From Halobellus limi (GTDB taxonomy: Archaea; Halobacteriota; Halobacteria; Halobacteriales; Haloferacaceae), in NCBI RefSeq assembly GCF_004799685.1, contig NZ_CP031314.1, forward strand, positions 1 to 64,000: 64,000 nt of DNA, given 5' to 3'. The stretch's first letter is position 1, and every line of letters begins with the position of its first letter. The notes under the pieces were generated by a model that searched no databases, was not told where the DNA came from, and saw only the letters and a program-made list of their open reading frames with translations. Positions 1 through 64,000 of this stretch are shown here, one piece after another. The position numbers and the translations under genes are program-made.

Positions 1-594
1 ATGGAGTCGGTGAACGACATCATCGTCGAGCACGAGGAATTCGACATCCTTCCCGCCAGCGAGAAGCTCGCGAACAACAAGAACATCCAGACGCTGCTTG
101 AGGCGCCGAAGAGTCGCGAGCGGCTGGAGATGACACTCGACGAGCTCGACAAGGACTACGACTACATCATCGTCGACACGCCGCCATCCCTGAACGTCCT
201 CACCGACAACGCCCTGGTCGCGACCGGCAACGTCGTCATCCCCGTCATTCCCGAGAAGCTCAACGCCAACAGCCTCCAGATTTTCGCAAAGCAGCTGAGT
301 TCCCTCGAACAGGCGTACGGAGACATCAATCGGCTCGCGATTGTCTGTAACCGTGTCGAGCAGAACGCCGAACATCGCGACACCATCGAGGAGATCAAGT
401 CGGCGTATTCCCTCCCAGTGTTCGAGATTCCGAAGCGGACCGATCTCTCCCAGTCGATCGGTGAGGGTGTGTCTGTCTTCGGCTTTGGCAAGGAGAACCA
501 GCGCGTCGAGGATGCACGCGACCTATTCAACGAGATCGCCGACCTGTTCGACGGGACATTCGAGAAGACTGCGCCTGAGGAGGTGGAAGCATGA
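1..594 (+). CDS. ParA/Soj-family partition ATPase, 5' end outside window
   Basis: The C-terminal two thirds of a ParA-type (SIMIBI class) ATPase that segregates replicons. A Walker B-like motif, IIVDTPPS, lies at about residues 56-63. The usual N-terminal KGGxGKT Walker A is missing, and the family normally has about 260-300 residues, so the gene must begin before base 1; the ATG at base 1 is internal or a coincidence. The stop overlaps the start of the next gene (ATGA), as expected for a partition operon. It points to a plasmid or secondary replicon, although chromosomal ParA homologues also exist in haloarchaea. Confidence 0.85.
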   Translation: MESVNDIIVEHEEFDILPASEKLANNKNIQTLLEAPKSRERLEMTLDELDKDYDYIIVDTPPSLNVLTDNALVATGNVVIPVIPEKLNANSLQIFAKQLSSLEQAYGDINRLAIVCNRVEQNAEHRDTIEEIKSAYSLPVFEIPKRTDLSQSIGEGVSVFGFGKENQRVEDARDLFNEIADLFDGTFEKTAPEEVEA

Positions 595-995
595 GCGACG
601 GCTGGGGTGATGCTTCCGGCATCGAGGGCAACTACGAAGAGGAGGACGATGAGGTCGAATCCAGCGAAACGAGTGAGGTGAGTGAAACGGTGGAAACCAG
701 TTCATCGACCGAAACGACCGAATCGACTTCAACGAGTGAAACGAACGAAACGAGCAAAACGAAGACGAACATCAAGGACGAGTGGAACGGGCGGACGATC
801 TACATTCCCGACGATGTCCTCGACGAGATGGAGGACACCTACCTCGAGTCCCAGCTGAAGCTCCGCAAGGCGGGTCAGGACGAGTTTAAGAAGAACCGCC
901 ACTTCTACCCGCTACTCGTTCAGTTCGGTGTTGAGGCGCTCTCTGAGGCAGATGCCGAGGAAATCCAGACTCGGCTCTCGGAACTCGGCGACTAA
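591..995 (+). CDS. Small acidic partner of ParA, possible centromere-binding protein
   Basis: A 134-residue protein translationally coupled to the parA gene by a 4-base overlap. Residues about 15-60 are a low-complexity Glu/Thr/Ser tract made of repeated ETSE/ETTE-like units. The C-terminal part (about 62-134) looks folded and carries TIYIPDDVLDEME, a pattern reminiscent of ribbon-helix-helix or other small DNA-binding adaptors. In haloarchaeal plasmids a short gene often follows parA and plays the ParB/ParR role, so that is the likely job. I recognise no named family; the role is inferred from position. Confidence 0.7.
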   Translation: MSDGWGDASGIEGNYEEEDDEVESSETSEVSETVETSSSTETTESTSTSETNETSKTKTNIKDEWNGRTIYIPDDVLDEMEDTYLESQLKLRKAGQDEFKKNRHFYPLLVQFGVEALSEADAEEIQTRLSELGD

Positions 996-1197
996 TGACC
1001 TCGCGTAGAGCGGGGACCGATGGAAGTTGAGACTGGGGTTCTCAATGCATACGCGTTGGAATTGTTGCTCGGAAGAAAACTGAAATGACTCATCAACCGG
1101 TCTCATGCAGCGTATTTCTGATCTAGCAACGGTGAGTGATTCCTCCGGGTAGAGAATCTCTCCTCCATTTATCCAGACTTCTCCCGTACTCAAACGT

Positions 1198-1485
1198 ATG
1201 GGCGAACTCGAAACTGAAGCCGAGAAAACGCGGTCCGAAATTGTATCGTACCTCCGCGAACTCGCCGAGCAACTCGACGGCGACGGCGCTGTGACGCTCG
1301 AACTCGGTGGGAAGCAGGTTCAGTTGGACCCGACGAACCTGGTGACGTTCAAGCTGGAAGGCGAGTCGGACTGGTCTGCAGGGGATACTGAAGCAAAACA
1401 GAGTATCGAGTTCGAGCTGGTCTGGTGGCGTGAGGCCCAGACCGCAGAAGAAGGAGCGTTGGATATCACTACCGAAGGCCAGTAG
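1198..1485 (+). CDS. Amphi-Trp domain-containing protein
   Basis: A 95-residue acidic protein resembling the short haloarchaeal 'amphi-Trp' family. The N-terminal half is a charged helix (ETEAEKTRSEIVSYLRELAEQL), followed by a beta-rich segment with a DGAVTLELGG strand and a terminal FELVWW motif near residues 76-81, the aromatic pair that names the family. The function of the family is not known. It stands alone, about 200 bases after the partition pair, with its own start. Calling the family rests on the layout and the Trp-Trp motif only. Confidence 0.65.
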   Translation: MGELETEAEKTRSEIVSYLRELAEQLDGDGAVTLELGGKQVQLDPTNLVTFKLEGESDWSAGDTEAKQSIEFELVWWREAQTAEEGALDITTEGQ

Positions 1486-1598
1486 TATCCATTCAGTCCC
1501 TCGGATCTCTCCTATGTACGACCAGATCCCCTTTCCCACAGATGGGAGCGAGCTAGCAGCACCGGCACTCGACAATGCGCTCCAGATGCAGATTGCGG

Positions 1599-3365
1599 TT
1601 ACGTCGGCGGCGAGTAGCTATCGAATCGGCGTATGGCTACCCGGTATGAGACGACTGCAACAATCACTGCACTGAAGATGAGGAGCCCGCCAGCGGTGAG
1701 CCGGAACGATTCGAGATTGATTGACTGAACCGCCGTTCCGAGGTTCTGAAACCACGCTCCCACATCCGAGAGGATGTCTCCGTCCCCGCCAGTAGCTAAC
1801 TGGATGAGCGCCGCCGGGAGGAACCCAGTGATACCCGCGATGAGCGTTTGGCCGAGTTGAGGTTCGATGAGCAGTACCACTAGAACTGTTGCTGGAATCG
1901 TTACGCCTAGGAAGTGGAGTGCGGTCGTCAGCAATCGCGGCGGAATTACCTCGCGGCTCTGTCCGATGCTGATCGCGCTGAACCGCGGAAATAACAGACC
2001 AACAGCTGGAGCTGTTGTGATGGCAACAAGTGTTGTCAGGAGACTCACTCCCACGAGTCCGATTGCGACTGGCAGTTCAAATGGGCCAACGACCCCCGCG
2101 CCCGCGGTCACGAGTACGACGATTGGTATCCCGAACAACAAGCCGGGGAGCATCAGTCCGCGGACGTAGGATGCGCCTGAGACTGAGATGAGCGTGACGG
2201 GGAGAACTGTGCCTTCGTCTCCGAGTGGATTCATCGCAAACGTCGCGCCTGCCATCCAGGGCAAGAGGACGGCAGCGGCAGGCGCGAAGACCATCCAAGG
2301 GGATGCGGCCTGCATCCCTGAGCTAAACAAGCCACTACCCACCATCACGACGGGTAACAGTAGGAAGTTGAGCCGACGGGGATCGCGTCGCGTTCGTAAG
2401 AGAGTCCATTGGGCGACCCGGCGGGTGGGCTGCGAGACTCCCCGTGGAATCCCAAGGGGCGAAATCGCGTCTGTCAACGCCGTTCGAGTCCCATCTTGCT
2501 CGGGCGTGGTGTGTTCGGGGTCGACGTCTGTCTTTTTCTCACCGCTGACAGGGTCTGTGAACCAGAGTCGAGTTGCCTCACGTTCGACAAGCACGATCCC
2601 GCCGACTACGACGAGGAGGCTCCCGCCCACAGCGACGCCTGCTCGCGTCATCGATCCTCGAACGGGGCTGCCGATGACGGCGAGATCGACGAACCATCCG
2701 ACCGGAAGAACGGCGAGCGACTCCTGTCCGACTCCGCCGAACTGTGGAAGCGTCATGAGAAGGTACCCACCTATCGCAACGACGACGGCAATCCCACCCA
2801 AGACTGTCTTATGGCGGGCAACGAATGGGGAGGTGGCTATTAACAGCGCAATCGCGTAGCCAAGAACCATCCCGACGAGGACAGCAGTGAGACCGAGGAG
2901 GATGGCGGCGAGTGGTATCAGGAGAATACTCACCAGTGAACCGAACAGGTAGACGACGCCGCCCGTCAGGACCAAGACTGGCAGCCCGAGATACGCGAGG
3001 ACGCGGAGTGTTTCAGCGACCAGTAGTCCGCCAACGACCGTTCTGGCCGAGACCGTCGTGAGCATGAGCTGCTCGGCGTCGATGCGTGGCCGGGCAGAAA
3101 CGACACGCTGTGTGGCGATAAATACGCCGAACAACCAGAGGAGCGCAACTGTTCCACGGGCGACCGGCGGGAGTGAAACTGTTCCGACGTTTCGAATCGC
3201 TCCTGAAAAGAGGTAGATGAATCCGACGAGCATGAGCGACGGGAAGACGAGTCCCGCTGCCATGAGGAACGCTCTCGCCTTGTCCTGCCAGATTGCTCTG
3301 ACCGAACGCCGGAATTCGAAGACGCCGACCCGGAGTGCGTGCTGAGGCCACTTCGACTCAGCCAT
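1599..3365 (-). CDS. ABC-2 type transporter permease
   Basis: An approximately 588-residue multi-spanning membrane protein forming the transmembrane partner of the ATPase encoded just upstream. Runs of hydrophobic residues give about 12 predicted segments, with an N-terminal cytoplasmic helix (FEFRRSVRAIWQDKARAF) typical of ABC-2 exporters and a long polar loop around residues 280-330. The ATG at 3365 is preferred over an upstream in-frame ATG because it overlaps the ATPase stop by 8 bases, giving translational coupling. The substrate cannot be told; such pairs often export drugs, lipids or peptides, or protect against antimicrobial peptides. Confidence 0.85.
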   Translation of the reverse strand: MAESKWPQHALRVGVFEFRRSVRAIWQDKARAFLMAAGLVFPSLMLVGFIYLFSGAIRNVGTVSLPPVARGTVALLWLFGVFIATQRVVSARPRIDAEQLMLTTVSARTVVGGLLVAETLRVLAYLGLPVLVLTGGVVYLFGSLVSILLIPLAAILLGLTAVLVGMVLGYAIALLIATSPFVARHKTVLGGIAVVVAIGGYLLMTLPQFGGVGQESLAVLPVGWFVDLAVIGSPVRGSMTRAGVAVGGSLLVVVGGIVLVEREATRLWFTDPVSGEKKTDVDPEHTTPEQDGTRTALTDAISPLGIPRGVSQPTRRVAQWTLLRTRRDPRRLNFLLLPVVMVGSGLFSSGMQAASPWMVFAPAAAVLLPWMAGATFAMNPLGDEGTVLPVTLISVSGASYVRGLMLPGLLFGIPIVVLVTAGAGVVGPFELPVAIGLVGVSLLTTLVAITTAPAVGLLFPRFSAISIGQSREVIPPRLLTTALHFLGVTIPATVLVVLLIEPQLGQTLIAGITGFLPAALIQLATGGDGDILSDVGAWFQNLGTAVQSINLESFRLTAGGLLIFSAVIVAVVSYRVAIRRFDSYSPPT

Positions 3366-4125
3366 GTGTCGCCTCCGCGTCGTCTGCGGCGGGATCGGAA
3401 CTTGTGATTTCCAAGAAGGCCTCTTCGAGCGTCCGCGTCTCGCCAGTCTCGGCACGCTGCGTCAGTTGGCTGGGGGTATCTTCAGCGACGAGCCGGCCAT
3501 CGTAGAGGATCCCGACGGTGTCGGCGACTGCTTCGACGACGGGGAGGATGTGCGTCGAGAGAAAGACCGTGGTGCCCTGGTCGGTGAGTTCGCCGATGAG
3601 TTCGCGGATGGTTCGCGCGGCTCGCGGGTCAAGTCCGGATGTGGGTTCGTCGAGAAACGCGACATCTGGATCGTGGAGGATCGCTTGGATGTACGCCACC
3701 TTCTGTCGCATCCCTTTCGAGTAATCTGCGATGCGGGTCGCCGCGTCATCCGGCGAGAGGTCGAGACGACCAAGGAGTTCGTCGATTCGTTCCTTCGTCT
3801 GTTGTTCGGGGAGGTCACGGAGTCCAGCGATGTACTCCAGTTGTTCGTAGGCAGTAGCCTGCTCGTACAGTGGCGGTTCTTCGGGCAGATACCCGATATG
3901 CGGCCGGAGGGCATCCCGATCCGTGACTGGGACATTGGCGACGGTGGCTGACCCACTGGTCGGCGTCGTGAGGCCGGTAAGCATCCGCATCGTCGTCGTC
4001 TTCCCGGCCCCATTCGGGCCGAGAAAGCCATAGACCGTGCCGTCGGGGACAGAGAGGTCAAGTTGATCAACGGCTGTCGTCGAACCATACCGTTTGGTCA
4101 GGGCGGAGGTCTCGATAGCGGGCAT
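3358..4125 (-). CDS. ABC transporter ATP-binding protein
   Basis: A 255-residue nucleotide-binding subunit of an exporter. Walker A GPNGAGKTT is at residues 36-44, the signature YSKGMRQK at about 135-142, and Walker B VAFLDEP at about 155-161 followed by TSGLDP; the H-loop STHIL lies near 190. The C-terminal extension is acidic. It is the first gene of a two-gene operon with the permease. A TATA-like box at 4158-4165 sits about 33 bases upstream of the ATG, so the transcript probably has little or no leader. Confidence 0.93.
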   Translation of the reverse strand: MPAIETSALTKRYGSTTAVDQLDLSVPDGTVYGFLGPNGAGKTTTMRMLTGLTTPTSGSATVANVPVTDRDALRPHIGYLPEEPPLYEQATAYEQLEYIAGLRDLPEQQTKERIDELLGRLDLSPDDAATRIADYSKGMRQKVAYIQAILHDPDVAFLDEPTSGLDPRAARTIRELIGELTDQGTTVFLSTHILPVVEAVADTVGILYDGRLVAEDTPSQLTQRAETGETRTLEEAFLEITSSDPAADDAEATHG

Positions 4126-4157
4126 TGGTCCAATTAGGGAGAATGTCGATTGCTCCG

Positions 4158-4165
4158 CATATATA
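4158..4165 (-). promoter_or_regulatory. TATA box of the ABC exporter operon
   Basis: An AT-rich CATATATA-like block on the minus strand, about 33 bases before the ATPase start. It fits an archaeal TATA element with a leaderless or near-leaderless transcript. The inverted repeat seen upstream of the promoters at 30-61 kb is absent here. Confidence 0.6.
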
Positions 4166-4228
4166 GGTAGTCATGAGACAACTCACCTGAACCCACTCTC
4201 CTGTGAAGTCACGAGTTTGATCGCCAGC

Positions 4229-4636
4229 CTACGGTGGGCTTGCTGGTGACGCAGACGGGGATTGTTTTCGACCGGCAGAGATGAGGATCACGCTCATGAA
4301 GATGCTGAACACACCTCCCGTCGCACCTCCAGCGAACAATCCGGTAGTGAGTGATAGATCAACCATCCACGCCGAGAGTCCCCCGAGAAGTGCCCCGACG
4401 ACGATACTGACAAACAGAGTGAACCCAACCAGGCGATACTGCCAGTTTGTCTGATCCAGATTTGCGTCAGCGAATCGGCCTGCAAATCCGCCAATCACGA
4501 GCCCGCCTGCGGCACCGAATCCAGCCAGGACCGCGAACTCAGATTGGAGTCCAGTGATCATCGCCGCAATTCCACTGATTCCTGCTCCAATCGGGATTCC
4601 CCCACCAGTGCCGTATTGTTCTAATGTGGTAACCAT
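4229..4636 (-). CDS. Small glycine-rich membrane protein, unknown function
   Basis: A 135-residue protein with four predicted membrane segments rich in Gly, Ala and Ile (about 15-32, 36-52, 68-90 and 100-122), a short charged loop FADANLDQTNWQ between the second and third, and a polar Ser/Pro tail. It lies upstream of the ABC operon in the same direction but is separated from it by a promoter. No family recognised. Confidence 0.7.
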   Translation of the reverse strand: MVTTLEQYGTGGGIPIGAGISGIAAMITGLQSEFAVLAGFGAAGGLVIGGFAGRFADANLDQTNWQYRLVGFTLFVSIVVGALLGGLSAWMVDLSLTTGLFAGGATGGVFSIFMSVILISAGRKQSPSASPASPP

Positions 4637-4779
4637 ACCGCGTATTCAAAGTCGAGTCCTGTAATACCATGCGGGAAATCCGATTCAGGCCGGTGTACGT
4701 GGACGGTCAGGTGTCCGAAGAGTGGGTAGAGAGCCGCTGAACCGGCCTCTTCATCAGGGCCGAGCGTCTATCATCGGCT

Positions 4780-5451
4780 ATGAATTCTCGTCGACGATTT
4801 CTGATCGCGGCGGCAGTCGTCGTCATCTCCGGTGTGATGAGTGTGCTCGCCGCGCCAGAACTCCCTGCACGGATGGCGACACACTGGAACGCCGCCGGAC
4901 AACCGGATGGAACGATGTCGAAGCCAGCAGCACTCGCACTCTTTCCGGTGATATCCGCTGTTCTTCTCGTCATTTTCGCGGCCATCCCGCGTATTGACCC
5001 ACTTCGAGAGAACATCATCTCATTCCGCCCGGTGTATGACTGGTTCGTCGTCGTGTTCGTTGTGTTTATGACCGTCATCCACGGTGGTGTCATCGCCTTC
5101 AATCTCGGCTACGAATTCGACTTCACGCTCCTCGTCCTTGCAGCCGTCGCGGGCCTGCTCTACTACGTTGGATTACTCCTCACTCACGCAGAACGCAACT
5201 GGTTTGTCGGAATCCGGACGCCGTGGACGCTCTCGAGCGACGAAGTCTGGGCTCGAACACATCACCTCGGTGGTCGCTTATTCAAACTGACCGCGCTCAT
5301 CTCTCTCATTGGCCTCTTCTTCGGTGACTATGCTGTCTATTTCCTCATCGTGCCGGTTCTCCTTACAGCGGGCATCTCTGTTGTCTACTCGTACTACATA
5401 TACGTGCAGATTGAGCGAGGCTCAGACACAGACTCTACAAACTCACTGTGA
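4780..5451 (+). CDS. SdpI-family membrane protein (DUF1648 plus SdpI domain)
   Basis: A 223-residue membrane protein. The N-terminal DUF1648 motif P.RMATHWNAAGQPDG is at about residues 28-44. The SdpI-type segment WFVGIRTPWTLSSDEVW is at about 146-162 and is followed by RTHHLGGRLF. In Bacillus subtilis SdpI is the immunity receptor for the SDP killing peptide; in archaea the role is unproven. Six or seven membrane segments are predicted. It stands alone between opposing genes. It may be relevant that the same window holds many CPBP proteins, another family with bacteriocin-immunity members. Confidence 0.85.
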   Translation: MNSRRRFLIAAAVVVISGVMSVLAAPELPARMATHWNAAGQPDGTMSKPAALALFPVISAVLLVIFAAIPRIDPLRENIISFRPVYDWFVVVFVVFMTVIHGGVIAFNLGYEFDFTLLVLAAVAGLLYYVGLLLTHAERNWFVGIRTPWTLSSDEVWARTHHLGGRLFKLTALISLIGLFFGDYAVYFLIVPVLLTAGISVVYSYYIYVQIERGSDTDSTNSL

Positions 5452-5505
5452 GAGTATCTTAGAAACGACCACCGTGTCTTGTCCAGTACTCTCATTAGAG
5501 AATCG

Positions 5506-5625
5506 ATGAACCAAAACGCGTCTCGAACACTCGGTAATGAGCTACTCATCGCCGATCTCCTCTGTTTTGTCGCTGGTGCTGCAATGCTTGTAACGGGCTC
5601 GCCTGCCGAGACCATCATATACGCT
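5506..5625 (+). pseudogene. 5' remnant of a small membrane protein gene
   Basis: From an ATG at 5506 the frame encodes about 40 residues that look like a true N-terminus: a short polar start (MNQNASRTLGNE), then two hydrophobic stretches ending ...TIIYAL. The hydrophobic pattern stops abruptly where the 3' end of the opposing hydrolase begins, and the rest of the frame is antisense to that gene. Most likely a gene cut off by a rearrangement that brought in the hydrolase. Low confidence. Confidence 0.35.
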
Positions 5626-6565
5626 CTTTGTCGATCGCACCCGTCTCGCCGTCAGTGCTTGGCGTGTCTGGGATGGCTTCAAGCATATGCTCTCGGAGAG
5701 TCGCTGCAGCAAGTGCGCCAGTGACGTGCCCCCGATTCAGCACCGCGAGCGACATACCGGTGTAACTCGGACGCTGGCGGTCGTACTCGATGATCCGGTC
5801 GTACCGGCCGAGCAACGGCGCGCAGTCGTCAGCGTCAACCGCCTGAAAGGCGTCCTCGAAGTCCAGCACTTGGCGGAGCTGTGACGGCTGCCTCCAGGCG
5901 GCATCGGCGATCATATAGCGGTAGACAGACGAGACGAACATCTCGCCGAGCGCGGCGCCGGCGAACAGCGGGACGTACCGGTCAGCAGCCCCGAAACAGG
6001 CCCGATGGAGGTTGACCGCCCAACCACCGAGGCTGATACCCGACAGGACGACGGACCGGTCGGTTCGGTCGGCAATCCGTTCCGTGAGCGCCTGTAGCAG
6101 ACCCGTCGAGGCGGCGAGCATCCCGACGAAGTTCTCCAGGTCACCCATCGCCCGGGCATATTCTCGACTCGATCTGTCGTGAAACGGTGCCCGGACGGCG
6201 ATGAGATTGACCGGTAGGCCCTCCTCCGACCCGAGGAACAGTCGCCGGAAGGAGTTCGTGCTGAACCGCCCGACGTCGAACGGTCGCTCCCCGCTGCCGT
6301 GGTGATAGATGAGTGTCGGGTACTCGGGTCCTAGCCACTGCCAGGGTTGATACGCAGTCTCAAACTCTCCCACTGGGGTATCGACCACGACGTCGCATTG
6401 ACCGGCGGTGCTCGGGTCGCCGACGTCGTCGACTGCTGACGTCATCTCCGTGGTCACGTCGACGAGCGGGGGTGCGTCGACGGATCGTGAGAAGAACTTG
6501 GTCTCACCCAGGAGAAGGGCACTGAGCCGGATGGTCGCAATATCGATCAGTTCGTGATGGTTCAT
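5615..6565 (-). CDS. Alpha/beta hydrolase
   Basis: A 316-residue soluble hydrolase. The oxyanion-side motif IYHHGSG is at residues 86-92. The nucleophile elbow GISLGG places the catalytic Ser at about 178, flanked by SVVLS, a typical beta5-turn-alphaC arrangement. No signal peptide is seen, so it is probably cytoplasmic. The substrate cannot be told. The 13 bases between its start and the end of the upstream DUF5518-type gene suggest an operon. A decayed copy of its first part lies at 50347-50716, with identical stretches such as GAGGAACAGTCGCCG. Confidence 0.85.
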   Translation of the reverse strand: MNHHELIDIATIRLSALLLGETKFFSRSVDAPPLVDVTTEMTSAVDDVGDPSTAGQCDVVVDTPVGEFETAYQPWQWLGPEYPTLIYHHGSGERPFDVGRFSTNSFRRLFLGSEEGLPVNLIAVRAPFHDRSSREYARAMGDLENFVGMLAASTGLLQALTERIADRTDRSVVLSGISLGGWAVNLHRACFGAADRYVPLFAGAALGEMFVSSVYRYMIADAAWRQPSQLRQVLDFEDAFQAVDADDCAPLLGRYDRIIEYDRQRPSYTGMSLAVLNRGHVTGALAAATLREHMLEAIPDTPSTDGETGAIDKERI

Positions 6566-6578
6566 CTTTTACGGATCG

Positions 6579-8021
6579 TCAGTCCCGGTAATTGCCGCTC
6601 CCGACCTCGAGTTCGCCGTCTGTGAGGACCCAGCCCGACTGAGGACCGCGGAGTTCGACCCGGGACCACTCGCGGTACTCGTTGCCGGTCCAGCCCCCGG
6701 AGAACCACTCGTTGCGACCGTCAAGCTGCGCGGAGACGTAGACGGTTGCCTCCTCGCTCGTCTCGTAGTCGGCGTACATCTGGCCCTCGTACTCGAAACA
6801 GCGGTGTGTCGCCGAATCCCCGGTAAAACAGTCGACCTCAGTTCGGTCGGCTCCTGGGGCGAGCAGCGGTTCGGCGTCGAACGGGTCGGCGGTGTCGATC
6901 GGCTCGTCAGCGACGAGCGTCACGGTAAACGTGAAGCTCCCGTCGCTCTGGACGCCCATGTCCGGATTGTCTGGATCGTACTCCTCGGCAGGAATCCGCT
7001 CGGACCAGCCCATCGTCTCGTTTTCGACCTCGCGGTAGTAGACCTTCGTCACCTCGATCCGGTCGGCAGTGATCGCGAGCATTTGTCCCCTTTCAGTCTC
7101 GACCAGTTCGTATGAGAAGTCTACCGGCGCAGGGTCGGGGTCGTCCCCTCGGACCGCCGGCGAGTACCTGTCGTACCGGACGTCCTCGACGAACCGCTCG
7201 CCGAGGCGGGAAGAGCCGTTTTCGGTCGGAACCGGGACGTAGAATGTCGTATTCTCGAGGGTTTCGTCGGCGGCGATCGTCACCTCGTACTGGTAGGTGC
7301 TCTCGGTCGTCGCGGCCTGGCGCTGCTGGCCGATCACCGACAGGCCACCGACGACGAGGCCGAACACGAGTATCACAGCAACCGCCCCGATAGCGACCGG
7401 TCGCCAGTCGACGCGCCCCTCGGCTGCTCGGGCGAGGTAGTGGTTGGTGAGGACCGCGACCCCGATACCCGCGATGATTCCGAAGGGAAGGCTCACCAGT
7501 AGTGACGGCCAGATCAGCGGGTCCAAGACGGTGGTCAGCACGACAGCGACGACACCGAACGTGACCAATCCGGCGAGGAGACTGCCGAGGATCCGCAGCC
7601 ACGAACGGGGACGGTCCTCACCTGAAAGTGACTCGCGGTCGTCAGCCCGCTGTCGATCGGTTTCGAGAATCCCTCCGAGTCCGCCACCGATCCCCGCGAC
7701 GACGATCTGTCCGACCGATGCGAGCAACGACAGGGCTGCCGCGAGCGCGAGCCCCTCCAAGGGGACATCCGGCGACGCAAACGGCAGGTCGCCAAACCGG
7801 GCGAACGTAATCGTACCAGTGATCACAGTCGTGAGCGCGGCCATCAGGAGACCGGCAACGCCACCGGAAACCGCGCCACGTTTCGCGCCATCACGTTCGA
7901 GATATCCCGCGACACCGCCGCCGACCACCGGCGCGACCAGCAACACCAGCGGAATAAAGCCCAGTACGCTCCCGACGACCGCCCCAATTGCTCCGTTGCG
8001 GATCGTTCGACGAGCGATCAT
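6579..8021 (-). CDS. DUF5518-type membrane protein with exported C-terminal domain
   Basis: A 480-residue protein. The N-terminal third resembles DUF5518: a helix IRNGAIGAVVGSVLGF, then PVVGGGVAGYLERDGAKRGA and further Gly-rich membrane segments. After a last membrane segment near residue 230, residues 240-480 are polar, acidic and beta-rich (for example VTIAADETLENTTFYVP), consistent with an outside domain. Two Cys near 400-410 (VDCFTGDSATHRCFEY) could pair. Function unknown. A TATA box at 8052-8059 lies about 32 bases before the start. It is the first gene of a pair with the hydrolase. Confidence 0.75.
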   Translation of the reverse strand: MIARRTIRNGAIGAVVGSVLGFIPLVLLVAPVVGGGVAGYLERDGAKRGAVSGGVAGLLMAALTTVITGTITFARFGDLPFASPDVPLEGLALAAALSLLASVGQIVVAGIGGGLGGILETDRQRADDRESLSGEDRPRSWLRILGSLLAGLVTFGVVAVVLTTVLDPLIWPSLLVSLPFGIIAGIGVAVLTNHYLARAAEGRVDWRPVAIGAVAVILVFGLVVGGLSVIGQQRQAATTESTYQYEVTIAADETLENTTFYVPVPTENGSSRLGERFVEDVRYDRYSPAVRGDDPDPAPVDFSYELVETERGQMLAITADRIEVTKVYYREVENETMGWSERIPAEEYDPDNPDMGVQSDGSFTFTVTLVADEPIDTADPFDAEPLLAPGADRTEVDCFTGDSATHRCFEYEGQMYADYETSEEATVYVSAQLDGRNEWFSGGWTGNEYREWSRVELRGPQSGWVLTDGELEVGSGNYRD

Positions 8022-8051
8022 GGGTTGATGTCACATAGTAAATCGTCCTTA

Positions 8052-8059
8052 CATATATA
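8052..8059 (-). promoter_or_regulatory. TATA box of the DUF5518-hydrolase pair
   Basis: A CATATATA block on the minus strand about 32 bases upstream of the ATG at 8021, at the spacing expected for an archaeal promoter with almost no 5' leader. Confidence 0.6.
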
Positions 8060-8195
8060 GGGACTTCCCTGATGGACGGTGGTGTGTCGGTCGGAGATAT
8101 TCGCTCCGAACGTCTGGGGTCTGGCTGTCCCGACGCGCCGAGATAGCCCCTCCTCAGGTCTCGATTCGGTCCAGTCCGGACAGCGTTCTCGCCGC

Positions 8196-8741
8196 TCATG
8201 CAGTGGCGTTCAGCGGGTTCGGAAGCGGGTAGAGGTCACCAGTCGTGTCATCCCGGGTCGCCCGCACGAGTTCGCGGCCGTTCATTGTCACGATCAACCG
8301 CTGGTAGCTGGTAGGAAGGGAGGCGGCCATTGCGAACGTCGTCCGGACATGGTCACAATCGAATGACTGCTCCGGCGTTACCGATACCGTTCGGAGGGCA
8401 AGTTCGTACTCGTTGTCACTCCGAGGGATCACGGTCGCACGCACTTCGGTCCCGGCCTCGTGGACGACGGTGGCGTTGAGCGTCACGGCGTACGAATCGC
8501 CGACGGCGACCTCGTGGACCCACCCAGCGTTCGGGTTCACCTCACCGTCGAAACAGCTCGGACCGCCGCTGGAGGTCGTGAATGGCGGATTTTCGGGGTC
8601 TGGCCCCGTCTCGACGGGGCCTCCGACGAGTCCGGGGGCGGCGGTCACCAGGACGGCGCCGGCGAGCACACCCGCGAGGAAGGCCATCCCGACCGAGAGC
8701 AGGCGGGCGGTCGAGACGGTAAGTCCGGTATCGCTCGACAT
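8196..8741 (-). CDS. Membrane-anchored extracellular protein, unknown function
   Basis: A 181-residue protein with one N-terminal hydrophobic helix (about 12-33, AFLAGVLAGAVLVTAAP), followed by a polar, acidic, beta-rich domain with two Cys (PSCFDGEV near 59 and SFDCDHV near 130). It looks like a signal-anchor protein facing outside. A strong TATA (GTATATATG) is at 8764-8772. A weak copy of the locus-wide inverted repeat, GTCCC-N7-GAGCG, lies at 8777-8793 just upstream of it. No family recognised. Confidence 0.65.
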   Translation of the reverse strand: MSSDTGLTVSTARLLSVGMAFLAGVLAGAVLVTAAPGLVGGPVETGPDPENPPFTTSSGGPSCFDGEVNPNAGWVHEVAVGDSYAVTLNATVVHEAGTEVRATVIPRSDNEYELALRTVSVTPEQSFDCDHVRTTFAMAASLPTSYQRLIVTMNGRELVRATRDDTTGDLYPLPNPLNATA

Positions 8742-8821
8742 AGGTGGAGAATATCATTCGATCTGTATATATGCTCGTCCCAGTCGGTGAGCGGTGAGTA
8801 CCGCTTCGACGCCTGCGTTCA

Positions 8822-9100
8822 TCACCGGGGGACCCAGTACCGACACCGAGGGAGGCCGCCGGATGCAGGAACCGACGGTTGTGGAGCAGACGGAAACAAC
8901 CCTCGCTTGCTCTGGGCTCGTTCGTGGTTTGTATCTTCAGCGACTGGTGAGCCGCCAGCCTCCACGCCGATAACCGAGCTGATGGGATTGATCAAGTAAA
9001 TCGCGGTGATGCTTGTATTTGAGACATTCTTGATAGCGTACGTGAGCCCACGCTCGGAAGCGGAAGACCCGTCAAAGGCGACAAGAACGTTGTCAGGCAT
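8822..9100 (-). pseudogene. Universal stress protein (UspA) fragment
   Basis: The reading frame from the ATG at 9100 begins MPDNVLVAFDGSSASERGL, the beta1 strand and first helix of UspA-like nucleotide-binding proteins, then runs to ITAIYLINPISS. After about 50 residues the similarity is lost in a Pro/Arg-rich sequence, and the usual C-terminal G-x2-G-x9-G ATP-binding loop is absent. Whole family members have about 140 residues, so this is a 5' fragment. It lies back to back with the first CPBP gene. Confidence 0.7.
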
Positions 9101-9187
9101 GGGGATAGGGTTCAATGCGAACCGAGAAGAGTATACTGCCCACAACACCGCGGCTGAGAGCACCGTTAAGTACGATCCCTGTGATAA

Positions 9188-10096
9188 ATGTGGTTGATGA
9201 GCTCCAGTATCCGCGCGTGGATCGATCGACATCGTCTACTGAGCTTCATCGCAATCGCGTACGCCTTCACCTGGACTATCCAAGGCGCACTCGCGTATTC
9301 GGGCATGGAAGCTTCTTGGACGCACTCGATCCTGATCGGCTTCGGCGGGTTCGGCCCGCCGATCGGCGCGGCGGTCGTCATCTGGGCCTCCGGTGGCAGC
9401 CTCCGCACTTGGATCGGCCAGATGTTCAAATGGCGAATCGGCGCGAAATGGTGGGCGCTCGCACTCGGACTCCCATTCATCATCCTCTCGCTTGGCGTCC
9501 TGCTGTTCGTCGTCGCCGGTGGTCCGATCGACCTCACGTCGTTGGGATCACCATTCATCTATCTGTTCGCGATGGCGTGGGGGACCGTCTGGGGTGGCGG
9601 CCAGGAAGATCTCGGCTGGCGTGGCTTCATGCTGCCCATCCTTCAGGAATCCTACAGCGCGCTGGTGTCGAGTGCTATCGTGGGCGTCACGTGGGCGGCC
9701 TGGCACCTCCCACTGTTCCTGAACGCCACGACCACCCACGGCGGCTGGCCGCTCTCCCAGCAACTCCTCTGGATGGTCTCCATCTTTGCCGGATCTATCC
9801 TCTGGACGTGGATGTACAACAGCACCGGCGGGAGCGTCCTCGCCGTGGCCGTCTTCCATGCCGGCATAAACGCCATGGGAATCTTCCACCCCGCCGATCA
9901 GGAGGCGCTCATTCCGGACGGCGCGCCAGACCCCTGGCTGAACCTGCTCGCCGAAGTCACCGGCGCCGTTCCCCTCGTGTTGGTCGCGATCCTCTTGATC
10001 GTCGTCTACGGCGCGAACCGACTCGCAAATCGCGACCCACCAACCCCCCAAGACGCTGGTCTCCCACCGGAGACCGAATCAGAAGCCGTTGAGTGA
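9188..10096 (+). CDS. CPBP intramembrane metalloprotease
   Basis: A 302-residue, eight-or-so-helix member of the CPBP/Abi family, which includes the CAAX prenyl protease Rce1; catalysis uses Glu and His residues inside the membrane. Motif 1 is QEDLGWRG: Glu140, with Asp141 where Glu is usual, and Arg145. Motif 2 is WAAWHLP (His173). The last motif is FHAGIN (His224, Asn228). It reads away from the decayed UspA gene. A later ATG at 9197 would suit a leaderless start. The tail (about 280-302) is polar and acidic. Confidence 0.9.
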   Translation: MWLMSSSIRAWIDRHRLLSFIAIAYAFTWTIQGALAYSGMEASWTHSILIGFGGFGPPIGAAVVIWASGGSLRTWIGQMFKWRIGAKWWALALGLPFIILSLGVLLFVVAGGPIDLTSLGSPFIYLFAMAWGTVWGGGQEDLGWRGFMLPILQESYSALVSSAIVGVTWAAWHLPLFLNATTTHGGWPLSQQLLWMVSIFAGSILWTWMYNSTGGSVLAVAVFHAGINAMGIFHPADQEALIPDGAPDPWLNLLAEVTGAVPLVLVAILLIVVYGANRLANRDPPTPQDAGLPPETESEAVE

Positions 10097-10245
10097 GCAC
10101 GCACCAACGCTGGACTCAGCGTGAGTTCCGAGGTGCTACGTCTTGAACCAATGACTCTCCCTGGCCGTGATTCGGACGGGATTGCGGGTCCGAACAGAAT
10201 TTATTGACTGGCGGGGCGAACGCATCTACTGAGGTGTGAGAACAC

Positions 10246-10827
10246 GTGAGTTCTGTTCTGGTACTCTACGGGACGGGCGAAGGCCAGACGGCGAAAATCG
10301 CAGAGCGGATCGCGACCACGATCAGCGATCGCGGCCACGAGACGAGCGCCATCGACGTGCGTGACTGACCGGACTCGTTCACCCTGGAAGAGTACGATGC
10401 CGTCGTCGTGGGCGCGTCGATCCACGTCGGCAAACACCAGGACGAGGTCCGTGACTTCGTCACCGAGAATCGAGACGAATTGTCGAGGATGCCGACCGCG
10501 TTCTTTCAGGTTTCACTGTCCTCGGCGAACGAGGAAAAACGCGAAGAGGCTGCGGGGTACGTCGAGTCGTTTATCACAGAAACTCAGTGGCATCCGGATC
10601 GGATCGGGCAGTTCGGCGGCGCGCTCCGGTTCTCCGAGTACGGATTCCTGAAACGCCTCATGATGAAGCAAATCGCAAAAGACCTGCTCACCGAGGAGCG
10701 GGGACCGAACGGTGACATCGAGTTCACCGACTGGGATGCGGTTGACGCGTTCGCAGCAGATATCGCCGCGTTCGTCGAAGGCCGTCTCGGCGTTGCCCCG
10801 GATACCACCGAGGATCCGGCGTCATGA
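10246..10827 (+). pseudogene. Flavodoxin-domain (HemG-like) protein with in-frame TGA
   Basis: Starting at GTG 10246 the frame reads VSSVLVLYGTGEGQTAKIAE, the FMN phosphate-binding loop (T/S-x-x-x-T-A type) of flavodoxin-like proteins related to HemG protoporphyrinogen oxidase. The frame is cut by TGA at 10366-10368, then continues in the same frame with SFTLEEYDAVVVGASIHVGK, the second FMN loop, to a proper end at 10827. Total length about 193 residues, normal for the family. A single base change explains the stop. Downstream, the stop overlaps the next start (ATGA). It could express the second part from ATG 10408, but that would lack the phosphate loop. Confidence 0.75.
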
Positions 10828-11690
10828 TGGCCTCACAACCTACCCGACGCCTCACTCGGCCGTATCTGGTAGCGTCGACGCTCACCCTTCTACTCGCGGT
10901 TGTGGCGACCGGAGTTGGATTGTTTGTCCCGGAGTTCTACCGGGACGCCGAGCTCCTTCTCCCACAGTTGTACGGGCAGGATCTGCTGACGCTCGTCGTC
11001 GCGGTCCCCGCACTCGTCGGCGCCCTCTATTATTCGCACCAGGGATCACTCCGCGGCTACGTCGTCTGGCTCGGCGTCACTGGCTACCTCCTCTACACGT
11101 ACGCCTCGTACGCATTCCTCACGGCATTCAACGAACTGTATCTCGTCTACGTTGCGCTGTTCGCGCTGACGCTGTTCACGCTCGTCGGCGGGATCGCTCG
11201 CATCGATCCGACAGACCTGAAGGAAGCACTCAACGGTCATCCCGTCCGCGGATACGTCGCCTTCCAGGCACTCGTCGCTGGACTCCTGACGCTGATGTGG
11301 CTCGCCGAGGTCGGGCCAGCGAGCCTCGCCGGGACCAGACCCCCGAGCATCGCCGAAACGACGCTTCCCGTTCCAGTTATCCAATCCTTGGATCTCGGCG
11401 TCGTCATCCCATCGTTCGCGCTCTCGGCGACTCTCCTCTGGAAGCAGCGAGCGTGGGGCTACGTCTTCACCGGCGTCCTCCTCGTGAAAGGCACCACTCT
11501 CGGCCTTGCGGTCCTTGCCATGATCGTCTTCATGCTTCAGAACGGCCAAACCGTCCCTCTCCCCCAGATCGTGCTGTTCGGTCTCCTGAGTCTCACTGGG
11601 CTTGCCCTCATGACTCGATTCATCCGAGCCATCCCACACAGTCCCTCCAAAACCCAAGCGCACGCGGGAGCTAAAACACGAACAGACTGA
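10824..11690 (+). CDS. Multi-spanning membrane protein, unknown function
   Basis: A 288-residue protein with about eight membrane segments. The best-marked block is VYVALFALTLFTLVGGI near 108-124, after YLLYTYASYAF. A clear paralogue with the same layout is at 48154-49005 (shared VYVALF.L.LFT.VGG and an upstream TYAS/TYMWAS motif). Its start overlaps the stop of the flavodoxin gene, so the two are probably one operon. No named domain recognised. Confidence 0.7.
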   Translation: MMASQPTRRLTRPYLVASTLTLLLAVVATGVGLFVPEFYRDAELLLPQLYGQDLLTLVVAVPALVGALYYSHQGSLRGYVVWLGVTGYLLYTYASYAFLTAFNELYLVYVALFALTLFTLVGGIARIDPTDLKEALNGHPVRGYVAFQALVAGLLTLMWLAEVGPASLAGTRPPSIAETTLPVPVIQSLDLGVVIPSFALSATLLWKQRAWGYVFTGVLLVKGTTLGLAVLAMIVFMLQNGQTVPLPQIVLFGLLSLTGLALMTRFIRAIPHSPSKTQAHAGAKTRTD

Positions 11691-11721
11691 ACGGGGAGTA
11701 CTAGGGTCTCACAGATATCCG

Positions 11722-12642
11722 TCAACGTCGTCCGCTCGCTCGGAGATACGCGTAACAGATTCCGGTGAAGACGCCGACAGCGAGAATTCCCGTGCCCATC
11801 GTGAACTCGATACCGCCGTCGGGCGTTTGGACGAACTCGAGGATCAACAGTGGGGTGTCTGGCACGCCGAGGGTGAATGAATCGAGACCGATTGCAGCCA
11901 GGACGAGCGGTGCCAGGATACCCCCACAGACGGCGAGGATAACAATGCTGCCTGCGATGCCGACGAGCAGATCCCAGACGACGGTCGCAGGGGCGGTCTC
12001 GGTTCGCTCAAGCGACGGTGTTCCGTAGATTTCGAGCCCCGTCGTCGTATCGACCACCGTTACGGCCGGAGGATAGCGCATCAGCGTCAATGCCATCCAG
12101 AGGTCCCCAACGGCGCCGCCAGCGTTCAGCGCTAACGGCAGGGCAAGCCATGGCCACTCGAACACGAGCATCAACGGTACACCGAGCAGCGAGAGCAACA
12201 CAAGTGGGGCGAGTGCGATCGCGATGAACTGATTGCGCGAGAACCGCGTCTCGGTCGTTGCGAACGCGTACGGAAAGACGAAGTACGCGACTCCCAGACC
12301 GAATCGCGGCTCCCCTCCGAAGAAACGGATCCCGAAGCCGTGACAGAGCTCGTGGGGAACAATAACGAGCAACAGCACACCTACGAGAACTGCGATTGTA
12401 AGGCCGAGATTCCACCACCCCGTATCGGGTGTCACGACCAGTTCTGTTCCGGTCGCATCACCCGTCACCCCGTAGTACAACAACAGGAGTCCGAAGAGAG
12501 CAACCACGAATCCGAGGATGCTGACGACAGTCCACTGGAGGACGAGCGGCCGTGACATCCCGTACTCCGCGATCAGGACGTCGTCTGTCTGGTTCTCCCC
12601 CGGGGACTCATCGGCAGACATAATGACCTTCTGATATTTCAT
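11722..12642 (-). CDS. DUF3267-type membrane zincin (putative metalloprotease)
   Basis: A 306-residue membrane protein with the zinc-protease motif HELCH at residues 97-101, set at the start of a membrane segment. A second motif, NAGGAVGDLWM (173-183), has an Asn and an Asp that in this family, and by analogy in site-2 proteases, can supply the third zinc ligand. About six membrane segments. It is an intramembrane or membrane-edge metalloprotease candidate, not related to the CPBP proteins. An alternative start is the ATG at 12621. It converges on the preceding gene and diverges from the MFS gene. Confidence 0.8.
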   Translation of the reverse strand: MKYQKVIMSADESPGENQTDDVLIAEYGMSRPLVLQWTVVSILGFVVALFGLLLLYYGVTGDATGTELVVTPDTGWWNLGLTIAVLVGVLLLVIVPHELCHGFGIRFFGGEPRFGLGVAYFVFPYAFATTETRFSRNQFIAIALAPLVLLSLLGVPLMLVFEWPWLALPLALNAGGAVGDLWMALTLMRYPPAVTVVDTTTGLEIYGTPSLERTETAPATVVWDLLVGIAGSIVILAVCGGILAPLVLAAIGLDSFTLGVPDTPLLILEFVQTPDGGIEFTMGTGILAVGVFTGICYAYLRASGRR

Positions 12643-12784
12643 CTTCTGGTGCCGATGACAAAGGCGTTGCTCCGAAAGGAATCTGAGAAGGATTCGGATT
12701 CGCTCGCTACGTCAGGAAAGGCCACTGCTGACTTCGGCGGAATCGGGTTCCACGAAATGGGGGCTGAACTGGGGGTGGCACGAT

Positions 12785-12794
12785 TTTTTTATTA
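12785..12794 (+). promoter_or_regulatory. TATA box of the MFS operon
   Basis: A run of T followed by ATTA on the plus strand, in the otherwise GC-rich intergenic region. Its distance to the ATG at 12829 (about 40 bases) fits a short leader better than the ATG at 12811. Confidence 0.5.
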
Positions 12795-12810
12795 GCTGCC
12801 GGGCCGCAGG

Positions 12811-14136
12811 ATGTGTCAGGAGACACAGATGGAGTTCGTGACGTATGTCCGGAATGGACGGTGGACGACAGTATCCGGGTACGTGCTGTTCGTCGCGCTG
12901 ATGGTCGCTGGGTACTACTACAACATCACGTTCGTCCAGTTGGGACTGATCGATCTCGGGACACGCCTCGTCGGAATGTCCGAGACTGCCGTCTCGATGT
13001 GGATGGCTGCCCTCGCGCTCGTGACGCTCACCGTCGCGGCCGTGACCGGCGTGACAATGGACCGACGTGGGTGGAGTACGAACCTCCGAACGAAGCTCCG
13101 GCTCCTGTTCGGTGTCGTCTGTCTCCAGTTCGCGCTCACGCTTGTCGCACCGATGGTTCGGACCGTTCCTGCGTTCGGCGCGTGGATCGTCCTCGCGTCG
13201 CTCGGGCTCGGGGTCGGGTTTCCGGTCTCGTTCTCGCTCGCGATCGACCTCGTTCCGGTGCCGGACCGCGGGTACGTCGCCGCGGCGATCACGGCGATCG
13301 CGTACTTCTTCGCGAACGCGATTCCACTCTCCTGGTCGGTCGACGTCTTCAGTCAGCTGATGATCGCCGCGATGGCGCCGGGCATCCTCGTGCTGGGCGT
13401 CCTGTCGTTTGCCAGCTTCGACCGTCTCGATGCAATTCTCGATGTCCTCGGGGCCCAATACGAGACTTACGGCACCGGGCGGTTCTGTCACGGAACCCCG
13501 GTTCAGGCGCGGAGTCTGGCCTTCGTCGTCCCGGTCGTCTTGATGTTCGGCGTCTTCTTCATCGATAGCCTCGGGTTCCTCCGGATCATCGACACGCCGT
13601 CACTCTTGCTCAGTTCCTGGCAGTCACCTAACCTCTCGACGCGGCTGTTCATCGCCGTCGCACACGTCGTCGGTGCGGTGATGGCCGGCGTCATCTACGC
13701 GAACTACTCGCTCTCACGCGTCTTCCTCTGGACGTTCGCGCTGTTCGCCCTCACGCACGTTATGTACACGTCCGACCTGCGAATCGCCGAGGTGTTCCCC
13801 ACGATCGCCGGCGGCGGAACCTCTCCCCTGAATCCCGCCCTGTACGCGATCGCGGTGAGCTTCTACACGACGCTGAACTTCGCGCTCTGGCCCGACCTTT
13901 CGACACCAGAGACGATTGGCACCCACTCTGCGATCGGCATCGGCGTCGCCGGGTGGCTCGCCACGTTCTCAAGCACGGCACTCGCGCTGTACTTTCAGGC
14001 AGCCGACCTCACACTCATCTCCCACCTGAACGTGGTGCAGGCCCTCTCTCTCCTCCTCTTGTTCGGACTCACGGTCGGCCTATATGCCAGACGGATGGTC
14101 GAACTCGCTCGCGAGACCGGAGGTGCGAGTGCATGA
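12811..14136 (+). CDS. MFS-like membrane carrier
   Basis: A 441-residue protein with about 12 membrane segments, consistent with a major facilitator superfamily transporter. The loop VTMDRRGWSTNLRTKLRL after the second segment (about 85-102) resembles the MFS 'motif A' region between helices 2 and 3. A central polar loop (about 210-230) separates the two halves. Substrate unknown. The TATA at 12785-12794 makes the ATG at 12829 the more likely true start. The stop overlaps the next start (ATGA), so it heads an operon running to the bactofilin-like gene and probably on to the CPBP gene at 15752. Confidence 0.65.
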   Translation: MCQETQMEFVTYVRNGRWTTVSGYVLFVALMVAGYYYNITFVQLGLIDLGTRLVGMSETAVSMWMAALALVTLTVAAVTGVTMDRRGWSTNLRTKLRLLFGVVCLQFALTLVAPMVRTVPAFGAWIVLASLGLGVGFPVSFSLAIDLVPVPDRGYVAAAITAIAYFFANAIPLSWSVDVFSQLMIAAMAPGILVLGVLSFASFDRLDAILDVLGAQYETYGTGRFCHGTPVQARSLAFVVPVVLMFGVFFIDSLGFLRIIDTPSLLLSSWQSPNLSTRLFIAVAHVVGAVMAGVIYANYSLSRVFLWTFALFALTHVMYTSDLRIAEVFPTIAGGGTSPLNPALYAIAVSFYTTLNFALWPDLSTPETIGTHSAIGIGVAGWLATFSSTALALYFQAADLTLISHLNVVQALSLLLLFGLTVGLYARRMVELARETGGASA

Positions 14137-15005
14137 GTCCGACAGAGGCCATCCCACTCCTCATCGTCGTCCTGCTCATGATCTCCATCGGGGGCGGCGA
14201 CGTCCAGGAGATGTCCGTGACGTTCCAGGGCGCCACCGACGTCGATTCACTCGCGGACGTCCACGTTGTCGCCGGCGGGACCACCACCGTCCCCGGGAAC
14301 GCGACGGTCGTCGGCGACATCTATGTCATCGGTGGGACCGCAGCCATCGACGGCACTGTCGACGGCGACGTGACGCTCCTCAACGGGAACCTCTCGATAA
14401 ATGACGGCGCGACCGTGACCGGAACCCTCCAAACCTATTCGGGATCGGCCGCAATCAGTTCGGACGCGTCGGTCGGGCGCGTCTCGCAGTCCGAGGCGCC
14501 CACCCCGTCAAGCTCGCCCGCACAGCGAATCGGAGCCTTCCTCCTGCAGTTCCTTGTCCTCGGTGCGTTCGGGTGGTGGCTCGTCGAGCGGCATTCACTC
14601 CTCTTCGAGAACGTCGGCGCAGCCATCACCGAACACGCGCTCGTCAGCGGCGTCGTCGGTGGCCTCGGCGCAACGACCCTCCTCGTCCTCTTCGTCTACA
14701 TGGCATTCACCCTCATTCTGCTCCCGCTCGCGATCATCGGACTGTTTGCCGAGTTCCTCGTCATCCTCTACGGCCAGGCAGTGTTCGGGTACCTCATCGG
14801 GACGCGCCTCCCGATCGAACGCGATGGCGTCGCGACGCTCGCAGGGATCGCCGTGTTCCTGCTCGCTCTCGAGTTCTTCGGGCTCGTGCCGTACCTCGGT
14901 GGGATCGCACAACTCACCGTCGCTGTCGTCGGGTTCGGCGCCGTTCTGAACACGTACTTCGGTCTCCAGCGGTTCGAACCCATCACGATCCCGGGAGGAG
15001 CGTAA
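14133..15005 (+). CDS. Bactofilin-like (polymer-forming) membrane protein
   Basis: A 290-residue protein. After an N-terminal hydrophobic segment, residues about 30-110 form a right-handed beta-helix-like repeat (GNATVVGDIYVIGGTAAIDGTV, DGDVTLLNGN, DGATVTG), the pattern of bactofilins that self-assemble. The C-terminal half has three or four membrane segments. The start ATG at 14133 overlaps the MFS stop. The protein at 21375 has the same two-part design. It probably makes a membrane-attached scaffold outside or at the membrane; the role is inferred from the fold. Confidence 0.75.
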   Translation: MSPTEAIPLLIVVLLMISIGGGDVQEMSVTFQGATDVDSLADVHVVAGGTTTVPGNATVVGDIYVIGGTAAIDGTVDGDVTLLNGNLSINDGATVTGTLQTYSGSAAISSDASVGRVSQSEAPTPSSSPAQRIGAFLLQFLVLGAFGWWLVERHSLLFENVGAAITEHALVSGVVGGLGATTLLVLFVYMAFTLILLPLAIIGLFAEFLVILYGQAVFGYLIGTRLPIERDGVATLAGIAVFLLALEFFGLVPYLGGIAQLTVAVVGFGAVLNTYFGLQRFEPITIPGGA

Positions 15006-15057
15006 CTATGCACACGGCACTCCACGATCCGAGTATCCGAACCGAGGTGGCCAATCG

Positions 15058-15747
15058 ATGGTAACCGCACTCCACATGGGCTGGCGACACGTTCTGTTCG
15101 CGAACTGGCCCGTCGACTCCAACCTCCTCAACGCGCACCTCCCGTCGACACTCACGGTCGATACGTACGACGGCGACGCGTGGCTTTCCGTCGTGCCCTT
15201 CACGAACGTCGACGTCCGCCCGACGTGGACCCCCGAAGGCTGGGGGCTCCCACTCCCCGAACTCAACCTCCGGACATACGTTACTCACGACGGCCACAGT
15301 GGAGTGTACTTCTTCAGTCTCGACGCCCAAGGTATCCTCAGCGTCGTCGGTGCCCGCCTATTCCACCACCTCCCGTACTACTACGCGCGCTGTTCGCTCA
15401 CCGAAGCTGACGGCGATATCCGGTTCCAGAGCAGGCGATTGCATCCCGGCGCTCGCCCCGTTCACTTCGCCGCGACATATGGTCCATCCAGTCCGGAACT
15501 CGACGTACAGTCAGACTCGCTCGAAGCGTTCCTCACCGAGCGCTACCGATACTACACAGAGGCACAGGACGGCTCGCTGCGGTACGCAGCCATCGACCAC
15601 GAGCCGTGGCCGCTGTACGAGGCCGACCCGGCGATCGAGACCAACACGCTGTTCGAGGCCAATGGGTTCGCCCACCCCGAGACCGAGTCCGTCCACTACT
15701 ACAGTCCTGGCGTGACGACGACCGCGTCCCCGAACCGCCGGGTGTGA
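15058..15747 (+). CDS. DUF2071 (YqjF-like) family protein
   Basis: A 229-residue soluble protein. WLSVVPFTNVDVRP is at about 41-54, with LNLRTYVTHDG and GVYFFSLDA following near 70-88; these are the hallmark blocks of DUF2071. The C-terminus ends with HYYSPGVTT. Biochemical function of the family is not established. It lies 52 bases after the bactofilin-like gene and 4 bases before the next CPBP gene, in one direction. Confidence 0.85.
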   Translation: MVTALHMGWRHVLFANWPVDSNLLNAHLPSTLTVDTYDGDAWLSVVPFTNVDVRPTWTPEGWGLPLPELNLRTYVTHDGHSGVYFFSLDAQGILSVVGARLFHHLPYYYARCSLTEADGDIRFQSRRLHPGARPVHFAATYGPSSPELDVQSDSLEAFLTERYRYYTEAQDGSLRYAAIDHEPWPLYEADPAIETNTLFEANGFAHPETESVHYYSPGVTTTASPNRRV

Positions 15748-15751
15748 TCGA

Positions 15752-16585
15752 ATGCCTACGCATTCGTACGCCGTCGCTGTCGCGGACTGGTCACCCCGGG
15801 CGACACTCCTCGGGTACACCACCCTCACGTACGCCATCTCGTGGTCACTCTGGGGTATGTGGGCACTCAGTGAAACTGGGTCAACGCTCACAGGGACGGT
15901 CCTGTTCGTTCTCGGGGGTCTGGGGCCGTTTGGCGCGAGCGCCGTCCTCGTTCGGACAGCAGATCGATCCCTGAAAGCGTGGCTTCGTGGCATTTTCGAG
16001 GTTCGCATCGCGCTGCGGTACTACGCGCTCGCCCTCGTGCTTCCAGTTGCCCTGTTGCTCGGTGCCACTGTGGTCCATATGGTGTTCTTCGATGGCGTCG
16101 TGACACCGGACGTGCTTCCGGTCGTCATCGAGTATCCGCTCTTCCTCGGGTTCATCATCTTGTTCGGTGGGGGTCTGGAAGAACCCGGCTGGCGAGGGTA
16201 CCTCCAGCCGGCACTCCAAGATGCGTACAGCCCGCTCACATCCGGGCTCGTTGTCGGCGTCGTCTGGGCCGGGTGGCACCTTCCGCTAGTATTCATTCCA
16301 GGTACCATCCAGCACACGCTCCCACTCGGCCTCTATCTGCTCCAGCTCGTCGAACTCTCGATTCTATTGACGTGGCTCACCAACCGGGTTGATGGAAGCG
16401 TTCTGCCGGCCATACTCTTGCACGCGGGCGCCAACGCACTCCTGAACTACTACCCCGTCGGTGGTGTCGCGGGTGCGACGACCCCGCTTGGGCTCGGACT
16501 TCTCGTGGCAGCGCTCACCGTCGCCGTCGTCGCCCTTGTCATCACCACCGGGACATCGCTTGGCACTGACTGTCCAACTCGTTAA
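15752..16585 (+). CDS. CPBP intramembrane metalloprotease
   Basis: A 277-residue member with all expected residues: GGLEEPGWRGY (Glu143, Glu144, Arg148), WAGWHLPL (His176) and LLHAGANAL (His224, Asn228). The family's eight-helix layout is visible. The 4-base gap to the DUF2071 gene indicates cotranscription, so this one probably depends on the MFS promoter far upstream. The EEPGWRG form groups it with the genes at 33755, 39042 and 52586. Confidence 0.9.
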   Translation: MPTHSYAVAVADWSPRATLLGYTTLTYAISWSLWGMWALSETGSTLTGTVLFVLGGLGPFGASAVLVRTADRSLKAWLRGIFEVRIALRYYALALVLPVALLLGATVVHMVFFDGVVTPDVLPVVIEYPLFLGFIILFGGGLEEPGWRGYLQPALQDAYSPLTSGLVVGVVWAGWHLPLVFIPGTIQHTLPLGLYLLQLVELSILLTWLTNRVDGSVLPAILLHAGANALLNYYPVGGVAGATTPLGLGLLVAALTVAVVALVITTGTSLGTDCPTR

Positions 16586-16606
16586 CGTATTTGTCAGGAG
16601 GGAACG

Positions 16607-17275
16607 ATGATTGCCCGTATGGCGGCGTCGAACGCGACCGGGGCAATCGGTCGGGTATCGAGACGAATCGGTCGGTACGTCAACCACGACGACGTCCTCG
16701 TCAGATTCGTCTCCCTGTGGGTCGTCGTCGCGAGCGTGTTCACGGCGGCGTGGATCCTCAGCTACCTGTATCTCCCTCAGGGACTGTTACGCGGCGGGAA
16801 TCCGGGCGCAGCCACTGGATACGCAGGGAGTATCACGCGAGAATTCCTGTGGCTGTTCGGGTGGAACGTCGGTGTCTCCCTGATCGCCGTCGGTGCGAAC
16901 ACGCTCCGGTCGGTGAACACACCGATGGGATACGTCATTGAGGTCGTCCAGGCGCCCTGGTACGGGGCAGTCTGGGGAACCGGGTCCCTCGCAATCGGGA
17001 CGGGAGAGCGCATCGTGCCGTCGTTGGCCGTACTCGTCGAACGCAGCGGCCCGATGGAGATTACGGCGCTCGTCGCGGTCGTGGTCGCGACGCGGGCCGT
17101 AATGCTGTGGCATCAGGAGTCCGGGCCCCGGTGGAAAGAGGAGTTCGTCCGCGTACGATCGCCCAGCGACTGGTCGTTGACACGCCGTGAGTGGGCGCTC
17201 CTGGTCGGCGGGTATCTGTTGCTGGCCGTCGCCTGCTACCGTGAAGCCGTCGCGATAGCACAGGTCGTCGGATGA
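16607..17275 (+). CDS. Multi-spanning membrane protein, possibly SpoIIM-like
   Basis: A 222-residue protein with five or six membrane segments. The block FLWLFGWNVGVSLIAVGANT (about 80-99) followed by a later GPMEITALVAVVVATRAVM resembles the two conserved parts of SpoIIM/DUF95 proteins (N...G... then P-G-x-x-E-I-x-A). That link is weak. The gene follows the CPBP gene by 21 bases and ends the operon. Confidence 0.6.
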   Translation: MIARMAASNATGAIGRVSRRIGRYVNHDDVLVRFVSLWVVVASVFTAAWILSYLYLPQGLLRGGNPGAATGYAGSITREFLWLFGWNVGVSLIAVGANTLRSVNTPMGYVIEVVQAPWYGAVWGTGSLAIGTGERIVPSLAVLVERSGPMEITALVAVVVATRAVMLWHQESGPRWKEEFVRVRSPSDWSLTRREWALLVGGYLLLAVACYREAVAIAQVVG

Positions 17276-17386
17276 CGAGGGCGAAATCGTGTGCCTATGT
17301 GCGGAAAATGGCTGTGACGGTCTGTCGTCGAGGGATAGAGACATTCCCTCTGAGAGACGGTCAACTGCGGCCAGGGTTCGACGTTC

Positions 17387-17394
17387 TTACTTTT
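17387..17394 (+). promoter_or_regulatory. TATA box of the TspO gene
   Basis: A TTACTTTT-like block about 30 bases before the ATG at 17420. It is the reason to prefer that ATG, leaderless, over an in-frame TTG at 17393 that lies inside the box. Confidence 0.5.
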
Positions 17395-17419
17395 GAGTCG
17401 AGAGCCCCAATCGGAGCGC

Positions 17420-17932
17420 ATGGCATCACTCGTGGCTCGTTTTCGCCGGTTTCCACGCGATCGTCCGATCCTCGCACTCGCAATCGCCATCCTGACCGTC
17501 GAAATCGTCGGGGCTTCCGGGGCCATCTTCACGGCGCAAGGTCTCGACACGTGGTACGACACCCTTCAGCGGCCGATGCTTGCGCCACCGAACTGGGTAT
17601 TTGGTCCCGTCTGGACGGCCCTGTTCGCACTCATCGGAGTCGCGCTATGGCTCGTCTGGCGACGACTCGATTCGTCACCTCGCGAAGCCCGGGTTGCGGT
17701 CGGCGTATTCGTAGTACACTTCGTCTTCAATGTGGGATGGTCGGTAGTCTTCTTCGGTATGCAGAAGATCGGATGGGGGCTGGCCGTGATCGGACTCCTC
17801 TGGCTACTCATCGTCGCAACGATGTGGGCCTTCGACCGCGTTGATCGACGGGCAGCTCTCCTCCTCGTCCCGTATCTCTTGTGGGTCTCGTTCGCCGCCT
17901 ATCTCAACTACCGTTTCTGGGTATTGAATTAG
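17420..17932 (+). CDS. TspO/MBR family protein
   Basis: A 170-residue protein with five predicted membrane helices. The family motif LAPPNWVFGPVWTALF is at about residues 50-65, and the C-terminal LLWVSFAAYLNYRFWVLN matches the last helix of TspO. Family members bind porphyrins and cholesterol-like ligands and act in stress responses. The start is set by the TATA box at 17387-17394. The gene stands alone, after the CPBP operon. Confidence 0.9.
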   Translation: MASLVARFRRFPRDRPILALAIAILTVEIVGASGAIFTAQGLDTWYDTLQRPMLAPPNWVFGPVWTALFALIGVALWLVWRRLDSSPREARVAVGVFVVHFVFNVGWSVVFFGMQKIGWGLAVIGLLWLLIVATMWAFDRVDRRAALLLVPYLLWVSFAAYLNYRFWVLN

Positions 17933-18116
17933 GCCGGGGCTCCTGACCGCTATCGTGTGCCACTGTCGAACGGATATTGTCACCTACGAAAACCATTACG
18001 AGCAAAAAATGCATAATTCGCAGATACCTCATCTGACCCAACCCTGCGAGGTATGCCCCCTGTAGTCATCACGACTCCCGAAATAGATCACCGGTTGAGG
18101 GTTTAAACAAGGCTGG

Positions 18117-18956
18117 TCAGCTCAGATCGGCTCGACGGAACCTGAGATACCCAACGAAGAGGGGACCGACAGTCCAGGCAAACAGGATGACCAAGAACAC
18201 TACTGGATCGAGATAACTGGGTGCTGGACCGCCGATCCGCGCTTCCACAGCAGTTCCGCCACCGAGCAACAGCCGCTGGACGAGCGCGTTGTACGCCCCC
18301 GTCGGACTGAAACCCTGTAAGAGCAGGAACCAGGCGGGGACGACCCCACCGGGCATCTCGCCAGTGATCAGCAAGTGAACCGCATTGGGAGCCAGATCCC
18401 AGAGGAGCGTCAGCCCGAGGTATGCCGTGATCGCCAAGGTCATTGCACGGGCGCGTGTCGCCGTGACGGCCGAAATCCCGATGGCGATGCCGACGAATGA
18501 AACGCCGAGAAGGACAGTCAAGACCGTCGTCCCGATGAACGCTACCATGGGAAGTCCACCGTAGAGAATCACCGTAACCAAGCCTGAGACCACAAACCCC
18601 AGCGCGAGACCGATAGCGACCACACCGCTCCGGCCGAGAAACTTCCCGAGGAGCACTTCGCCCCGCGACGGCGGGAGTCCAAGTATCACCTTCAGACTTC
18701 CCGACTCCCGTTCGCCGGCGATCGCGAGATAGGCGGCGATCAGCGCCATGATTGGGACGAGAAGTCCCGCAAACTGCGACGCGCCGCCGATAGCCATCTC
18801 GGCACCGCCTTCGACATCCGGGATGAGGAGTGAGATACCCGCTGATAGCGACGTCATCACAGCGATGATGACGACGATGCCCCAGATCATTCGCGACCGG
18901 AGGGCGTCGCCGAATTCCTTACGAGCGATCGTCAGCCAGATCGTCGCAAGCGTCAT
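18117..18956 (-). CDS. ABC-2 type transporter permease
   Basis: A 279-residue membrane protein with six segments and the N-terminal helix ARKEFGDALRSRMIWG typical of ABC-2 permeases. ESGSLKVILGLPPSRGEVL near residues 85-103 is a loop seen in NosY/ABC-2 proteins. The ATPase gene upstream overlaps it by 4 bases. Together they form an exporter of unknown substrate, a second one of the type at 1599-4125 but with a shorter, single-unit permease. Confidence 0.85.
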   Translation of the reverse strand: MTLATIWLTIARKEFGDALRSRMIWGIVVIIAVMTSLSAGISLLIPDVEGGAEMAIGGASQFAGLLVPIMALIAAYLAIAGERESGSLKVILGLPPSRGEVLLGKFLGRSGVVAIGLALGFVVSGLVTVILYGGLPMVAFIGTTVLTVLLGVSFVGIAIGISAVTATRARAMTLAITAYLGLTLLWDLAPNAVHLLITGEMPGGVVPAWFLLLQGFSPTGAYNALVQRLLLGGGTAVEARIGGPAPSYLDPVVFLVILFAWTVGPLFVGYLRFRRADLS

Positions 18957-19987
18957 CGCTCCACCTCCGAGGTATCGACCTCCGGGGGTGCATCACTTGT
19001 ATAGGCGCTGAACAGGTCTTCCAGCGATGATTCTTCGATGGTCACGTCGAGAATTACAGCGCCATCATCGCGTATACGGTCGATCACGTCGACTTTGGCT
19101 GTGGCCTCATCGACGCTTACTCGAATCGTTCGGCCATCGACCGCGACGTCGGAAACTCCGGGTATATCTCCGAGGGTCAGCGAGTCGGGGACGGCGTCGA
19201 CTGTGAGCGTTATCGTCGATCCCGTTCCGAGTGCGTCGCGAAGCCCGTCAATCGAATCGATGGCGACGAGCCGGCCACGGTTGAGTATCGCGACGCGGTC
19301 ACACACAGCTTCGACCTGGCTGAGGATGTGACTGGAGAAGAAGACGGTCTTTCCTCGGTCAGCGTGGTCTCGAGCTATCTCGCGAACGAGGCGAACCCCG
19401 TTAGGATCGAGCCCCGATGACGGTTCGTCAAGGATTAGCAGATCAGGATCGCCGACGAGGGCTATCGCGAGGGCCAATCGTTGCATCATCCCCTTCGAAT
19501 AGCCACCGACGACGCGGTCAGCAGCTGCAGCATCGAGGCCGACTCGTTCGAGGAGGTCGTCGACAGTGTCGTCAGATTGCTTCAACGAAATCGCATACTC
19601 GAGATGTTTGCGACCGGTGAGCCGGTCGTAGAGTCCGTATCCATCCGGAAGAATACCGACTCGTTCGTGGATTTCTCGCGTCTCATTCTGCGCGTCGTAT
19701 CCGAGGACAGTTGCACTCCCAGCCGACGGGCGGACGTAGTCCATGATTACGTCGATCGTTGTAGACTTGCCAGCACCATTCGGCCCGAGAAAGCCGAATA
19801 TCTCGCCCTCGTAGACGGTCAGATCGAGATCGTCAACAGCGAGGACGTCCTTCCCATAGCGTTTTGTCAGTCCTGTCGTCTGGATAGCAATCGCCCCGTT
19901 ATTGGCCAATTCGAGAGAATCGGATCTGGAACGAGAAGGAGTTTCCATATTGTCCGTACGCATACACTCCTCAAAATTCCATGGCAT
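18953..19987 (-). CDS. ABC transporter ATP-binding protein
   Basis: A 344-residue nucleotide-binding subunit. Walker A GPNGAGKST is near residues 68-76, the signature GGYSKGMMQR near 157-166, Walker B LLILDEPSSGLDP next, and the H-loop SSHIL after it. A C-terminal domain of about 100 residues follows. Alternative starts exist at 19963 and 19948; the first 15 or so residues do not look conserved. A fragment of a related ATPase, ending soon after Walker A, lies at 36917-37141. Confidence 0.92.
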   Translation of the reverse strand: MPWNFEECMRTDNMETPSRSRSDSLELANNGAIAIQTTGLTKRYGKDVLAVDDLDLTVYEGEIFGFLGPNGAGKSTTIDVIMDYVRPSAGSATVLGYDAQNETREIHERVGILPDGYGLYDRLTGRKHLEYAISLKQSDDTVDDLLERVGLDAAAADRVVGGYSKGMMQRLALAIALVGDPDLLILDEPSSGLDPNGVRLVREIARDHADRGKTVFFSSHILSQVEAVCDRVAILNRGRLVAIDSIDGLRDALGTGSTITLTVDAVPDSLTLGDIPGVSDVAVDGRTIRVSVDEATAKVDVIDRIRDDGAVILDVTIEESSLEDLFSAYTSDAPPEVDTSEVER

Positions 19988-20051
19988 AGTTATTCACAAC
20001 GTGAGGTGGATAGAGAATACGTTCATTTAGCGGGGGCTCGAACCTCTGCAT

Positions 20052-20435
20052 ATGCTCCGCAAAGTCCTGACGCCGATAACGATCGTCGAAGTTCTGCGGC
20101 CGGAGACACTGATTGATGCTGCGGAGGAGATCGCGCTCGACAATCCAGACGAGTGTGAATTGAAGTCATGGGTAGTTCCCGGTGCGCGACTCGAAGGGCT
20201 TGTCTTCCTCGTACTGATGTGGCGAAGCAATACCTCGTATTCACAATTCAAGAAATTTCTCGGCGTTATCGGAATTCTCGCGCTGCTGTATCCACGTGTA
20301 TACGTCGATTACGCAGCCGAAATCGCGTACACTGACGCCTCTACCTGTGAATGGAACTCTTGGGTATACCCCGGGACTCGCCTCATCGGGGTACTGTATG
20401 TGAGTATCGCCCTGACTGAACTCAGAAAGCGTTGA
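20052..20435 (+). CDS. Small protein with an internal tandem repeat, unknown function
   Basis: A 127-residue protein built of two related units of about 45 residues. Unit 1 (about 16-60) has DAAEEIALDNPDECELKSW then VVPGARLEGLVFL. Unit 2 (about 80-122) has DYAAEIAYTDASTCEWNSW then VYPGTRLIGVLYV. Each has one Cys before a Trp, and each ends in a hydrophobic stretch, so two membrane segments are possible. No family recognised. Confidence 0.65.
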   Translation: MLRKVLTPITIVEVLRPETLIDAAEEIALDNPDECELKSWVVPGARLEGLVFLVLMWRSNTSYSQFKKFLGVIGILALLYPRVYVDYAAEIAYTDASTCEWNSWVYPGTRLIGVLYVSIALTELRKR

Positions 20436-20514
20436 CTCTGTGTTGGTAGAATGCGTGGTTCAATATGATCAGCCCCCGCCAGCTGGTTTACGAGTGAGGT
20501 ATGATCTGTAGTAT

Positions 20515-21219
20515 ATGACGTCAACTGGTGAATCGGGGATATCGGTACGTCTGTTATCGCGGTATCGGGTCACCATCGCGCTCCTCTGGACAGGACTCGC
20601 GCTCGCTGCACTGGTGATTACTCCGCTAATACTGCGGACGACGACGCCGATCTTCCAGATGTTTTGGTTGATCGTCCCGTTGATCAGTCTCGTTCGGCAT
20701 CGTGACACCGACCGTGTCGGATTTCGAACTCCCGACCGTGAGCAAGGAATTCGAGCGGCGATCGCTGCAGGTATCACTTATGGGACTCTACTCATCCTCG
20801 TTGAACCGTGGAGCAGCGTCTACGACCGCCTGCTTGTCCTCGCGTTAGAAGGGCCAGATCCAACGTTCGCGTGGTTAGTTCGCCTTGATAGTGTGGGTGG
20901 ATGGGTGGGTCTGGCTCTGTTCAGCGGCTTCGTAACCCTGTATAGCGAAGAGCTGTTCTTTCGGGGCTGGTTGCTACAGGCGTTGAACCGTTGGACGCAA
21001 CCGAGAGTGGCAGTCGTCGGTCAGGCAGTTGTATTCACTATCTTCCAATCCATCCCAGTCTTCTTCTTCGATCCGCTTCAGGCGGTGCTGTATCTCCTCG
21101 TATATGCGTTCGGGCTTGGCGTAATCGTCGGTGCAGCCGCCCAACGGACGCGAAGTATTTGGCCAGGGTTAGCCGTCGTGACTGTCGCAAACCTCGTTCT
21201 CACTGCAGTACTCGTCTGA
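20515..21219 (+). CDS. CPBP-family protein lacking catalytic histidines
   Basis: A 234-residue CPBP relative. Motif 1 is intact: YSEELFFRGW with Glu145, Glu146 and Arg150. The second motif reads VVFTIFQSIP, so the expected His is Gln178. The last motif reads VVTVANLV, with no His and only Asn226. It is therefore either a pseudoprotease with a binding or immunity-like role, or a gene in decay; the frame is open along its full length, which favours a kept, non-catalytic role. Confidence 0.8.
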   Translation: MTSTGESGISVRLLSRYRVTIALLWTGLALAALVITPLILRTTTPIFQMFWLIVPLISLVRHRDTDRVGFRTPDREQGIRAAIAAGITYGTLLILVEPWSSVYDRLLVLALEGPDPTFAWLVRLDSVGGWVGLALFSGFVTLYSEELFFRGWLLQALNRWTQPRVAVVGQAVVFTIFQSIPVFFFDPLQAVLYLLVYAFGLGVIVGAAAQRTRSIWPGLAVVTVANLVLTAVLV

Positions 21220-21374
21220 AACCATCGTAAGGAACCACCTGAGCTGTCGTTCCCAAGGACGATCGGACACCAGTAACCCCCGGCGAACGTCGCCTGCGGC
21301 TGTATCGAACCTCGGAAGCTACACCGGGTGTCCGACCGTACTCACTGACCGCCAGTCGTCCGTTCGGTGGAAGA

Positions 21375-22481
21375 TCATGCGCTTGGATCGCCGAACGACT
21401 CGTCGAACGTCGTCTGTCGATCGCTGGGGCCCGAACGTCGCCGGTTGCGGAATGAGTCTCGGAGCTCCAACGCGAGTGCGCCCAGTCCCAGCAGGAGCGC
21501 ACCGAATACGAGGACTCCGCCCAGGACCGGGATCAAATCCAGAATCGCGAACCCGACGACACCGGCCACGAGCGCCAGCCACCGGTCGTCCCGTCCAGCC
21601 CGCCGGAGAACCCACGCACCGACGGCGTACTGGCCGTAGACGACTCCAACCCAGATTGCGAGCCCGAACGCAATTGCACCGAGGACGGCGAGTGGAATGC
21701 CGATGATCGTGATGGCTATCAGCACCAAGAGAATCGGACCTCCGACGAGCGTCAACAATCCAACGCCGCCGGTTTTCGCAGGCTCCTCAGACACACGCCC
21801 CGCGAGCCTTGCCGAGAAGGCCGGAAAGAGGGCGAGCAGAATCGCTCCGAGCAGGAGATTTGCGAGGAGGCTGTACCCCGTTGTTACCCAGTTGGGGAGC
21901 GTGAAGGTACCGACGTTGCCTCGTAGATTCGGATCCTCGACGACACCGCCCGCGACTGTCGCCGCGGGGTCTTGCGTGAAATCGGCGGCATCGTAGCGGA
22001 ACTCGCCACCGATATCTGCGTTCGGTCCAAGCACGATCGTCTCAGCGCCGACACGGACATCGCCGTCAATCTGGCCATCAATGCGGACGGATCCCGCGCC
22101 GACACTGACATCGCCGCCGATCGTGGCGATCTCGGTCACTTGGACGTTTCCGCTGCCAGCGCTGAGGTCGCCACCAACCTCACCGTCGATGCGGACGTCC
22201 CCGGCCGCGCCGGAGATCGATCCCCCGACACGCCCGCTCTCGGCGACATGAATCGTCCCGGCGGCTCCCGAGACATCTCCCGTGACAGTTCCCCGAACCA
22301 CGATGCTCCCCGCGAGTGCGTCGACGCTGGAGACTGTCTCGCCCTCCTCGACGACAATCGTTCCCGAGGCTCCCCGAACGGACTGCGCTGCCGCGACGCC
22401 CGTTACCGTCGAAAGGAGGAGTACCGCAACGAGAACGACAACGACGCCCCGACGCCCCACCGTCCCGAACGATAAGCGCAT
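21375..22481 (-). CDS. Bactofilin-like (polymer-forming) exported membrane protein
   Basis: About 368 residues. A signal peptide or anchor (GVVVVLVAVLLLSTVTGVAAAQ) leads to a long Gly/Val/Asp beta-helix repeat, about residues 30-160 (units such as GSIVVRGTVTGDVSG, GDVRIDGEVGGDLSA, GSVRIDGQIDGDVRV), then four membrane segments and a basic tail. The ATG at 22481 is chosen over three upstream ones because a TATA box (CTTAAAAAA at 22504-22512, complement) lies 27 bases before it. Same design as the protein at 14133 but with a longer repeat region. Confidence 0.8.
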   Translation of the reverse strand: MRLSFGTVGRRGVVVVLVAVLLLSTVTGVAAAQSVRGASGTIVVEEGETVSSVDALAGSIVVRGTVTGDVSGAAGTIHVAESGRVGGSISGAAGDVRIDGEVGGDLSAGSGNVQVTEIATIGGDVSVGAGSVRIDGQIDGDVRVGAETIVLGPNADIGGEFRYDAADFTQDPAATVAGGVVEDPNLRGNVGTFTLPNWVTTGYSLLANLLLGAILLALFPAFSARLAGRVSEEPAKTGGVGLLTLVGGPILLVLIAITIIGIPLAVLGAIAFGLAIWVGVVYGQYAVGAWVLRRAGRDDRWLALVAGVVGFAILDLIPVLGGVLVFGALLLGLGALALELRDSFRNRRRSGPSDRQTTFDESFGDPSA

Positions 22482-22585
22482 ACCGCTCATATCGACGCAA
22501 TCGCTTAAAAAATGATGCGCTGACGCTAACGTGCAAAGCTGAGATCCCAACAAAATCCGGACTGCTCGTAGCGCCTTCATCTCAG

Positions 22586-23053
22586 TCACTGTCGATGGGA
22601 GTGGAGTTTCAATCCTAAGGCAGTCATAGTCGCAAGCGGGCCGCTGAGAATGAGTGCGGCCAATACAGCCACGAGAACATCGATCACAGGTTCAGTGAGT
22701 GGCGGAGAGACGGTCGCTCCAATAGGAATAACCAAGACACTCACGATGGGCGCTACCACGCCATATGCGAGGAGTTTGCGCTGGTGTGCCGAAAATCGGA
22801 TGCCGCTGTCATCACGCTGTGGAACCAAGAGACCAGCTGCGAGGACGACGAATCCCCCGAGAACGTAGACGCCGTAGAAGATGATCCCCAGCCCCTCAGC
22901 GAATCCGCTGTCACTCCTCGGTAGCGAGACAGAGGTTGCGAGCCCGAACACCCCCCAGATGATTACGACCATCCCGAGTACAGCGAGTCCGAGCTGGAGG
23001 TAGGCTCGGAACGACCGAGTTGACAGTCCTTTCGAACGAATAGCGGGGCTCAT
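22586..23053 (-). CDS. Four-helix membrane protein, unknown function
   Basis: A 155-residue protein with four predicted membrane segments (about 18-38, 47-67, 83-105 and 115-140) and a polar loop PQRDDSGIRFSAHQRK between the second and third. No family recognised. The promoter region is shared with the divergent gene at 23156. The inverted repeat at 23098-23114 lies next to an AT-rich block that could be the TATA box for this gene. Confidence 0.65.
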   Translation of the reverse strand: MSPAIRSKGLSTRSFRAYLQLGLAVLGMVVIIWGVFGLATSVSLPRSDSGFAEGLGIIFYGVYVLGGFVVLAAGLLVPQRDDSGIRFSAHQRKLLAYGVVAPIVSVLVIPIGATVSPPLTEPVIDVLVAVLAALILSGPLATMTALGLKLHSHRQ

Positions 23054-23097
23054 AGTACCGAGTTCTCACTTTGCTATAGGACGTGTCAGGAATATAA

Positions 23098-23114
23098 TTC
23101 TCTGCTTCCGAGAA
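23098..23114. promoter_or_regulatory. 17-bp inverted repeat, copy 1 (TTCTC-N7-GAGAA)
   Basis: A perfect match of both arms, TTCTCTGCTTCCGAGAA. It lies between divergent genes at 22586 and 23156. A TATA-like GTAGTATATC follows about 8 bases later on the plus strand. It is the leftmost clear copy of the element that recurs from 30.5 to 61.5 kb. Confidence 0.75.
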
Positions 23115-23155
23115 TCTGCGTAGTAGTATATCTCCTCTGCTCACCTCTAGAAGGT

Positions 23156-23443
23156 ATGGTTTCCAAAATAACCATTTTCGAACCACACTTCGATGGAGCA
23201 CAGTTCGGTCCCGCTTCCCTGCCAACCGATGAACCGACTGTGGGATCGGAGGCTCCGGACGCTGACGTGGCTGTCGAGTCAAAATCCCGAGGCCGATCGC
23301 TAGGTGGTTCCGTGCTCGTCATCGGTGGCATCGTCGCGGGTCTTCTAATTGGGATGAGGGCTATTCGTCGAACCTGGACCACGGAACCCGAATCTGTCGA
23401 AATTGAAGAACGCTCCGCGAAGGCCCCTGCGATGGACAACTGA
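23156..23443 (+). CDS. Small single-pass membrane protein
   Basis: A 95-residue protein with a polar acidic N-terminal half and one hydrophobic helix (about 50-67, GGSVLVIGGIVAGLLIG), followed by a basic MRAIRR and an acidic tail, so the N-terminus is probably outside. No family seen. A TATA-like box and a copy of the inverted repeat precede it, and the next small gene begins 5 bases after its stop. Confidence 0.6.
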   Translation: MVSKITIFEPHFDGAQFGPASLPTDEPTVGSEAPDADVAVESKSRGRSLGGSVLVIGGIVAGLLIGMRAIRRTWTTEPESVEIEERSAKAPAMDN

Positions 23444-23448
23444 GACGG

Positions 23449-23649
23449 ATGAATATGCGATCTATTCTCCGGAAACCGAACCGAATAGCTGATCACGCCG
23501 CGATCGAGCAGGAAAGGCGGTATGACGAACCCTCGAAATCTCGCTTCGTCACGCTCCTCCAAGGCGCAATCGTATTCGTCGTACTGTTCGTCACGATGTA
23601 CACCGCGCTCCGGTGGATACTGTCGCAGGAGAACGAACAGGCAGCGTAG
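23449..23649 (+). CDS. Small single-pass membrane protein
   Basis: A 66-residue protein: a basic, polar first half, one helix (about 36-57, LLQGAIVFVVLFVTMYTALRW) and a short tail. It is separated by 5 bases from the previous small gene, so the two look like a pair. No function can be assigned. Confidence 0.55.
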   Translation: MNMRSILRKPNRIADHAAIEQERRYDEPSKSRFVTLLQGAIVFVVLFVTMYTALRWILSQENEQAA

Positions 23650-23788
23650 CACCGACGACGAGTGTTGCGTATCGAGACACCGTGACTGATATCGCGTCAA
23701 TTAGGCTCCCGACGCCTCCCCTCCACTCCCCGAATCTCTCGTTACGAGGATAATATTAAATTCGAGGGAAATTTATCGGCTGATTCGA

Positions 23789-24508
23789 ATGACGGATTCC
23801 GCCAATGGTGAAGATACGGGCCCTTCTGAGGACGGTCCCCAACTTCCCGAAGTGGTCGATTGGATAGTCGCCACAATCATTGCACTAGCTGGCGTTGCTC
23901 TCACGGTTGGCGGGAGCGCCCTCACCTTTGTCGTCGACCGGGACCTGATCGAAGCCGGCGTCGAATCCGGCCAAATCACGGTCATCATCTTCGAACGCGA
24001 CCTCACAGAAGCGGAGATGCTCGAAGTCACCCTGGAGGTCGTGACGTGGACAGGATGGGGACTCTTACTGACAGGTATCGGGTTGGTCCTGTTTGCGATC
24101 GGGTACGTGATTGTGCGTCACCGCACATATCGACAGACGCCGGAGACCGAGTCTGCCGGATCGTATCGATCGTATGCAGTGCTCGGTGCTGTTGCCACCG
24201 GAATATTGTCGTTTCTCCCGTTTTCGCCTGTCATCGGGGGCGGGGCCGCGGGATATCTCGAACGCTATGGGACCGGACGCACGGTCAGTGTCGGTGCGCT
24301 CTCAGGGTTCCTGGCGATGGTCCCGGTCCTCGTGCTCCTCGTCTTCGTTACGATAGGGCTCTATGCAGGGTTAGCGACCGTTCAATATTCGGGCTTGGGA
24401 ATTGTGACGGCAGCAGCCATGCTCTTCGCGTTGCTCTTCACCGCCGCGTACGGGGCCGGGCTCGGGGCTCTGGGCGGATTCGCAGGTGGTCGGGTGGCAG
24501 AACGATAG
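23789..24508 (+). CDS. DUF5518-type membrane protein
   Basis: A 239-residue protein. Two membrane segments (about 25-48 and 85-112) flank a polar region, RDLIEAGVESGQITVIIFERDL. The C-terminal part (about 128-239) is DUF5518-like: FLPFSPVIGGGAAGYLERYG near 145-164, then two Gly-rich helices. Other DUF5518-type proteins in the window are at 6579 and 54329. AT-rich DNA at 23751-23776 supplies the promoter. Confidence 0.7.
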   Translation: MTDSANGEDTGPSEDGPQLPEVVDWIVATIIALAGVALTVGGSALTFVVDRDLIEAGVESGQITVIIFERDLTEAEMLEVTLEVVTWTGWGLLLTGIGLVLFAIGYVIVRHRTYRQTPETESAGSYRSYAVLGAVATGILSFLPFSPVIGGGAAGYLERYGTGRTVSVGALSGFLAMVPVLVLLVFVTIGLYAGLATVQYSGLGIVTAAAMLFALLFTAAYGAGLGALGGFAGGRVAER

Positions 24509-24871
24509 TTTCGAGAATATTGTAGTGTCCCCAAACGTGGCGGTACTTCGATATCCCGTACTGATAGTATGTGTATCGCTGTTTTGGGATTGTTGGCCTT
24601 GTTGGAATCTTCTGATGTTGACATTCGGGAGAGTTGCTCTATGTGCCACTCAGGCGAATGCGGCGGAACCTGGCATTATGAAACCGCAAGACGTGACGAG
24701 AGTTTGATCAAAGCCATGTTCAGGGAATCCTGTCCCGTGGGGTCCCGTCGCAGTCGGCAACGTGCCGTTCGACCCGGTCGTAGAGGTTGTAGCGGTCCTC
24801 GCAGACGAAGCGCTGGGGTGAGTTGCCGTCACTGTATTATCGATCGCGGAGAAAGAACTGAGTGAAATCAG
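24509..24871. other. Gene-free stretch with a possible zinc-finger remnant
   Basis: 363 bases without a convincing gene. On the minus strand, about 24740-24812 reads FVCEDRYNLYDRVERHVADC, which looks like a zinc-finger-type piece (Cys ... His ... Cys), followed by a stop and no start. On the plus strand a short SCSMCHSGECGG piece has three Cys. Both could be leftovers of a degraded gene; neither is supported enough to call. Confidence 0.3.
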
Positions 24872-25663
24872 ATGAGCGAGCCTGACGATCCCTCCGACTC
24901 GAGTTTCCCTGGAACAGTTTCGGTCGAGGGGCCGGTTGACGCCGTCACGGTCGTCTTCGTACATGGGGCTGGTATCTCGAAACATATGTGGCGACCACAG
25001 GTTGAGGCGCTATCAGAGGATTTCCGCGTCGTGACCTTCGATCTCCCTGGCCACGGCACGCAGAACGACACCGGTTTTGACTTCGATTCGGCCGTCGAAT
25101 GGGTGGCAGATATCGTAGCGGACGTCCGACCCTCCTCAGTCGTTCTCGTCGGTCACTCGCTCGGTGGGTACGTCGCGCTCGAATGTGCGGCCCGCATTCC
25201 CCACCAGGTCAGCGAGCTCGTTCTCTCGGGGAGTAGCGCGGAGTATCGAGGCTGGCTTGGATTTCGCACTCGGGTGATCGCAGCGCTGTATCGACTCGGT
25301 GGTCGGATCCCGTTCGTCGACCGGCGATTCCATGCCCGGACCGCAGACCAAATTCGACGACTCCCCATCGCAGACACGACTGCACAGGCAATCATCGACG
25401 GCGGGTTCTATCTCCATTCGTGGGGTGAGGCCGGACGAGCGCTGGTCGGTCGTGACTTTCAGAGCAGACTCCAGCAGTATGACGGACCTGTTCTGCTCGT
25501 GAACGGTGAAGAAGATACGCTTAATGTCCCGAACGCGGAACAGTTCTCGTCTGAGCTGTCGAATGTAGAATCCGCGGTGATCGCTGACGTCGGCCACCTG
25601 TGTAATCTGCAGGCCCCCTCGACTTACACAGATCATATTCGTGATTTCAGTAGGGGACATTGA
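24872..25663 (+). CDS. Alpha/beta hydrolase
   Basis: A 263-residue hydrolase with a complete triad: oxyanion motif HGAG (31-34), nucleophile elbow VGHSLGGY (Ser96), acid GEEDTLN (Asp215) and VGHLCN (His242). No signal peptide, so cytoplasmic. The short loop before the first strand and the cap region (about 125-190) fit the esterase/lactonase branch, but the substrate cannot be told. Confidence 0.88.
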   Translation: MSEPDDPSDSSFPGTVSVEGPVDAVTVVFVHGAGISKHMWRPQVEALSEDFRVVTFDLPGHGTQNDTGFDFDSAVEWVADIVADVRPSSVVLVGHSLGGYVALECAARIPHQVSELVLSGSSAEYRGWLGFRTRVIAALYRLGGRIPFVDRRFHARTADQIRRLPIADTTAQAIIDGGFYLHSWGEAGRALVGRDFQSRLQQYDGPVLLVNGEEDTLNVPNAEQFSSELSNVESAVIADVGHLCNLQAPSTYTDHIRDFSRGH

Positions 25664-25666
25664 ACG

Positions 25667-25683
25667 CCCCGCTCGGAGTGGGG
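25667..25683. terminator. Possible terminator hairpin
   Basis: CCCCGCTCGGAGTGGGG just after the hydrolase stop can fold into a GC-rich hairpin with a tiny loop. No T-run follows, so this is a weak call. Confidence 0.3.
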
Positions 25684-25852
25684 TGATACAGGCGTAGGAA
25701 CACGAGAGCGACTGCAAGCAGGAGCGATAGCTGGAATCTGATCGGCTACTTATTGACGATCCCGCGTACCGGAAGGAACTGGGCCCCGTCATGTCTGTCG
25801 AAGTTTTGTCCGAGCCAGGACCCCGGGGAGATCGATGTGGGAGATGTGAGCG

Positions 25853-26557
25853 TCACCCGATCAGGCCGTGCGCGATGCCCGGGGCCAAGAGCCGGCCGCG
25901 TCGCTTCCGAAGCCAGCCATACACGAGGCCGCCGGCGAACGCGGTCAGGAACAGGTACCACGCAGTAAGCGGGTAGTACCCCACGTGTGCGAGGGAAAAC
26001 ACACCGGCTTGGACGACAACCGCTGGCCACTTCCCGAAACGGTGGCCGATGGCCGTCTGAAGGAATCCCCGGAAGAGCGTCTCTTCCTGGAAGGCAGCGA
26101 CCGCGAAGCCGAAAGCGTACAGGAGCAGTGTCCCGACCAGGGATGGTGCTTCTGCAACCGGAGCGTCTTGAGGCGGTCCGAACGTCGACTGGAGGCCAAG
26201 CGTGAGCCCGAGCATCACGAGGAGAGCGAGAATGAACCCGACGATACCCCAGAGGATATCTCTTCGGACGTGATCGCGGTCGATCCACCACGCGACGATA
26301 TCCACACCAACCCATCGCGTGAATCCCAGATACACGAGTCCGACTGACCCGACGAGGACCGAGACGAGGATTAATGCCCCGAATTGAATCGGTTCGTCGA
26401 GGGTCGGTTGTGACCAGAACGGTCCCCACAGAATCGCGCGCATACCAATAAACGCGACGAGCAAGACGAGTCCACGACGGAGTTGCTGTCCACTGAACGA
26501 GTCGTCAATAGATTCGGTCGATGGGCCCGGTTCGTTGTCTTGTTGTTCCGTAGACAT
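25853..26557 (-). CDS. CPBP membrane protease, C-terminally short form
   Basis: A 234-residue member: FQEETLFRGFLQ (Glu158, Glu159, Arg163), FSLAHVGYYP (His191) and a final APGIAHGLIG with His230. The chain ends four residues after that His, so the usual Asn four positions later and the last helix are missing. Its paralogue at 36210 ends at exactly the same place, so this is a stable shape and not a truncation. None of the 17-bp repeats is seen upstream. Confidence 0.88.
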   Translation of the reverse strand: MSTEQQDNEPGPSTESIDDSFSGQQLRRGLVLLVAFIGMRAILWGPFWSQPTLDEPIQFGALILVSVLVGSVGLVYLGFTRWVGVDIVAWWIDRDHVRRDILWGIVGFILALLVMLGLTLGLQSTFGPPQDAPVAEAPSLVGTLLLYAFGFAVAAFQEETLFRGFLQTAIGHRFGKWPAVVVQAGVFSLAHVGYYPLTAWYLFLTAFAGGLVYGWLRKRRGRLLAPGIAHGLIG

Positions 26558-26635
26558 GGGTTATTGTCTCATCGCGGTCGGTGTGCCTGCATCGTACTTC
26601 CGTTCGGACATCAGGTTGTGGGAACAGAGCATATT

Positions 26636-27634
26636 TCATCCCCATGGCGACAGCGGTTCCCCGGTCGTGATCTCGTTCGCAGCGACGAATCGGTCGTGGG
26701 CGACACAAACGAGAGTCAGGAGAAACGCGGCAGCGATGCCGACCACGCCGACCGGGCCGATGAGGAGGTTCCCTGCGCCAGTGAGATACACGAGCGACAG
26801 CGCGCCCAATCCGTTGAATGCGCCATGGAAGAACGTTGCGGCCAGTACGGATTCGGCCCGGACGGTCAGGTACGTGTACACCGGCGCCATCGCGACCATC
26901 GCACCAGTCATCATGACGACGCCTGCGACGGGTGCCTCAGGGAAGTTGTGTCCCTGGAGGATGATCGGTGCGTGCCAGATCCCCCAGATCACACCCGTTA
27001 TTCCAGAAACCTTCCAGAATCCAAGCGGTGACAACTCATTTAGGAGGAGGCCACGCCAGCCGAGTTCCTCGCCTAGGGCGGCGAGCGCGTTAATCGTGAG
27101 TCCCGCGATCAGTCCCTGAAGGACGAGCAACAGGACCGGTGGGAGCGGCGTTGCTGTCAGCTGGGCGACGGCGGCGTCAGCCTGTTGCTGTGTGAGGCCC
27201 AGATCGAGGAGGTATGCACTATAATCGGTCGTGACCGTCACGTCCGGTAGGAGTACCCCGATCCCGATCATCGCAGCGATGAGCGCGACCGGTGTCAACC
27301 ACGCAATTCCAACCCACCGAAGTCGTCCGAGTCGTAGTCCACATCCCGTCCGGATCGACTCGCTGGACCGCCACTGAACCACGACCGCGGCGATTGCGGG
27401 CGCCCACATGAACGTGAGCGTCACCAGCGCGATTCCGCCGAGCGTTCCGAGGTCAACCTCTGTGAGATAGATCACAGCCGCACTCGTCCAAGAGATGCCG
27501 AACGCGAGCGCGAGAAACGCGCCTACCTTTTGTCTGTCCACCTGCAGCGAACGTGTATCCGAAACTCGAGCAGACGGCGCTGATCCGGGGCTCTCTTCCG
27601 GATTCATCGCTGGATCGTGTGACTCTGAGCCCAT
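26636..27634 (-). CDS. CPBP intramembrane metalloprotease
   Basis: About 332 residues from the ATG at 27634, chosen because a TATA box (TATTTAATCC, complement of 27655-27664) lies 25 bases upstream; an in-frame ATG at 27682 is upstream of that box. Motifs: GEELGWRGLL (Glu189, Glu190, Arg194), WGIWHAP (His221), FFHGAFN (His270, Asn274). A long loop before motif 1 (about 130-170) with DLGLTQQQADAAVAQL is shared with the paralogue at 51502 (ELGFTEAEAVDTIAEL). It may be expressed with the CPBP gene that follows it. Confidence 0.88.
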   Translation of the reverse strand: MGSESHDPAMNPEESPGSAPSARVSDTRSLQVDRQKVGAFLALAFGISWTSAAVIYLTEVDLGTLGGIALVTLTFMWAPAIAAVVVQWRSSESIRTGCGLRLGRLRWVGIAWLTPVALIAAMIGIGVLLPDVTVTTDYSAYLLDLGLTQQQADAAVAQLTATPLPPVLLLVLQGLIAGLTINALAALGEELGWRGLLLNELSPLGFWKVSGITGVIWGIWHAPIILQGHNFPEAPVAGVVMMTGAMVAMAPVYTYLTVRAESVLAATFFHGAFNGLGALSLVYLTGAGNLLIGPVGVVGIAAAFLLTLVCVAHDRFVAANEITTGEPLSPWG

Positions 27635-27654
27635 AGTCAGTATTGGCTGAGAGG

Positions 27655-27664
27655 GATTAAATAG
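27655..27664 (-). promoter_or_regulatory. TATA box of the CPBP gene at 26636
   Basis: TATTTAATCC on the minus strand, about 25 bases before the ATG at 27634. The 17-bp repeat is absent upstream of it. Confidence 0.5.
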
Positions 27665-27733
27665 ACGATTCTTGTATCCCAAAAAGAAAGAATACGGTCA
27701 GTGTGAATCGACACCGGCCGAGCCAGGCTCTCA

Positions 27734-27750
27734 GTCGCATCGCTCGAGAA
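27734..27750. promoter_or_regulatory. Weak copy of the 17-bp inverted repeat
   Basis: GTCGC-N7-GAGAA, with one perfect and one imperfect arm, upstream of the CPBP gene at 27807. Two mismatches to the consensus and no clear TATA at the usual distance, so it is listed only as a candidate. Confidence 0.3.
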
Positions 27751-27806
27751 TGTGGGTGAATCATCATCACTTCTGACTGAGAACCTCACAACGGAGACTG
27801 GTATGA

Positions 27807-28673
27807 ATGAGGGCTGAGAATCAGGAGCGCCAGGGGCCAGTTCCTGGCAGACTTCACGACAACTGGTGGGTGTTCATCTCGTTCACGCTACTCACGTACC
27901 TCTTCTCGTGGGGGATCTGGACCGTGATGGCTGCGGGAGTGTTTCCGCAATCCTTGGACGCGATACTGGGTAGACTCGGCGGGTTCGGCCCGCTCGTCGG
28001 TGCGCTTGGCGTGCTCTGGCTTTCGGGCTGGAGCGTTCGCGAGTGGTTCACGTCGAACGTGACGGTTCGTCTCCCCTTGCGCTGGTACGGATACGCGCTC
28101 CTCCTGCCGCCGCTACTGGTCGGCGCTGGTGGACTCGTTCACGCCACGCTGTTCGGGGAGACGATGGGGCTGGGCTCGCTTCCCCCATTCTGGGTCTACC
28201 CGATCAATCTCCTCATCGTCTTTTTCATCGGTGGCGGGCAAGAGGAGTTGGGCTGGCGCGGATTCGCGCTCCCCGCGGCACAAGGTCAGCTGTCCGCGTT
28301 CTCGTCGAGTCTACTCGTGGGAGTGGTCTGGGCAGGCTGGCATCTGCCCCTGTTCGTGTTACCAAACACACCCCAGGGTGACCTCCCGTTTCTCCCGTAT
28401 CTGCTCGCTGTAGTCGGGCTATCAGTCGTGCTCACGTGGCTGTACAACGGCAGCGGCGGGGGTGTTCTCGTCGCGATGCTGTTTCACGGCGGGATCAACC
28501 CCCTCGGGGCGTACTTCCCGACCGGAGGTGTCGACGCGATAACGACCATCTCCGGCTACAGCTCCTACGCTCTGGTCGTGGTCGCGTTCGCTGCAGTTCT
28601 CGCGATCGCGACCGGAGGCACCAACCTCGCCGGGCGGTCGCGAGCCCTCCTCGGTGACATCGTCGCTCGGTGA
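27807..28673 (+). CDS. CPBP intramembrane metalloprotease
   Basis: A 288-residue member with all residues in place: GGGQEELGWRGFALP (Glu146, Glu147, Arg151), WAGWHLPLF (His179) and LFHGGINPLG (His227, Asn231). The C-terminal part is closely matched by the CPBP half of the chimera at 30579-31047 (shared HGGINP, AYFPTGGV). It lies head to head with the gene at 26636 and convergent with the one at 28768. Confidence 0.92.
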   Translation: MRAENQERQGPVPGRLHDNWWVFISFTLLTYLFSWGIWTVMAAGVFPQSLDAILGRLGGFGPLVGALGVLWLSGWSVREWFTSNVTVRLPLRWYGYALLLPPLLVGAGGLVHATLFGETMGLGSLPPFWVYPINLLIVFFIGGGQEELGWRGFALPAAQGQLSAFSSSLLVGVVWAGWHLPLFVLPNTPQGDLPFLPYLLAVVGLSVVLTWLYNGSGGGVLVAMLFHGGINPLGAYFPTGGVDAITTISGYSSYALVVVAFAAVLAIATGGTNLAGRSRALLGDIVAR

Positions 28674-28767
28674 GCAACGAGAAGCGATCGTGGAGCCCGC
28701 TCACCGGCACCTCCCTCCCCGATACAAGGAAGGCGAGTGAACAGTGATACACGGATCGCTCGTCCGG

Positions 28768-29547
28768 TTACTGCAGGATGGTACTGATTACGGTCGCGAG
28801 ATTGTTCGAGAGATAGTGCCCGAGTATCGGTGCGGCGAGCGTCCGTGACTTCATGTAAAGCAATCCGAGGAGGAATCCCGTCGCGGTCTGTGCAGTCAGT
28901 CGGAAAGTGGCCACGAGTGGATCACTCCCGCTTGCCACCCAGAATGGTCCGAAGAAGTCGTTCGGGATGTGACCGATCCCAAAAAGGATGCCCGAGAACA
29001 CCCACGCGCGTTCCTGACTGACGAGGCGTTCGAGCTTCGACTGAATCACACCCCTGTAGAGGAATTCCTCCGTGAAGACCGGCGAGTACAGAGCCAAAAG
29101 CAGCGGCACGACCGATTTGGGGGACGGCAAGCCAAATGCGATGGGTGCCAGTCCAAGCAGGATTCCCATCCCGACGAGGAGAAGCGTCGGTCGCCAAGCG
29201 ACCGGTGGTCGAATCCCCAAATCGCGGAGTGATCGGTCCCGAAGGCCGACTTCGAGACTGATCGGGATGACCACCATCGTCGCCGTACTCAAGAAGAAAT
29301 AGAGCGGGAAGCGACGGCCCAGAAATCGGACCGTTGGGTTGAATGCGATCACATCCCGGGCAACGAGTATGCCATAGGTGACGGTCCCGAGGGCCAAAAC
29401 GTAGAGAACGACGATTTCGAGACCTTCGCGTCGTCTGTCCGTCGCTGGAGACAGTCGAGAAGGGTACGCACCACCCCATCGGCGTCCGATGTCTACGAGT
29501 GCCAACGTTAGCAGTGTGGCCCCGATGAACTGAACGTAGCTTTCCAT
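28768..29547 (-). CDS. CPBP intramembrane metalloprotease
   Basis: A 259-residue member of the shorter EExxYRG type: FTEEFLYRGVIQSKLERLV (Glu160, Glu161, Arg165), FGIGHIPNDFFG (His193) and LGHYLSNNL (His244, Asn248). The paralogue at 49135 shares LFG..H.PNDFFG and most of the N-terminal third, but carries a stop. A TATA-like CATTATTTTG is at 29586-29595 on the minus strand; no 17-bp repeat is seen. Confidence 0.9.
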   Translation of the reverse strand: MESYVQFIGATLLTLALVDIGRRWGGAYPSRLSPATDRRREGLEIVVLYVLALGTVTYGILVARDVIAFNPTVRFLGRRFPLYFFLSTATMVVIPISLEVGLRDRSLRDLGIRPPVAWRPTLLLVGMGILLGLAPIAFGLPSPKSVVPLLLALYSPVFTEEFLYRGVIQSKLERLVSQERAWVFSGILFGIGHIPNDFFGPFWVASGSDPLVATFRLTAQTATGFLLGLLYMKSRTLAAPILGHYLSNNLATVISTILQ

Positions 29548-29736
29548 AGGCGCCGGTCACCACTAGTATCGACATACAGGGATTGGCAAAATAATGAGGG
29601 TCCCACAGAGATATTTTCACACCCCGGCGTTGTCATGCGGTCAGTATTCCTGTAAACGGCTTCGTTAACTGCGAGATAAATGACCTAATCGTCTGTCGAC
29701 CGATCCCGACCCACGTATCGCTAGCACAAATCCGCT

Positions 29737-30321
29737 TCAGGAAAGCGGTGTACCTATGATCTCGCGACGGTCCGCTCGGAGGACTCCGACGAGCCCGCCA
29801 CCGATGGCGCCACATGCAACCGGGTACACGATCCCCGCGACGACAGCCGCACGAAGGAGATCCGGCTGGATCCCCACGAACGAAACCAAAATCGCACCGA
29901 TAATCGCGAACAACAGATACCCGATAGCGATCGTCAGCCCTGCTTGGACCCCCGCTTTCGGATCATCCACTCTTGCGAGATATGCAACAATCCCACCCGC
30001 GGCGAGGAGGAACAGCGGCGGGACGAGATACAGAAACTGGACTCCAGAGAGTCCAACGAAATCGACGTGTCCACTCACATCCGGGAGACGAGTCCCGACG
30101 AGATGGGCGTCATAGAATACCCATCCCACGGCCTTCCACGCCGGAGCGGACGCTGCACCGGCGTCGGTGAGGCGGACGTTGCCTTGGACTGCTCGGTTCA
30201 CTGCCGAGGCAGCCGTCGCGTACGTGACAAGATATCCGACGACGTACACAGTTATCCCGACGATTGCACCGTACACGACCGTCGCGGTACCACCTGATTC
30301 GGTGTGTGGTGATTGGCTCAT
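29737..30321 (-). CDS. Multi-spanning membrane protein, unknown function
   Basis: A 194-residue protein from the ATG at 30321, with five membrane segments (about 12-32, 80-108, 118-140 and two near 145-180) and a long polar stretch, TAASAVNRAVQGNVRLTDAG, after the first. No family recognised. The ATG at 30321 is preferred over an upstream one because the extra residues are polar and unlikely. Confidence 0.6.
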   Translation of the reverse strand: MSQSPHTESGGTATVVYGAIVGITVYVVGYLVTYATAASAVNRAVQGNVRLTDAGAASAPAWKAVGWVFYDAHLVGTRLPDVSGHVDFVGLSGVQFLYLVPPLFLLAAGGIVAYLARVDDPKAGVQAGLTIAIGYLLFAIIGAILVSFVGIQPDLLRAAVVAGIVYPVACGAIGGGLVGVLRADRREIIGTPLS

Positions 30322-30508
30322 ACCTTCCTCTATTGTTATGAAACAGCCCAATACAAGATATACTATCGGAGTAATTCCCGATCGACAGGAAATGCTGCGA
30401 TAGCTATCATCATCCACACCGCGTTTCAAGTATGGGACAACACGATTGCCTCTCTATGGCTGTTCGGGTTCTCAACTGTTGAATTCGTTCGGGGATCGTC
30501 TTAGGTCT

Positions 30509-30525
30509 ATCTCGATTCCCGGGAA
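30509..30525. promoter_or_regulatory. 17-bp inverted repeat, copy 2
   Basis: ATCTC-N7-GGGAA (one arm base off consensus), 13 bases before a TTATTATTTT TATA box (from about 30539) that would drive the DUF998::CPBP chimera. It shows the chimera kept a locus-type promoter. Confidence 0.65.
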
Positions 30526-30578
30526 CATCCGACTCGAGTTATTATTTTGCTCGGCCAATACTCCTCTGTGAATCGAAC

Positions 30579-31047
30579 ATGAATCAAATCGAATCAACCA
30601 ACGACGTAGTGTTCCCTCTCCGAGGACTGACGTTCGGGAGCCGAAAGCTCGCAGGAGTGCTCTTCTTCGCCCTCGCTGCCCAGTTCATGACTGTCATCAT
30701 GCTCGCCGCGGCGATGGCGCCCGACTACGACTTCGGTGCGGCCGCCATCAGCGACCTCGGCGTTCTTCCCGAAACGGCACTGCTGTTCGGGTCAATCGTC
30801 CGCACATGACTCTACAATTCCTCGGGGAGCGTACTGGTCCCGATGCTGTATCACGGGGGCATCAACCCGATTGCCGCGTACTTCCCGACCGGCGGGGTCA
30901 AGGCGGTCGGCACTGTCACGGGATACGGATCCTATACCTTGGTTCTCGTCGTCGCCGGCAGTGTTCTCCTCGCTGTCTACGGATCCCGACAGCTGTCCAA
31001 TCGGCCGCGCGTGACGCTTGCGGCGCTCTTGTCCTCACGATCTCGAC
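30579..31047 (+). pseudogene. DUF998::CPBP chimera with in-frame TGA
   Basis: From ATG 30579, about 72 residues match the N-terminus of the DUF998 protein at 41963 (shared FFALAAQFMTVIMLAAAM and ISDLGV.PETALLF). The match ends at LLFGS. In the same frame, after GSIVRT and TGA (30807-30809), the sequence continues LYNSSGSVLVPMLYHGGINP and AYFPTGGV, the last third of a CPBP protein like that at 27807, where the stop corresponds to Trp in TWLYN. So two genes were joined in frame and one base change (TGG to TGA) closed the product. No further stop occurs before the hydrolase at 31200, which lies in the same frame. Confidence 0.75.
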
Positions 31048-31142
31048 CGGTAGCCCACGCCGAGAAGGGCCGCCGTAGCTGGCTGTCCTCAGTAACGGAC
31101 GTGCGGTCCCCTATTGGTGTCTCGCATCCGATACAGGACCGT

Positions 31143-31159
31143 TTCCCAGGGGGTGAGAA
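31143..31159. promoter_or_regulatory. 17-bp inverted repeat, copy 3 (TTCCC-N7-GAGAA)
   Basis: Both arms fit the consensus. It is followed by an AT block (CTATTAC) about 6-12 bases later and by the hydrolase ATG at 31200. Confidence 0.7.
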
Positions 31160-31199
31160 CAGTCGCTATTACTGTAGCCTCAGCAACCAATGGGAGAAC

Positions 31200-32585
31200 A
31201 TGAAGTCCAGGGTTCCTGCCGCGTACGTCACCGCCGTGCTTCTCGTGGTAACCGTGGGCGGTATTGCTGGTTGGCTCGTTCCGTTTGTTCAGACGCCGAA
31301 CGCTGGGGGCAGCGGCTACACTGTCGAACACGTCTACGTCCGGGCCGACGACCGCATCACCACGGCCACGCTGTACCTCCCCGACGGGGACGAACAGGTG
31401 CCAGGAATCGTGTTCGGGGCCGGATCAGGGACCGCTCCCGCCCTCTACACGAACTACGGGGCGGCGCTCGCCACGAACGGCTTCGCGGTCCTCGTGGCCG
31501 GCCAGACGCGGGAACTGGAGACTGGAAACCCCATCTACTGGGAGATCAGACGCGATACGTCGAACATCTTCGAGCTGGCAGCCGGCAACTACGCGAACTG
31601 GGCAACCTATCTGGCATCACATCCACGAGTCGACGAGGACCGTCTCGTGCTCGCCGGGCACTCGGGTGGGGCCAACAGCGCGTATCGGGTGGCCTACGAA
31701 CGAGACACTGAGGGGGTCGTCGCCATCGCAGGTCGGTTCCCGCCCGAGACGGACGAGCCCTTCCCCACGAATCTCCTCCTGGCGACCGGGAGTGAGGACT
31801 CACTCGTGCCACCGAGCAAGCTGACGAACGTCTCCGCACAACTGACCGGCACCGCGCTGCAGCCCGGCCACCAGGTCGGGTCGTTCGAGAACGGAACGGC
31901 CACCCGCGTCACGGTCGCCGAGGGTGCGACGCACCTATCGGAAGCCGACGACCCCGTGCTGGTTCGGGAGTCGGCCGAGTGGGCGCTCCGGTCGGTTGGT
32001 GAGTCTCCGCCCGAGACGCTCGACATCACCGTCCGGTCGATCGGGTCGGTGCTGTATCAGTTCCTGTTCGGCCTCGTGGGCATCCTCGCAGGGACGGCAC
32101 TTACGAAGCGGGCACTCGCGAGCCGACTCGACGACCGACAGCGACGGGACGGTATCGTCGCGCTCGTGTGGCTGGTCGGCTTCACTGTGATCCTGCACAC
32201 GACGGTTTCCCAGCGCGTCTATCACTTCGGCCCGATGCCCGCGCAGGCGACCAAGTACGTCCTGCTGGGCGGCCTGTTGCTCGGCATAGGCTTCCTCCTC
32301 GACCGAGTCGCGTCGTCGAGGTCGTGGGCCGACTCGCGGGTTGGCTCGGCACTGTTCGACCTCGGGTTTCTCGTCGGTCCCGTCGGGGCGTTCGTCCTGC
32401 TGTCGACCCAGTTCGTCACCTTCCAGCTCGTGACGACGGTCGTCCTGTCGTCGGTCGCCCTGCTCGTGCTGGCCGCGGTCCTCTCGGAACTCGCCGTCCT
32501 GAAACTCGAACGTCGGTTCCGGTGGACTGTGGTCGGGATCGTGGTCCTCTGGCTCGTGCCGGCGATCGTCCCACCATATCTCTGA
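31200..32585 (+). CDS. Membrane alpha/beta hydrolase with C-terminal helices
   Basis: A 461-residue protein. An N-terminal helix (about 8-30) anchors a hydrolase domain with AGHSGGANS (Ser155), GSEDSL (Asp200) and GATHLSE (His245). After residue 280 there are five membrane segments (for example LVGILAGTALT and VALLVLAAVLSELAVL). The catalytic domain probably faces outside. The start ATG is set by the TATA and repeat just upstream, even though the frame is open back to the chimera. No named family; the triad supports an esterase, lipase or peptidase-like activity. Confidence 0.82.
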   Translation: MKSRVPAAYVTAVLLVVTVGGIAGWLVPFVQTPNAGGSGYTVEHVYVRADDRITTATLYLPDGDEQVPGIVFGAGSGTAPALYTNYGAALATNGFAVLVAGQTRELETGNPIYWEIRRDTSNIFELAAGNYANWATYLASHPRVDEDRLVLAGHSGGANSAYRVAYERDTEGVVAIAGRFPPETDEPFPTNLLLATGSEDSLVPPSKLTNVSAQLTGTALQPGHQVGSFENGTATRVTVAEGATHLSEADDPVLVRESAEWALRSVGESPPETLDITVRSIGSVLYQFLFGLVGILAGTALTKRALASRLDDRQRRDGIVALVWLVGFTVILHTTVSQRVYHFGPMPAQATKYVLLGGLLLGIGFLLDRVASSRSWADSRVGSALFDLGFLVGPVGAFVLLSTQFVTFQLVTTVVLSSVALLVLAAVLSELAVLKLERRFRWTVVGIVVLWLVPAIVPPYL

Positions 32586-32648
32586 CTCCGCCGGGGCTCC
32601 TGTGACGGCCGGTCCCGGGATGGGCGCGGTTGGCCCCCGCAGCCGGTA

Positions 32649-32665
32649 TTCCCACCGGCTGATAC
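32649..32665. promoter_or_regulatory. 17-bp inverted repeat, copy 4 (weaker)
   Basis: TTCCC-N7-GATAC: one perfect arm and one with two changes. It is placed about 10 bases before the TATA-like GATTATAC of the nitroreductase-like gene, the same geometry as the better copies. Confidence 0.5.
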
Positions 32666-32705
32666 TGCCAGTCACGATTATACTCTCCGCGGACAAATCT
32701 CTGGT

Positions 32706-33713
32706 ATGCCAGCAGCATCTCTCACTAGATCGGTCTGGGACGTCACAGCCGACGATTTCCCGACGGACGGGACACGAGAGGAGCAGGCCAGATTCCTGCT
32801 CCGGTACGCCATCCTGGCCCCGTCGAGTCACAACTCCCAGCCCTGGACGTTCGAGGTGGGTGGCAACGAGATTCGAATCGCCGCCGACGAGTCTCGCTGG
32901 CTCGACGCCGCCGACCCGGACAGGCGAGAACTGTACATCAGTGTCGGCTGTGCCGTCGAGAACTGCTGTGTCGCGGCCGAACACTTCGGTTTCGATCCGG
33001 AACTCGAGTATCACGACCCCGGATCGGCCGACAACGTCGTGACGGTGACGCTCGAGAAGGGCGAACCCGCGAACCCAAGCCCGCCCGAGCTGGTCGACGC
33101 GCTCACGACAAGAGCGACGAGCCACGAGGTGTTCGAGGACCGAGCGCTCGGACCGGAGACGCGCGAGCGACTGCGGGATGTTGTCCACGAGACTGATGTC
33201 ACGCTCCATTTCGTCGACGACCCGGAGGCGAAAGGCACGATCAGCGAGTTGCAGGCGGAGGCGGACCGGCTCCAGATGGACGACCCCGAGTACCGAACGG
33301 AACTGGGCCACTGGATCGGCAACGGCGCGCTCGGCAGTTCCTGGCTCGCGGCTCGCATCGGACAGGCCGTCGTCACACACCTCGACATCGGCGATCGAGA
33401 AGCGAAGAAGAACTCAAAATTGATTCAGAGCGCACCAGTCGTCGCCGTGCTGACGACCGGGGTGGACGACCCGACCGCACGGGTCAGGACCGGACAGGCC
33501 TTCGAGCGGATTGCGCTCCTGGCCAGCACTGAGGGCGTCGCCGTCCATCCCATAAGCCAGACGCTCGAGCGTCCCGAGATGCGGGAACGGCTCGAGCACC
33601 TCCTGCCGGATGACGCGGGCCGTCCACAGCACCTCTTCCGACTGGGGTACACCGACGGGGAAGCCGAGCACACCCCGCGCTGGCCACTCGAGACATTCCT
33701 CGCCCAGGCTTGA
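32706..33713 (+). CDS. Acg-family FMN-binding nitroreductase-like protein
   Basis: A 335-residue soluble protein. RYAILAPSSHNSQPWTFEV (about 29-47) is the typical FMN-phosphate region of nitroreductase-like Acg proteins, and GCAVENCCVAAEHFGF near 83-98 matches the second conserved block. The C-terminal domain repeats the fold (VVAVLTTGVDDP, RTGQAFERIALLA). In Mycobacterium, Acg binds FMN and is dormancy-linked. The closest role here is an FMN store or oxidoreductase; the substrate is unknown. Confidence 0.85.
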   Translation: MPAASLTRSVWDVTADDFPTDGTREEQARFLLRYAILAPSSHNSQPWTFEVGGNEIRIAADESRWLDAADPDRRELYISVGCAVENCCVAAEHFGFDPELEYHDPGSADNVVTVTLEKGEPANPSPPELVDALTTRATSHEVFEDRALGPETRERLRDVVHETDVTLHFVDDPEAKGTISELQAEADRLQMDDPEYRTELGHWIGNGALGSSWLAARIGQAVVTHLDIGDREAKKNSKLIQSAPVVAVLTTGVDDPTARVRTGQAFERIALLASTEGVAVHPISQTLERPEMRERLEHLLPDDAGRPQHLFRLGYTDGEAEHTPRWPLETFLAQA

Positions 33714-33754
33714 GACGGTGAAAACAGAAGAGGGCGAACGCGAACACTGGGGAC

Positions 33755-34648
33755 TCACTCCGGACTGTCCGTCCGGGATGGCGTCTCGCTGGCCTCACCA
33801 GCGCGGTCGCTTCCCGGCACGGGTGGCGTGAGGTCCAGTCCCCCGTTCGGGAGCGGATTCGGGGACAGCCGGTCGGTATCGTACCGCCAGACGATGAGCA
33901 CCACGGCAGTCCAGACGACAGCGAGCAGCGCGACCTGCGACGCCACCTCGTCACCGATGACGCCGCCGGCGGTCGTCACGGACACGGCGTTCGAGAGCGT
34001 GTGGAAGACGATGGCGACGAGCGTCCGGCCACCGGCGGCGTTGTAGAGCCACGTCGTGATGACACTGATTCCCACGACGACCGCAGCATACAGTGCGAAC
34101 GGCGTCCCCGCCTGTGAACTCCCGGGCATCAGGAACAGGGGGACGTGCCAGAGCGCCCAGACGACGCCGATGACGAGACTCGCCTGGAGCGCACCGATGC
34201 GTCGCTGGAGCACCGGAAGAGCGAGTCCGCGCCACCCCGGTTCCTCCAGTCCACCCCGGATGAGCGTCGCGAACGCGATCGCTGGGATCGCCGCGGCCGG
34301 CAGGACGCCGGCACGGTCGAACCCGCCACCGAAGACGACAAACACCACGAGCGCGCCGACGTAGAGGACGATCGGAACCAGAACTGCGGCGACCCAGACG
34401 GAGAGTGGCGCTCCCACGTCGACGAGATTCCCGAGCCACGAGCGGATGTCGCCACCGGCAGCAGCGACGACGATGGCTGCGAGGAAGGGGCCGAATCCCC
34501 CGAGCAGTATGAGTGGCGTCACGAACGACGACCGGCCAGTCTGGAGGTCAACGGCGACGATCCCCCACGGAACCCACGTCAGGACGAACGTGAGCAGAAC
34601 GAACGTTGAGAAGCGACGACGGCGGACGAAAGAGCGGAGGGGGTCCAT
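33755..34648 (-). CDS. CPBP intramembrane metalloprotease
   Basis: A 297-residue member: GGLEEPGWRGLALP (Glu135, Glu136, Arg140), WALWHVPLF (His168) and VFHTLSN (His216, Asn220). The ATG at 34648 is chosen over one at 34681 (inside the TATA-like block) because the TATA-like CATTATCTGA of 34681-34690 lies about 35 bases before it and copy 5 of the repeat upstream of that. It faces the nitroreductase gene tail to tail. EEPGWRG groups it with 15752, 39042 and 52586. Confidence 0.9.
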   Translation of the reverse strand: MDPLRSFVRRRRFSTFVLLTFVLTWVPWGIVAVDLQTGRSSFVTPLILLGGFGPFLAAIVVAAAGGDIRSWLGNLVDVGAPLSVWVAAVLVPIVLYVGALVVFVVFGGGFDRAGVLPAAAIPAIAFATLIRGGLEEPGWRGLALPVLQRRIGALQASLVIGVVWALWHVPLFLMPGSSQAGTPFALYAAVVVGISVITTWLYNAAGGRTLVAIVFHTLSNAVSVTTAGGVIGDEVASQVALLAVVWTAVVLIVWRYDTDRLSPNPLPNGGLDLTPPVPGSDRAGEASETPSRTDSPE

Positions 34649-34701
34649 AGTCAGTTCACAGCTAACAGTTCGAACCGCCATCAGATAATGCCAGACCACC
34701 A

Positions 34702-34718
34702 CTCCCGGCAGATGAGAA
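34702..34718. promoter_or_regulatory. 17-bp inverted repeat, copy 5
   Basis: CTCCC-N7-GAGAA, 12 bases upstream of the TATA-like CATTATCTGA (34681-34690, minus strand) of the CPBP gene at 33755. Confidence 0.65.
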
Positions 34719-34744
34719 CGTGGTCTCGCATTCGATCTTCGCCG

Positions 34745-35238
34745 TTACCTGCGGAGACTGGCGAGTCGATGTGCGCCCAGAACGACCGGGAAGAACACGA
34801 CAATCCCGAGAAGTGCCGTTGTGAGGGCGAGTCTGCCATCTAGGATGCCCGTCTCGAACAGTAGCCTGTAGAGATACGCCGACACGGGAACGACGACGCC
34901 GACGGCCGTAACGACGCCTGGCGTGTATCCACGCAGGAGAACGGACTGGCCGACGTGCAGGAAGGCGTGGAGGAAGTAGCCACCGAGGAACACCGCGAAC
35001 AGGAGTCCCCAGACTCCGGTCGGGCGCTGCGTCGCGACCGCCGTCATCGCAAACAGGAGCGAGCCAACAGCGAGGACGGCAACTACGAACTCTCTTGTCG
35101 GTGTCGAGTGAATCGCGATCACTCGGCCAGCGCCCAGAGCGTCTCCTCTCGACCGTGCATCCAGCGGTCCCGCATCAGTACCTCCTCGAGGTCATGAACG
35201 ACCCACGACAGTGGCAGCAACCAGAGTTCGGTGAGCAC
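34745..35238 (-). pseudogene. HXXEE-family membrane protein, frameshifted
   Basis: On the minus strand a GTG at 35238 opens a frame with LLPLSWVVHDLEEVLMRD, the HxxEE motif of the family, then GREETLWALAE and a TGA at 35119-35121. A second frame, one base shifted, continues with STPTREFVVAVLAVGS and HAFLHVGQSVLLRGYTPG to the end at 34745. Each half alone is incomplete; together they give about 165 residues and five helices, normal for the family. A single-base indel near 35119 explains the break. A programmed shift cannot be ruled out but nothing supports it. Confidence 0.72.
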
Positions 35239-35392
35239 TGGACCTGTGGCCACAGCTGGAAGGAAATGTGCCCAGCGTGGGCAAATATGTTGACAGTATG
35301 GATGCGGAGCTGACTGGACACTTTCATATTTCACGCCTGTCCAGACCTGGCAGGACATCAAGAGGTATAATTCTGCGCGGAGAACGCATGAT

Positions 35393-36179
35393 ATGAGCGA
35401 CCGCGGTGATCGGATCGAGCCGTTCTCTCCCCGTCGGCAAGGGACGGTCGATTACATGAGAACCGCAGGCCGGCGGAGCAACGTCCACGGCCTGATAGAG
35501 GTCGACGTGACCGAGGCGCGTCGACGATACCATCGAAGCGGGGAGGGGAGAATCCCTCTCGTTCACCGCCTTTCTCGTCTTCTGTCTCGCGCAGGCGCTC
35601 GACGACCATCCCCACGTCAACGCGTATCGAGACTGGCGGGGGCGCGTCCACGTGTTCGAGGACGTCGACGTGAACGTCCTCGTCGAGACGACGGTCGATG
35701 GCGAGCGAATGGGCGTCCCCCACGTCGTCAGGACGGCGAACGAACGGTCCGTCCGGTCGATCCACGAGGAAATCCGGGCCGCACAGGAATCCCAGGACCC
35801 GACAGAACTCTCGCGGTGGGGCGAAGTGGCACTGCGACTCCCGGGATTTCTCCGGCGACTCGTCTGGCGGCTCCCCCAGTGGTTTCCCCGGCGCTGGAAG
35901 GACCTGGCGGGGACCGTCACCGTCACCTCCGTGGGGATGTTCGGCGAGGGTGGGGGGTGGGCGGTCAGTCCCACGAACTACACGCTACAGTTGACCGTCG
36001 GTGGCATCAGCCAGAAACCGAGAGTGGTCGACGGCGAGATCGCGACCCGCGAGTTGCTGGACCTCACGGTGACGTTCGACCACGACGTCGTCGACGGCGC
36101 ACCGGCAACGCGCTTCACGCAGCGACTCGGCGAACTCATCGAGGACGCCAGTGGGCTCGAACCACCGGCCGATGAGTGA
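35393..36179 (+). pseudogene. 2-oxoacid dehydrogenase E2-type acyltransferase domain, frameshifted
   Basis: Frame 1 starts MSDRGDRIEPFSPRRQGTVD and runs through VHGLIEVDVTEARR. Near 35540-35550 (a GGGGAGGGGAG tract) the frame shifts by one; frame 2 goes on with ESLSFTAFLVFCLAQALDDH, TVTVTSVGMFGEGGGWAV and the catalytic motif FDHDVVDGAPATRF (His and Asp of E2 acyltransferases). The full product would be about 260 residues: a lipoyl-free catalytic domain, as in other small haloarchaeal E2 homologues. The G-rich tract makes an indel (or a sequencing error) likely. An internal ATG at 35652 leaves only the second half. Confidence 0.75.
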
Positions 36180-36209
36180 TAGTGCCGGCGCTCCACTCTC
36201 GGCCAGGCG

Positions 36210-36920
36210 TTACCCCAGCAACCCGTGAGCGATTCCCGGCGCGAGGAGCCGTCCACGACGCTTCCGGAGCCACCCGTAGACGAGGCCGCCGGCGAACGCC
36301 GCCGCGAACAGGTACCACGCGGTGAACGGGTAGTACCCGACGTGTGCGACCGAGAACGCACCGGCCTGAACGACGACCGCAGGCCACTCACCATATCTGT
36401 CCGCGAGTTCGGTCTGGAGGAAGCCACGGAACAGCGTCTCCTCCTGGAAGGACGCCACTGCGAACCCGAACACGAGCAGGAGAAGCGTCCCGGCTAGCGA
36501 GGGAGCTTCCGCGACCGGTGCGTTCGGCGGCCGTGGCCCCAGCAGCGACTGGAACCCGATGGCGATCCCTGCTGTCACGACGAGTGCGAGGACGAACCCG
36601 GCGAGACCCCACGCGATGTCTCGGAACAGGTGCTCGCGGTCGACCCACCAGGAGACGATGTCGACGCCGACCCAGCGGATGAACCCGAGGTAGACCAGTC
36701 CGACCGAGCCGACGAGGATCGTCACGAGCACCAGTCCGCCGTACTGGAGCGGGTCGGCGGGCGTCGGCTGCGTCCAGAGTGGACCCCAGAGGAGCGCACG
36801 CATCACGACGAACCCGAGGAGGATGATTCCGCCGCGTCGGAGTTGCGTCTGGGTGAACGAGTGGTCGATGGACGAGTCGGTTCGTGTCTGTGCGTCGTCG
36901 AGGACTGTTTCAGTGGTCAT
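36210..36920 (-). CDS. CPBP membrane protease, C-terminally short form
   Basis: A 236-residue member: FQEETLFRGFLQ (Glu160, Glu161, Arg165), FSVAHVGYYP (His193) and APGIAHGLLG (His232) at the very end. It is a close paralogue of the gene at 25853, with the same missing last helix and Asn. Its ATG overlaps the stop of the ABC-ATPase remnant (ATGA). The transcript probably starts at the promoter before the CPBP gene at 37144. Confidence 0.88.
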   Translation of the reverse strand: MTTETVLDDAQTRTDSSIDHSFTQTQLRRGGIILLGFVVMRALLWGPLWTQPTPADPLQYGGLVLVTILVGSVGLVYLGFIRWVGVDIVSWWVDREHLFRDIAWGLAGFVLALVVTAGIAIGFQSLLGPRPPNAPVAEAPSLAGTLLLLVFGFAVASFQEETLFRGFLQTELADRYGEWPAVVVQAGAFSVAHVGYYPFTAWYLFAAAFAGGLVYGWLRKRRGRLLAPGIAHGLLG

Positions 36921-37141
36921 CGGTTGTGTCGAGCGGTTAGTTGGGGGCAGACGGCTGACGGTCCAGCACCCGGTTGCGAGTGGTAATCGAGAAGGACGAC
37001 GTTTGTCGTCGACTTCCCCGCACCGCTGGGACCGAGGAAGCCGAACACCTCGCCCGGCTCGACGGGCAGCGAGAGGTCGTTGCTGGCGGAGACGTCCTGG
37101 CCGTAGCCTTTCGTCAGCCCCTCCGTCTGGATTGTTGCCAC
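36917..37141 (-). pseudogene. ABC transporter ATPase remnant (N-terminal fragment)
   Basis: A GTG at 37141 opens a 74-residue frame: MATIQTEGLTKGYGQDVSAS, then EVFGFLGPSGAGKSTT (Walker A) and LLDYHSQPGAGP, after which the sequence becomes unrelated. It is the same N-terminus type as the ATPase at 18953 (IQTTGLTKRYGKDV, DYVRPSAGS). The signature, Walker B and H-loop are gone. It sits between two CPBP genes with 2 bases to the upstream one and a 4-base overlap to the downstream one, so an exporter gene was probably lost from this operon. Confidence 0.8.
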
Positions 37142-37143
37142 GG

Positions 37144-38025
37144 TCAGTCACCTCCCGGTGCGGGGGAGATTCCAGCAATATGCCCACGAACCCGGTCGCG
37201 ATAGAGGGCTGTCCCGACCACACCGACGATGATCAGCGCGATCAGCCAGGTCAGGATGGCGTGGGGGACGTTGATCGTGACGAGCGTCGACGGGAGCAAG
37301 ACGCCGTCGGGCGCGACGATCGAGAGGTCGATCGGGAGCCGTCCCTGCGTGGCGTTGTCGGCCCCGTGCATCACCATCGCGAGCCACGCGCTCCCGCCCG
37401 AGCCGTTGAACACCCACGCCAGCAACACCGAAAATCCGATGATACCGACGAAGTACGACTCGACCATCAGCGGTCCCCAGTCGGCGCGGAAGCCCCCGGG
37501 CAGGAACTGTGGCAGGTGCCAGAGGCCCCAGAAGACGCCGACGACGATGGCGGCCCGGAAGGCGCCGTAGCGTTCCTGCAATTCGGGCTGGGCGAACCCG
37601 CGCCAGCCGAACTCCTCCTGTCCGCCGCCGAGCAGCGTCCCGATGACGATGCCGAAGACGATGGTCGTCGGGCTGACCTCAAACGCCGACCAGTCGATGG
37701 GGCCACCGATCGCCCACGAGACGACACCGGCCGCGTAGACGATGAGGAACGGGACGGCGATAGCTGCCACGTACCACCTCCAGTGGACGCGGACTTTCGC
37801 GACGCTCCTGAACCAGCCGCGGACGCTCTCGTCGCTGGCCCAGACGACGATTGCGGCTGCGACCGACGGTGCGAGCGCGCTCAGGAAGCCGGCGAAGAAC
37901 CAGCTCGTCCACGACGGCTGGGTCATCCCGACAACGTCGGGAACCGCTTCGACGCCCCACGCCAGAGCATATGCGAGGAGGAAAAACGAGGTGAGACGCC
38001 GCCTTTCCACGACTTCTCTGATCAT
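37144..38025 (-). CDS. CPBP intramembrane metalloprotease
   Basis: A 293-residue member: GGGQEEFGWRGFAQP (Glu137, Glu138, Arg142), WGLWHLPQF (His170) and VMHGADN (His220, Asn224). The ATG at 38025 is preferred over an upstream one at 38055. Copy 6 of the repeat and an AT-rich TATA (38059-38067, minus strand) sit about 35-60 bases upstream. It leads an operon with the ABC remnant and the CPBP gene at 36210. Confidence 0.9.
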   Translation of the reverse strand: MIREVVERRRLTSFFLLAYALAWGVEAVPDVVGMTQPSWTSWFFAGFLSALAPSVAAAIVVWASDESVRGWFRSVAKVRVHWRWYVAAIAVPFLIVYAAGVVSWAIGGPIDWSAFEVSPTTIVFGIVIGTLLGGGQEEFGWRGFAQPELQERYGAFRAAIVVGVFWGLWHLPQFLPGGFRADWGPLMVESYFVGIIGFSVLLAWVFNGSGGSAWLAMVMHGADNATQGRLPIDLSIVAPDGVLLPSTLVTINVPHAILTWLIALIIVGVVGTALYRDRVRGHIAGISPAPGGD

Positions 38026-38067
38026 ATCCGACGGTACACCACCCGAGAGTGTCAATACAGATTATTA

Positions 38068-38084
38068 TTCTCGTCCGCTGAGAA
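38068..38084. promoter_or_regulatory. 17-bp inverted repeat, copy 6 (TTCTC-N7-GAGAA)
   Basis: TTCTCGTCCGCTGAGAA, a perfect match of both arms, directly adjoining the ATAATAAT-type TATA of the CPBP gene at 37144. Confidence 0.75.
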
Positions 38085-38175
38085 TCTATCTGCCCGCTGG
38101 GAGGCCACACCGAGGGAGCGTGGGACGGTCGCCGGGGGCTCAACTCCGTCCTCGACGTCACCCATTGCAGTCCCG

Positions 38176-39045
38176 TCAGAGCAGGGCGACCTGTACGACC
38201 GAGAGCAACAACAGTGGGACGTGGAACGAGGCGTGAGACACCATCGCAGCCTCGAGACTGTACCGCCAGTAGAGCCAGCCAAAGAGGACGCCGGCGACCG
38301 CGTTCAGCAGAACCGTCCGGGCGACCAGTGCCGGTGTGAGGGCGACTGCCTGGGCGAGTGCCGGGAGGTGACCCAGGCCGAACAGGACGGCGGCGACGAC
38401 GATCGCTGCCCAGACGACAGTCGGTCGCGGGCCGTCCGCACGGCGGCCGGTGACGCGCCAGCCGGCGAAGACGAGGACCGACATCAGTCCGAACCGGAGC
38501 ATGAGTTCCTCGGTGATTCCGCCGTAGAGAAATCGGACGGGCGCGTACCCGAGGACGGTCAGTATCGTCGGTCTCGTCGCTCCGATCGCCGACTGTGGCA
38601 GGTCCTGAGCAACGAACGGCATCAACGCAGCGTCGAGGACGACGATCAGGATACCCCCGATAATACCGACCCCGACAGCGAGTCCGACCTCTTGCCGGAG
38701 GTGCTGCCAGATGCTGTCGTCGGTGCCAGTCCCCTCGATCGCGTACGAGCGCAGTCCGACCCGCGGTGCTGCGTAGGCGCCGAGCAGACACGCGATGCCA
38801 AGGAGCAAGAGTGGGTTGACAGCCGAGACGACGGCGAGCAACGGGAGTGACAGGCCGGTCGGGACGGCACTCGGCGGTGTCGTGACGTAGATGTAGCCGA
38901 CGAGCGCCACGATTCCAGGCAGGCCAAGCAGCAGGGCCATACCGAACCGACGGCCGAACGAGGGGGTGGTTGTAGTCGGGGACATGGGGTCGCCGACTTC
39001 CCGCGTCGAGAAAGCAGTTGGGCCACCGCCGTCCTCTCCAGTCAT
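38176..39045 (-). CDS. CPBP-family protein with HxxxH motif
   Basis: A 289-residue member of a diverged branch: GITEELMLRFG (Glu179, Glu180, Arg184), FGLGHLPAL (His226) and MVSHASFH (His271 and His275 in place of the usual His-x3-Asn). The start at 39045 overlaps the stop of the CPBP gene upstream (ATGA). An ATG at 38985 is the alternative; the first 20 residues are polar. Two tandem CPBP genes translated together suggest joint work or a simple tandem array. Confidence 0.85.
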   Translation of the reverse strand: MTGEDGGGPTAFSTREVGDPMSPTTTTPSFGRRFGMALLLGLPGIVALVGYIYVTTPPSAVPTGLSLPLLAVVSAVNPLLLLGIACLLGAYAAPRVGLRSYAIEGTGTDDSIWQHLRQEVGLAVGVGIIGGILIVVLDAALMPFVAQDLPQSAIGATRPTILTVLGYAPVRFLYGGITEELMLRFGLMSVLVFAGWRVTGRRADGPRPTVVWAAIVVAAVLFGLGHLPALAQAVALTPALVARTVLLNAVAGVLFGWLYWRYSLEAAMVSHASFHVPLLLLSVVQVALL

Positions 39046-39926
39046 TGGACCCCCGAACTGTGACCGGGAGTCTGCGTCGTTGCTGTATCGGTCCCGGTCT
39101 CGTACCCGAACTGACCGCGAGTGGCGATGAACAGCACGGCGACAATCCCCCAGACAGCGACTGTCGTGACGACGAGGATCGTCGTGGAGTCGCCGGCGCT
39201 GATGAAGTCGAGTGGGAGCGGGACGAGCGTACTGTTGGCCGTGTTGAACCCGGTGTGTGCGAGGATTGCGAGCAGCACGCTCCCGGTCTCGTTGTAGATC
39301 CACGTCAGGATGAACGCGATCCCGACGATGTTCAGGATGCGAACCCCGATCGACGGCGCTATGTCGACGAACTCAGCGAGTCCGTGGAACGTCGTGGGAC
39401 CGGTCGCCAGCAGCGGGAGGTGCCAGAGCGCCCAGACCACGCCGAGAATGAGGGTCGCAGACACCGGTGCGTATCGCTCCTGGAGTTTCGGGAGTGCGAG
39501 CCCTCGCCAGCCAGGTTCTTCGTTGCCGCCGCCGACGAGTGCGATGCTGACGAAGGAAACGATCACGAGCGAGACGCGATCAGAGAGGAGTCCGGGATCG
39601 ACGGACGTGCCGACGAGTTCGAGGCCCACGCTGGTCAGTGCGATGAGTACGAGCGGGATGGTGAGCGCGGCGACGTACCACCGCGGCGCGACGCGCCAGT
39701 CGACGATCTGGCGTGCCCACGCCCGGACTGAGTCGCTTCCCACCCACACGACGACGAGGGCCGCGAGCGCCGGGCCGTAGCCCCCGACGATGAATCCGAG
39801 CGTCCGTATCGGCTCGGCCAGTCCGAGGACCGGACCGAGCCACGCCAGCCAGGAGATGGCGTAGGCGAGCGCGAAGAACGTCGCGACGGGATGGGCGTCG
39901 ACGAGTTCGCGAAACTGCTGTCTCAT
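39042..39926 (-). CDS. CPBP intramembrane metalloprotease
   Basis: A 294-residue member: GGNEEPGWRGLALP (Glu136, Glu137, Arg141), WALWHLPLL (His169) and LAHTGFN (His224, Asn228). It follows the beta-lactamase-fold gene at 39981 by 54 bases and overlaps the next CPBP gene by 4 bases, so the four genes from 42613 to 38176 probably form one operon. Confidence 0.9.
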   Translation of the reverse strand: MRQQFRELVDAHPVATFFALAYAISWLAWLGPVLGLAEPIRTLGFIVGGYGPALAALVVVWVGSDSVRAWARQIVDWRVAPRWYVAALTIPLVLIALTSVGLELVGTSVDPGLLSDRVSLVIVSFVSIALVGGGNEEPGWRGLALPKLQERYAPVSATLILGVVWALWHLPLLATGPTTFHGLAEFVDIAPSIGVRILNIVGIAFILTWIYNETGSVLLAILAHTGFNTANSTLVPLPLDFISAGDSTTILVVTTVAVWGIVAVLFIATRGQFGYETGTDTATTQTPGHSSGVQ

Positions 39927-39980
39927 GGTTCGATACTCCCTCGGTCGATTGCTGGTGTTGAAATCATGTATCTCGAGTCT

Positions 39981-41957
39981 TTACAGTGGTAGAATCCCGA
40001 GCAGGGACAGTTGCCAGGCGAACAGGAGTGCGAGCGCCGTCACCACAGAAAAGTGGAGCCGGGCCCAGCGAGTCCAGAAGCCGTCGCGCCACGCGAACCC
40101 GGTCGCGACGACGGCACCGACCGTCCCAGCGAGGGCGATCCATCTGAGGACCTTGCCGGTCTGGAGTGCGAACGACGGCGAGGCGGCTTCGGCGTCGAAG
40201 TTGATCCAGGCCAGCAGGAAGATGACCAGCACTGCCAGCCAGAGCAGACTCACCACGCCGAGCAGCCAGCGGGCCGCCCGCTCGCGGCCGGTCGGGAGGT
40301 CACCGCCTCGCCATCGTCGCCACACCGGACCACCGACCCAGAGCAACAGGACGGAGAGGAAGGCCACAACGCCCCCGCCGAGGACAGCCTGGAGCACCGT
40401 GAGACTCTCGTACCACGGGACGCGTTCGTAGGTGGCGGGCCCGAAGGCGTGTCGGAACATGTGGGTCGCGCGGCCATCCTCGTCGAACCGGAAGACCAGC
40501 GTGTCGCTCCCGCCGACCTCCTCATACACCCCTTGACGGCGTTCGACCCATCTGCGAGTGGGTTCGCCGAGGCGACTGGTGGTCAGGTACCCCTCTTCGG
40601 TGGCTCCGACGGTGTAGGTCCGTGTCATCACGCCGAGAACGCGCTCCCAGGAGGACGCAGACACTGTCAGCGAGCGGTAGTCACCCGTCAGGTCGCGCGC
40701 TCGCTCCGCGGCACCGTCCGGTGGTTCCACAACTGGCGTATCCGACCGCGGGTAATACCGGTCCGTGAACGCCTGGAGGAGTTCGAACCGGGCGGGACCG
40801 CCGCCGGGACTGTTGTAGACAACGAACAGGCCGGTGTCGCGCTCGGGGTAGAGCGCTAGCAGGCTCTTGAAGCGGGGCGTGTCGCCCCAGTGGCCGACGA
40901 TCGTCTCGTCGTTGCGGTCCATCTCTATGAAGCCGTAGGCCATCCCGTTTAGTTCCGGGACCGCTTCGGACTTCGTGAACTGTCGCTGGTGCATCTCACG
41001 GACCGTCTCGGCCTCGAGAATGCGTTCCGAGCCGTATTCGCCCTCGTTCAGGTGGGCGAGCATGAACTGCCCCATGTCAATGGGGGTCGTGCGGAGCGAC
41101 CCACCCTCGGGCGGCAGTGTCCAGATCACGGGGTCGTGAGCCTGGTACTCGCCGTTCTGGTGCGTGTATCCGATGGCGCGGCGAGGCTCCAGTCGGGCGG
41201 GAAGCGGTTGGGCGTAGGTCGTGTCGGCCATCCCGAGGGGCGTGAAGATGCGCTCGTCGACCAGTTCGGTGAAATTCGCGTTGGACTGCTCGGCGAGCAC
41301 GTGTCCGGCCAGGGCCGTCCCGTAGTTCGAGTACGCGACGAACTGGCCCGGCGGCCTGACGCGTGCCGGCCGGTGCGCGGCGAGAATCTCATCCATCGGC
41401 CGTATCTCGTCGGGGTCGTCCGTGACCATCCCCCTGAAGATGTCCTCGAAGCCCGCCGAGTGGGTGGCGAGGTGATTCAACGTAATCGGCTCGTCGTCGG
41501 TGTCCGGGACCGTGACTGCCGAGTCGGTCAGGTACTCGTTCACGTCGCGGTCGCGTTCGAGCCGTCCGTCCTCGACGCCCTGCATCACGGCCGTCCACGT
41601 GACGAGTTTGCCGGTCGAGCCGACGCTGAACACCGTCTCGTTGGCGTCGACGGGTCGCTGAGAATCGAGAGCTGCGTACCCGTACCCCTTCGCGAGAACC
41701 ACCTCGCCGTCGCTGACGATGACGACGGCCGCGCCCGGGACGTTGTACTCCTCCAGTTGGTGGGCCATCGTCTCGTCGAGCCACGCCCCGGTCTCCGTCT
41801 GGTTCGTCAGGGCGACCTGCTCGGTCGGTGTGGATACGTGGGCTGGCGGCGTCGCAGTCGAGTCGGGAACCGGAGTGGCTGTCGCGACGAGCGGCGCGCT
41901 CAGGAGTGTGACGACGAGTGCGACCGCGCCGAGGAGACGTATTCGTCGCTCGAACAT
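39981..41957 (-). CDS. Membrane serine hydrolase (beta-lactamase/class C type)
   Basis: A 658-residue protein. The signal or anchor (about 5-28) leads to a serine hydrolase domain: GSTGKLVTW (Ser114, Lys117, the SxxK motif), AYSNYGT (Tyr209, Asn211, the YxN motif) and GHWGD (His356-Trp-Gly358, in place of KTG). A beta-rich region follows, then four membrane helices (about 520-658). Relatives cleave D-Ala peptides, esters or beta-lactams; haloarchaea lack murein, so the target is probably another surface polymer or a lipid. It lies 5 bases after the DUF998 gene. Confidence 0.88.
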   Translation of the reverse strand: MFERRIRLLGAVALVVTLLSAPLVATATPVPDSTATPPAHVSTPTEQVALTNQTETGAWLDETMAHQLEEYNVPGAAVVIVSDGEVVLAKGYGYAALDSQRPVDANETVFSVGSTGKLVTWTAVMQGVEDGRLERDRDVNEYLTDSAVTVPDTDDEPITLNHLATHSAGFEDIFRGMVTDDPDEIRPMDEILAAHRPARVRPPGQFVAYSNYGTALAGHVLAEQSNANFTELVDERIFTPLGMADTTYAQPLPARLEPRRAIGYTHQNGEYQAHDPVIWTLPPEGGSLRTTPIDMGQFMLAHLNEGEYGSERILEAETVREMHQRQFTKSEAVPELNGMAYGFIEMDRNDETIVGHWGDTPRFKSLLALYPERDTGLFVVYNSPGGGPARFELLQAFTDRYYPRSDTPVVEPPDGAAERARDLTGDYRSLTVSASSWERVLGVMTRTYTVGATEEGYLTTSRLGEPTRRWVERRQGVYEEVGGSDTLVFRFDEDGRATHMFRHAFGPATYERVPWYESLTVLQAVLGGGVVAFLSVLLLWVGGPVWRRWRGGDLPTGRERAARWLLGVVSLLWLAVLVIFLLAWINFDAEAASPSFALQTGKVLRWIALAGTVGAVVATGFAWRDGFWTRWARLHFSVVTALALLFAWQLSLLGILPL

Positions 41958-41962
41958 TCGAC

Positions 41963-42613
41963 CTACCGAGTGGAGACAGTCGCCTGCTCGCGCTCCCCGA
42001 GCAGGTAGCCGCCGAAGGCGACCAGCCAGAGCATCACGGGGTAGACGATCATCCGCTCGGTGCCGCCGTGCCCGATGGGGCCGAACGCGGCGGTGTTCCC
42101 ACCGTCACCGAGCGCCATCAACACGACGAAGACGAGTCCGAGCACGCCAGCCAGGACGGCCAGTGCCCGCATGACGCCGCCGAGGCGAGTCGCGCTCCCG
42201 ATGGCCTGCACGTTGAAGAAGACGAACGCGAGCAGTGCCGACAGGCCGTGGAGGCCGCCGGTGTCCAGCGGGAAGAGGCCGGCGCCGATCGCACCGACGC
42301 CCGCCAGCGCGAAGACCGCGAGGAGCCAGCGCTTCCCGTGGCTGCGGTAGAAGAAGTATCCACCTGCCAGATTCAGCACGCCGACCAAGATCAGCGAGGC
42401 GTTGAACAGGAGTGCCGTCTCGGGAAACACTCCGAGGTCACTGATGGCACCCCCACGGAAATCATAGCCGGGGACCATCGCCGCCGCGAGCATGATCACT
42501 GTCATGAACTGTGCAGCGAGTGCGAAGAAGCAGATACCCGCCAGTGTTCGGGGCGCGACCGCCACCCCCCGAATCGAGATTACTGGCTCAGCTGTAGATT
42601 CGAGTTGGCTCAT
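41963..42613 (-). CDS. DUF998 family membrane protein
   Basis: A 216-residue protein with six segments. ISDLGVFPETALLFNASLI (about 59-77) matches the conserved start of DUF998, and GAIGAGLFPLDTG near 116-128 is the other family block. Function unknown. The first 70 residues recur in the chimera at 30579. It leads a probable four-gene operon (DUF998, serine hydrolase, CPBP, CPBP) and has copy 7 of the repeat upstream. Confidence 0.85.
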   Translation of the reverse strand: MSQLESTAEPVISIRGVAVAPRTLAGICFFALAAQFMTVIMLAAAMVPGYDFRGGAISDLGVFPETALLFNASLILVGVLNLAGGYFFYRSHGKRWLLAVFALAGVGAIGAGLFPLDTGGLHGLSALLAFVFFNVQAIGSATRLGGVMRALAVLAGVLGLVFVVLMALGDGGNTAAFGPIGHGGTERMIVYPVMLWLVAFGGYLLGEREQATVSTR

Positions 42614-42667
42614 GTATTGTTCACCGTACTACTGTTGGCTAGATAATGATATAAATCGAGACGGCGC

Positions 42668-42684
42668 TTCCCGTTCGGTGAGAA
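42668..42684. promoter_or_regulatory. 17-bp inverted repeat, copy 7 (TTCCC-N7-GAGAA)
   Basis: Perfect arms, about 11 bases upstream of the TTTATATCA TATA box (42649-42657, minus strand) of the DUF998 gene. Confidence 0.75.
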
Positions 42685-42743
42685 CGAATCAGAGACGGCC
42701 CGAGAGAACGACTCGCTATCCGTTGGCTCGTCACTCTTGAGGG

Positions 42744-43211
42744 CTACGTACCCGTCTCACCTCGGCGAACAAGATCGAGAACTGTACTCGGATACGATCG
42801 ATGGAGCGCGGCGACGTGAACCAGCGCGAGGGCGGCGTTGATCGGGCCCCAGGGCCCGGACAGGACCAGTCCAGCCTGAAATACGGCACCAGCAGCGTGG
42901 CCTAGGAGGACAGCACGGCCACGCCAGCAGAGGGCGACTGCGAGGCCGACCTCGAAGACAGTTACCAGCGGTTGCAGAATCGCGAGATACGGGACGACGA
43001 GCGACTGCCAGAGGTCCGTGTAGGGGGCAACGAGCGCCTGATTCGCGAATTGCGGATAGATTTCGGGAGCGAGGACGCCAAGCAGGACGTGCGTGAGTGC
43101 GCCCAGCAGATACATCACCCCCAGCACGACGCGGAGAACGTCCCAGTGACGGTCGGCCCCAGACTTCGTCGAGCTTGCTGTGGTTTCGGGACCCGCCTCT
43201 TCAGTTTGCAT
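42744..43211 (-). CDS. Four-helix membrane protein, unknown function
   Basis: A 155-residue protein from the ATG at 43211. VLGVMYLLGALTHVLLGVLAPEIY begins the first helix; LAILQPLVTVFEVGLAVALCWR the second; GHAAGAVFQAGLVLSGPWGP the third. The paralogue at 61601 shares nearly all of these blocks. The layout recalls DoxX-like four-helix proteins, but I see no diagnostic motif. Repeat copy 8 is 52 bases upstream. Confidence 0.7.
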   Translation of the reverse strand: MQTEEAGPETTASSTKSGADRHWDVLRVVLGVMYLLGALTHVLLGVLAPEIYPQFANQALVAPYTDLWQSLVVPYLAILQPLVTVFEVGLAVALCWRGRAVLLGHAAGAVFQAGLVLSGPWGPINAALALVHVAALHRSYPSTVLDLVRRGETGT

Positions 43212-43262
43212 CTCGATTACACCCTCACGTTGGACGGCCGACACGATAGGCACGAAGGCCGG

Positions 43263-43279
43263 TTCTCACGAGACGGGAA
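43263..43279. promoter_or_regulatory. 17-bp inverted repeat, copy 8 (TTCTC-N7-GGGAA)
   Basis: Perfect arms. On the minus strand a GCCTATCGT box (about 43244-43252), roughly 11 bases closer to the gene, is the likely TATA for the gene at 42744. Confidence 0.7.
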
Positions 43280-43340
43280 CCTGCCAGCCCGGACCACACC
43301 TCTGGGACAACACAGACGATTGCCCGGAGCAGCACGCTGC

Positions 43341-44342
43341 TCATCGTCGTTCGGGCGTCGTGAGTTCGGTTGGAAACCGGAGGCGGCCGTCACGCCACCT
43401 GACCCAAAGAGCGACGAGCACGAGGCCGATACCGGCGGCGACGAGGCCAATGATGCCGGCTTCGGGGCCGAAGTTCCCGCCGGTGAGAACGGTCGGGCCC
43501 GACTGCTCGGTCGCGACGAGCGCGACACCGCCGTTCGTCCCGCTAACGGGGAAGCCGTAGACCGGCCCCTGGAAGAAGTTCCAGGTGATGTGGATGCCGA
43601 TTGGGATCGCCAGTTCACCGGTCAGGACATACCCACCCGCGAGCATGAGTACAGCGACGACGATGCCAGCCGTACTCGCCAGCGTCGCGTTCGGATTCCC
43701 GGCATGGGCGACGCCGAAAAAAAGCGAGGTTACGAGCACTGCGAGGCCGACCGCGGTTGCCCGTCCGACCTGCTCGGACCACGTGAGACCCTCCGCGAGG
43801 TTCGTGATGAGATACCCGCGAAAGAGGAGTTCCTCGTAGATACCCACGGCGACAAACGAGACGAACGCCCAGAGAAACCACGGCCAGAATGGGGATTCGG
43901 CGCGAGCGACGAAAACGAGATCTCGAATCGTGACCCAGCCGACCAGCAACTCGAAGAGGAAGATGCCCGTCATCAGAACGGCCCCGAGCGCGAGTCTGAA
44001 GCTGAGGTCGATCCACCACTGGCGGTCGAGGTGGAAGCCGAAGTCCCGGAACTGCCGGCGGTCAAGGTATCGCCCGGCGACGTACACGCTTCCGACCATC
44101 ACCACCAGCTGCGAGGCGAGGAAGACGACGTTGAGGACGGCGATTAGTGCCCGGTCGGGTGACAGTCCCGGCGTGACGAGGACGAGCAGTGGTTCCGCTG
44201 ACGGACTCCGAATCAGGACGATGAGAATCTGCGCCAGGAGACCGAGGCTGACGAGCAGACCCAGCCACACGAGCAGTCGCCACGGGAGTCGGAGACGGTG
44301 CGTCCCGTCGTTCCAGAGGAGGTTCTTGAGGAGAGCGAGCAT
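43341..44342 (-). CDS. CPBP intramembrane metalloprotease
   Basis: A 333-residue member of a longer branch: YEELLFRGYLITNLAEGL (Glu170, Glu171, Arg175), FGVAHAGNPN (His213) and GIHITWNFFQG (His251, Asn255), with an extra C-terminal stretch of about 75 residues holding one more helix. The NPN after the second-motif His and the WNFFQG end are traits of bacterial CPBP immunity-like proteins. The gene begins 3 bases after the hydrolase at 44346, so they are cotranscribed from copy 9. Confidence 0.9.
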   Translation of the reverse strand: MLALLKNLLWNDGTHRLRLPWRLLVWLGLLVSLGLLAQILIVLIRSPSAEPLLVLVTPGLSPDRALIAVLNVVFLASQLVVMVGSVYVAGRYLDRRQFRDFGFHLDRQWWIDLSFRLALGAVLMTGIFLFELLVGWVTIRDLVFVARAESPFWPWFLWAFVSFVAVGIYEELLFRGYLITNLAEGLTWSEQVGRATAVGLAVLVTSLFFGVAHAGNPNATLASTAGIVVAVLMLAGGYVLTGELAIPIGIHITWNFFQGPVYGFPVSGTNGGVALVATEQSGPTVLTGGNFGPEAGIIGLVAAGIGLVLVALWVRWRDGRLRFPTELTTPERR

Positions 44343-44345
44343 CGT

Positions 44346-45638
44346 TCAGGCGAGTACGTCGTCGAGCCAGTCGAACACGATCTGATTCATCAAGGTGAGG
44401 TTCCCGGCTCCCATGTGTGAACTCGCACCCAGGTCAGTCGGAAGGACCTCCAGATCGGCGTCCGGGTGATCGATCGCCGAGAGTGCCTCGTCCTGCCAAG
44501 GGCCGAAGACCTCGTGGTCTTCGTACTCCTGTTCGCCGGAGATCAGGAGCGTCGGACAGTCGATTGCACTGGGATCGATAGTGAACTCCTCAGAGACAGC
44601 GAGCAATTCTTCGATCGAATCTGCCCCGAAGCGCCACATGTACTGATCCATCAACTCAAGGACGAGCCTGAGGTCCGGTCTCGCGATACGTGGGAGGAGG
44701 TCCATGACGGGTGTGTCCTCCAGTCGGGCGAGCCACTGCGCATTGTTCGCGAGCCAGACGTCTGCGAAGTCGAGAATGATGCTGTTCGCGACACAGGCGT
44801 TGATGCGGTCGTCGTGTGCAGCCGCTCTCGGGACGAGATAGCCCCCGAAGCTGACGCCGAAGGCGCCGAGTCGAGTGGGGTCCACCTCGGGGCGATCGGT
44901 AAGCCAATCCAGCACTGCACCGAACGGTCGTTCAGCGTCGGGGCGAAACGTCAGCCCCTCATCGGGGAGGATGCCCTGCCCAGGGAGATCGACGAGGAGC
45001 AGGTTGTAGTCACGCTTCCGTGCCGCAGGTGCGATCATGAAGTACGTGTCCTCCACGAACGTGTCGCCCCCGCCGAGCATGACGAGTGTCTTCGTCTGCT
45101 CGGCAGTTCCCTCGGCAGGGAGAAAGTAACCGGGCAGCTCCGCGTTCTCGAATGGGATCGCAACACGGTCGATCGGGTCGTCGACACAGTCGACTGCCGT
45201 GTTGAAACACTCGCGGCCCCGCTCGTATCCCGTCTTGAACTCTGAATCGGACTGCGGATCGCATAGCCCGACCGACGCCCGGCGATACGTGTAGGCTCTG
45301 AAGTAGTGTTCAGCAGCACTCACCTCGTGCCCGTCGTTGAGACACTTGTTGGCCCGCGTCTCAACGCGCTCTGCCAACGCCTGCCACTCACTTTCCCAGG
45401 TATCGAGGTCTGTTTCATCAATACGGGAGGCGACGGTGAAAGACTCGCCGACCTCACTCCCACCGTACGTCTGAAAGCTCAGCAGAATCGAGAAAAAGTA
45501 GTCGAGCGTGTTCAGGTCGAACGCATACGTCACCGACTCCGTACTGTGTACCCGATCTCTCACGCCAGGGAGTTTGTCGGGCAATCGATCACGCACTTCG
45601 GGCGGCAGTTTCGCGAGAAAGTCGGCTATCATACTCAC
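44346..45638 (-). CDS. Alpha/beta hydrolase with N-terminal helical domain
   Basis: A 430-residue soluble protein. Residues 1-140 are helical (a FrsA/2,6-dihydroxypseudooxynicotine hydrolase-like cap). The hydrolase part has LVMLGGGDTF (oxyanion side, about 185-194), DLPGQGILPDEGL and AFGVSFGGYL (Ser263). An acid is likely in ISGEQEYEDHE, and a C-terminal His in SSHMGAG. Substrate unknown. Together with the CPBP gene 3 bases downstream it forms an operon. Confidence 0.85.
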   Translation of the reverse strand: MSMIADFLAKLPPEVRDRLPDKLPGVRDRVHSTESVTYAFDLNTLDYFFSILLSFQTYGGSEVGESFTVASRIDETDLDTWESEWQALAERVETRANKCLNDGHEVSAAEHYFRAYTYRRASVGLCDPQSDSEFKTGYERGRECFNTAVDCVDDPIDRVAIPFENAELPGYFLPAEGTAEQTKTLVMLGGGDTFVEDTYFMIAPAARKRDYNLLLVDLPGQGILPDEGLTFRPDAERPFGAVLDWLTDRPEVDPTRLGAFGVSFGGYLVPRAAAHDDRINACVANSIILDFADVWLANNAQWLARLEDTPVMDLLPRIARPDLRLVLELMDQYMWRFGADSIEELLAVSEEFTIDPSAIDCPTLLISGEQEYEDHEVFGPWQDEALSAIDHPDADLEVLPTDLGASSHMGAGNLTLMNQIVFDWLDDVLA

Positions 45639-45677
45639 AGTTCCGTTCGTGGACCACTCGCAAATAACGTGTGAACG

Positions 45678-45694
45678 TTCTCACACGATGGGAA
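45678..45694. promoter_or_regulatory. 17-bp inverted repeat, copy 9 (TTCTC-N7-GGGAA)
   Basis: Perfect arms, 9 bases from a GTTATTTG box (45661-45669, minus strand) that is the probable TATA of the hydrolase-CPBP operon. Confidence 0.75.
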
Positions 45695-45715
45695 GGGAGG
45701 GGAAGAAAAGCTCTC

Positions 45716-46408
45716 TCAAAGAAGCGCTGGCAACACGAGAATCATGACGACGTTGATGACGCCATGGGCGAGCATACAGGCCACCACGTTCCGCGACCAG
45801 ACGTAGACGCCCACGATGACGAGAGTGAATACTGCCTGCGGGATTGCACCGACCAGCCCCCAGGCAGGGAAGTGGACGGCGAGGAAGACGATTCCACTGA
45901 CAGCCGCAGCGATCCAGACGCTGCCGGTCACCTCGGTCAGGCGTTCGATGGGGTAGCCACGCCAGAGGATCTCCTCGGTGACCACGGCTGTCACGACGAT
46001 TATCAGCTGGACCGGCAGCGAGAGCTGGCTGAGGGCCGACAGCGTTTCCGGTTGCTCGAGTTGCAGTGTCACGACGGCGATACCGGTCGCGAGCAGGCCG
46101 AGGACGACTCCAAGGACGCCCGCACCGAGTCCGACGGCTGCTTCCCTGCGAGTCGGTGCTCGGAGTCCGATCGAATCCAGTCGGCGGTTCTCCCAGTATA
46201 GCACGATCGCGAGGACCAGACCGACCAGAACCCAGGTCGAGAGTGAGTTCGCCAGAAACGACCGCGTCGCGGTCGCGTCGGCCCAGCGTGGCAGGTCGAG
46301 TCGACCGAGCAGCGGTGATCCGAACAGTGCGACGAACAAGCCGACGACGACGGGGGCAGAGAGGTCTCGACGCGAGGGGTGACGGCTCTCACTGGTCGTT
46401 GAGGACAT
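45716..46408 (-). CDS. CPBP intramembrane metalloprotease
   Basis: A 230-residue member: VTEEILWRGYPIERLTEVTG (Glu145, Glu146, Arg150), FLAVHFPAWG (His179) and MLAHGVINV (His215, Asn219). The polar first 18 residues are cytoplasmic. It diverges from the PH-domain gene at 46547; the intergenic region has two copies of the repeat, one for each promoter. Confidence 0.9.
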   Translation of the reverse strand: MSSTTSESRHPSRRDLSAPVVVGLFVALFGSPLLGRLDLPRWADATATRSFLANSLSTWVLVGLVLAIVLYWENRRLDSIGLRAPTRREAAVGLGAGVLGVVLGLLATGIAVVTLQLEQPETLSALSQLSLPVQLIIVVTAVVTEEILWRGYPIERLTEVTGSVWIAAAVSGIVFLAVHFPAWGLVGAIPQAVFTLVIVGVYVWSRNVVACMLAHGVINVVMILVLPALL

Positions 46409-46450
46409 ACCGACAACGTGGCGTCGAAATCACATATAATGGCGCGGCTG

Positions 46451-46467
46451 CTCTCGCGGACCGAGAA
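46451..46467. promoter_or_regulatory. 17-bp inverted repeat, copy 10
   Basis: CTCTC-N7-GAGAA, 13 bases from the CATTATATG TATA box (46431-46438, minus strand) of the CPBP gene at 45716. Confidence 0.7.
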
Positions 46468-46487
46468 TGTCGACATCGGACAGTAGA

Positions 46488-46504
46488 TTCTCACCCGGTG
46501 AGAG
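46488..46504. promoter_or_regulatory. 17-bp inverted repeat, copy 11
   Basis: TTCTCACCCGGTGAGAG: one arm perfect, one with a terminal A to G change. It is about 10 bases before the AT-rich block (CTATTCTCATTA) of the PH-domain gene. With copy 10 it gives one copy per promoter in a divergent pair. Confidence 0.7.
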
Positions 46505-46546
46505 TGTCGGTCTATTCTCATTATCTCGCAGCACATCTCTCTATGT

Positions 46547-47155
46547 ATGAGACCCCAGAACGAGTGGTTCCAGCCCGAACAGTTACGCCGCTACTACTTC
46601 ACGTTCGAGGTCATCGCGCTCGCGATTGTACTGGCCGTCGCCGGTCTCCTCGCCGTCACTGGTGTTCTCTTCGAGATGAACCCGCTGGTACCGCTGGTCG
46701 GGGCCGCGATCGCGCTGGTCGCCTTCGGCTACCTGACGTGGTGGATTCCGGCGTTCTACCGGACCGCTGGCTACCGCTTTACCGACGACGAGGTCGAGTA
46801 CCGCCGTGGTGTCTTCTTCCAGCAGAAGACCACGGTGCCGTACAACCGGATCACGAACGTCGGCATCTCGCAGGGCCCCATCGAGCGCTTCGTGAACGCC
46901 GGGGCCGTCGGTATCCACACCGCGGGGTACGGTGGCCAGATGGGTGCCGAACTGACCATCGGCGGCGTCAGTGACTTCGAGGACATCCAGGAACAGATTC
47001 TGGACCGGGTCAGAGAGCGGCCCGCGAAGGCGACCGAAGGCGAAGACACCGTGGAAACAGTCGAGTCCCGGACAGACGAGGGTGAGGAGTCCACCGAGAT
47101 GCTGGGCGAACTCCGCCGCATCCGGGAGCTCCTCGAGCAGGGGCGAACCGCGTAG
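46547..47155 (+). CDS. Membrane PH-domain protein (bPH2/DUF304, YdbS-like)
   Basis: A 202-residue protein. Two membrane helices (about 18-62) lead to a bPH2 domain: GYRFTDDEVEYRRGVFFQQ, TTVPYNRITNVGISQGPIER and GAELTIGGV (about 75-140). A charged acidic tail follows. Family members sit on the inner face of the membrane. In this locus it precedes a CPBP gene by 83 bases, so they are likely cotranscribed. Confidence 0.88.
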   Translation: MRPQNEWFQPEQLRRYYFTFEVIALAIVLAVAGLLAVTGVLFEMNPLVPLVGAAIALVAFGYLTWWIPAFYRTAGYRFTDDEVEYRRGVFFQQKTTVPYNRITNVGISQGPIERFVNAGAVGIHTAGYGGQMGAELTIGGVSDFEDIQEQILDRVRERPAKATEGEDTVETVESRTDEGEESTEMLGELRRIRELLEQGRTA

Positions 47156-47237
47156 CACTGACGGTGGTTTCCTTGCTTCCGATGGACGTCCGTGTTCCCA
47201 TGTCGGCGATACAATACAGTTCGAGAGGGAGAGCAGG

Positions 47238-48098
47238 ATGGTGCCGATGACTGATCGGATAAGAACGCTGGCACGGTTGAGCACACCGTGGGGGTTCCCC
47301 GTCCTCTATCTCGGGTGGGCGTACCTGTTCTGGGCCCCAATCTTCGGCTCGAACACGTCCGTCTGGGAAGGGACCAACCTGATCCTGTTTCTCGTCGGTG
47401 GGGCGAGTCCGCTGCTCGCCGGTCTCACGATGGCCTGGCTCACCGGTGGCAAGGAACGGGTCGGTGACCTGGGTCGACGGCTCGTCGACGTGCGGCGGAT
47501 CTCCGTGCAGTGGTGGGTCGTCATCTTGGTATTCTGGCCGGTCTTCAATCTCGTCACCGCCGGGGCTGCAATCGCGCTGGGCGTCACCGACCGACCGATC
47601 ACCGTCGTCTGGACAGTCCTGACCGACCCCGCGACACTCGGGTTCATGCTGGCACTCGGCCTGCTGTTCCCGGCCATCGAGGAGACCGGACTCCGGGGCT
47701 ACTACCTCGATAGACTCCAGGAACGCTTCAGTCCGCTCGTCGCCGGCGTCATCAACGGGAGCACGTGGGCCGCCTGGCACGCTGCATTCGTCTTCTTTCC
47801 GGGCTACTACGCGAACACCAGCTACGATCCCCAGTTGTGGTGGTGGCTGCCGAGTATCGTCCTGCACACGCTCGTTTTCGTCTGGATCTACAACAACACG
47901 GACCGGAGTATCCTCGCGGTCCTGCTGATACACTCGGTGATGAACCTGAGCGGCGAGTTCCTGGGGCTCGCCGACGAGATGTTCCCGTTCCAGCTCCCGG
48001 CGCTCGCACTCGTAGTCATCGTCCTAGTGGCGAGCGGGCGGCTCTCGAAAACGTCCGTCAGTCGAGAATCGGAAGCGGATACCCGACAGATAGCGTAA
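47238..48098 (+). CDS. CPBP intramembrane metalloprotease
   Basis: A 286-residue member with motif 1 EETGLRGYYLDRLQERF (Glu148, Glu149, Arg153), WAAWHAAF (His181) and LLIHSVMN (His232, Asn236). ATG 47247 is an alternative start. The EETGLRG form is unlike the EE[LP]GWRG of its neighbours. It follows the PH-domain gene in the same direction. Confidence 0.88.
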   Translation: MVPMTDRIRTLARLSTPWGFPVLYLGWAYLFWAPIFGSNTSVWEGTNLILFLVGGASPLLAGLTMAWLTGGKERVGDLGRRLVDVRRISVQWWVVILVFWPVFNLVTAGAAIALGVTDRPITVVWTVLTDPATLGFMLALGLLFPAIEETGLRGYYLDRLQERFSPLVAGVINGSTWAAWHAAFVFFPGYYANTSYDPQLWWWLPSIVLHTLVFVWIYNNTDRSILAVLLIHSVMNLSGEFLGLADEMFPFQLPALALVVIVLVASGRLSKTSVSRESEADTRQIA

Positions 48099-48153
48099 CC
48101 GAGCAGCTCTCCACAGCGATCCCGGACCGTCCCTCCCGTGATGAATCGCCCAC

Positions 48154-49005
48154 TCAGACGGAGTGACCGCGATCACTCTCTGTCGATGGCTCCGGTCGTC
48201 GTCCCATCGAACGGAGGTATGTAACGGCCAACAACGTGGAGACGAGTATCGGCAGGAACGTGAAGAACGCCGCCACGGGGCTGATGGTGACAGTGTCGCC
48301 AGCCATGAACACGATCGTCATGATCCCGATCGGGGCAGCGAGGGTCGCGCCGAGGACCAGTTCGACACCGGCGAAGACGAAGCCCCAGGTGCGTTCCCGG
48401 AACAGCCACGCGGCCGAGAGGAAGATCGACGGGACGACGACCCCGAGGTCAATGACGTGTGTCACCATCGCCTGCGGGCCCGACTCTTCGATCAGTGACG
48501 GTTCCGTTCCGCTGAGCAGTGGCGGTACGACGTCCGAGAGCCAGAGAGCGCCCAGTCCAAGGCCGATGACCACGAGCGCCACGCTGTACAGTGTCGTGTT
48601 GAGGTGCCCATCGAGTGTTTCGCGGATCGCGTCGGCATCGGTCGTCACCATCCCGCCGACGAACGTGAACAGCGAGAGGCCGAACAGCGCGACGTACACG
48701 AGGAAGAACGCGTTGAACGGGATCTGCACGGCGATCGAGGCCCACATGTAGGTCATGTACGCCAGCCCACCGAGCCAGACGATGCGACCACGGGGCGAGC
48801 TCCGCATCGCGTACCAGAGTCCGACCGCCAGGACAGGAATCCCGACGACGAGGATCGTGAGGTCCTGCATCCGGTAGGATTCGACGATGCCGGGTGCGGC
48901 GCGGTAGTGACCCGGCCGGAAGAGTCCGGCCAGTGACGAGACGGCGGCGAGAACGAGGACGGCGACTGTCGCGAGGACGTGCCACCGGCGGAGTTGCCTG
49001 TCCAT
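48154..49005 (-). CDS. Multi-spanning membrane protein, unknown function
   Basis: A 283-residue protein with about eight helices and the blocks YMTYMWASIAVQIPF and VYVALFGLSLFTFVGGM (about 85-125), clearly a paralogue of the gene at 10824. The ATG at 49005 is preferred over one at 49107, which would add polar residues. Copy 12 of the repeat and a TATA-like block lie about 35-70 bases upstream. Confidence 0.7.
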   Translation of the reverse strand: MDRQLRRWHVLATVAVLVLAAVSSLAGLFRPGHYRAAPGIVESYRMQDLTILVVGIPVLAVGLWYAMRSSPRGRIVWLGGLAYMTYMWASIAVQIPFNAFFLVYVALFGLSLFTFVGGMVTTDADAIRETLDGHLNTTLYSVALVVIGLGLGALWLSDVVPPLLSGTEPSLIEESGPQAMVTHVIDLGVVVPSIFLSAAWLFRERTWGFVFAGVELVLGATLAAPIGIMTIVFMAGDTVTISPVAAFFTFLPILVSTLLAVTYLRSMGRRPEPSTESDRGHSV

Positions 49006-49057
49006 CGCATTCACCAGACGAACAGACGATCGACCAGACGATAACTGCTGCTGGTGG

Positions 49058-49074
49058 TTCTCACTGGGCAGGAA
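49058..49074. promoter_or_regulatory. 17-bp inverted repeat, copy 12
   Basis: TTCTC-N7-AGGAA, between the divergent genes at 48154 and 49135; about 10 bases from a CAGTTATCG block (49040-49048, minus strand). Confidence 0.65.
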
Positions 49075-49134
49075 CCGACATCCCCTTCGGGGGAGGCGTG
49101 GTTTCATGACTCATGGGTTCGTCACATCGCGACA

Positions 49135-49917
49135 ATGACTTCGGCAGTACAGCTCTTCGGGGGTGCGCTCGGAGCACTCGCGTTCGTCGACATCGCCCGC
49201 CGCTGGGGCGGGCCCTATCCGGAACGCCTGCCCTCGACAATCGAGCGTCGTCGCGAACTCCTCGAGGTCGGGGTTCTGTTTGCGCTGACAGCCGGCGCGG
49301 TCACGTACCCGATTTTGCTCTTCCGCGACGTGCTTTCCTACAACCCCGTGTTCGCCAGTATCGGCGGTCAGACGTTCGGGTTCGTGTTCCTGCTCGGTGC
49401 GCTGACAGCAGTCGTCGTTCCCGCAGTCCTCGAACTCGGCGTCCACGGTCGATCGCTCGCCGACCTGGGGTTTCGACGACCGGTCGCCTGGCGACCCACG
49501 CTTCTGTTGGTCGGCGTCGGTGTCCTCTTCGGTCTCGCACCACTCGCGTTCGGTTTCAGCGGGACCGAATCGGCCGCCGCACTGTTGCTCGGCCTCTACA
49601 CGCCGGTGTTCAAAGAAGAATTTCTCTTCCGAGGTGTTCTTCAGACGAAACTCGAGCGGGTCGTCACCCAGGAGCGTGCGTGGATCACCTCGGGCGTCCT
49701 GTTCGGCCTCAGTCACGTGCCAAACGACTTCTTTGGCTTCTTCTGGGTGGCCGACGGCGGCGATCCGATCATCGCACTGGGACGACTGACATAGCAGACG
49801 GCGAAAGGACTGCTCTACGGCCTCCTGTTCATGAAATCACGGACGCTCGTGGCTCCAATCGTGGCGCACTACTGCTCAAACAAACTGGCACTCGTCGTGA
49901 ACTCCATCTGGGGGTGA
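49135..49917 (+). pseudogene. CPBP protease gene with in-frame TAG
   Basis: A paralogue of the gene at 28768. Residues 1-219 are intact, including FKEEFLFRGVLQTKLERVV (Glu161, Glu162, Arg166) and FGLSHVPNDFFG (His194). TAG at 49792-49794 falls where the paralogue has Ala in LTAQTATG. The same frame then continues about 40 residues: KGLLYGLLFMKSRTL and the last motif AHYCSN, to TGA at 49917. The amber product would lack the final His, so it is probably inactive. Confidence 0.8.
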
Positions 49918-49923
49918 CGGGAA

Positions 49924-50346
49924 GTGGCGCGACGAACCGATCGGATCGAGACGGTCGTTCGAGAGCGGCCAGTCCCCGCGTTCGTCTGTGTCACCGTTCT
50001 CATCACCTGGGGAATCTGGTGGCCGGTCGCGTTCGGTCTCGTCAAGGCCAGGCCCATCGAGAAAATCGGCGGCTTCGCACCCACTATCGTCGGCCTCGTC
50101 CTCACGGCCGTCCTCACCGGCGAGCAGGGACTCCGTGACCTCGGAACCAGACTCGTCGACTGGCGGGCCGGTCTCGGCTGGTACCTGCTCGTCCTCGCGT
50201 TCAGTCCCATGCTGTTGCTGCTCGCCGTCGGCGGTTACCGGTCACCCGGTGGGAGCCTCGCGCTGTCGATCCCCGATCCACCGATCCTGGTTATCGGGTT
50301 CGTCTACGTGCTGGTCACGAGCGTCGCTGGCGAGGAAGTCGGCTGG
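49924..50346 (+). pseudogene. 5' part of a CPBP gene, cut after EEVGWR
   Basis: Begins MARRTDRIETVVRERPVPAF (GTG start 6 bases after the previous gene) and has the usual helices up to VAGEEVGWR, motif 1 (about 136-141). The homology then stops and the frame ends in DQIEWGDPPPV. From 50347 the DNA matches the alpha/beta hydrolase gene at 5615 in the opposite direction. The second half of the protease, with both His motifs, is missing, so it cannot be active. Confidence 0.8.
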
Positions 50347-50716
50347 CGCGATCAGATTGAGTGGGGAGATCCTCCCCCAGTGTGAGGAACAGTCGCCGAA
50401 ATGAGGTCGTGCTGAACCGTCCTACATCGAACGGTCGCTCTCCGCTGCCGTAATGATACACGAGCGTCGGGTACTCCGGCCCCAGTCACTGCCAGGACAG
50501 AAACGGAGTCTCGAACTCCCTCAGCGGAGTGTCGACCACGACATCGTGCCGACCAGCAGTGCTCGGGTCGTCGATGTTGTCGACCGGTGGCATCGTCTCA
50601 ATGGTGGCGTCAACAAGCGCCGGAGCGTCGACGGATCGAACGAAAAACTTCGTCTCACCAAGGAAGAGAGCACTCAGTCGGACCGTCGCGATGTCGATTA
50701 GTTCGTGTCGGTTTAT
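50347..50716 (-). pseudogene. Alpha/beta hydrolase remnant (first ~110 codons)
   Basis: The sequence aligns with the first part of the hydrolase at 5615-6565 on the minus strand. Its start would be at 50716, but the ATG has become ATA (followed by NRHELIDIATVRLS, against NHHELIDIATIRLS). Stretches such as GAGGAACAGTCGCCG and CGTCGGGTACTC are identical or nearly so. It stops before the nucleophile-Ser region. It converges on a truncated CPBP gene at an abrupt junction, a sign of past recombination. Confidence 0.8.
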
Positions 50717-50754
50717 CGTTTGCTGGTCGTCAGTAGCTACGTTCGGAGATCAGT

Positions 50755-51312
50755 TCAGTCCGCTGAGAGCGCGTGAATCGCCCCGATGACCAGCCTGTCC
50801 AGAGAATGGGTAGCTATACCGTACGCGACAAAAAACGCGACCATCGCGAGAAGACCGATGATGTCGAATCTAGCAGGATCCACTGTGGCGAAAAGGGGGA
50901 TTAGCGACACCAGTGTCTCGACCGCACGCTGGAAGGTCAGGACCGCGACGCCACCCCCGACGACGAGAGCTACGAGGTAGCCCGTGGTTCGCAGCGATGA
51001 GGGTGTCACTCGCGACCACACTCGGAGCTGATACTCATCATAAGAGACGAGTCCGAGTGCCGCCAGCTGACGACGCACCTGGTCGACAGCAGTCACGGCG
51101 AGGACGAACCACAGTGCCATCGCCAGCCCGAACTGGAGGAACGACGGCGACAGGTCGAGCACGGTTTCGCTGAATGTCTCGACGACGACCGGCGTCGCGC
51201 GATCGACCAAGACGTAGAACAGCACGTACCCAAGGATGGCCTCAATCGGGCCGTATGCCGGGAATTCCTGGTGTATTTCGGCCTCTGGTCGAGGAGCGCC
51301 AAAAGCCTTCAT
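50755..51312 (-). CDS. Multi-spanning membrane protein, unknown function
   Basis: A 185-residue protein from the ATG at 51312, with five helices (about 22-40, 55-75, 105-125, 132-150 and 150-172). LPF-like motifs are absent; the loop VRRQLAALGLVSYDEYQLRVW is charged. It may follow the CPBP gene at 51502 in a long transcript, although 189 bases lie between them. The frame is open further upstream, but the extra residues (to 51453) look unlikely. No family recognised. Confidence 0.55.
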   Translation of the reverse strand: MKAFGAPRPEAEIHQEFPAYGPIEAILGYVLFYVLVDRATPVVVETFSETVLDLSPSFLQFGLAMALWFVLAVTAVDQVRRQLAALGLVSYDEYQLRVWSRVTPSSLRTTGYLVALVVGGGVAVLTFQRAVETLVSLIPLFATVDPARFDIIGLLAMVAFFVAYGIATHSLDRLVIGAIHALSAD

Positions 51313-51501
51313 ACGTAAAGAGACGACGCCACGGGTCTTCAAACACGTCGACACTTCCCGGCCGGGACGAATCTCGACGACCGTGTTCCGAGCCGTCCCC
51401 GCTGTGACCCAGGGGATCCCGTTCGGCTGGCAGATGGAAGCCCTCACGACCACGGGTAGCGGCGTACGTTTCCGTTACTTCTTCAAACGACCACTGCAGT
51501 T

Positions 51502-52437
51502 TCACGCTTCAGTGCGGGACCAGGGGCTCAGTGGTTCACCCATCGTGATTTGTTCGTCAGCGAGAAGCCGATCGTGTGCTACACACGCTGCAATGCCAAA
51601 CAGTGCGGACACGATTCCGATGACTCCAAAGGGAGAAATCACGAGTTCTCCCCTACCTGTCAGGAATACTGACGTGAATACACCAAAAATGAATGATCTA
51701 TGAAAAAACGTCGCGGCGAGCACCGACCGGGCCCGGACGGTCAGGTATGTGTATATCGGCGACCAAGCCAGGGTCGCAATAGTCATTGTGAAGACCCCGA
51801 TCACTGGCTCGTCCGGGAACTGGAGCCCGAGAAGGATGAGCGGGGTGTGCCAGATTCCCCAGATTACGCCCGTCCAGAGCGACAGTTTCCAGAATCCGAG
51901 TGGTGCCAACTCCGAGAGCAACAGCCCCCGCCAGCCGAGTTCTTCGCCGAAGGCGGCGAGCGCAAAGAGCGTTCCTCCGAGGACGAGTCCTAGACCGGTC
52001 AAGAGAATCACTACCGGAACGCCGGTCGTCTCCAATTCTGCGATAGTGTCCACGGCTTCTGCCTCTGTGAAACCGAGTTCAATCAAGAACGCCGAATAGT
52101 CAGTCGTAAATGTGGTATCCGGAAGTATGAGACCGACGCCAATCATCGCGGCGGTCAGTCCAACCGGTGCTACCCACCCAAGGGCAACCCACCGGATGCG
52201 CCCGAGGTAAATACCAGATCCCTTCCGAATGGACACTCGGCGAAAACGGAGGAGTGTGATCGCCGCGAAGGCAGGGGCTCCCATGAAGATGATAGTGCCA
52301 ACGCCTTGCCCGGCACTACTTCCGAGATCGACATCGGCAAAATAGAGCGCAGTCACACCACCCCATGAGATGGCAAACGTGAGGACGACGAACGTCGAGA
52401 AGCGATGGTTCCGAACGAAGCTGTGGAGGGAGGTCAT
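51502..52437 (-). CDS. CPBP intramembrane metalloprotease, last motif altered
   Basis: A 311-residue member, paralogue of the gene at 26636. GEELGWRGLLL (Glu165, Glu166, Arg170) and WGIWHTP (His197) are intact. The last motif reads FFHRSFIF, so His246 is present, but Ile250 stands where Asn would be (FFHGAFN in the paralogue). The Asn is thought to help catalysis, so activity may be lower. Copy 13 lies about 54 bases upstream. Confidence 0.88.
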   Translation of the reverse strand: MTSLHSFVRNHRFSTFVVLTFAISWGGVTALYFADVDLGSSAGQGVGTIIFMGAPAFAAITLLRFRRVSIRKGSGIYLGRIRWVALGWVAPVGLTAAMIGVGLILPDTTFTTDYSAFLIELGFTEAEAVDTIAELETTGVPVVILLTGLGLVLGGTLFALAAFGEELGWRGLLLSELAPLGFWKLSLWTGVIWGIWHTPLILLGLQFPDEPVIGVFTMTIATLAWSPIYTYLTVRARSVLAATFFHRSFIFGVFTSVFLTGRGELVISPFGVIGIVSALFGIAACVAHDRLLADEQITMGEPLSPWSRTEA

Positions 52438-52490
52438 GGTCGGTCTCTAGCGTAGAGTTCCACTCTAGATTACAAAAACTCGCGTCCCTG

Positions 52491-52507
52491 CTCTCATCGT
52501 TCGGGAA
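52491..52507. promoter_or_regulatory. 17-bp inverted repeat, copy 13
   Basis: CTCTC-N7-GGGAA, 12 bases upstream of a GTTTTTGTAATC block (52468-52479, minus strand) of the CPBP gene at 51502. Confidence 0.65.
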
Positions 52508-52585
52508 GGTTCTAGTACCACCGTAGATGGCCGACCCGTGTGGCGCCCGTGCCAACGACCGGTTCGATGAGATTGAGGGGACGTT

Positions 52586-53410
52586 TCATCGTACTGGATT
52601 CGACGGTTCCGAGCGCGATTCGGGACTGGTTGAGAGCGTCGAGGGGCCAGAGACGAACACCAGCGCGACCGAGATTAGTCCGAGTCCAACAATCAAGATA
52701 GCCAGCGACTGATTGCCGGGTTCGAGCAATCTTGACCACCCGAGTGTGCCATTATATGCGCCATGAGCGAGGACTACAACCGGGACGCTACCGCCAGCAC
52801 TGTTGAATAGCCACGCGAATATGATTGCGAGCGTTAGACCCATCACGGCGAATGGAACTAACGGGAACTCCGACTGGGACGTCCCCGGAAGTACGAATAG
52901 CGGGAGATGCCACACCACCCACATGACCGCGACGATACCGCTTGCGGCAAGCGCACTATGCTGTTTCTGAAGACGCGCCTGGGCGAACCCGCGCCATCCG
53001 GGTTCCTCGAGTCCACCGAGCACGAGGCCAATCAGGATGGCACCAGGAAGAGTGGTGAGTGGCTGGAGTCCGGTGAGTCGAAGCTGACCGTCGGCGAGTA
53101 CCGAGTCAATGGCAACGAGGGTGACGAGAACAACGAGCGGGACTCCAATCGAGACAGCATACCAGACAGGTGAGATACGCCAGCGGAACAAACGGTCTCG
53201 GAACTCGTCAAATGAACCGACGAGCCTGGCGACGATCACTCCTGCGAATAACGGTCCCAACCCACCAAGCAGGAACAGAAGGGTACCGACGGGTCCCATC
53301 GGGTTGGGTTGGAGGTACTGCAGTCCCCACGCCACCCAAGAAAACGTGTACGCGGTGGCAGCGTACGCGAGTATCGGATGCCGGCGTGTGAACGTCGAAA
53401 TATTGGACAT
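52586..53410 (-). CDS. CPBP intramembrane metalloprotease
   Basis: A 274-residue member: LGGLEEPGWRGFAQ (Glu135, Glu136, Arg140), WVVWHLPLFVLPGT (His168) and LAHGAYN (His216, Asn220). Its start follows the gene at 53418 by 7 bases, so the two are cotranscribed. It is the last gene of the minus-strand operon that begins with the DUF5518-type gene at 54329. Confidence 0.9.
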   Translation of the reverse strand: MSNISTFTRRHPILAYAATAYTFSWVAWGLQYLQPNPMGPVGTLLFLLGGLGPLFAGVIVARLVGSFDEFRDRLFRWRISPVWYAVSIGVPLVVLVTLVAIDSVLADGQLRLTGLQPLTTLPGAILIGLVLGGLEEPGWRGFAQARLQKQHSALAASGIVAVMWVVWHLPLFVLPGTSQSEFPLVPFAVMGLTLAIIFAWLFNSAGGSVPVVVLAHGAYNGTLGWSRLLEPGNQSLAILIVGLGLISVALVFVSGPSTLSTSPESRSEPSNPVR

Positions 53411-53417
53411 GAGCCGT

Positions 53418-54314
53418 TCACCCGGCGACCGGTGGTCGAAAATCGCTCGTTCGATGGTCGTGTGCCCATCGGTAGTATCCCCAGACCCCGATTACGACAG
53501 GGCCAGCCACGGCGAGGAGCAGAAGGAACTGAATATCCGCCGATCCCTCAGTAGCGTACCGAACGTTAGCCACGATCGGCGCGAAGTTGTACGCACCGTG
53601 CAGCAGTCCGACGAAGATTACGTTCCGGGTCGTCTCGTAGAGGACTCCAAAGACGAGCCCCGCCACGAGCAACAGAAGGAGGTTCAGAGGAAGCTGGGAG
53701 ACGTCGAGCCCGCCAATGAGAAGTCGCTGCGGGACGTGCCAGAGGGCAAACAACACTGCGGCAACGACGATCGCGAGGGCTTTCCTGAACCGATCCTGTC
53801 CACCGCCGAGGAGCGCAATCAGTTTGTTTTGCATGTAGGCTCGGGCGACGAGTTCTTCTGCGATACCGACGAAGATCCAGTTGATGAGGGCGTACACGAT
53901 GATCAGGACGGGTGTTAGATCCGTGTAGCTCCACGACAACTGACCCCCCGTGACGACTGCGACCAAGAGGAGAAGCACGTTCAACACGACGATGATGCCG
54001 ACGAACCAGGCCGTCCCCGACCGAGCGTGCGGCCACGAGAAGCCGACGTCCCGAGAACGGATGCCTTCCAGGCGGAGGACGCCGTACCCGACACTCAGCA
54101 TGATCGCCCCGGGAAATACGTTGAGGACGACTCGCCACGGATCGGTCGATGACAACCCAAACACGTGCTGGAGTGTCGGCGTGACGTAAGCGGTCCAGCC
54201 AGCAAGAAAGATCGCCATGAACGCGATAAACACGCCCAGGAGGGGAAGTCCGGCTCGAAACGTGAGAGGTTCGGCGTTGTGTGAATCCAGACCAGCGTTT
54301 TTCATCAGAAACAC
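53418..54314 (-). CDS. CPBP intramembrane metalloprotease
   Basis: A 298-residue member of the EExxARAY group: GIAEELVARAYMQNKLIAL (Glu153, Glu154, Arg158), ALWHVPQRLLIGG (His193) and LLHGAYNF (His239, Asn243). Closely related to 56477 and 58484 (shared QNK.IAL.GG, HVPQ/HIPQ, LHG.[FY]N). The ATG at 54314 sits 14 bases after the DUF5518 stop; an ATG three codons later is equally possible. Confidence 0.9.
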   Translation of the reverse strand: MFLMKNAGLDSHNAEPLTFRAGLPLLGVFIAFMAIFLAGWTAYVTPTLQHVFGLSSTDPWRVVLNVFPGAIMLSVGYGVLRLEGIRSRDVGFSWPHARSGTAWFVGIIVVLNVLLLLVAVVTGGQLSWSYTDLTPVLIIVYALINWIFVGIAEELVARAYMQNKLIALLGGGQDRFRKALAIVVAAVLFALWHVPQRLLIGGLDVSQLPLNLLLLLVAGLVFGVLYETTRNVIFVGLLHGAYNFAPIVANVRYATEGSADIQFLLLLAVAGPVVIGVWGYYRWAHDHRTSDFRPPVAG

Positions 54315-54328
54315 CCCCTCTAACGTGC

Positions 54329-54727
54329 TTATTGCTCCCTCGGAGCTCCCGATTCACGGCTCGTCGACTGCGCGTTCGAATAGAGATACGCGCCCACATA
54401 GCCGCCGACCGCGCTCAACCCGATGATCCAGGCGAACAGCAGCGGGAACATGACCAACAGGATGATGGCGAGTTCCACGCCACCGGGAACTCCTAGCGCT
54501 CCAGGCTGCCAGAGGAAGAGCCCGAAGCCCAGAATGAGCACCAGGAGTATCGGAACGACCGCGATACCACCAGAGATGGCTCCGGTCTTCGCACCGCGCT
54601 TCGGGGGCACCTTCTGTAGGTAGCCTGCTATCGCCCCGCCGAGCAGTGCCGAGAAGCCCGTGAACGAGAGGACGATCGTTACTACTGCGCCGATGGCTGC
54701 ATTCTTGAGTTCGGTTCGTTCGACCAT
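54329..54727 (-). CDS. DUF5518-type membrane protein
   Basis: A 132-residue protein. LKNAAIGAVVTIVLSFTGFSALLGGAIAGYLQ (about 6-37) is the DUF5518 signature, then two more Gly-rich helices and a polar tail. The ATG at 54727 is used; a TATA-like CTATTTTGCTG block (54747-54756) lies upstream. It is the first gene of an operon with two CPBP genes and shares the divergent promoter region carrying copy 14. Confidence 0.75.
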   Translation of the reverse strand: MVERTELKNAAIGAVVTIVLSFTGFSALLGGAIAGYLQKVPPKRGAKTGAISGGIAVVPILLVLILGFGLFLWQPGALGVPGGVELAIILLVMFPLLFAWIIGLSAVGGYVGAYLYSNAQSTSRESGAPREQ

Positions 54728-54769
54728 GCTAGATAGTCGAACTAGCAGCAAAATAGAGTGCACTCCCTG

Positions 54770-54786
54770 GTCCCGCGGGCCGAGAA
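54770..54786. promoter_or_regulatory. 17-bp inverted repeat, copy 14
   Basis: GTCCC-N7-GAGAA, midway between TATA boxes of the divergent genes at 54329 (minus, 14 bases away) and 54832 (plus, 13 bases away). One copy may serve both promoters. Confidence 0.7.
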
Positions 54787-54831
54787 CCGCCCCTTGATGT
54801 AATGTATTTTGAATTCACATATCCATTCGTG

Positions 54832-55569
54832 ATGGCCTCAAATCCCGCCTCCAACCAGGCTTCGGGAGCGGCTGAGTCTACGCTCTCTCTCATCCTCCGG
54901 CGAAACCTCGGTGCTCCCCTCCGGGTACAGACGTACAAGAACCTCCTGTATCTCGCCCTCGCGTTCCCGCTCGGACTCGTGTACTTCGTCGGTCTCGTCT
55001 TCGGCGTGGCGCTCGGCTTTGGGCTGCTTATCACGTGGATCGGGCTGCCGATCCTCCTCGTGACGCTCTTTGCTGCGACGGTTGTCGCTGGCTTCGAAGC
55101 CGCGCTGGCCAGATACCTCGGCGGCGTGAACGCCTCGGTACCGACGTTCCTCGCAGAGTTCGACATCTCTGGCGGGCTCGTCTTCCCGGGGAACGGGTTC
55201 GTCGACGCTGTCAAGCGACTCGTAACGGCCCGGACAACTTGGACGAGTGTCGTCCTCGTGCTGGCGAAGTTCGGGTTCGGACTGCTCTCGTTCGTCGCAC
55301 TCACCGTCAGTGGTGCCGTTACGGGTGCGTTCCTGGCAGCCCCGTTCATCTACGACGATCCGGATGTGATCCTCGGAGTCGGTGGGGTGGTCGTCGACGG
55401 CGACTACACCGTCGGCCCATGGGTCGTCGACACGTTCCCCGAGGCACTCGTGGCTTCCGTCGTCGGTGTCGTGTTCCTATTCGTCGCGCTCAACCTCCTG
55501 AACAGCCTCGCCCGATTCCACGCCCGGTACACCGCCAAGCTGCTTCAGGTAGACGACGAGGGGTTGTGA
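54832..55569 (+). CDS. Sensor-domain membrane protein (PF13796-like)
   Basis: A 245-residue protein with about four helices. VQTYKNLLYLALAFPLGLVYF and LLITWIGLPILLVTLFAATV (about 38-93) match the 'putative sensor' domain found ahead of histidine kinases, here without a kinase part. The ATG at 54832 follows a GTATTTTGAATT TATA block. It is the first gene of a plus-strand operon with the CPBP genes at 55576 and 56477. Confidence 0.72.
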   Translation: MASNPASNQASGAAESTLSLILRRNLGAPLRVQTYKNLLYLALAFPLGLVYFVGLVFGVALGFGLLITWIGLPILLVTLFAATVVAGFEAALARYLGGVNASVPTFLAEFDISGGLVFPGNGFVDAVKRLVTARTTWTSVVLVLAKFGFGLLSFVALTVSGAVTGAFLAAPFIYDDPDVILGVGGVVVDGDYTVGPWVVDTFPEALVASVVGVVFLFVALNLLNSLARFHARYTAKLLQVDDEGL

Positions 55570-55575
55570 TCTACT

Positions 55576-56472
55576 ATGAGTCGTATGCATTCTATTCGCC
55601 AGCGGATCGAGGAGCACCCAGTCCTCGCGTTCTTCATCGGTGCCTACGCGATCACCTGGGGGATTTGGTTCCCGGTACTGACTGCGATCGATCGTGGGTG
55701 GATGGCGTACAACACGACCGCGATCCTCGTCCTCGTCGCCGGAAGTTTCGGGCCGCCCGTCTCGGCCGCCATCGTGACGTACCTCACCGGCGGGAGTCTG
55801 AAAGGCTGGTTCTCGCAAGTGCTCCGGTGGCGCGTCGCGCCGCGCTGGTGGCTCGCCGCGCTCGGCCTCCCGCTGGTCCTGTACGCGCTCATGGCAGGAA
55901 TCCACCTCCTGCTCGGTGGACGATTGAACTGGAGCGAAGTCAATCCACTCGCGTCCATCCCGCTGGCGTATCTCAACATCTTCATCTGGGGCGGTGGCAA
56001 CGAGGAACTCGGCTGGCGGGGATTCGCGCTCCCCTATCTACAGGAACGATACAGCGCCCTCGTCTCGAGTCTCATCATCGGCGTCGTCTGGGCCGTCTGG
56101 CACGCACCCGCTGGTATCATCGAGCGGGGCGTCACCGGCTGGGCGGTCGACTTGCCCATCTACGCGGTCATCGTCATCGGCATCTCGATCGTCGCAACGT
56201 TACTGTACAATAGTACTGGGGGCAGCGTCCTGCTCACGATGGTGTTCCACGCCGGCGTGAACGCAGGACAGGGACTCTACCCCGTCGAGGGGATGTTCAC
56301 GCCGACCGGCGAACTCGCCCGCTTCGTGGCGTGGGCGGTCCTCGTCGGCGCGCTCTTGCTGGCGTTCGGCTGGCGGAGCCTCGCTCGTGGTGACGTCGCC
56401 GGCGCCGCACAGGCAGGAGCACGTCATCTCTCGGATGGCGACGAAGCGAGACGCCCACACCCGACGGACTAA
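55576..56472 (+). CDS. CPBP intramembrane metalloprotease
   Basis: A 298-residue member: GGNEELGWRGFALPYLQERYS (Glu143, Glu144, Arg148), WAVWHAPAG (His176) and VFHAGVNAGQG (His225, Asn229). It starts 6 bases after the sensor-domain gene. The N-terminal RQRIEEHPVLAFF helix resembles that of the CPBP gene at 39042. The tail is charged and probably cytoplasmic. Confidence 0.9.
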   Translation: MSRMHSIRQRIEEHPVLAFFIGAYAITWGIWFPVLTAIDRGWMAYNTTAILVLVAGSFGPPVSAAIVTYLTGGSLKGWFSQVLRWRVAPRWWLAALGLPLVLYALMAGIHLLLGGRLNWSEVNPLASIPLAYLNIFIWGGGNEELGWRGFALPYLQERYSALVSSLIIGVVWAVWHAPAGIIERGVTGWAVDLPIYAVIVIGISIVATLLYNSTGGSVLLTMVFHAGVNAGQGLYPVEGMFTPTGELARFVAWAVLVGALLLAFGWRSLARGDVAGAAQAGARHLSDGDEARRPHPTD

Positions 56473-56476
56473 CACC

Positions 56477-57349
56477 ATGACACTACGTTCCACCTCCCGA
56501 TCCGCCGACGGGGAATCGTCGATCGAGTTCGAGCGACGGTTGGGACCACCGGCGCTGTTGCTCGGTGTGACGGGGCTGATCATCGTGGTCGTCCCACTCG
56601 CGATCTACCCACACCTCGAGAGCCGGTTCGGCTTCTTCGTCGTCCTGTCGGCGACGTTCGCCGTCATCGCTGGGATTGGCTGGATCGCTCTCCGGCTCGA
56701 CGGGGTCACCGCTCGGGCCGTGGGGCTCGGTCGGGAACACATCCTGCCGGGCGTTCTCGCCGTCGTCGGGCTCTACGTGCTGCTCAACGTCGTCGGTGCC
56801 GGAACGGTGTTGGTCTCTGGTGAGGGCATCAGCATCGAACTCTCGGACGAGTACGCGTCGGCCGGGATGTGGGCTGTCGCCGGGATCGCGTATCTCGCGT
56901 TCAACGGGATGGCCGAAGAATTCGCCTTCCGGGGCTACCTCCAGAACAAGGTCATCGCGCTATTCGGTGGCAGTAACAATCGAATCAGAAAGGCCGGCGC
57001 GATCTTCGCCGGTGTGTTGCTGTTTGCCCTCATCCACATCCCCCAGCGAGTCTTGATCGGCGGCGTCACGTCGCCGGTCGCCATCGCCCAGTCGTTACTG
57101 GGGATCGTCCTTCTGGGGCTCGTCCTCGGGGTGCTGTACGAGTACACACGCAACGTCGTGTTCGTCGGCGTCCTGCACGGAACGTTCAACTGGCAGCCGA
57201 TCGTCGTGGCAGAGGTTCCGGTCTCCGAGCTCGCGTTGGTCGTGGGCATTCCGGCCCTCCTCCTCACGGCATGGTACTACCGTCGGTGGGCGAGCGGGAC
57301 GAACGCCCCCGAGTTCTCCCCGCAGCGACAACGGGGGGTGAGTAGATGA
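56477..57349 (+). CDS. CPBP intramembrane metalloprotease
   Basis: A 290-residue member: GMAEEFAFRGYLQNKVIAL (Glu147, Glu148, Arg152), ALIHIPQRVLIGG (His187) and LHGTFNWQ (His234, Asn238). Starts 4 bases after the previous stop. It is nearest to 53418 and 58484. The ATG at 56477 is preferred over one upstream that lies inside the previous gene. Confidence 0.9.
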   Translation: MTLRSTSRSADGESSIEFERRLGPPALLLGVTGLIIVVVPLAIYPHLESRFGFFVVLSATFAVIAGIGWIALRLDGVTARAVGLGREHILPGVLAVVGLYVLLNVVGAGTVLVSGEGISIELSDEYASAGMWAVAGIAYLAFNGMAEEFAFRGYLQNKVIALFGGSNNRIRKAGAIFAGVLLFALIHIPQRVLIGGVTSPVAIAQSLLGIVLLGLVLGVLYEYTRNVVFVGVLHGTFNWQPIVVAEVPVSELALVVGIPALLLTAWYYRRWASGTNAPEFSPQRQRGVSR

Positions 57350-57464
57350 CCGCCTGGCAGGACAGAGCGTCGAGAACGGGAGCATGGAGGGAACCTTCGT
57401 CCACTCGTTCGGCAGCTCATCGCGTATCGCACGGCAAGATGCTTCGCAGTTTCACCATCACGTC

Positions 57465-58349
57465 ATGAATTCAATACACGCTCACGACGCACCGACGTTC
57501 GAAGAAGTGCACACTGCTCGCAGGGGGCTCCTCCTCTATTTCGGTGTGGTCCTCCTGATATCGATTCCACTCCTGTATCTGATTATCAGTGCCGGGACTC
57601 CCATTGAACAGCAACTCGAGTACATCATCCCACTCATGTGGACGCCAGCGATCGCTTCGGTTGTCGCACGACTCGGCAACGGCGAGGGATTCGAGGACCT
57701 GTCGTTCCGACTGAGGCGTCGCGAGGTGGTCGTTCGGGTGCTCCAGGCGATACTGTTCCCGTTCGGCGTCGGCGCCATCGCGTACGGTGCAGCCTGGGGA
57801 GTCGGTCTCGTCGAGTTTGCTGCTCCGGCAGGAACGTCGGACCCGCTGTCGGCATTCGCTGGTGACCTGCTCTTTGCCGCGACGATCGGAGCAGTCGTCG
57901 GTGTTATCTCGGCAGCAGGCGAGGAGATCGGATGGCGGGGATATATGACCTCTCGGCTGATTACTGCCGGGGTACCAGCCCCGATTTTGACGGGGGGCGT
58001 TCTGTGGGGCTGCTGGCACGTCCCCGCGATTCTGACTGGACAGTACGCTGCGGGACGCTCCCGGATCCTCTCGGCGGTACTGTTTGTCGTCGTGGCCGTG
58101 TCACTGACGGTGCTCTGGTCGGCGTGGACGCTGGAAACTGGAAGTATCTGGCCGGCGATACTGGGTCACTCCGCGTGGAATGCCGTCATTCAGGGGCCGT
58201 TCGACGCGTTTTCGAGCGGTGCGCTGGCGACGACTTGGGTCGGCGAGTCCGGACTGCTCGTCGTCGCTGCGACGATCATCGTCGTTGTCGTATTCACCTC
58301 CGATCGAGTTACCAATCGACTCGGATCCTTGTCGAGTCCCTCTCACTGA
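57465..58349 (+). CDS. CPBP intramembrane metalloprotease
   Basis: A 294-residue member: AGEEIGWRGYMTSRL (Glu153, Glu154, Arg158), WGCWHVPAIL (His185) and LGHSAWN (His235, Asn239). The ATG at 57465 avoids a polar extension that would begin at 57384. About 115 bases lie between it and the previous gene with no clear promoter, so read-through is likely. It faces the gene at 58484. Confidence 0.88.
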   Translation: MNSIHAHDAPTFEEVHTARRGLLLYFGVVLLISIPLLYLIISAGTPIEQQLEYIIPLMWTPAIASVVARLGNGEGFEDLSFRLRRREVVVRVLQAILFPFGVGAIAYGAAWGVGLVEFAAPAGTSDPLSAFAGDLLFAATIGAVVGVISAAGEEIGWRGYMTSRLITAGVPAPILTGGVLWGCWHVPAILTGQYAAGRSRILSAVLFVVVAVSLTVLWSAWTLETGSIWPAILGHSAWNAVIQGPFDAFSSGALATTWVGESGLLVVAATIIVVVVFTSDRVTNRLGSLSSPSH

Positions 58350-58483
58350 GCCCATCGATTCCGTGTAGCAGCACGTGGGGACTATGGTTCCGACTCTCGG
58401 GAGTGTACTCACGAGCGTCGAATCCGGGTCACAGTGAGACGCGTCCGTCGTGACCAGTTGCCGAGCGACCGAGGAGACCGGGG

Positions 58484-59410
58484 TCAGTCGATCGCGGGAC
58501 CCGTCGTCTGTGGCCGAAAGTCCGTCGGCCGTGCGTCCCTGGCCCACCGCCGGTAGAGCAGAAGGGCGACGATGGCCAGCGGATAGACCAGCAGCGAGAG
58601 ATCGGTCATCGGCTCCCCGGTCTCGCCGACCACGAAGACGGGATTGAGGTCAAACGTGCCGTGGAGGAGCCCGACGAACACGATATTTCGGCTGAGTTCG
58701 TAGAGCGTTCCGAGGACGACCGTATAAATCGTTATCGCCAGAAGTGACAGGAGTATCTCTGGACCCACGATTCCTCTGACGACAACCATCTGCGGGATGT
58801 GCCAGAGCGCGAAGAGCGCGGAGGCACCCAGGATACCGACCGCCATGCGGACGCGGTCGGTTCCGCCACCGAGCATGGCGACGACCTTGTTCTGGAGGTA
58901 GCCCCGGAAGGCGAACTCCTCGGCGATGCCGACGAATATCCACAGCGTGACTGCCATCCCGACGACTTGGCTGGCTGGAGCACCCACCGGGAGACCGTTC
59001 GTCGGACTCGCGGGCAACCCCAGCGCCACAGCATCGCCGCGGAACACCAGGAGCGCGTACGAAGCCACGTTGATGACGAGCCAGATGGCGACAACCAGGA
59101 CGACGCCCGAAACCATGCGTTCACGATCGAGTCCGATGTCCGCTGCAGAAACCCCTTCCCAGCGGAGCACTCCCCATGCAAACACCGCGACACTCGTGAT
59201 CGCCGTTGCGGTAAAGAGCCTGCTCCAGAACGGTGTCCGTGGCAACCGCGGATCGGCCAGGAGGAACATCACAGGCACGGCAAGTGTGGAAACGAGAAAG
59301 AAGACGAGAACGGGCTTGAGTGAGGGTGAAAACGACAGTTGTGTCGCCGTCGATGGCTCGTTCCAGGCGCTGTTCGGGGGCTCTGTCGGCGAGTTATCCA
59401 GGGAGGTCAT
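58484..59410 (-). CDS. CPBP-family protease with HxxxD motif
   Basis: A 308-residue member: GIAEEFAFRGYLQNKVVAM (Glu164, Glu165, Arg169), ALWHIPQMVV (His204) and LLHGTFD (His250, with Asp254 in place of Asn). Related to 53418 and 56477. Copy 15 of the repeat is about 43 bases before the start, with a GATTTAGTA TATA between. Confidence 0.88.
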   Translation of the reverse strand: MTSLDNSPTEPPNSAWNEPSTATQLSFSPSLKPVLVFFLVSTLAVPVMFLLADPRLPRTPFWSRLFTATAITSVAVFAWGVLRWEGVSAADIGLDRERMVSGVVLVVAIWLVINVASYALLVFRGDAVALGLPASPTNGLPVGAPASQVVGMAVTLWIFVGIAEEFAFRGYLQNKVVAMLGGGTDRVRMAVGILGASALFALWHIPQMVVVRGIVGPEILLSLLAITIYTVVLGTLYELSRNIVFVGLLHGTFDLNPVFVVGETGEPMTDLSLLVYPLAIVALLLYRRWARDARPTDFRPQTTGPAID

Positions 59411-59452
59411 GTCTGTAGATAGTGTAGCTTCGCTACTAAATCGCGGCTACAA

Positions 59453-59469
59453 GTCCCGACTTCTGAGAA
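59453..59469. promoter_or_regulatory. 17-bp inverted repeat, copy 15
   Basis: GTCCC-N7-GAGAA, 11 bases from the GATTTAGTA TATA-like block (59433-59442, minus strand) of the CPBP gene at 58484. Confidence 0.7.
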
Positions 59470-59592
59470 CACGATACGGAGCGGTACCATTCAGCAGGCC
59501 GCGTCTACATGAACATCGGGTCCGCACTCTCGGATAGTTCCTTTAGAGATCGGCAAGCAGTGGTATCGAGAAGTCGTTGTATGCCCGCAATT

Positions 59593-60369
59593 TCAGAGGA
59601 ACGGTGCGATACCACTGTATACGCCGACCAAGATGATCGCGTCGTAGAGTCCGTGAATGAGTATCGGGATCAGCAGATTCTCTGTGTACTCGTAGACGGC
59701 CCCGATGATGGCTCCGATGACCACGATGAGCCCGAGATTGAACAGGACACCGGGCGCGAGGAGACTCACGTTTCCGAGGAGGTAGTTGGGTATGTGCACC
59801 GCGGCAAACAGGAGTGACGCGAGGGCGATTGCCCCTCTGGGCCCGAAAGCGCGACGCAATCGGCCCTGAATCGCACCACGGTAAAAGAGTTCTTCGCCCG
59901 GACCGACGAAGACGATCGCGACGACCGCCATCGCGAGGAACACCCACGGCTCTGCAGCCCCGGCTTGAGCGAGCGCGTCAGGTGGGTTCTCGAGTTCTGT
60001 CGCTGAATAGACGAGTGCCTGTAGTCCATATACGACAAACATCATGACGAGCCCGCCAGCCAGCCACTGGACGCCGTTCTTCGAGGGCTTACGGAACGGA
60101 ATCCCGTCGAGCCGGCGAGTCAGATATACTGCTCCGATACCGATCAGTGCAAGTTGATTGAAGACCACGATTACGACGAGCGCCGTCGGATCAGCGAGCG
60201 TGAGTCCGACCGCAGACAGAATTGCTACCCCGATAACACCAGTAAGCAGCGATTGCCCTACGATGGCAACGAGCAGGAGTCCGAGTGCGACGAGCACAGC
60301 GAGAAGTCGCGGGTCGAACCGTTGGAATCGACTTCCTCTGTGTGATTCGGTGGTGCCTTCAGTTGACAT
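59593..60369 (-). CDS. CPBP-family protease with HxxxD motif
   Basis: A 258-residue member: GPGEELFYRGAIQGRLRRAF (Glu159, Glu160, Arg164), FAAVHIPNYLLGN (His192) and LIHGLYDA (His239, Asp243 instead of Asn). It forms a branch apart from its neighbours (NYLLGN after motif 2). Copy 16 and an AT-rich TATA region lie upstream. Confidence 0.9.
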   Translation of the reverse strand: MSTEGTTESHRGSRFQRFDPRLLAVLVALGLLLVAIVGQSLLTGVIGVAILSAVGLTLADPTALVVIVVFNQLALIGIGAVYLTRRLDGIPFRKPSKNGVQWLAGGLVMMFVVYGLQALVYSATELENPPDALAQAGAAEPWVFLAMAVVAIVFVGPGEELFYRGAIQGRLRRAFGPRGAIALASLLFAAVHIPNYLLGNVSLLAPGVLFNLGLIVVIGAIIGAVYEYTENLLIPILIHGLYDAIILVGVYSGIAPFL

Positions 60370-60410
60370 ATATGAATATACGTTATAATATCAATAAAAT
60401 ACCAGGAACA

Positions 60411-60427
60411 TTCTCAGCGACTGGGAA
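60411..60427. promoter_or_regulatory. 17-bp inverted repeat, copy 16 (TTCTC-N7-GGGAA)
   Basis: Perfect arms, about 13 bases from the very AT-rich TATA region (60386-60398, minus strand) of the CPBP gene at 59593. Confidence 0.75.
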
Positions 60428-60509
60428 CGGGGTGCCTACACGGCCCCTTCGGATAGACACTGACTCGACTGGAGAACAAATCGCGGTCCCCCTTGTTCAG
60501 TGAGACTGC

Positions 60510-60690
60510 TGGTGCGCCTCGGACCGTGGCCAGCACGATGAAGACGAACGAGACTGCCAAGAAGACTGGAACGGAGTGTTACTCGCCGACGAGGTAGACG
60601 ATGGCAGAGCTGCGGGGTGGTACACATAGCAGAACGGGAGATGGACATATTCGACCGTCGGCTTGATTGGTAGTCGATCGCGTAGCGCCG
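60510..60690 (-). pseudogene. C-terminal remnant of a copy of the gene at 60741
   Basis: In one frame IKPTVEYVHLPFCYV matches HPTLEVVVLPLAMGIVYV of the gene at 60741. A frameshift leads to AIVYLVGE, then a stop, then HSVPVFLAVSFVFIVLA against HVVPVLLAVFLVFVV. So the last 40 codons of a second copy survive in broken form just after the intact gene. It suggests an old tandem duplication. Confidence 0.6.
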
Positions 60691-60740
60691 GAATCCCCTG
60701 TCCACAGCGGAACTGCAACGTCGATAGCACGACGTCGCCC

Positions 60741-61490
60741 TCACACGACGAAAACGAGAAACACTGCCAGTAAGACCGGCACGACGTGTCTCCTCCCGAG
60801 AACGTAGACAATACCCATCGCCAGCGGAAGGACCACCACTTCGAGCGTGGGATGCATCAGATAGTGGAGTGCGCCCCAGGTGAGCGCGAGGCCGATGCCT
60901 CCCCACGGCAGGTACGTTCGACCGAACCACTGGTCGCCAGCTCGCTGAAACAGCCCGATCATGAACACCACGATCGACGCCTCGAACAGGTAGTACAGAC
61001 CCTGTAGCAGGAACACGACCGACCCATCGACCGGCCCATACAGCCCGACGAAGAAGGCGTGTTCCCCCAGCGCTTGCGGTCCGAGCGACTCGTTGGCGAT
61101 CGTAGCCATCACGATATTGTCGACCACGTGGAGCGCGACGGCAGCGAGACTCGCGACGAGAACGCGCCCCTGCTTACGCCACGTGAACATCTGTCGGAAG
61201 AGTCCGCGCTCGCGACTCCAGTAGTACATCCCTCCGACAGCGAGCGCCCACACCCCGGCGACGAGCACCCGGTTGAGAGCCATCACCGTAGCGTCCACGG
61301 GGTATCCATTCGAATCGAGCGTTCCTCCGAGGAGTGCGTCTATGGAAACCAGTGCCACGACGTCCCACAGAAGCACGACCTGCAAGAGAATCCCGGCTCC
61401 GAGAAGCTTCCACCCGGCGATATCGGATACTCTCCGGAGGGTCTCGCCACTCGTGGATGACGGAGCCGTTGTCGAATCCATCGAGCCCAT
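60741..61490 (-). CDS. Multi-spanning membrane protein, distant CPBP-like
   Basis: A 249-residue protein with about seven helices. Two places recall CPBP motifs: YYLFEASIVVF (one Glu instead of EExxxR) and TWGALHYLMHPTLEV (His pair), but the Arg is missing, so a catalytic role is doubtful. The ATG at 61490 fits a TATA-like block at 61511-61520; an upstream ATG at 61517 is inside that block. A broken copy of the 3' end lies next to it at 60510-60690. Confidence 0.55.
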   Translation of the reverse strand: MGSMDSTTAPSSTSGETLRRVSDIAGWKLLGAGILLQVVLLWDVVALVSIDALLGGTLDSNGYPVDATVMALNRVLVAGVWALAVGGMYYWSRERGLFRQMFTWRKQGRVLVASLAAVALHVVDNIVMATIANESLGPQALGEHAFFVGLYGPVDGSVVFLLQGLYYLFEASIVVFMIGLFQRAGDQWFGRTYLPWGGIGLALTWGALHYLMHPTLEVVVLPLAMGIVYVLGRRHVVPVLLAVFLVFVV

Positions 61491-61531
61491 ACGTAGATCC
61501 CGGTATCGCTGTATCATCGATGTGTCTCACG

Positions 61532-61548
61532 TTCCCGCCCAACGAGAA
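61532..61548. promoter_or_regulatory. 17-bp inverted repeat, copy 17 (TTCCC-N7-GAGAA)
   Basis: Perfect arms, between the divergent genes at 60741 and 61601, with AT-rich blocks about 10-12 bases to either side. It is the rightmost copy seen. Confidence 0.7.
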
Positions 61549-61600
61549 CGGTGGGCCGAAGTAATGTCGATGTAGGTACCAATTGGGACTGTGAACGTCG

Positions 61601-62071
61601 ATGGAAAACAGGTCGAGAGGTATTGATCAACCGGAAACCCCAATCACGGAGGGTCCCGGTCGTCGCTGGGAAGCCACACGGGTCGTGTTGAGCGTCATGT
61701 ACCTGCTGGGGGCACTCGCGCACGTCGCACTCGGAGTTCTGGCCCCCGAGATATACGCTCGGTTCGCCGATCAAGCGTTCGTAGGTGTCTATACGGACGT
61801 CTGGACTGGACTCGTCGTACCGAACCTGTGGATCATGCAACCGCTGGTCACCGTCTTCGAATTCGGGCTCGCGGTTGCCCTTCTCTGGCGAGGGCGTGCT
61901 GTGCTGGCTGCTCATGCTGCCGGTGCCGTGTTTCAGGCGGGATTGGTCCTGTCCGGGCCGTGGGGTCCGGTCAACGCCGTCCTCACCCTGGTCCACGTGG
62001 CGGGACTCAGATCCTCGTATCCGGAGACGATCGTCACAGTCGCCAGTCGGCGCCTCCAGGAGGTGGCCTGA
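61601..62071 (+). CDS. Four-helix membrane protein, unknown function
   Basis: A 156-residue paralogue of the protein at 42744: VLSVMYLLGALAHVALGVLAPEIY, IMQPLVTVFEFGLAVALLWRGR and AAHAAGAVFQAGLVLSGPWGP are nearly identical blocks. Four helices. Its stop overlaps the next ATG by one base (TGATG), so the two genes are coupled. Confidence 0.72.
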   Translation: MENRSRGIDQPETPITEGPGRRWEATRVVLSVMYLLGALAHVALGVLAPEIYARFADQAFVGVYTDVWTGLVVPNLWIMQPLVTVFEFGLAVALLWRGRAVLAAHAAGAVFQAGLVLSGPWGPVNAVLTLVHVAGLRSSYPETIVTVASRRLQEVA

Positions 62072-63036
62072 TGCGCTCGCTTCGAGCCGCGGGTCGAACA
62101 CTCGTCCTGCTCGGTGCACTCGGTGCCTCCGTCGCGGTCGGTCGGCACGCCCACCGACGATACGAGTCGGACATGCGACGAGCGTACGCCGCCATCGAGG
62201 CGTCGGCAACCGAGACAGTCGAGACGTCGATCGGGACGGTCGAATACTGTACGCGGGGTGACGGCGTCCCGGTACTGGTCTCGCACGGCATCGTCGGCGG
62301 GTTCGACCAGGCAATCCAGACGGGCGAGGGCCTGCTTGAGACAGACGCCCGACTCATCGGGGTCTCCCGGTTCGGGTATCTGGGCTCGGAGCTACCCGAG
62401 CAGGCCACGCCCGAGAATCAGGCACGGGCATACGTCGAGGTGCTCGACGACCTCGGTATCGACGACGTCGTCGTGATCGGGACGTCGGCTGGCGGCGCAC
62501 CGGCGATCAGGTTCGCGCTGGACTACCCCGACCAGACCCGTGGGCTGGTGTTGATCGGGTCGACTGCGCCGAACGAACGTCCGCTGGTCGGACCGACCGG
62601 CCCACCGCACGCCATCCTGAATGATCCCGTGTTTTGGCTTCTCGTGAACCACGCACCGCGGGCCTTCCACGCGCTGTTCGGCATCGACAGGGACGACTAC
62701 CGGTCCGCGTCGCCCGAGGGACGCCACCGAGTCGACGCATTACTCGACACGCTGGTCCCCGTCGAGCCGCGAAAACCGGGCATCGTCAACGACGCACGCG
62801 TGACCAACACCGCGATGGTCGAACACCACGACGAGTACACCCTCGAAACCCTCGACGTGCCGACACTGGTCATCCACGCCGAGGACGACCCGCTCGCATC
62901 GTTCGAGAACGTCGAGCGAATGGTCGACCGGATTCCAGACGCCGAGTTCCTGCCGTACAGAACCGGCGGTCACCTCGTCTTCGGCCACGGGGACGTGATC
63001 AGGCGAGCTGTCACCGACTTCGTGACATCAACATAG
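62071..63036 (+). CDS. Alpha/beta hydrolase with N-terminal membrane anchor
   Basis: A 321-residue hydrolase. An N-terminal helix (about 8-25) is followed by SHGIVGG (oxyanion side, about 71-77), GTSAGGAPA (Ser139), an acid in HAEDDP, and GGHLVFGH near the end with the catalytic His. It resembles haloalkane/epoxide-hydrolase-like enzymes. Coupled to the gene at 61601 by a 1-base overlap. Substrate unknown. Confidence 0.85.
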   Translation: MRSLRAAGRTLVLLGALGASVAVGRHAHRRYESDMRRAYAAIEASATETVETSIGTVEYCTRGDGVPVLVSHGIVGGFDQAIQTGEGLLETDARLIGVSRFGYLGSELPEQATPENQARAYVEVLDDLGIDDVVVIGTSAGGAPAIRFALDYPDQTRGLVLIGSTAPNERPLVGPTGPPHAILNDPVFWLLVNHAPRAFHALFGIDRDDYRSASPEGRHRVDALLDTLVPVEPRKPGIVNDARVTNTAMVEHHDEYTLETLDVPTLVIHAEDDPLASFENVERMVDRIPDAEFLPYRTGGHLVFGHGDVIRRAVTDFVTST

Positions 63037-63146
63037 CAGCGACGGTCCTTGAACCAGATAGATCGGACGTCAGCTCGACGGGTGGTTCTTGGAAAGCGCG
63101 AAGCACAGATACCATTGTATTGTAGACAGTTCGAGACGAACGAGAG

Positions 63147-64000
63147 ATGAGTGCGCCCGATGGTACTGGAGCGACTGAGGCGGCTGTCCCGACGTTACGT
63201 CGCGACCTCGGTCTGTTCGAGGTGGCCGTCTACGGCATCGGACTTATTCTCGGCGCCGGCATCTACGCGGTTCTCGGCGAAGCCGCGGGCGTGGCGGGCG
63301 AAGCGTTACCCCTCTCCTTTGTCGTCGCCGCCGTCGTCGCCTCGTTCACCGGGCTGAGCTATGCAGAACTCGCCTCGCGGTTCCCGAAGGGATAAGGCGA
63401 CTACGTTTACGTCCGGGAAGCGTTCGAGAGCAAGCGGCTCGCGGAGCTGGCCGCGTTCCTGCGCGTGTTCGTGGGCGCCGTCTCGGCGGCCGCCGTGGCA
63501 CTCGCCTTTGCCGGCTACCTCGGGACGTTCGTCCAGGGCCCGACCGTCCCGGTGGCCGTGGGACTGGTCGTCCTCGCCACCCTAGTCAATTTCTGGGGGA
63601 TCGACGTCTCCGCGAAGCTCAACCTGCTGTTCACCGTCGCGGAGGTCGCGGGACTCGCGATCGTGATTTGGTTCGGCCGGACGACGTGGGGGACCGTGGC
63701 GGTCTTCGAGGCACCGTTCGGCGTCCCCGGCGTCGTCGAAGGTGCGTTTCTTGCCTTTTTCGCGTATCTCGGCTTCGGCTCCATCGTCAACGTGGCCGAG
63801 GAGACCGAGAATCCGACGCGGACCGTCCCGCGAGCGATCCTGCTCGCCATCGGGATCACGACGGTGTTCTATATCCTCGTAGCGCTATCCGCGGTCGGCG
63901 TGGTCGACTGGCAGGTGCTGGGTGACTCGGCCTCGCCACTGTCCCTGGTCGCACGGGCCGCCGGGGGAGATGCGGCAGCCGCGCTCGTCGGAGCGATCGC
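63147..64000 (+). pseudogene. APC-family amino acid permease with in-frame TAA, runs off the window
   Basis: Starts MSAPDGTGATEAAVPTLRRD, then GLFEVAVYGIGLILGAGIYA (helix 1 with the GxGIYA motif of amino acid-polyamine-organocation carriers) and ELASRFPKG, then TAA at 63393-63395. The same frame goes on without a break, GDYVYVREAFESKRLAELAAF and ...FFAYLGFGSIVNVAEETENP, typical APC helix 6, to the window end. A FPKG-x-GDYVYV pattern is expected, so one codon became a stop. It would be a normal carrier otherwise; the C-terminus is outside. Confidence 0.75.

Follow-up and report, generated by a model that had tools for sequence, protein, structure and literature searches.

The reading frame that opens at ATG 30579 on the forward strand is very probably a pseudogene at a recombination breakpoint, in which a DUF998 gene, now lost, was joined to a native CPBP gene through a short shared word and the product then decayed. 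All coordinates refer to the window, the 64,000 nt of Halobellus limi NZ_CP031314.1 analyzed here (assembly GCF_004799685.1, positions 1–64,000, forward strand). The replicon that carries the chimera is plasmid-sized DNA of a salt-loving archaeon. As we propose it, the ancestor would have had an intact CPBP gene in front of an esterase and a nitroreductase gene, an arrangement present in Halorientalis marina that we take to be ancestral. A breakpoint at about codon 194 of CPBP would have been joined to codon 71 of a second DUF998 gene by way of the 6–8 bp word CTGTTC/TGCTGTTC, in a microhomology-mediated (MMEJ-type) deletion or rearrangement that we infer from the joint. The product would have retained the DUF998 promoter and reading frame without the CPBP glutamate and first histidine motifs, and would have acquired a TGA codon and a 1-nt frameshift after joining.

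Composition of the chimeric frame

Two unrelated halves share the frame: the front of a DUF998 gene, codons 1–71 (30579–30791, MNQIESTN...PETALLF; blastn, protein match and alignments), and the C-terminal third of a CPBP gene (30789–31040, GSIVRT*LYN...). An initial annotation had matched the first ~72 codons to the DUF998 gene at 41963 and what follows, with no change of frame, to the last third of the CPBP gene at 27807, and both matches hold. On the DUF998 side, 30520–30788 aligns with 42673–42404 of the minus strand at 71% nucleotide identity over 270 bp (blastn, E 5.5e-45). This alignment covers codons 1–70 and a 5′ UTR/upstream region (30520–30578) homologous to that of the 41963 gene, which lies at 41963–42613 on the strand opposite to the chimera. 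The 41963 protein is matched at 54% over query positions 1–111 (E 6.3e-25), and in protein alignments the DUF998 match extends to codon ~71. On the CPBP side, 30825–30951 aligns with 28458–28584 of the 27807 gene at 72% over 127 bp (E 1.1e-19), and the protein match extends to codon ~152.

Neither half retains a complete domain. The full DUF998 domain (PF06197) has ~184 positions, of which 71 codons are left, and 30579–30806 gives no Pfam match, whereas the 41963 gene matches DUF998 at 1.1e-20. The CPBP/Rce1-like (PF02517) motifs EExxxR and WxxWH/FxxxH, present in the 27807 gene and found as EELGWR and LWHLPLF in the H. marina CPBP, both lie 5′ of the joint and are absent from the chimera. The third motif, HxxxN, is retained as YHGGIN, and 30810–31040 is without a Pfam match at E 0.01. 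Because the glutamate and first histidine motifs are lost, the chimera, as predicted from its sequence, could not be a CPBP protease.

Origin of the two halves and their joint

A search of a plasmid collection found H. marina plasmid unnamed1 (NZ_CP095488.1), which is 85.7% identical to the window from 30781 onward. There an intact CPBP gene (MUG96_RS20365, 291718–292578), complete at 286 aa and with all CPBP motifs, is followed by an esterase gene (MUG96_RS20370) and a nitroreductase gene, and the esterase and its palindrome, like the nitroreductase, are as in the window; upstream of CPBP is an alpha/beta hydrolase gene and no DUF998. The C-terminal 82 codons of MUG96_RS20365 are orthologous to the truncated window remnant, at 90% nucleotide identity over 250 bp from 292297. 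Collinearity with NZ_CP095488.1 runs over 30781–33703 at 87% and, with gaps, to 43293 at 88–92%, taking in the beta-lactamase and DUF998 genes at 39981–42613; its left end is the joint. Judged by the 90% identity and the same downstream neighbors in H. marina, the remnant is what is left of the CPBP gene native to this site, the ortholog of MUG96_RS20365. The genome holds no other close copy of this CPBP parent, the best other match being 54% at the amino acid level.

The DUF998 half has a different history. In the whole genome, DUF998 matches are confined to the 41963 gene, the one complete copy, and the chimera. Compared with 41 other DUF998 starts, the chimeric half reaches at most 76% nucleotide identity, and 73% with 41963. 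The 41963 gene and the H. marina DUF998 gene are 90% identical over the first 71 codons and fall in a supported group (99/89) in the tree; the chimeric half falls outside it. This degree of divergence and this position indicate that the DUF998 half belongs to a lineage of its own, derived from a second DUF998 gene that is now lost.

These comparisons bear on the initial annotation's proposal of a gene fusion by recombination within the locus. The in-frame union of two unrelated genes stands, while the donors it implied, 41963 and 27807, were rejected by identity and tree. In favor of recombination between these two genes, whether gene-conversion-like or by inversion, the halves resemble them at 71% and 72%, a stretch of 15 kb encloses all the parts, and the DUF998 pieces lie in inverted orientation 11.6 kb from each other. 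We nonetheless consider it highly unlikely: at 90% identity, the CPBP half is far closer to the H. marina gene at the same gene position than to 27807 (59–72%), the DUF998 half stands outside the group in which 41963 is so close to its H. marina counterpart, and such a fusion would demand extreme divergence from both genes after it occurred.

The initial annotation had also suggested looking for the unfused parents in relatives, and this succeeded for one side: the un-joined CPBP gene stands before the esterase in H. marina, while the DUF998 donor and its position were not found in the haloarchaeal genomes searched (overlapping sets of 60, 170 and 391). An intermediate, with DUF998 upstream of this CPBP gene on the same strand, was likewise not found in the genomes searched. 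To the left of the joint, the synteny search returned a 71% CPBP match in Salinirubellus only, plus distant homologs of the 29740–30321 protein, which are present in most genomes of the family, and gave no clue to the donor. In the DUF998 neighborhoods compared in other genomes, DUF998 mostly precedes a beta-lactamase gene and often CPBP genes on its own strand, and this CPBP–esterase pair did not appear among them. Like the haloarchaeal DUF998 genes paired with a beta-lactamase-family (PF00144) gene (41963, H. marina MUG96_RS20435, and L038 and L040–L043), the chimera has the upstream element, the 5′ UTR and the first 71 codons; unlike them, it is without the remaining ~145 codons and without a beta-lactamase neighbor. 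In the window the pair occupies 39981–42613, DUF998 followed by PF00144, and as a conserved pair it recurs in several haloarchaeal genera, where CPBP genes frequently adjoin it.

Base-level alignment at the junction, another check that had been suggested, did reveal a short identical stretch. The joint reads CACTGCTGTTCGGGTC in the window, CCTTGCTGTTCGGGTC in the H. marina CPBP gene and CACTCCTGTTCAACGC in the 41963 DUF998 gene. The word common to all three is CTGTTC, which encodes Leu-Phe in both proteins; the window and the H. marina CPBP gene share the longer TGCTGTTC (30781–30788), whose last six bases are CTGTTC, so that the shared word is 6–8 bp long. A codon table places CTGTTC at the same position in most DUF998 genes. 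The limits of the DNA matches converge here: nearly all matches on the DUF998 side go no further than 30788, with one reaching 30800; the main hits in CPBP genes elsewhere begin at 30796, and that in H. marina begins at 30781. Neither the 60, 170 and 391 haloarchaeal genomes searched (overlapping sets) nor the plasmid collection contained a match across the joint, and a conserved chimera family was rejected on these grounds.

An identical word at the breakpoint is thus common to both parent families, with DUF998 relatives standing in for the true donor. A word of 6–8 bp can arise at a joint by chance; short-homology joining is the simplest reading, taken from the joint itself, and an MMEJ-type event probably made it. 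MMEJ is documented for Haloferax volcanii, a species without Ku (PMC7776575). The MMEJ-type deletion joints described there resemble the chimera in having an identical short word with sequence lost on both sides, whereas the case for the chimera is drawn from one present-day joint. That the frame was preserved is probably due to chance (about 1 in 3), with the Leu-Phe in both genes contributing. The gene upstream of CPBP in H. marina is an alpha/beta hydrolase, so a simple deletion between tandem genes may not have been the route.

Decay of the chimera and the downstream esterase

The TGA at 30807–30809 falls, as the initial annotation had observed, exactly at a CPBP tryptophan, the Trp of TWLYN in the 27807 paralog, the H. 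marina ortholog and two further CPBPs; the codon is TGG in H. marina and in the two outgroup genes. Measured against H. marina, the remnant has lost ~193 N-terminal codons, including the EExxxR and WxxWH motifs, and carries the TGG to TGA change, a Leu to Arg substitution two codons before it, and a Glu to Lys substitution. A 1-nt deletion near 31041 (31039–31043; the exact base is ambiguous in the alignment) shifts the frame and takes away the native CPBP stop. The TGA, the Leu to Arg change in the same motif and the Glu to Lys change belong to the window lineage; the frameshift is defined by comparison with H. marina. Since the native stop is gone, the frame that had been taken to end at 31047 stays open after the TGA to 32585, through the esterase gene.

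The suggestion that one base change might restore the gene therefore fails, two thirds of CPBP and the native stop having been lost. If the TGA were read as selenocysteine or another residue, the product would lack the first two CPBP motifs and continue in frame into the esterase. With truncation, nonsense mutation and frameshift all present relative to an intact ortholog, the chimera is almost certainly dead, one of the two states that the initial annotation had proposed. A sequencing or assembly error, with the gene intact in the cell, could account for a single TGA or a 1-nt deletion. A base error could not explain the missing two thirds of CPBP or the foreign DUF998 start, and several independent changes surround the TGA; we regard such an error as extremely unlikely.

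The death was probably recent. Against H. marina, the remnant has a dN/dS of 0.145, near that of its intact neighbors (0.20 for the esterase, 0.15 for DUF998), which would reflect either a young death or residual constraint. Among polarized changes, the window lineage has 5 non-synonymous or nonsense against 8 synonymous and the H. marina lineage 0 against 4, counts too small to demonstrate relaxed constraint.

If the 76-codon N-terminal DUF998 piece were produced as a small membrane protein, the locus would be a working short gene, and the start codon, the promoter element and an undamaged 71-codon frame are indeed retained. Among the genomes searched the piece was found in this one only, however; the DUF998 homologs that were read out are full length, the operator half-site is degraded and the piece has no Pfam match, and we think it very unlikely that the locus works in this way.

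The downstream gene (31203–32585), an intact FrsA-like/alpha-beta hydrolase referred to here as the esterase, is the same neighbor that follows CPBP in H. marina and has a weak, sub-cut-off Pfam match to FrsA-like. Its own operator-like palindrome, TTTCCCAGGGGGTGAGAAC (31142–31160), is identical in H. marina at 292656 and ends 40–43 bp before the esterase start. The esterase keeps its own promoter element and, on this reading of the sequence, can do without the remnant. With the CPBP stop lost through the frameshift, 30843–32585 is an open frame, and a start at ATG 30843 would give a 580-aa protein with the CPBP tail ahead of the esterase. This fusion is scarcely credible: the esterase has its own start, at which its homologs also begin, and its own conserved palindrome, and at this G+C content chance open frames are common. 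Another idea is that the rearrangement captured the DUF998 promoter for the esterase–nitroreductase pair, the dead chimera serving as a transcribed leader and its promoter as an additional one of the same regulon; we consider this very unlikely.

A promoter palindrome and the CPBP array

Alignment of DUF998 upstream regions revealed a palindrome, RTTCYC-N7-GRGAAY. The repeat copy noted in the chimera's promoter is a degraded version of it: TATCTCGATTCCCGGGAAC at 30508–30526 (+) reads TATCTC-N7-GGGAAC, with the left half degraded, and ends 53 bp before the ATG. Its counterpart at 42667–42685, 54 bp before the 41963 gene, is better kept. Sites matching at least 11 of the 12 positions number 16 in the window, against 2.0 expected in shuffles (the largest of 60 had 7). 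All but two of the 16 lie 38–54 bp before the ATG of a long frame, a spacing with a background of 9.6%; these 14 are at 23097, 31142, 34701, 38067, 42667, 43262, 45677, 46450, 46487, 49057, 54769, 59452, 60410 and 61531. The genes that bear them, among them CPBP, DUF998 and esterase genes, are spread across an array of CPBP genes, and H. marina has several sites at similar distances from annotated starts. The sites appear to form one regulon. In archaeal promoters, the BRE and TATA elements are expected downstream of where the palindrome sits, and this upstream position suggests that it is a candidate activator site.

By itself the chimera matters little, a gene remnant at a breakpoint being ordinary in kind. 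Together with its intact relative, it points to an unusually dense CPBP array on a haloarchaeal replicon that is being reshuffled by short-homology joints, of which two were seen, and it led to the palindrome that seems to unite the array in a single regulon. The array and the shared palindrome are better leads than the chimera.

The array comprises 24 Rce1-like (PF02517) genes in the 64-kb window, spanning 9563–59946. Two more lie just past the window, extending the array on the contig to 66082, and the whole genome has 35; a 2022 review table lists five CPBP genes for Haloferax volcanii (PMC9263693). At 36917–37141 is a second remnant, a fusion of the beginning of an ABC-transporter ATPase gene with the final part of its permease gene. 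This joint, at 36983, shares ~1 bp; compared with H. marina, ~1.6 kb has been deleted. The CPBP gene at 49054–49881 has one internal TAG in the genome search and is possibly another broken copy.
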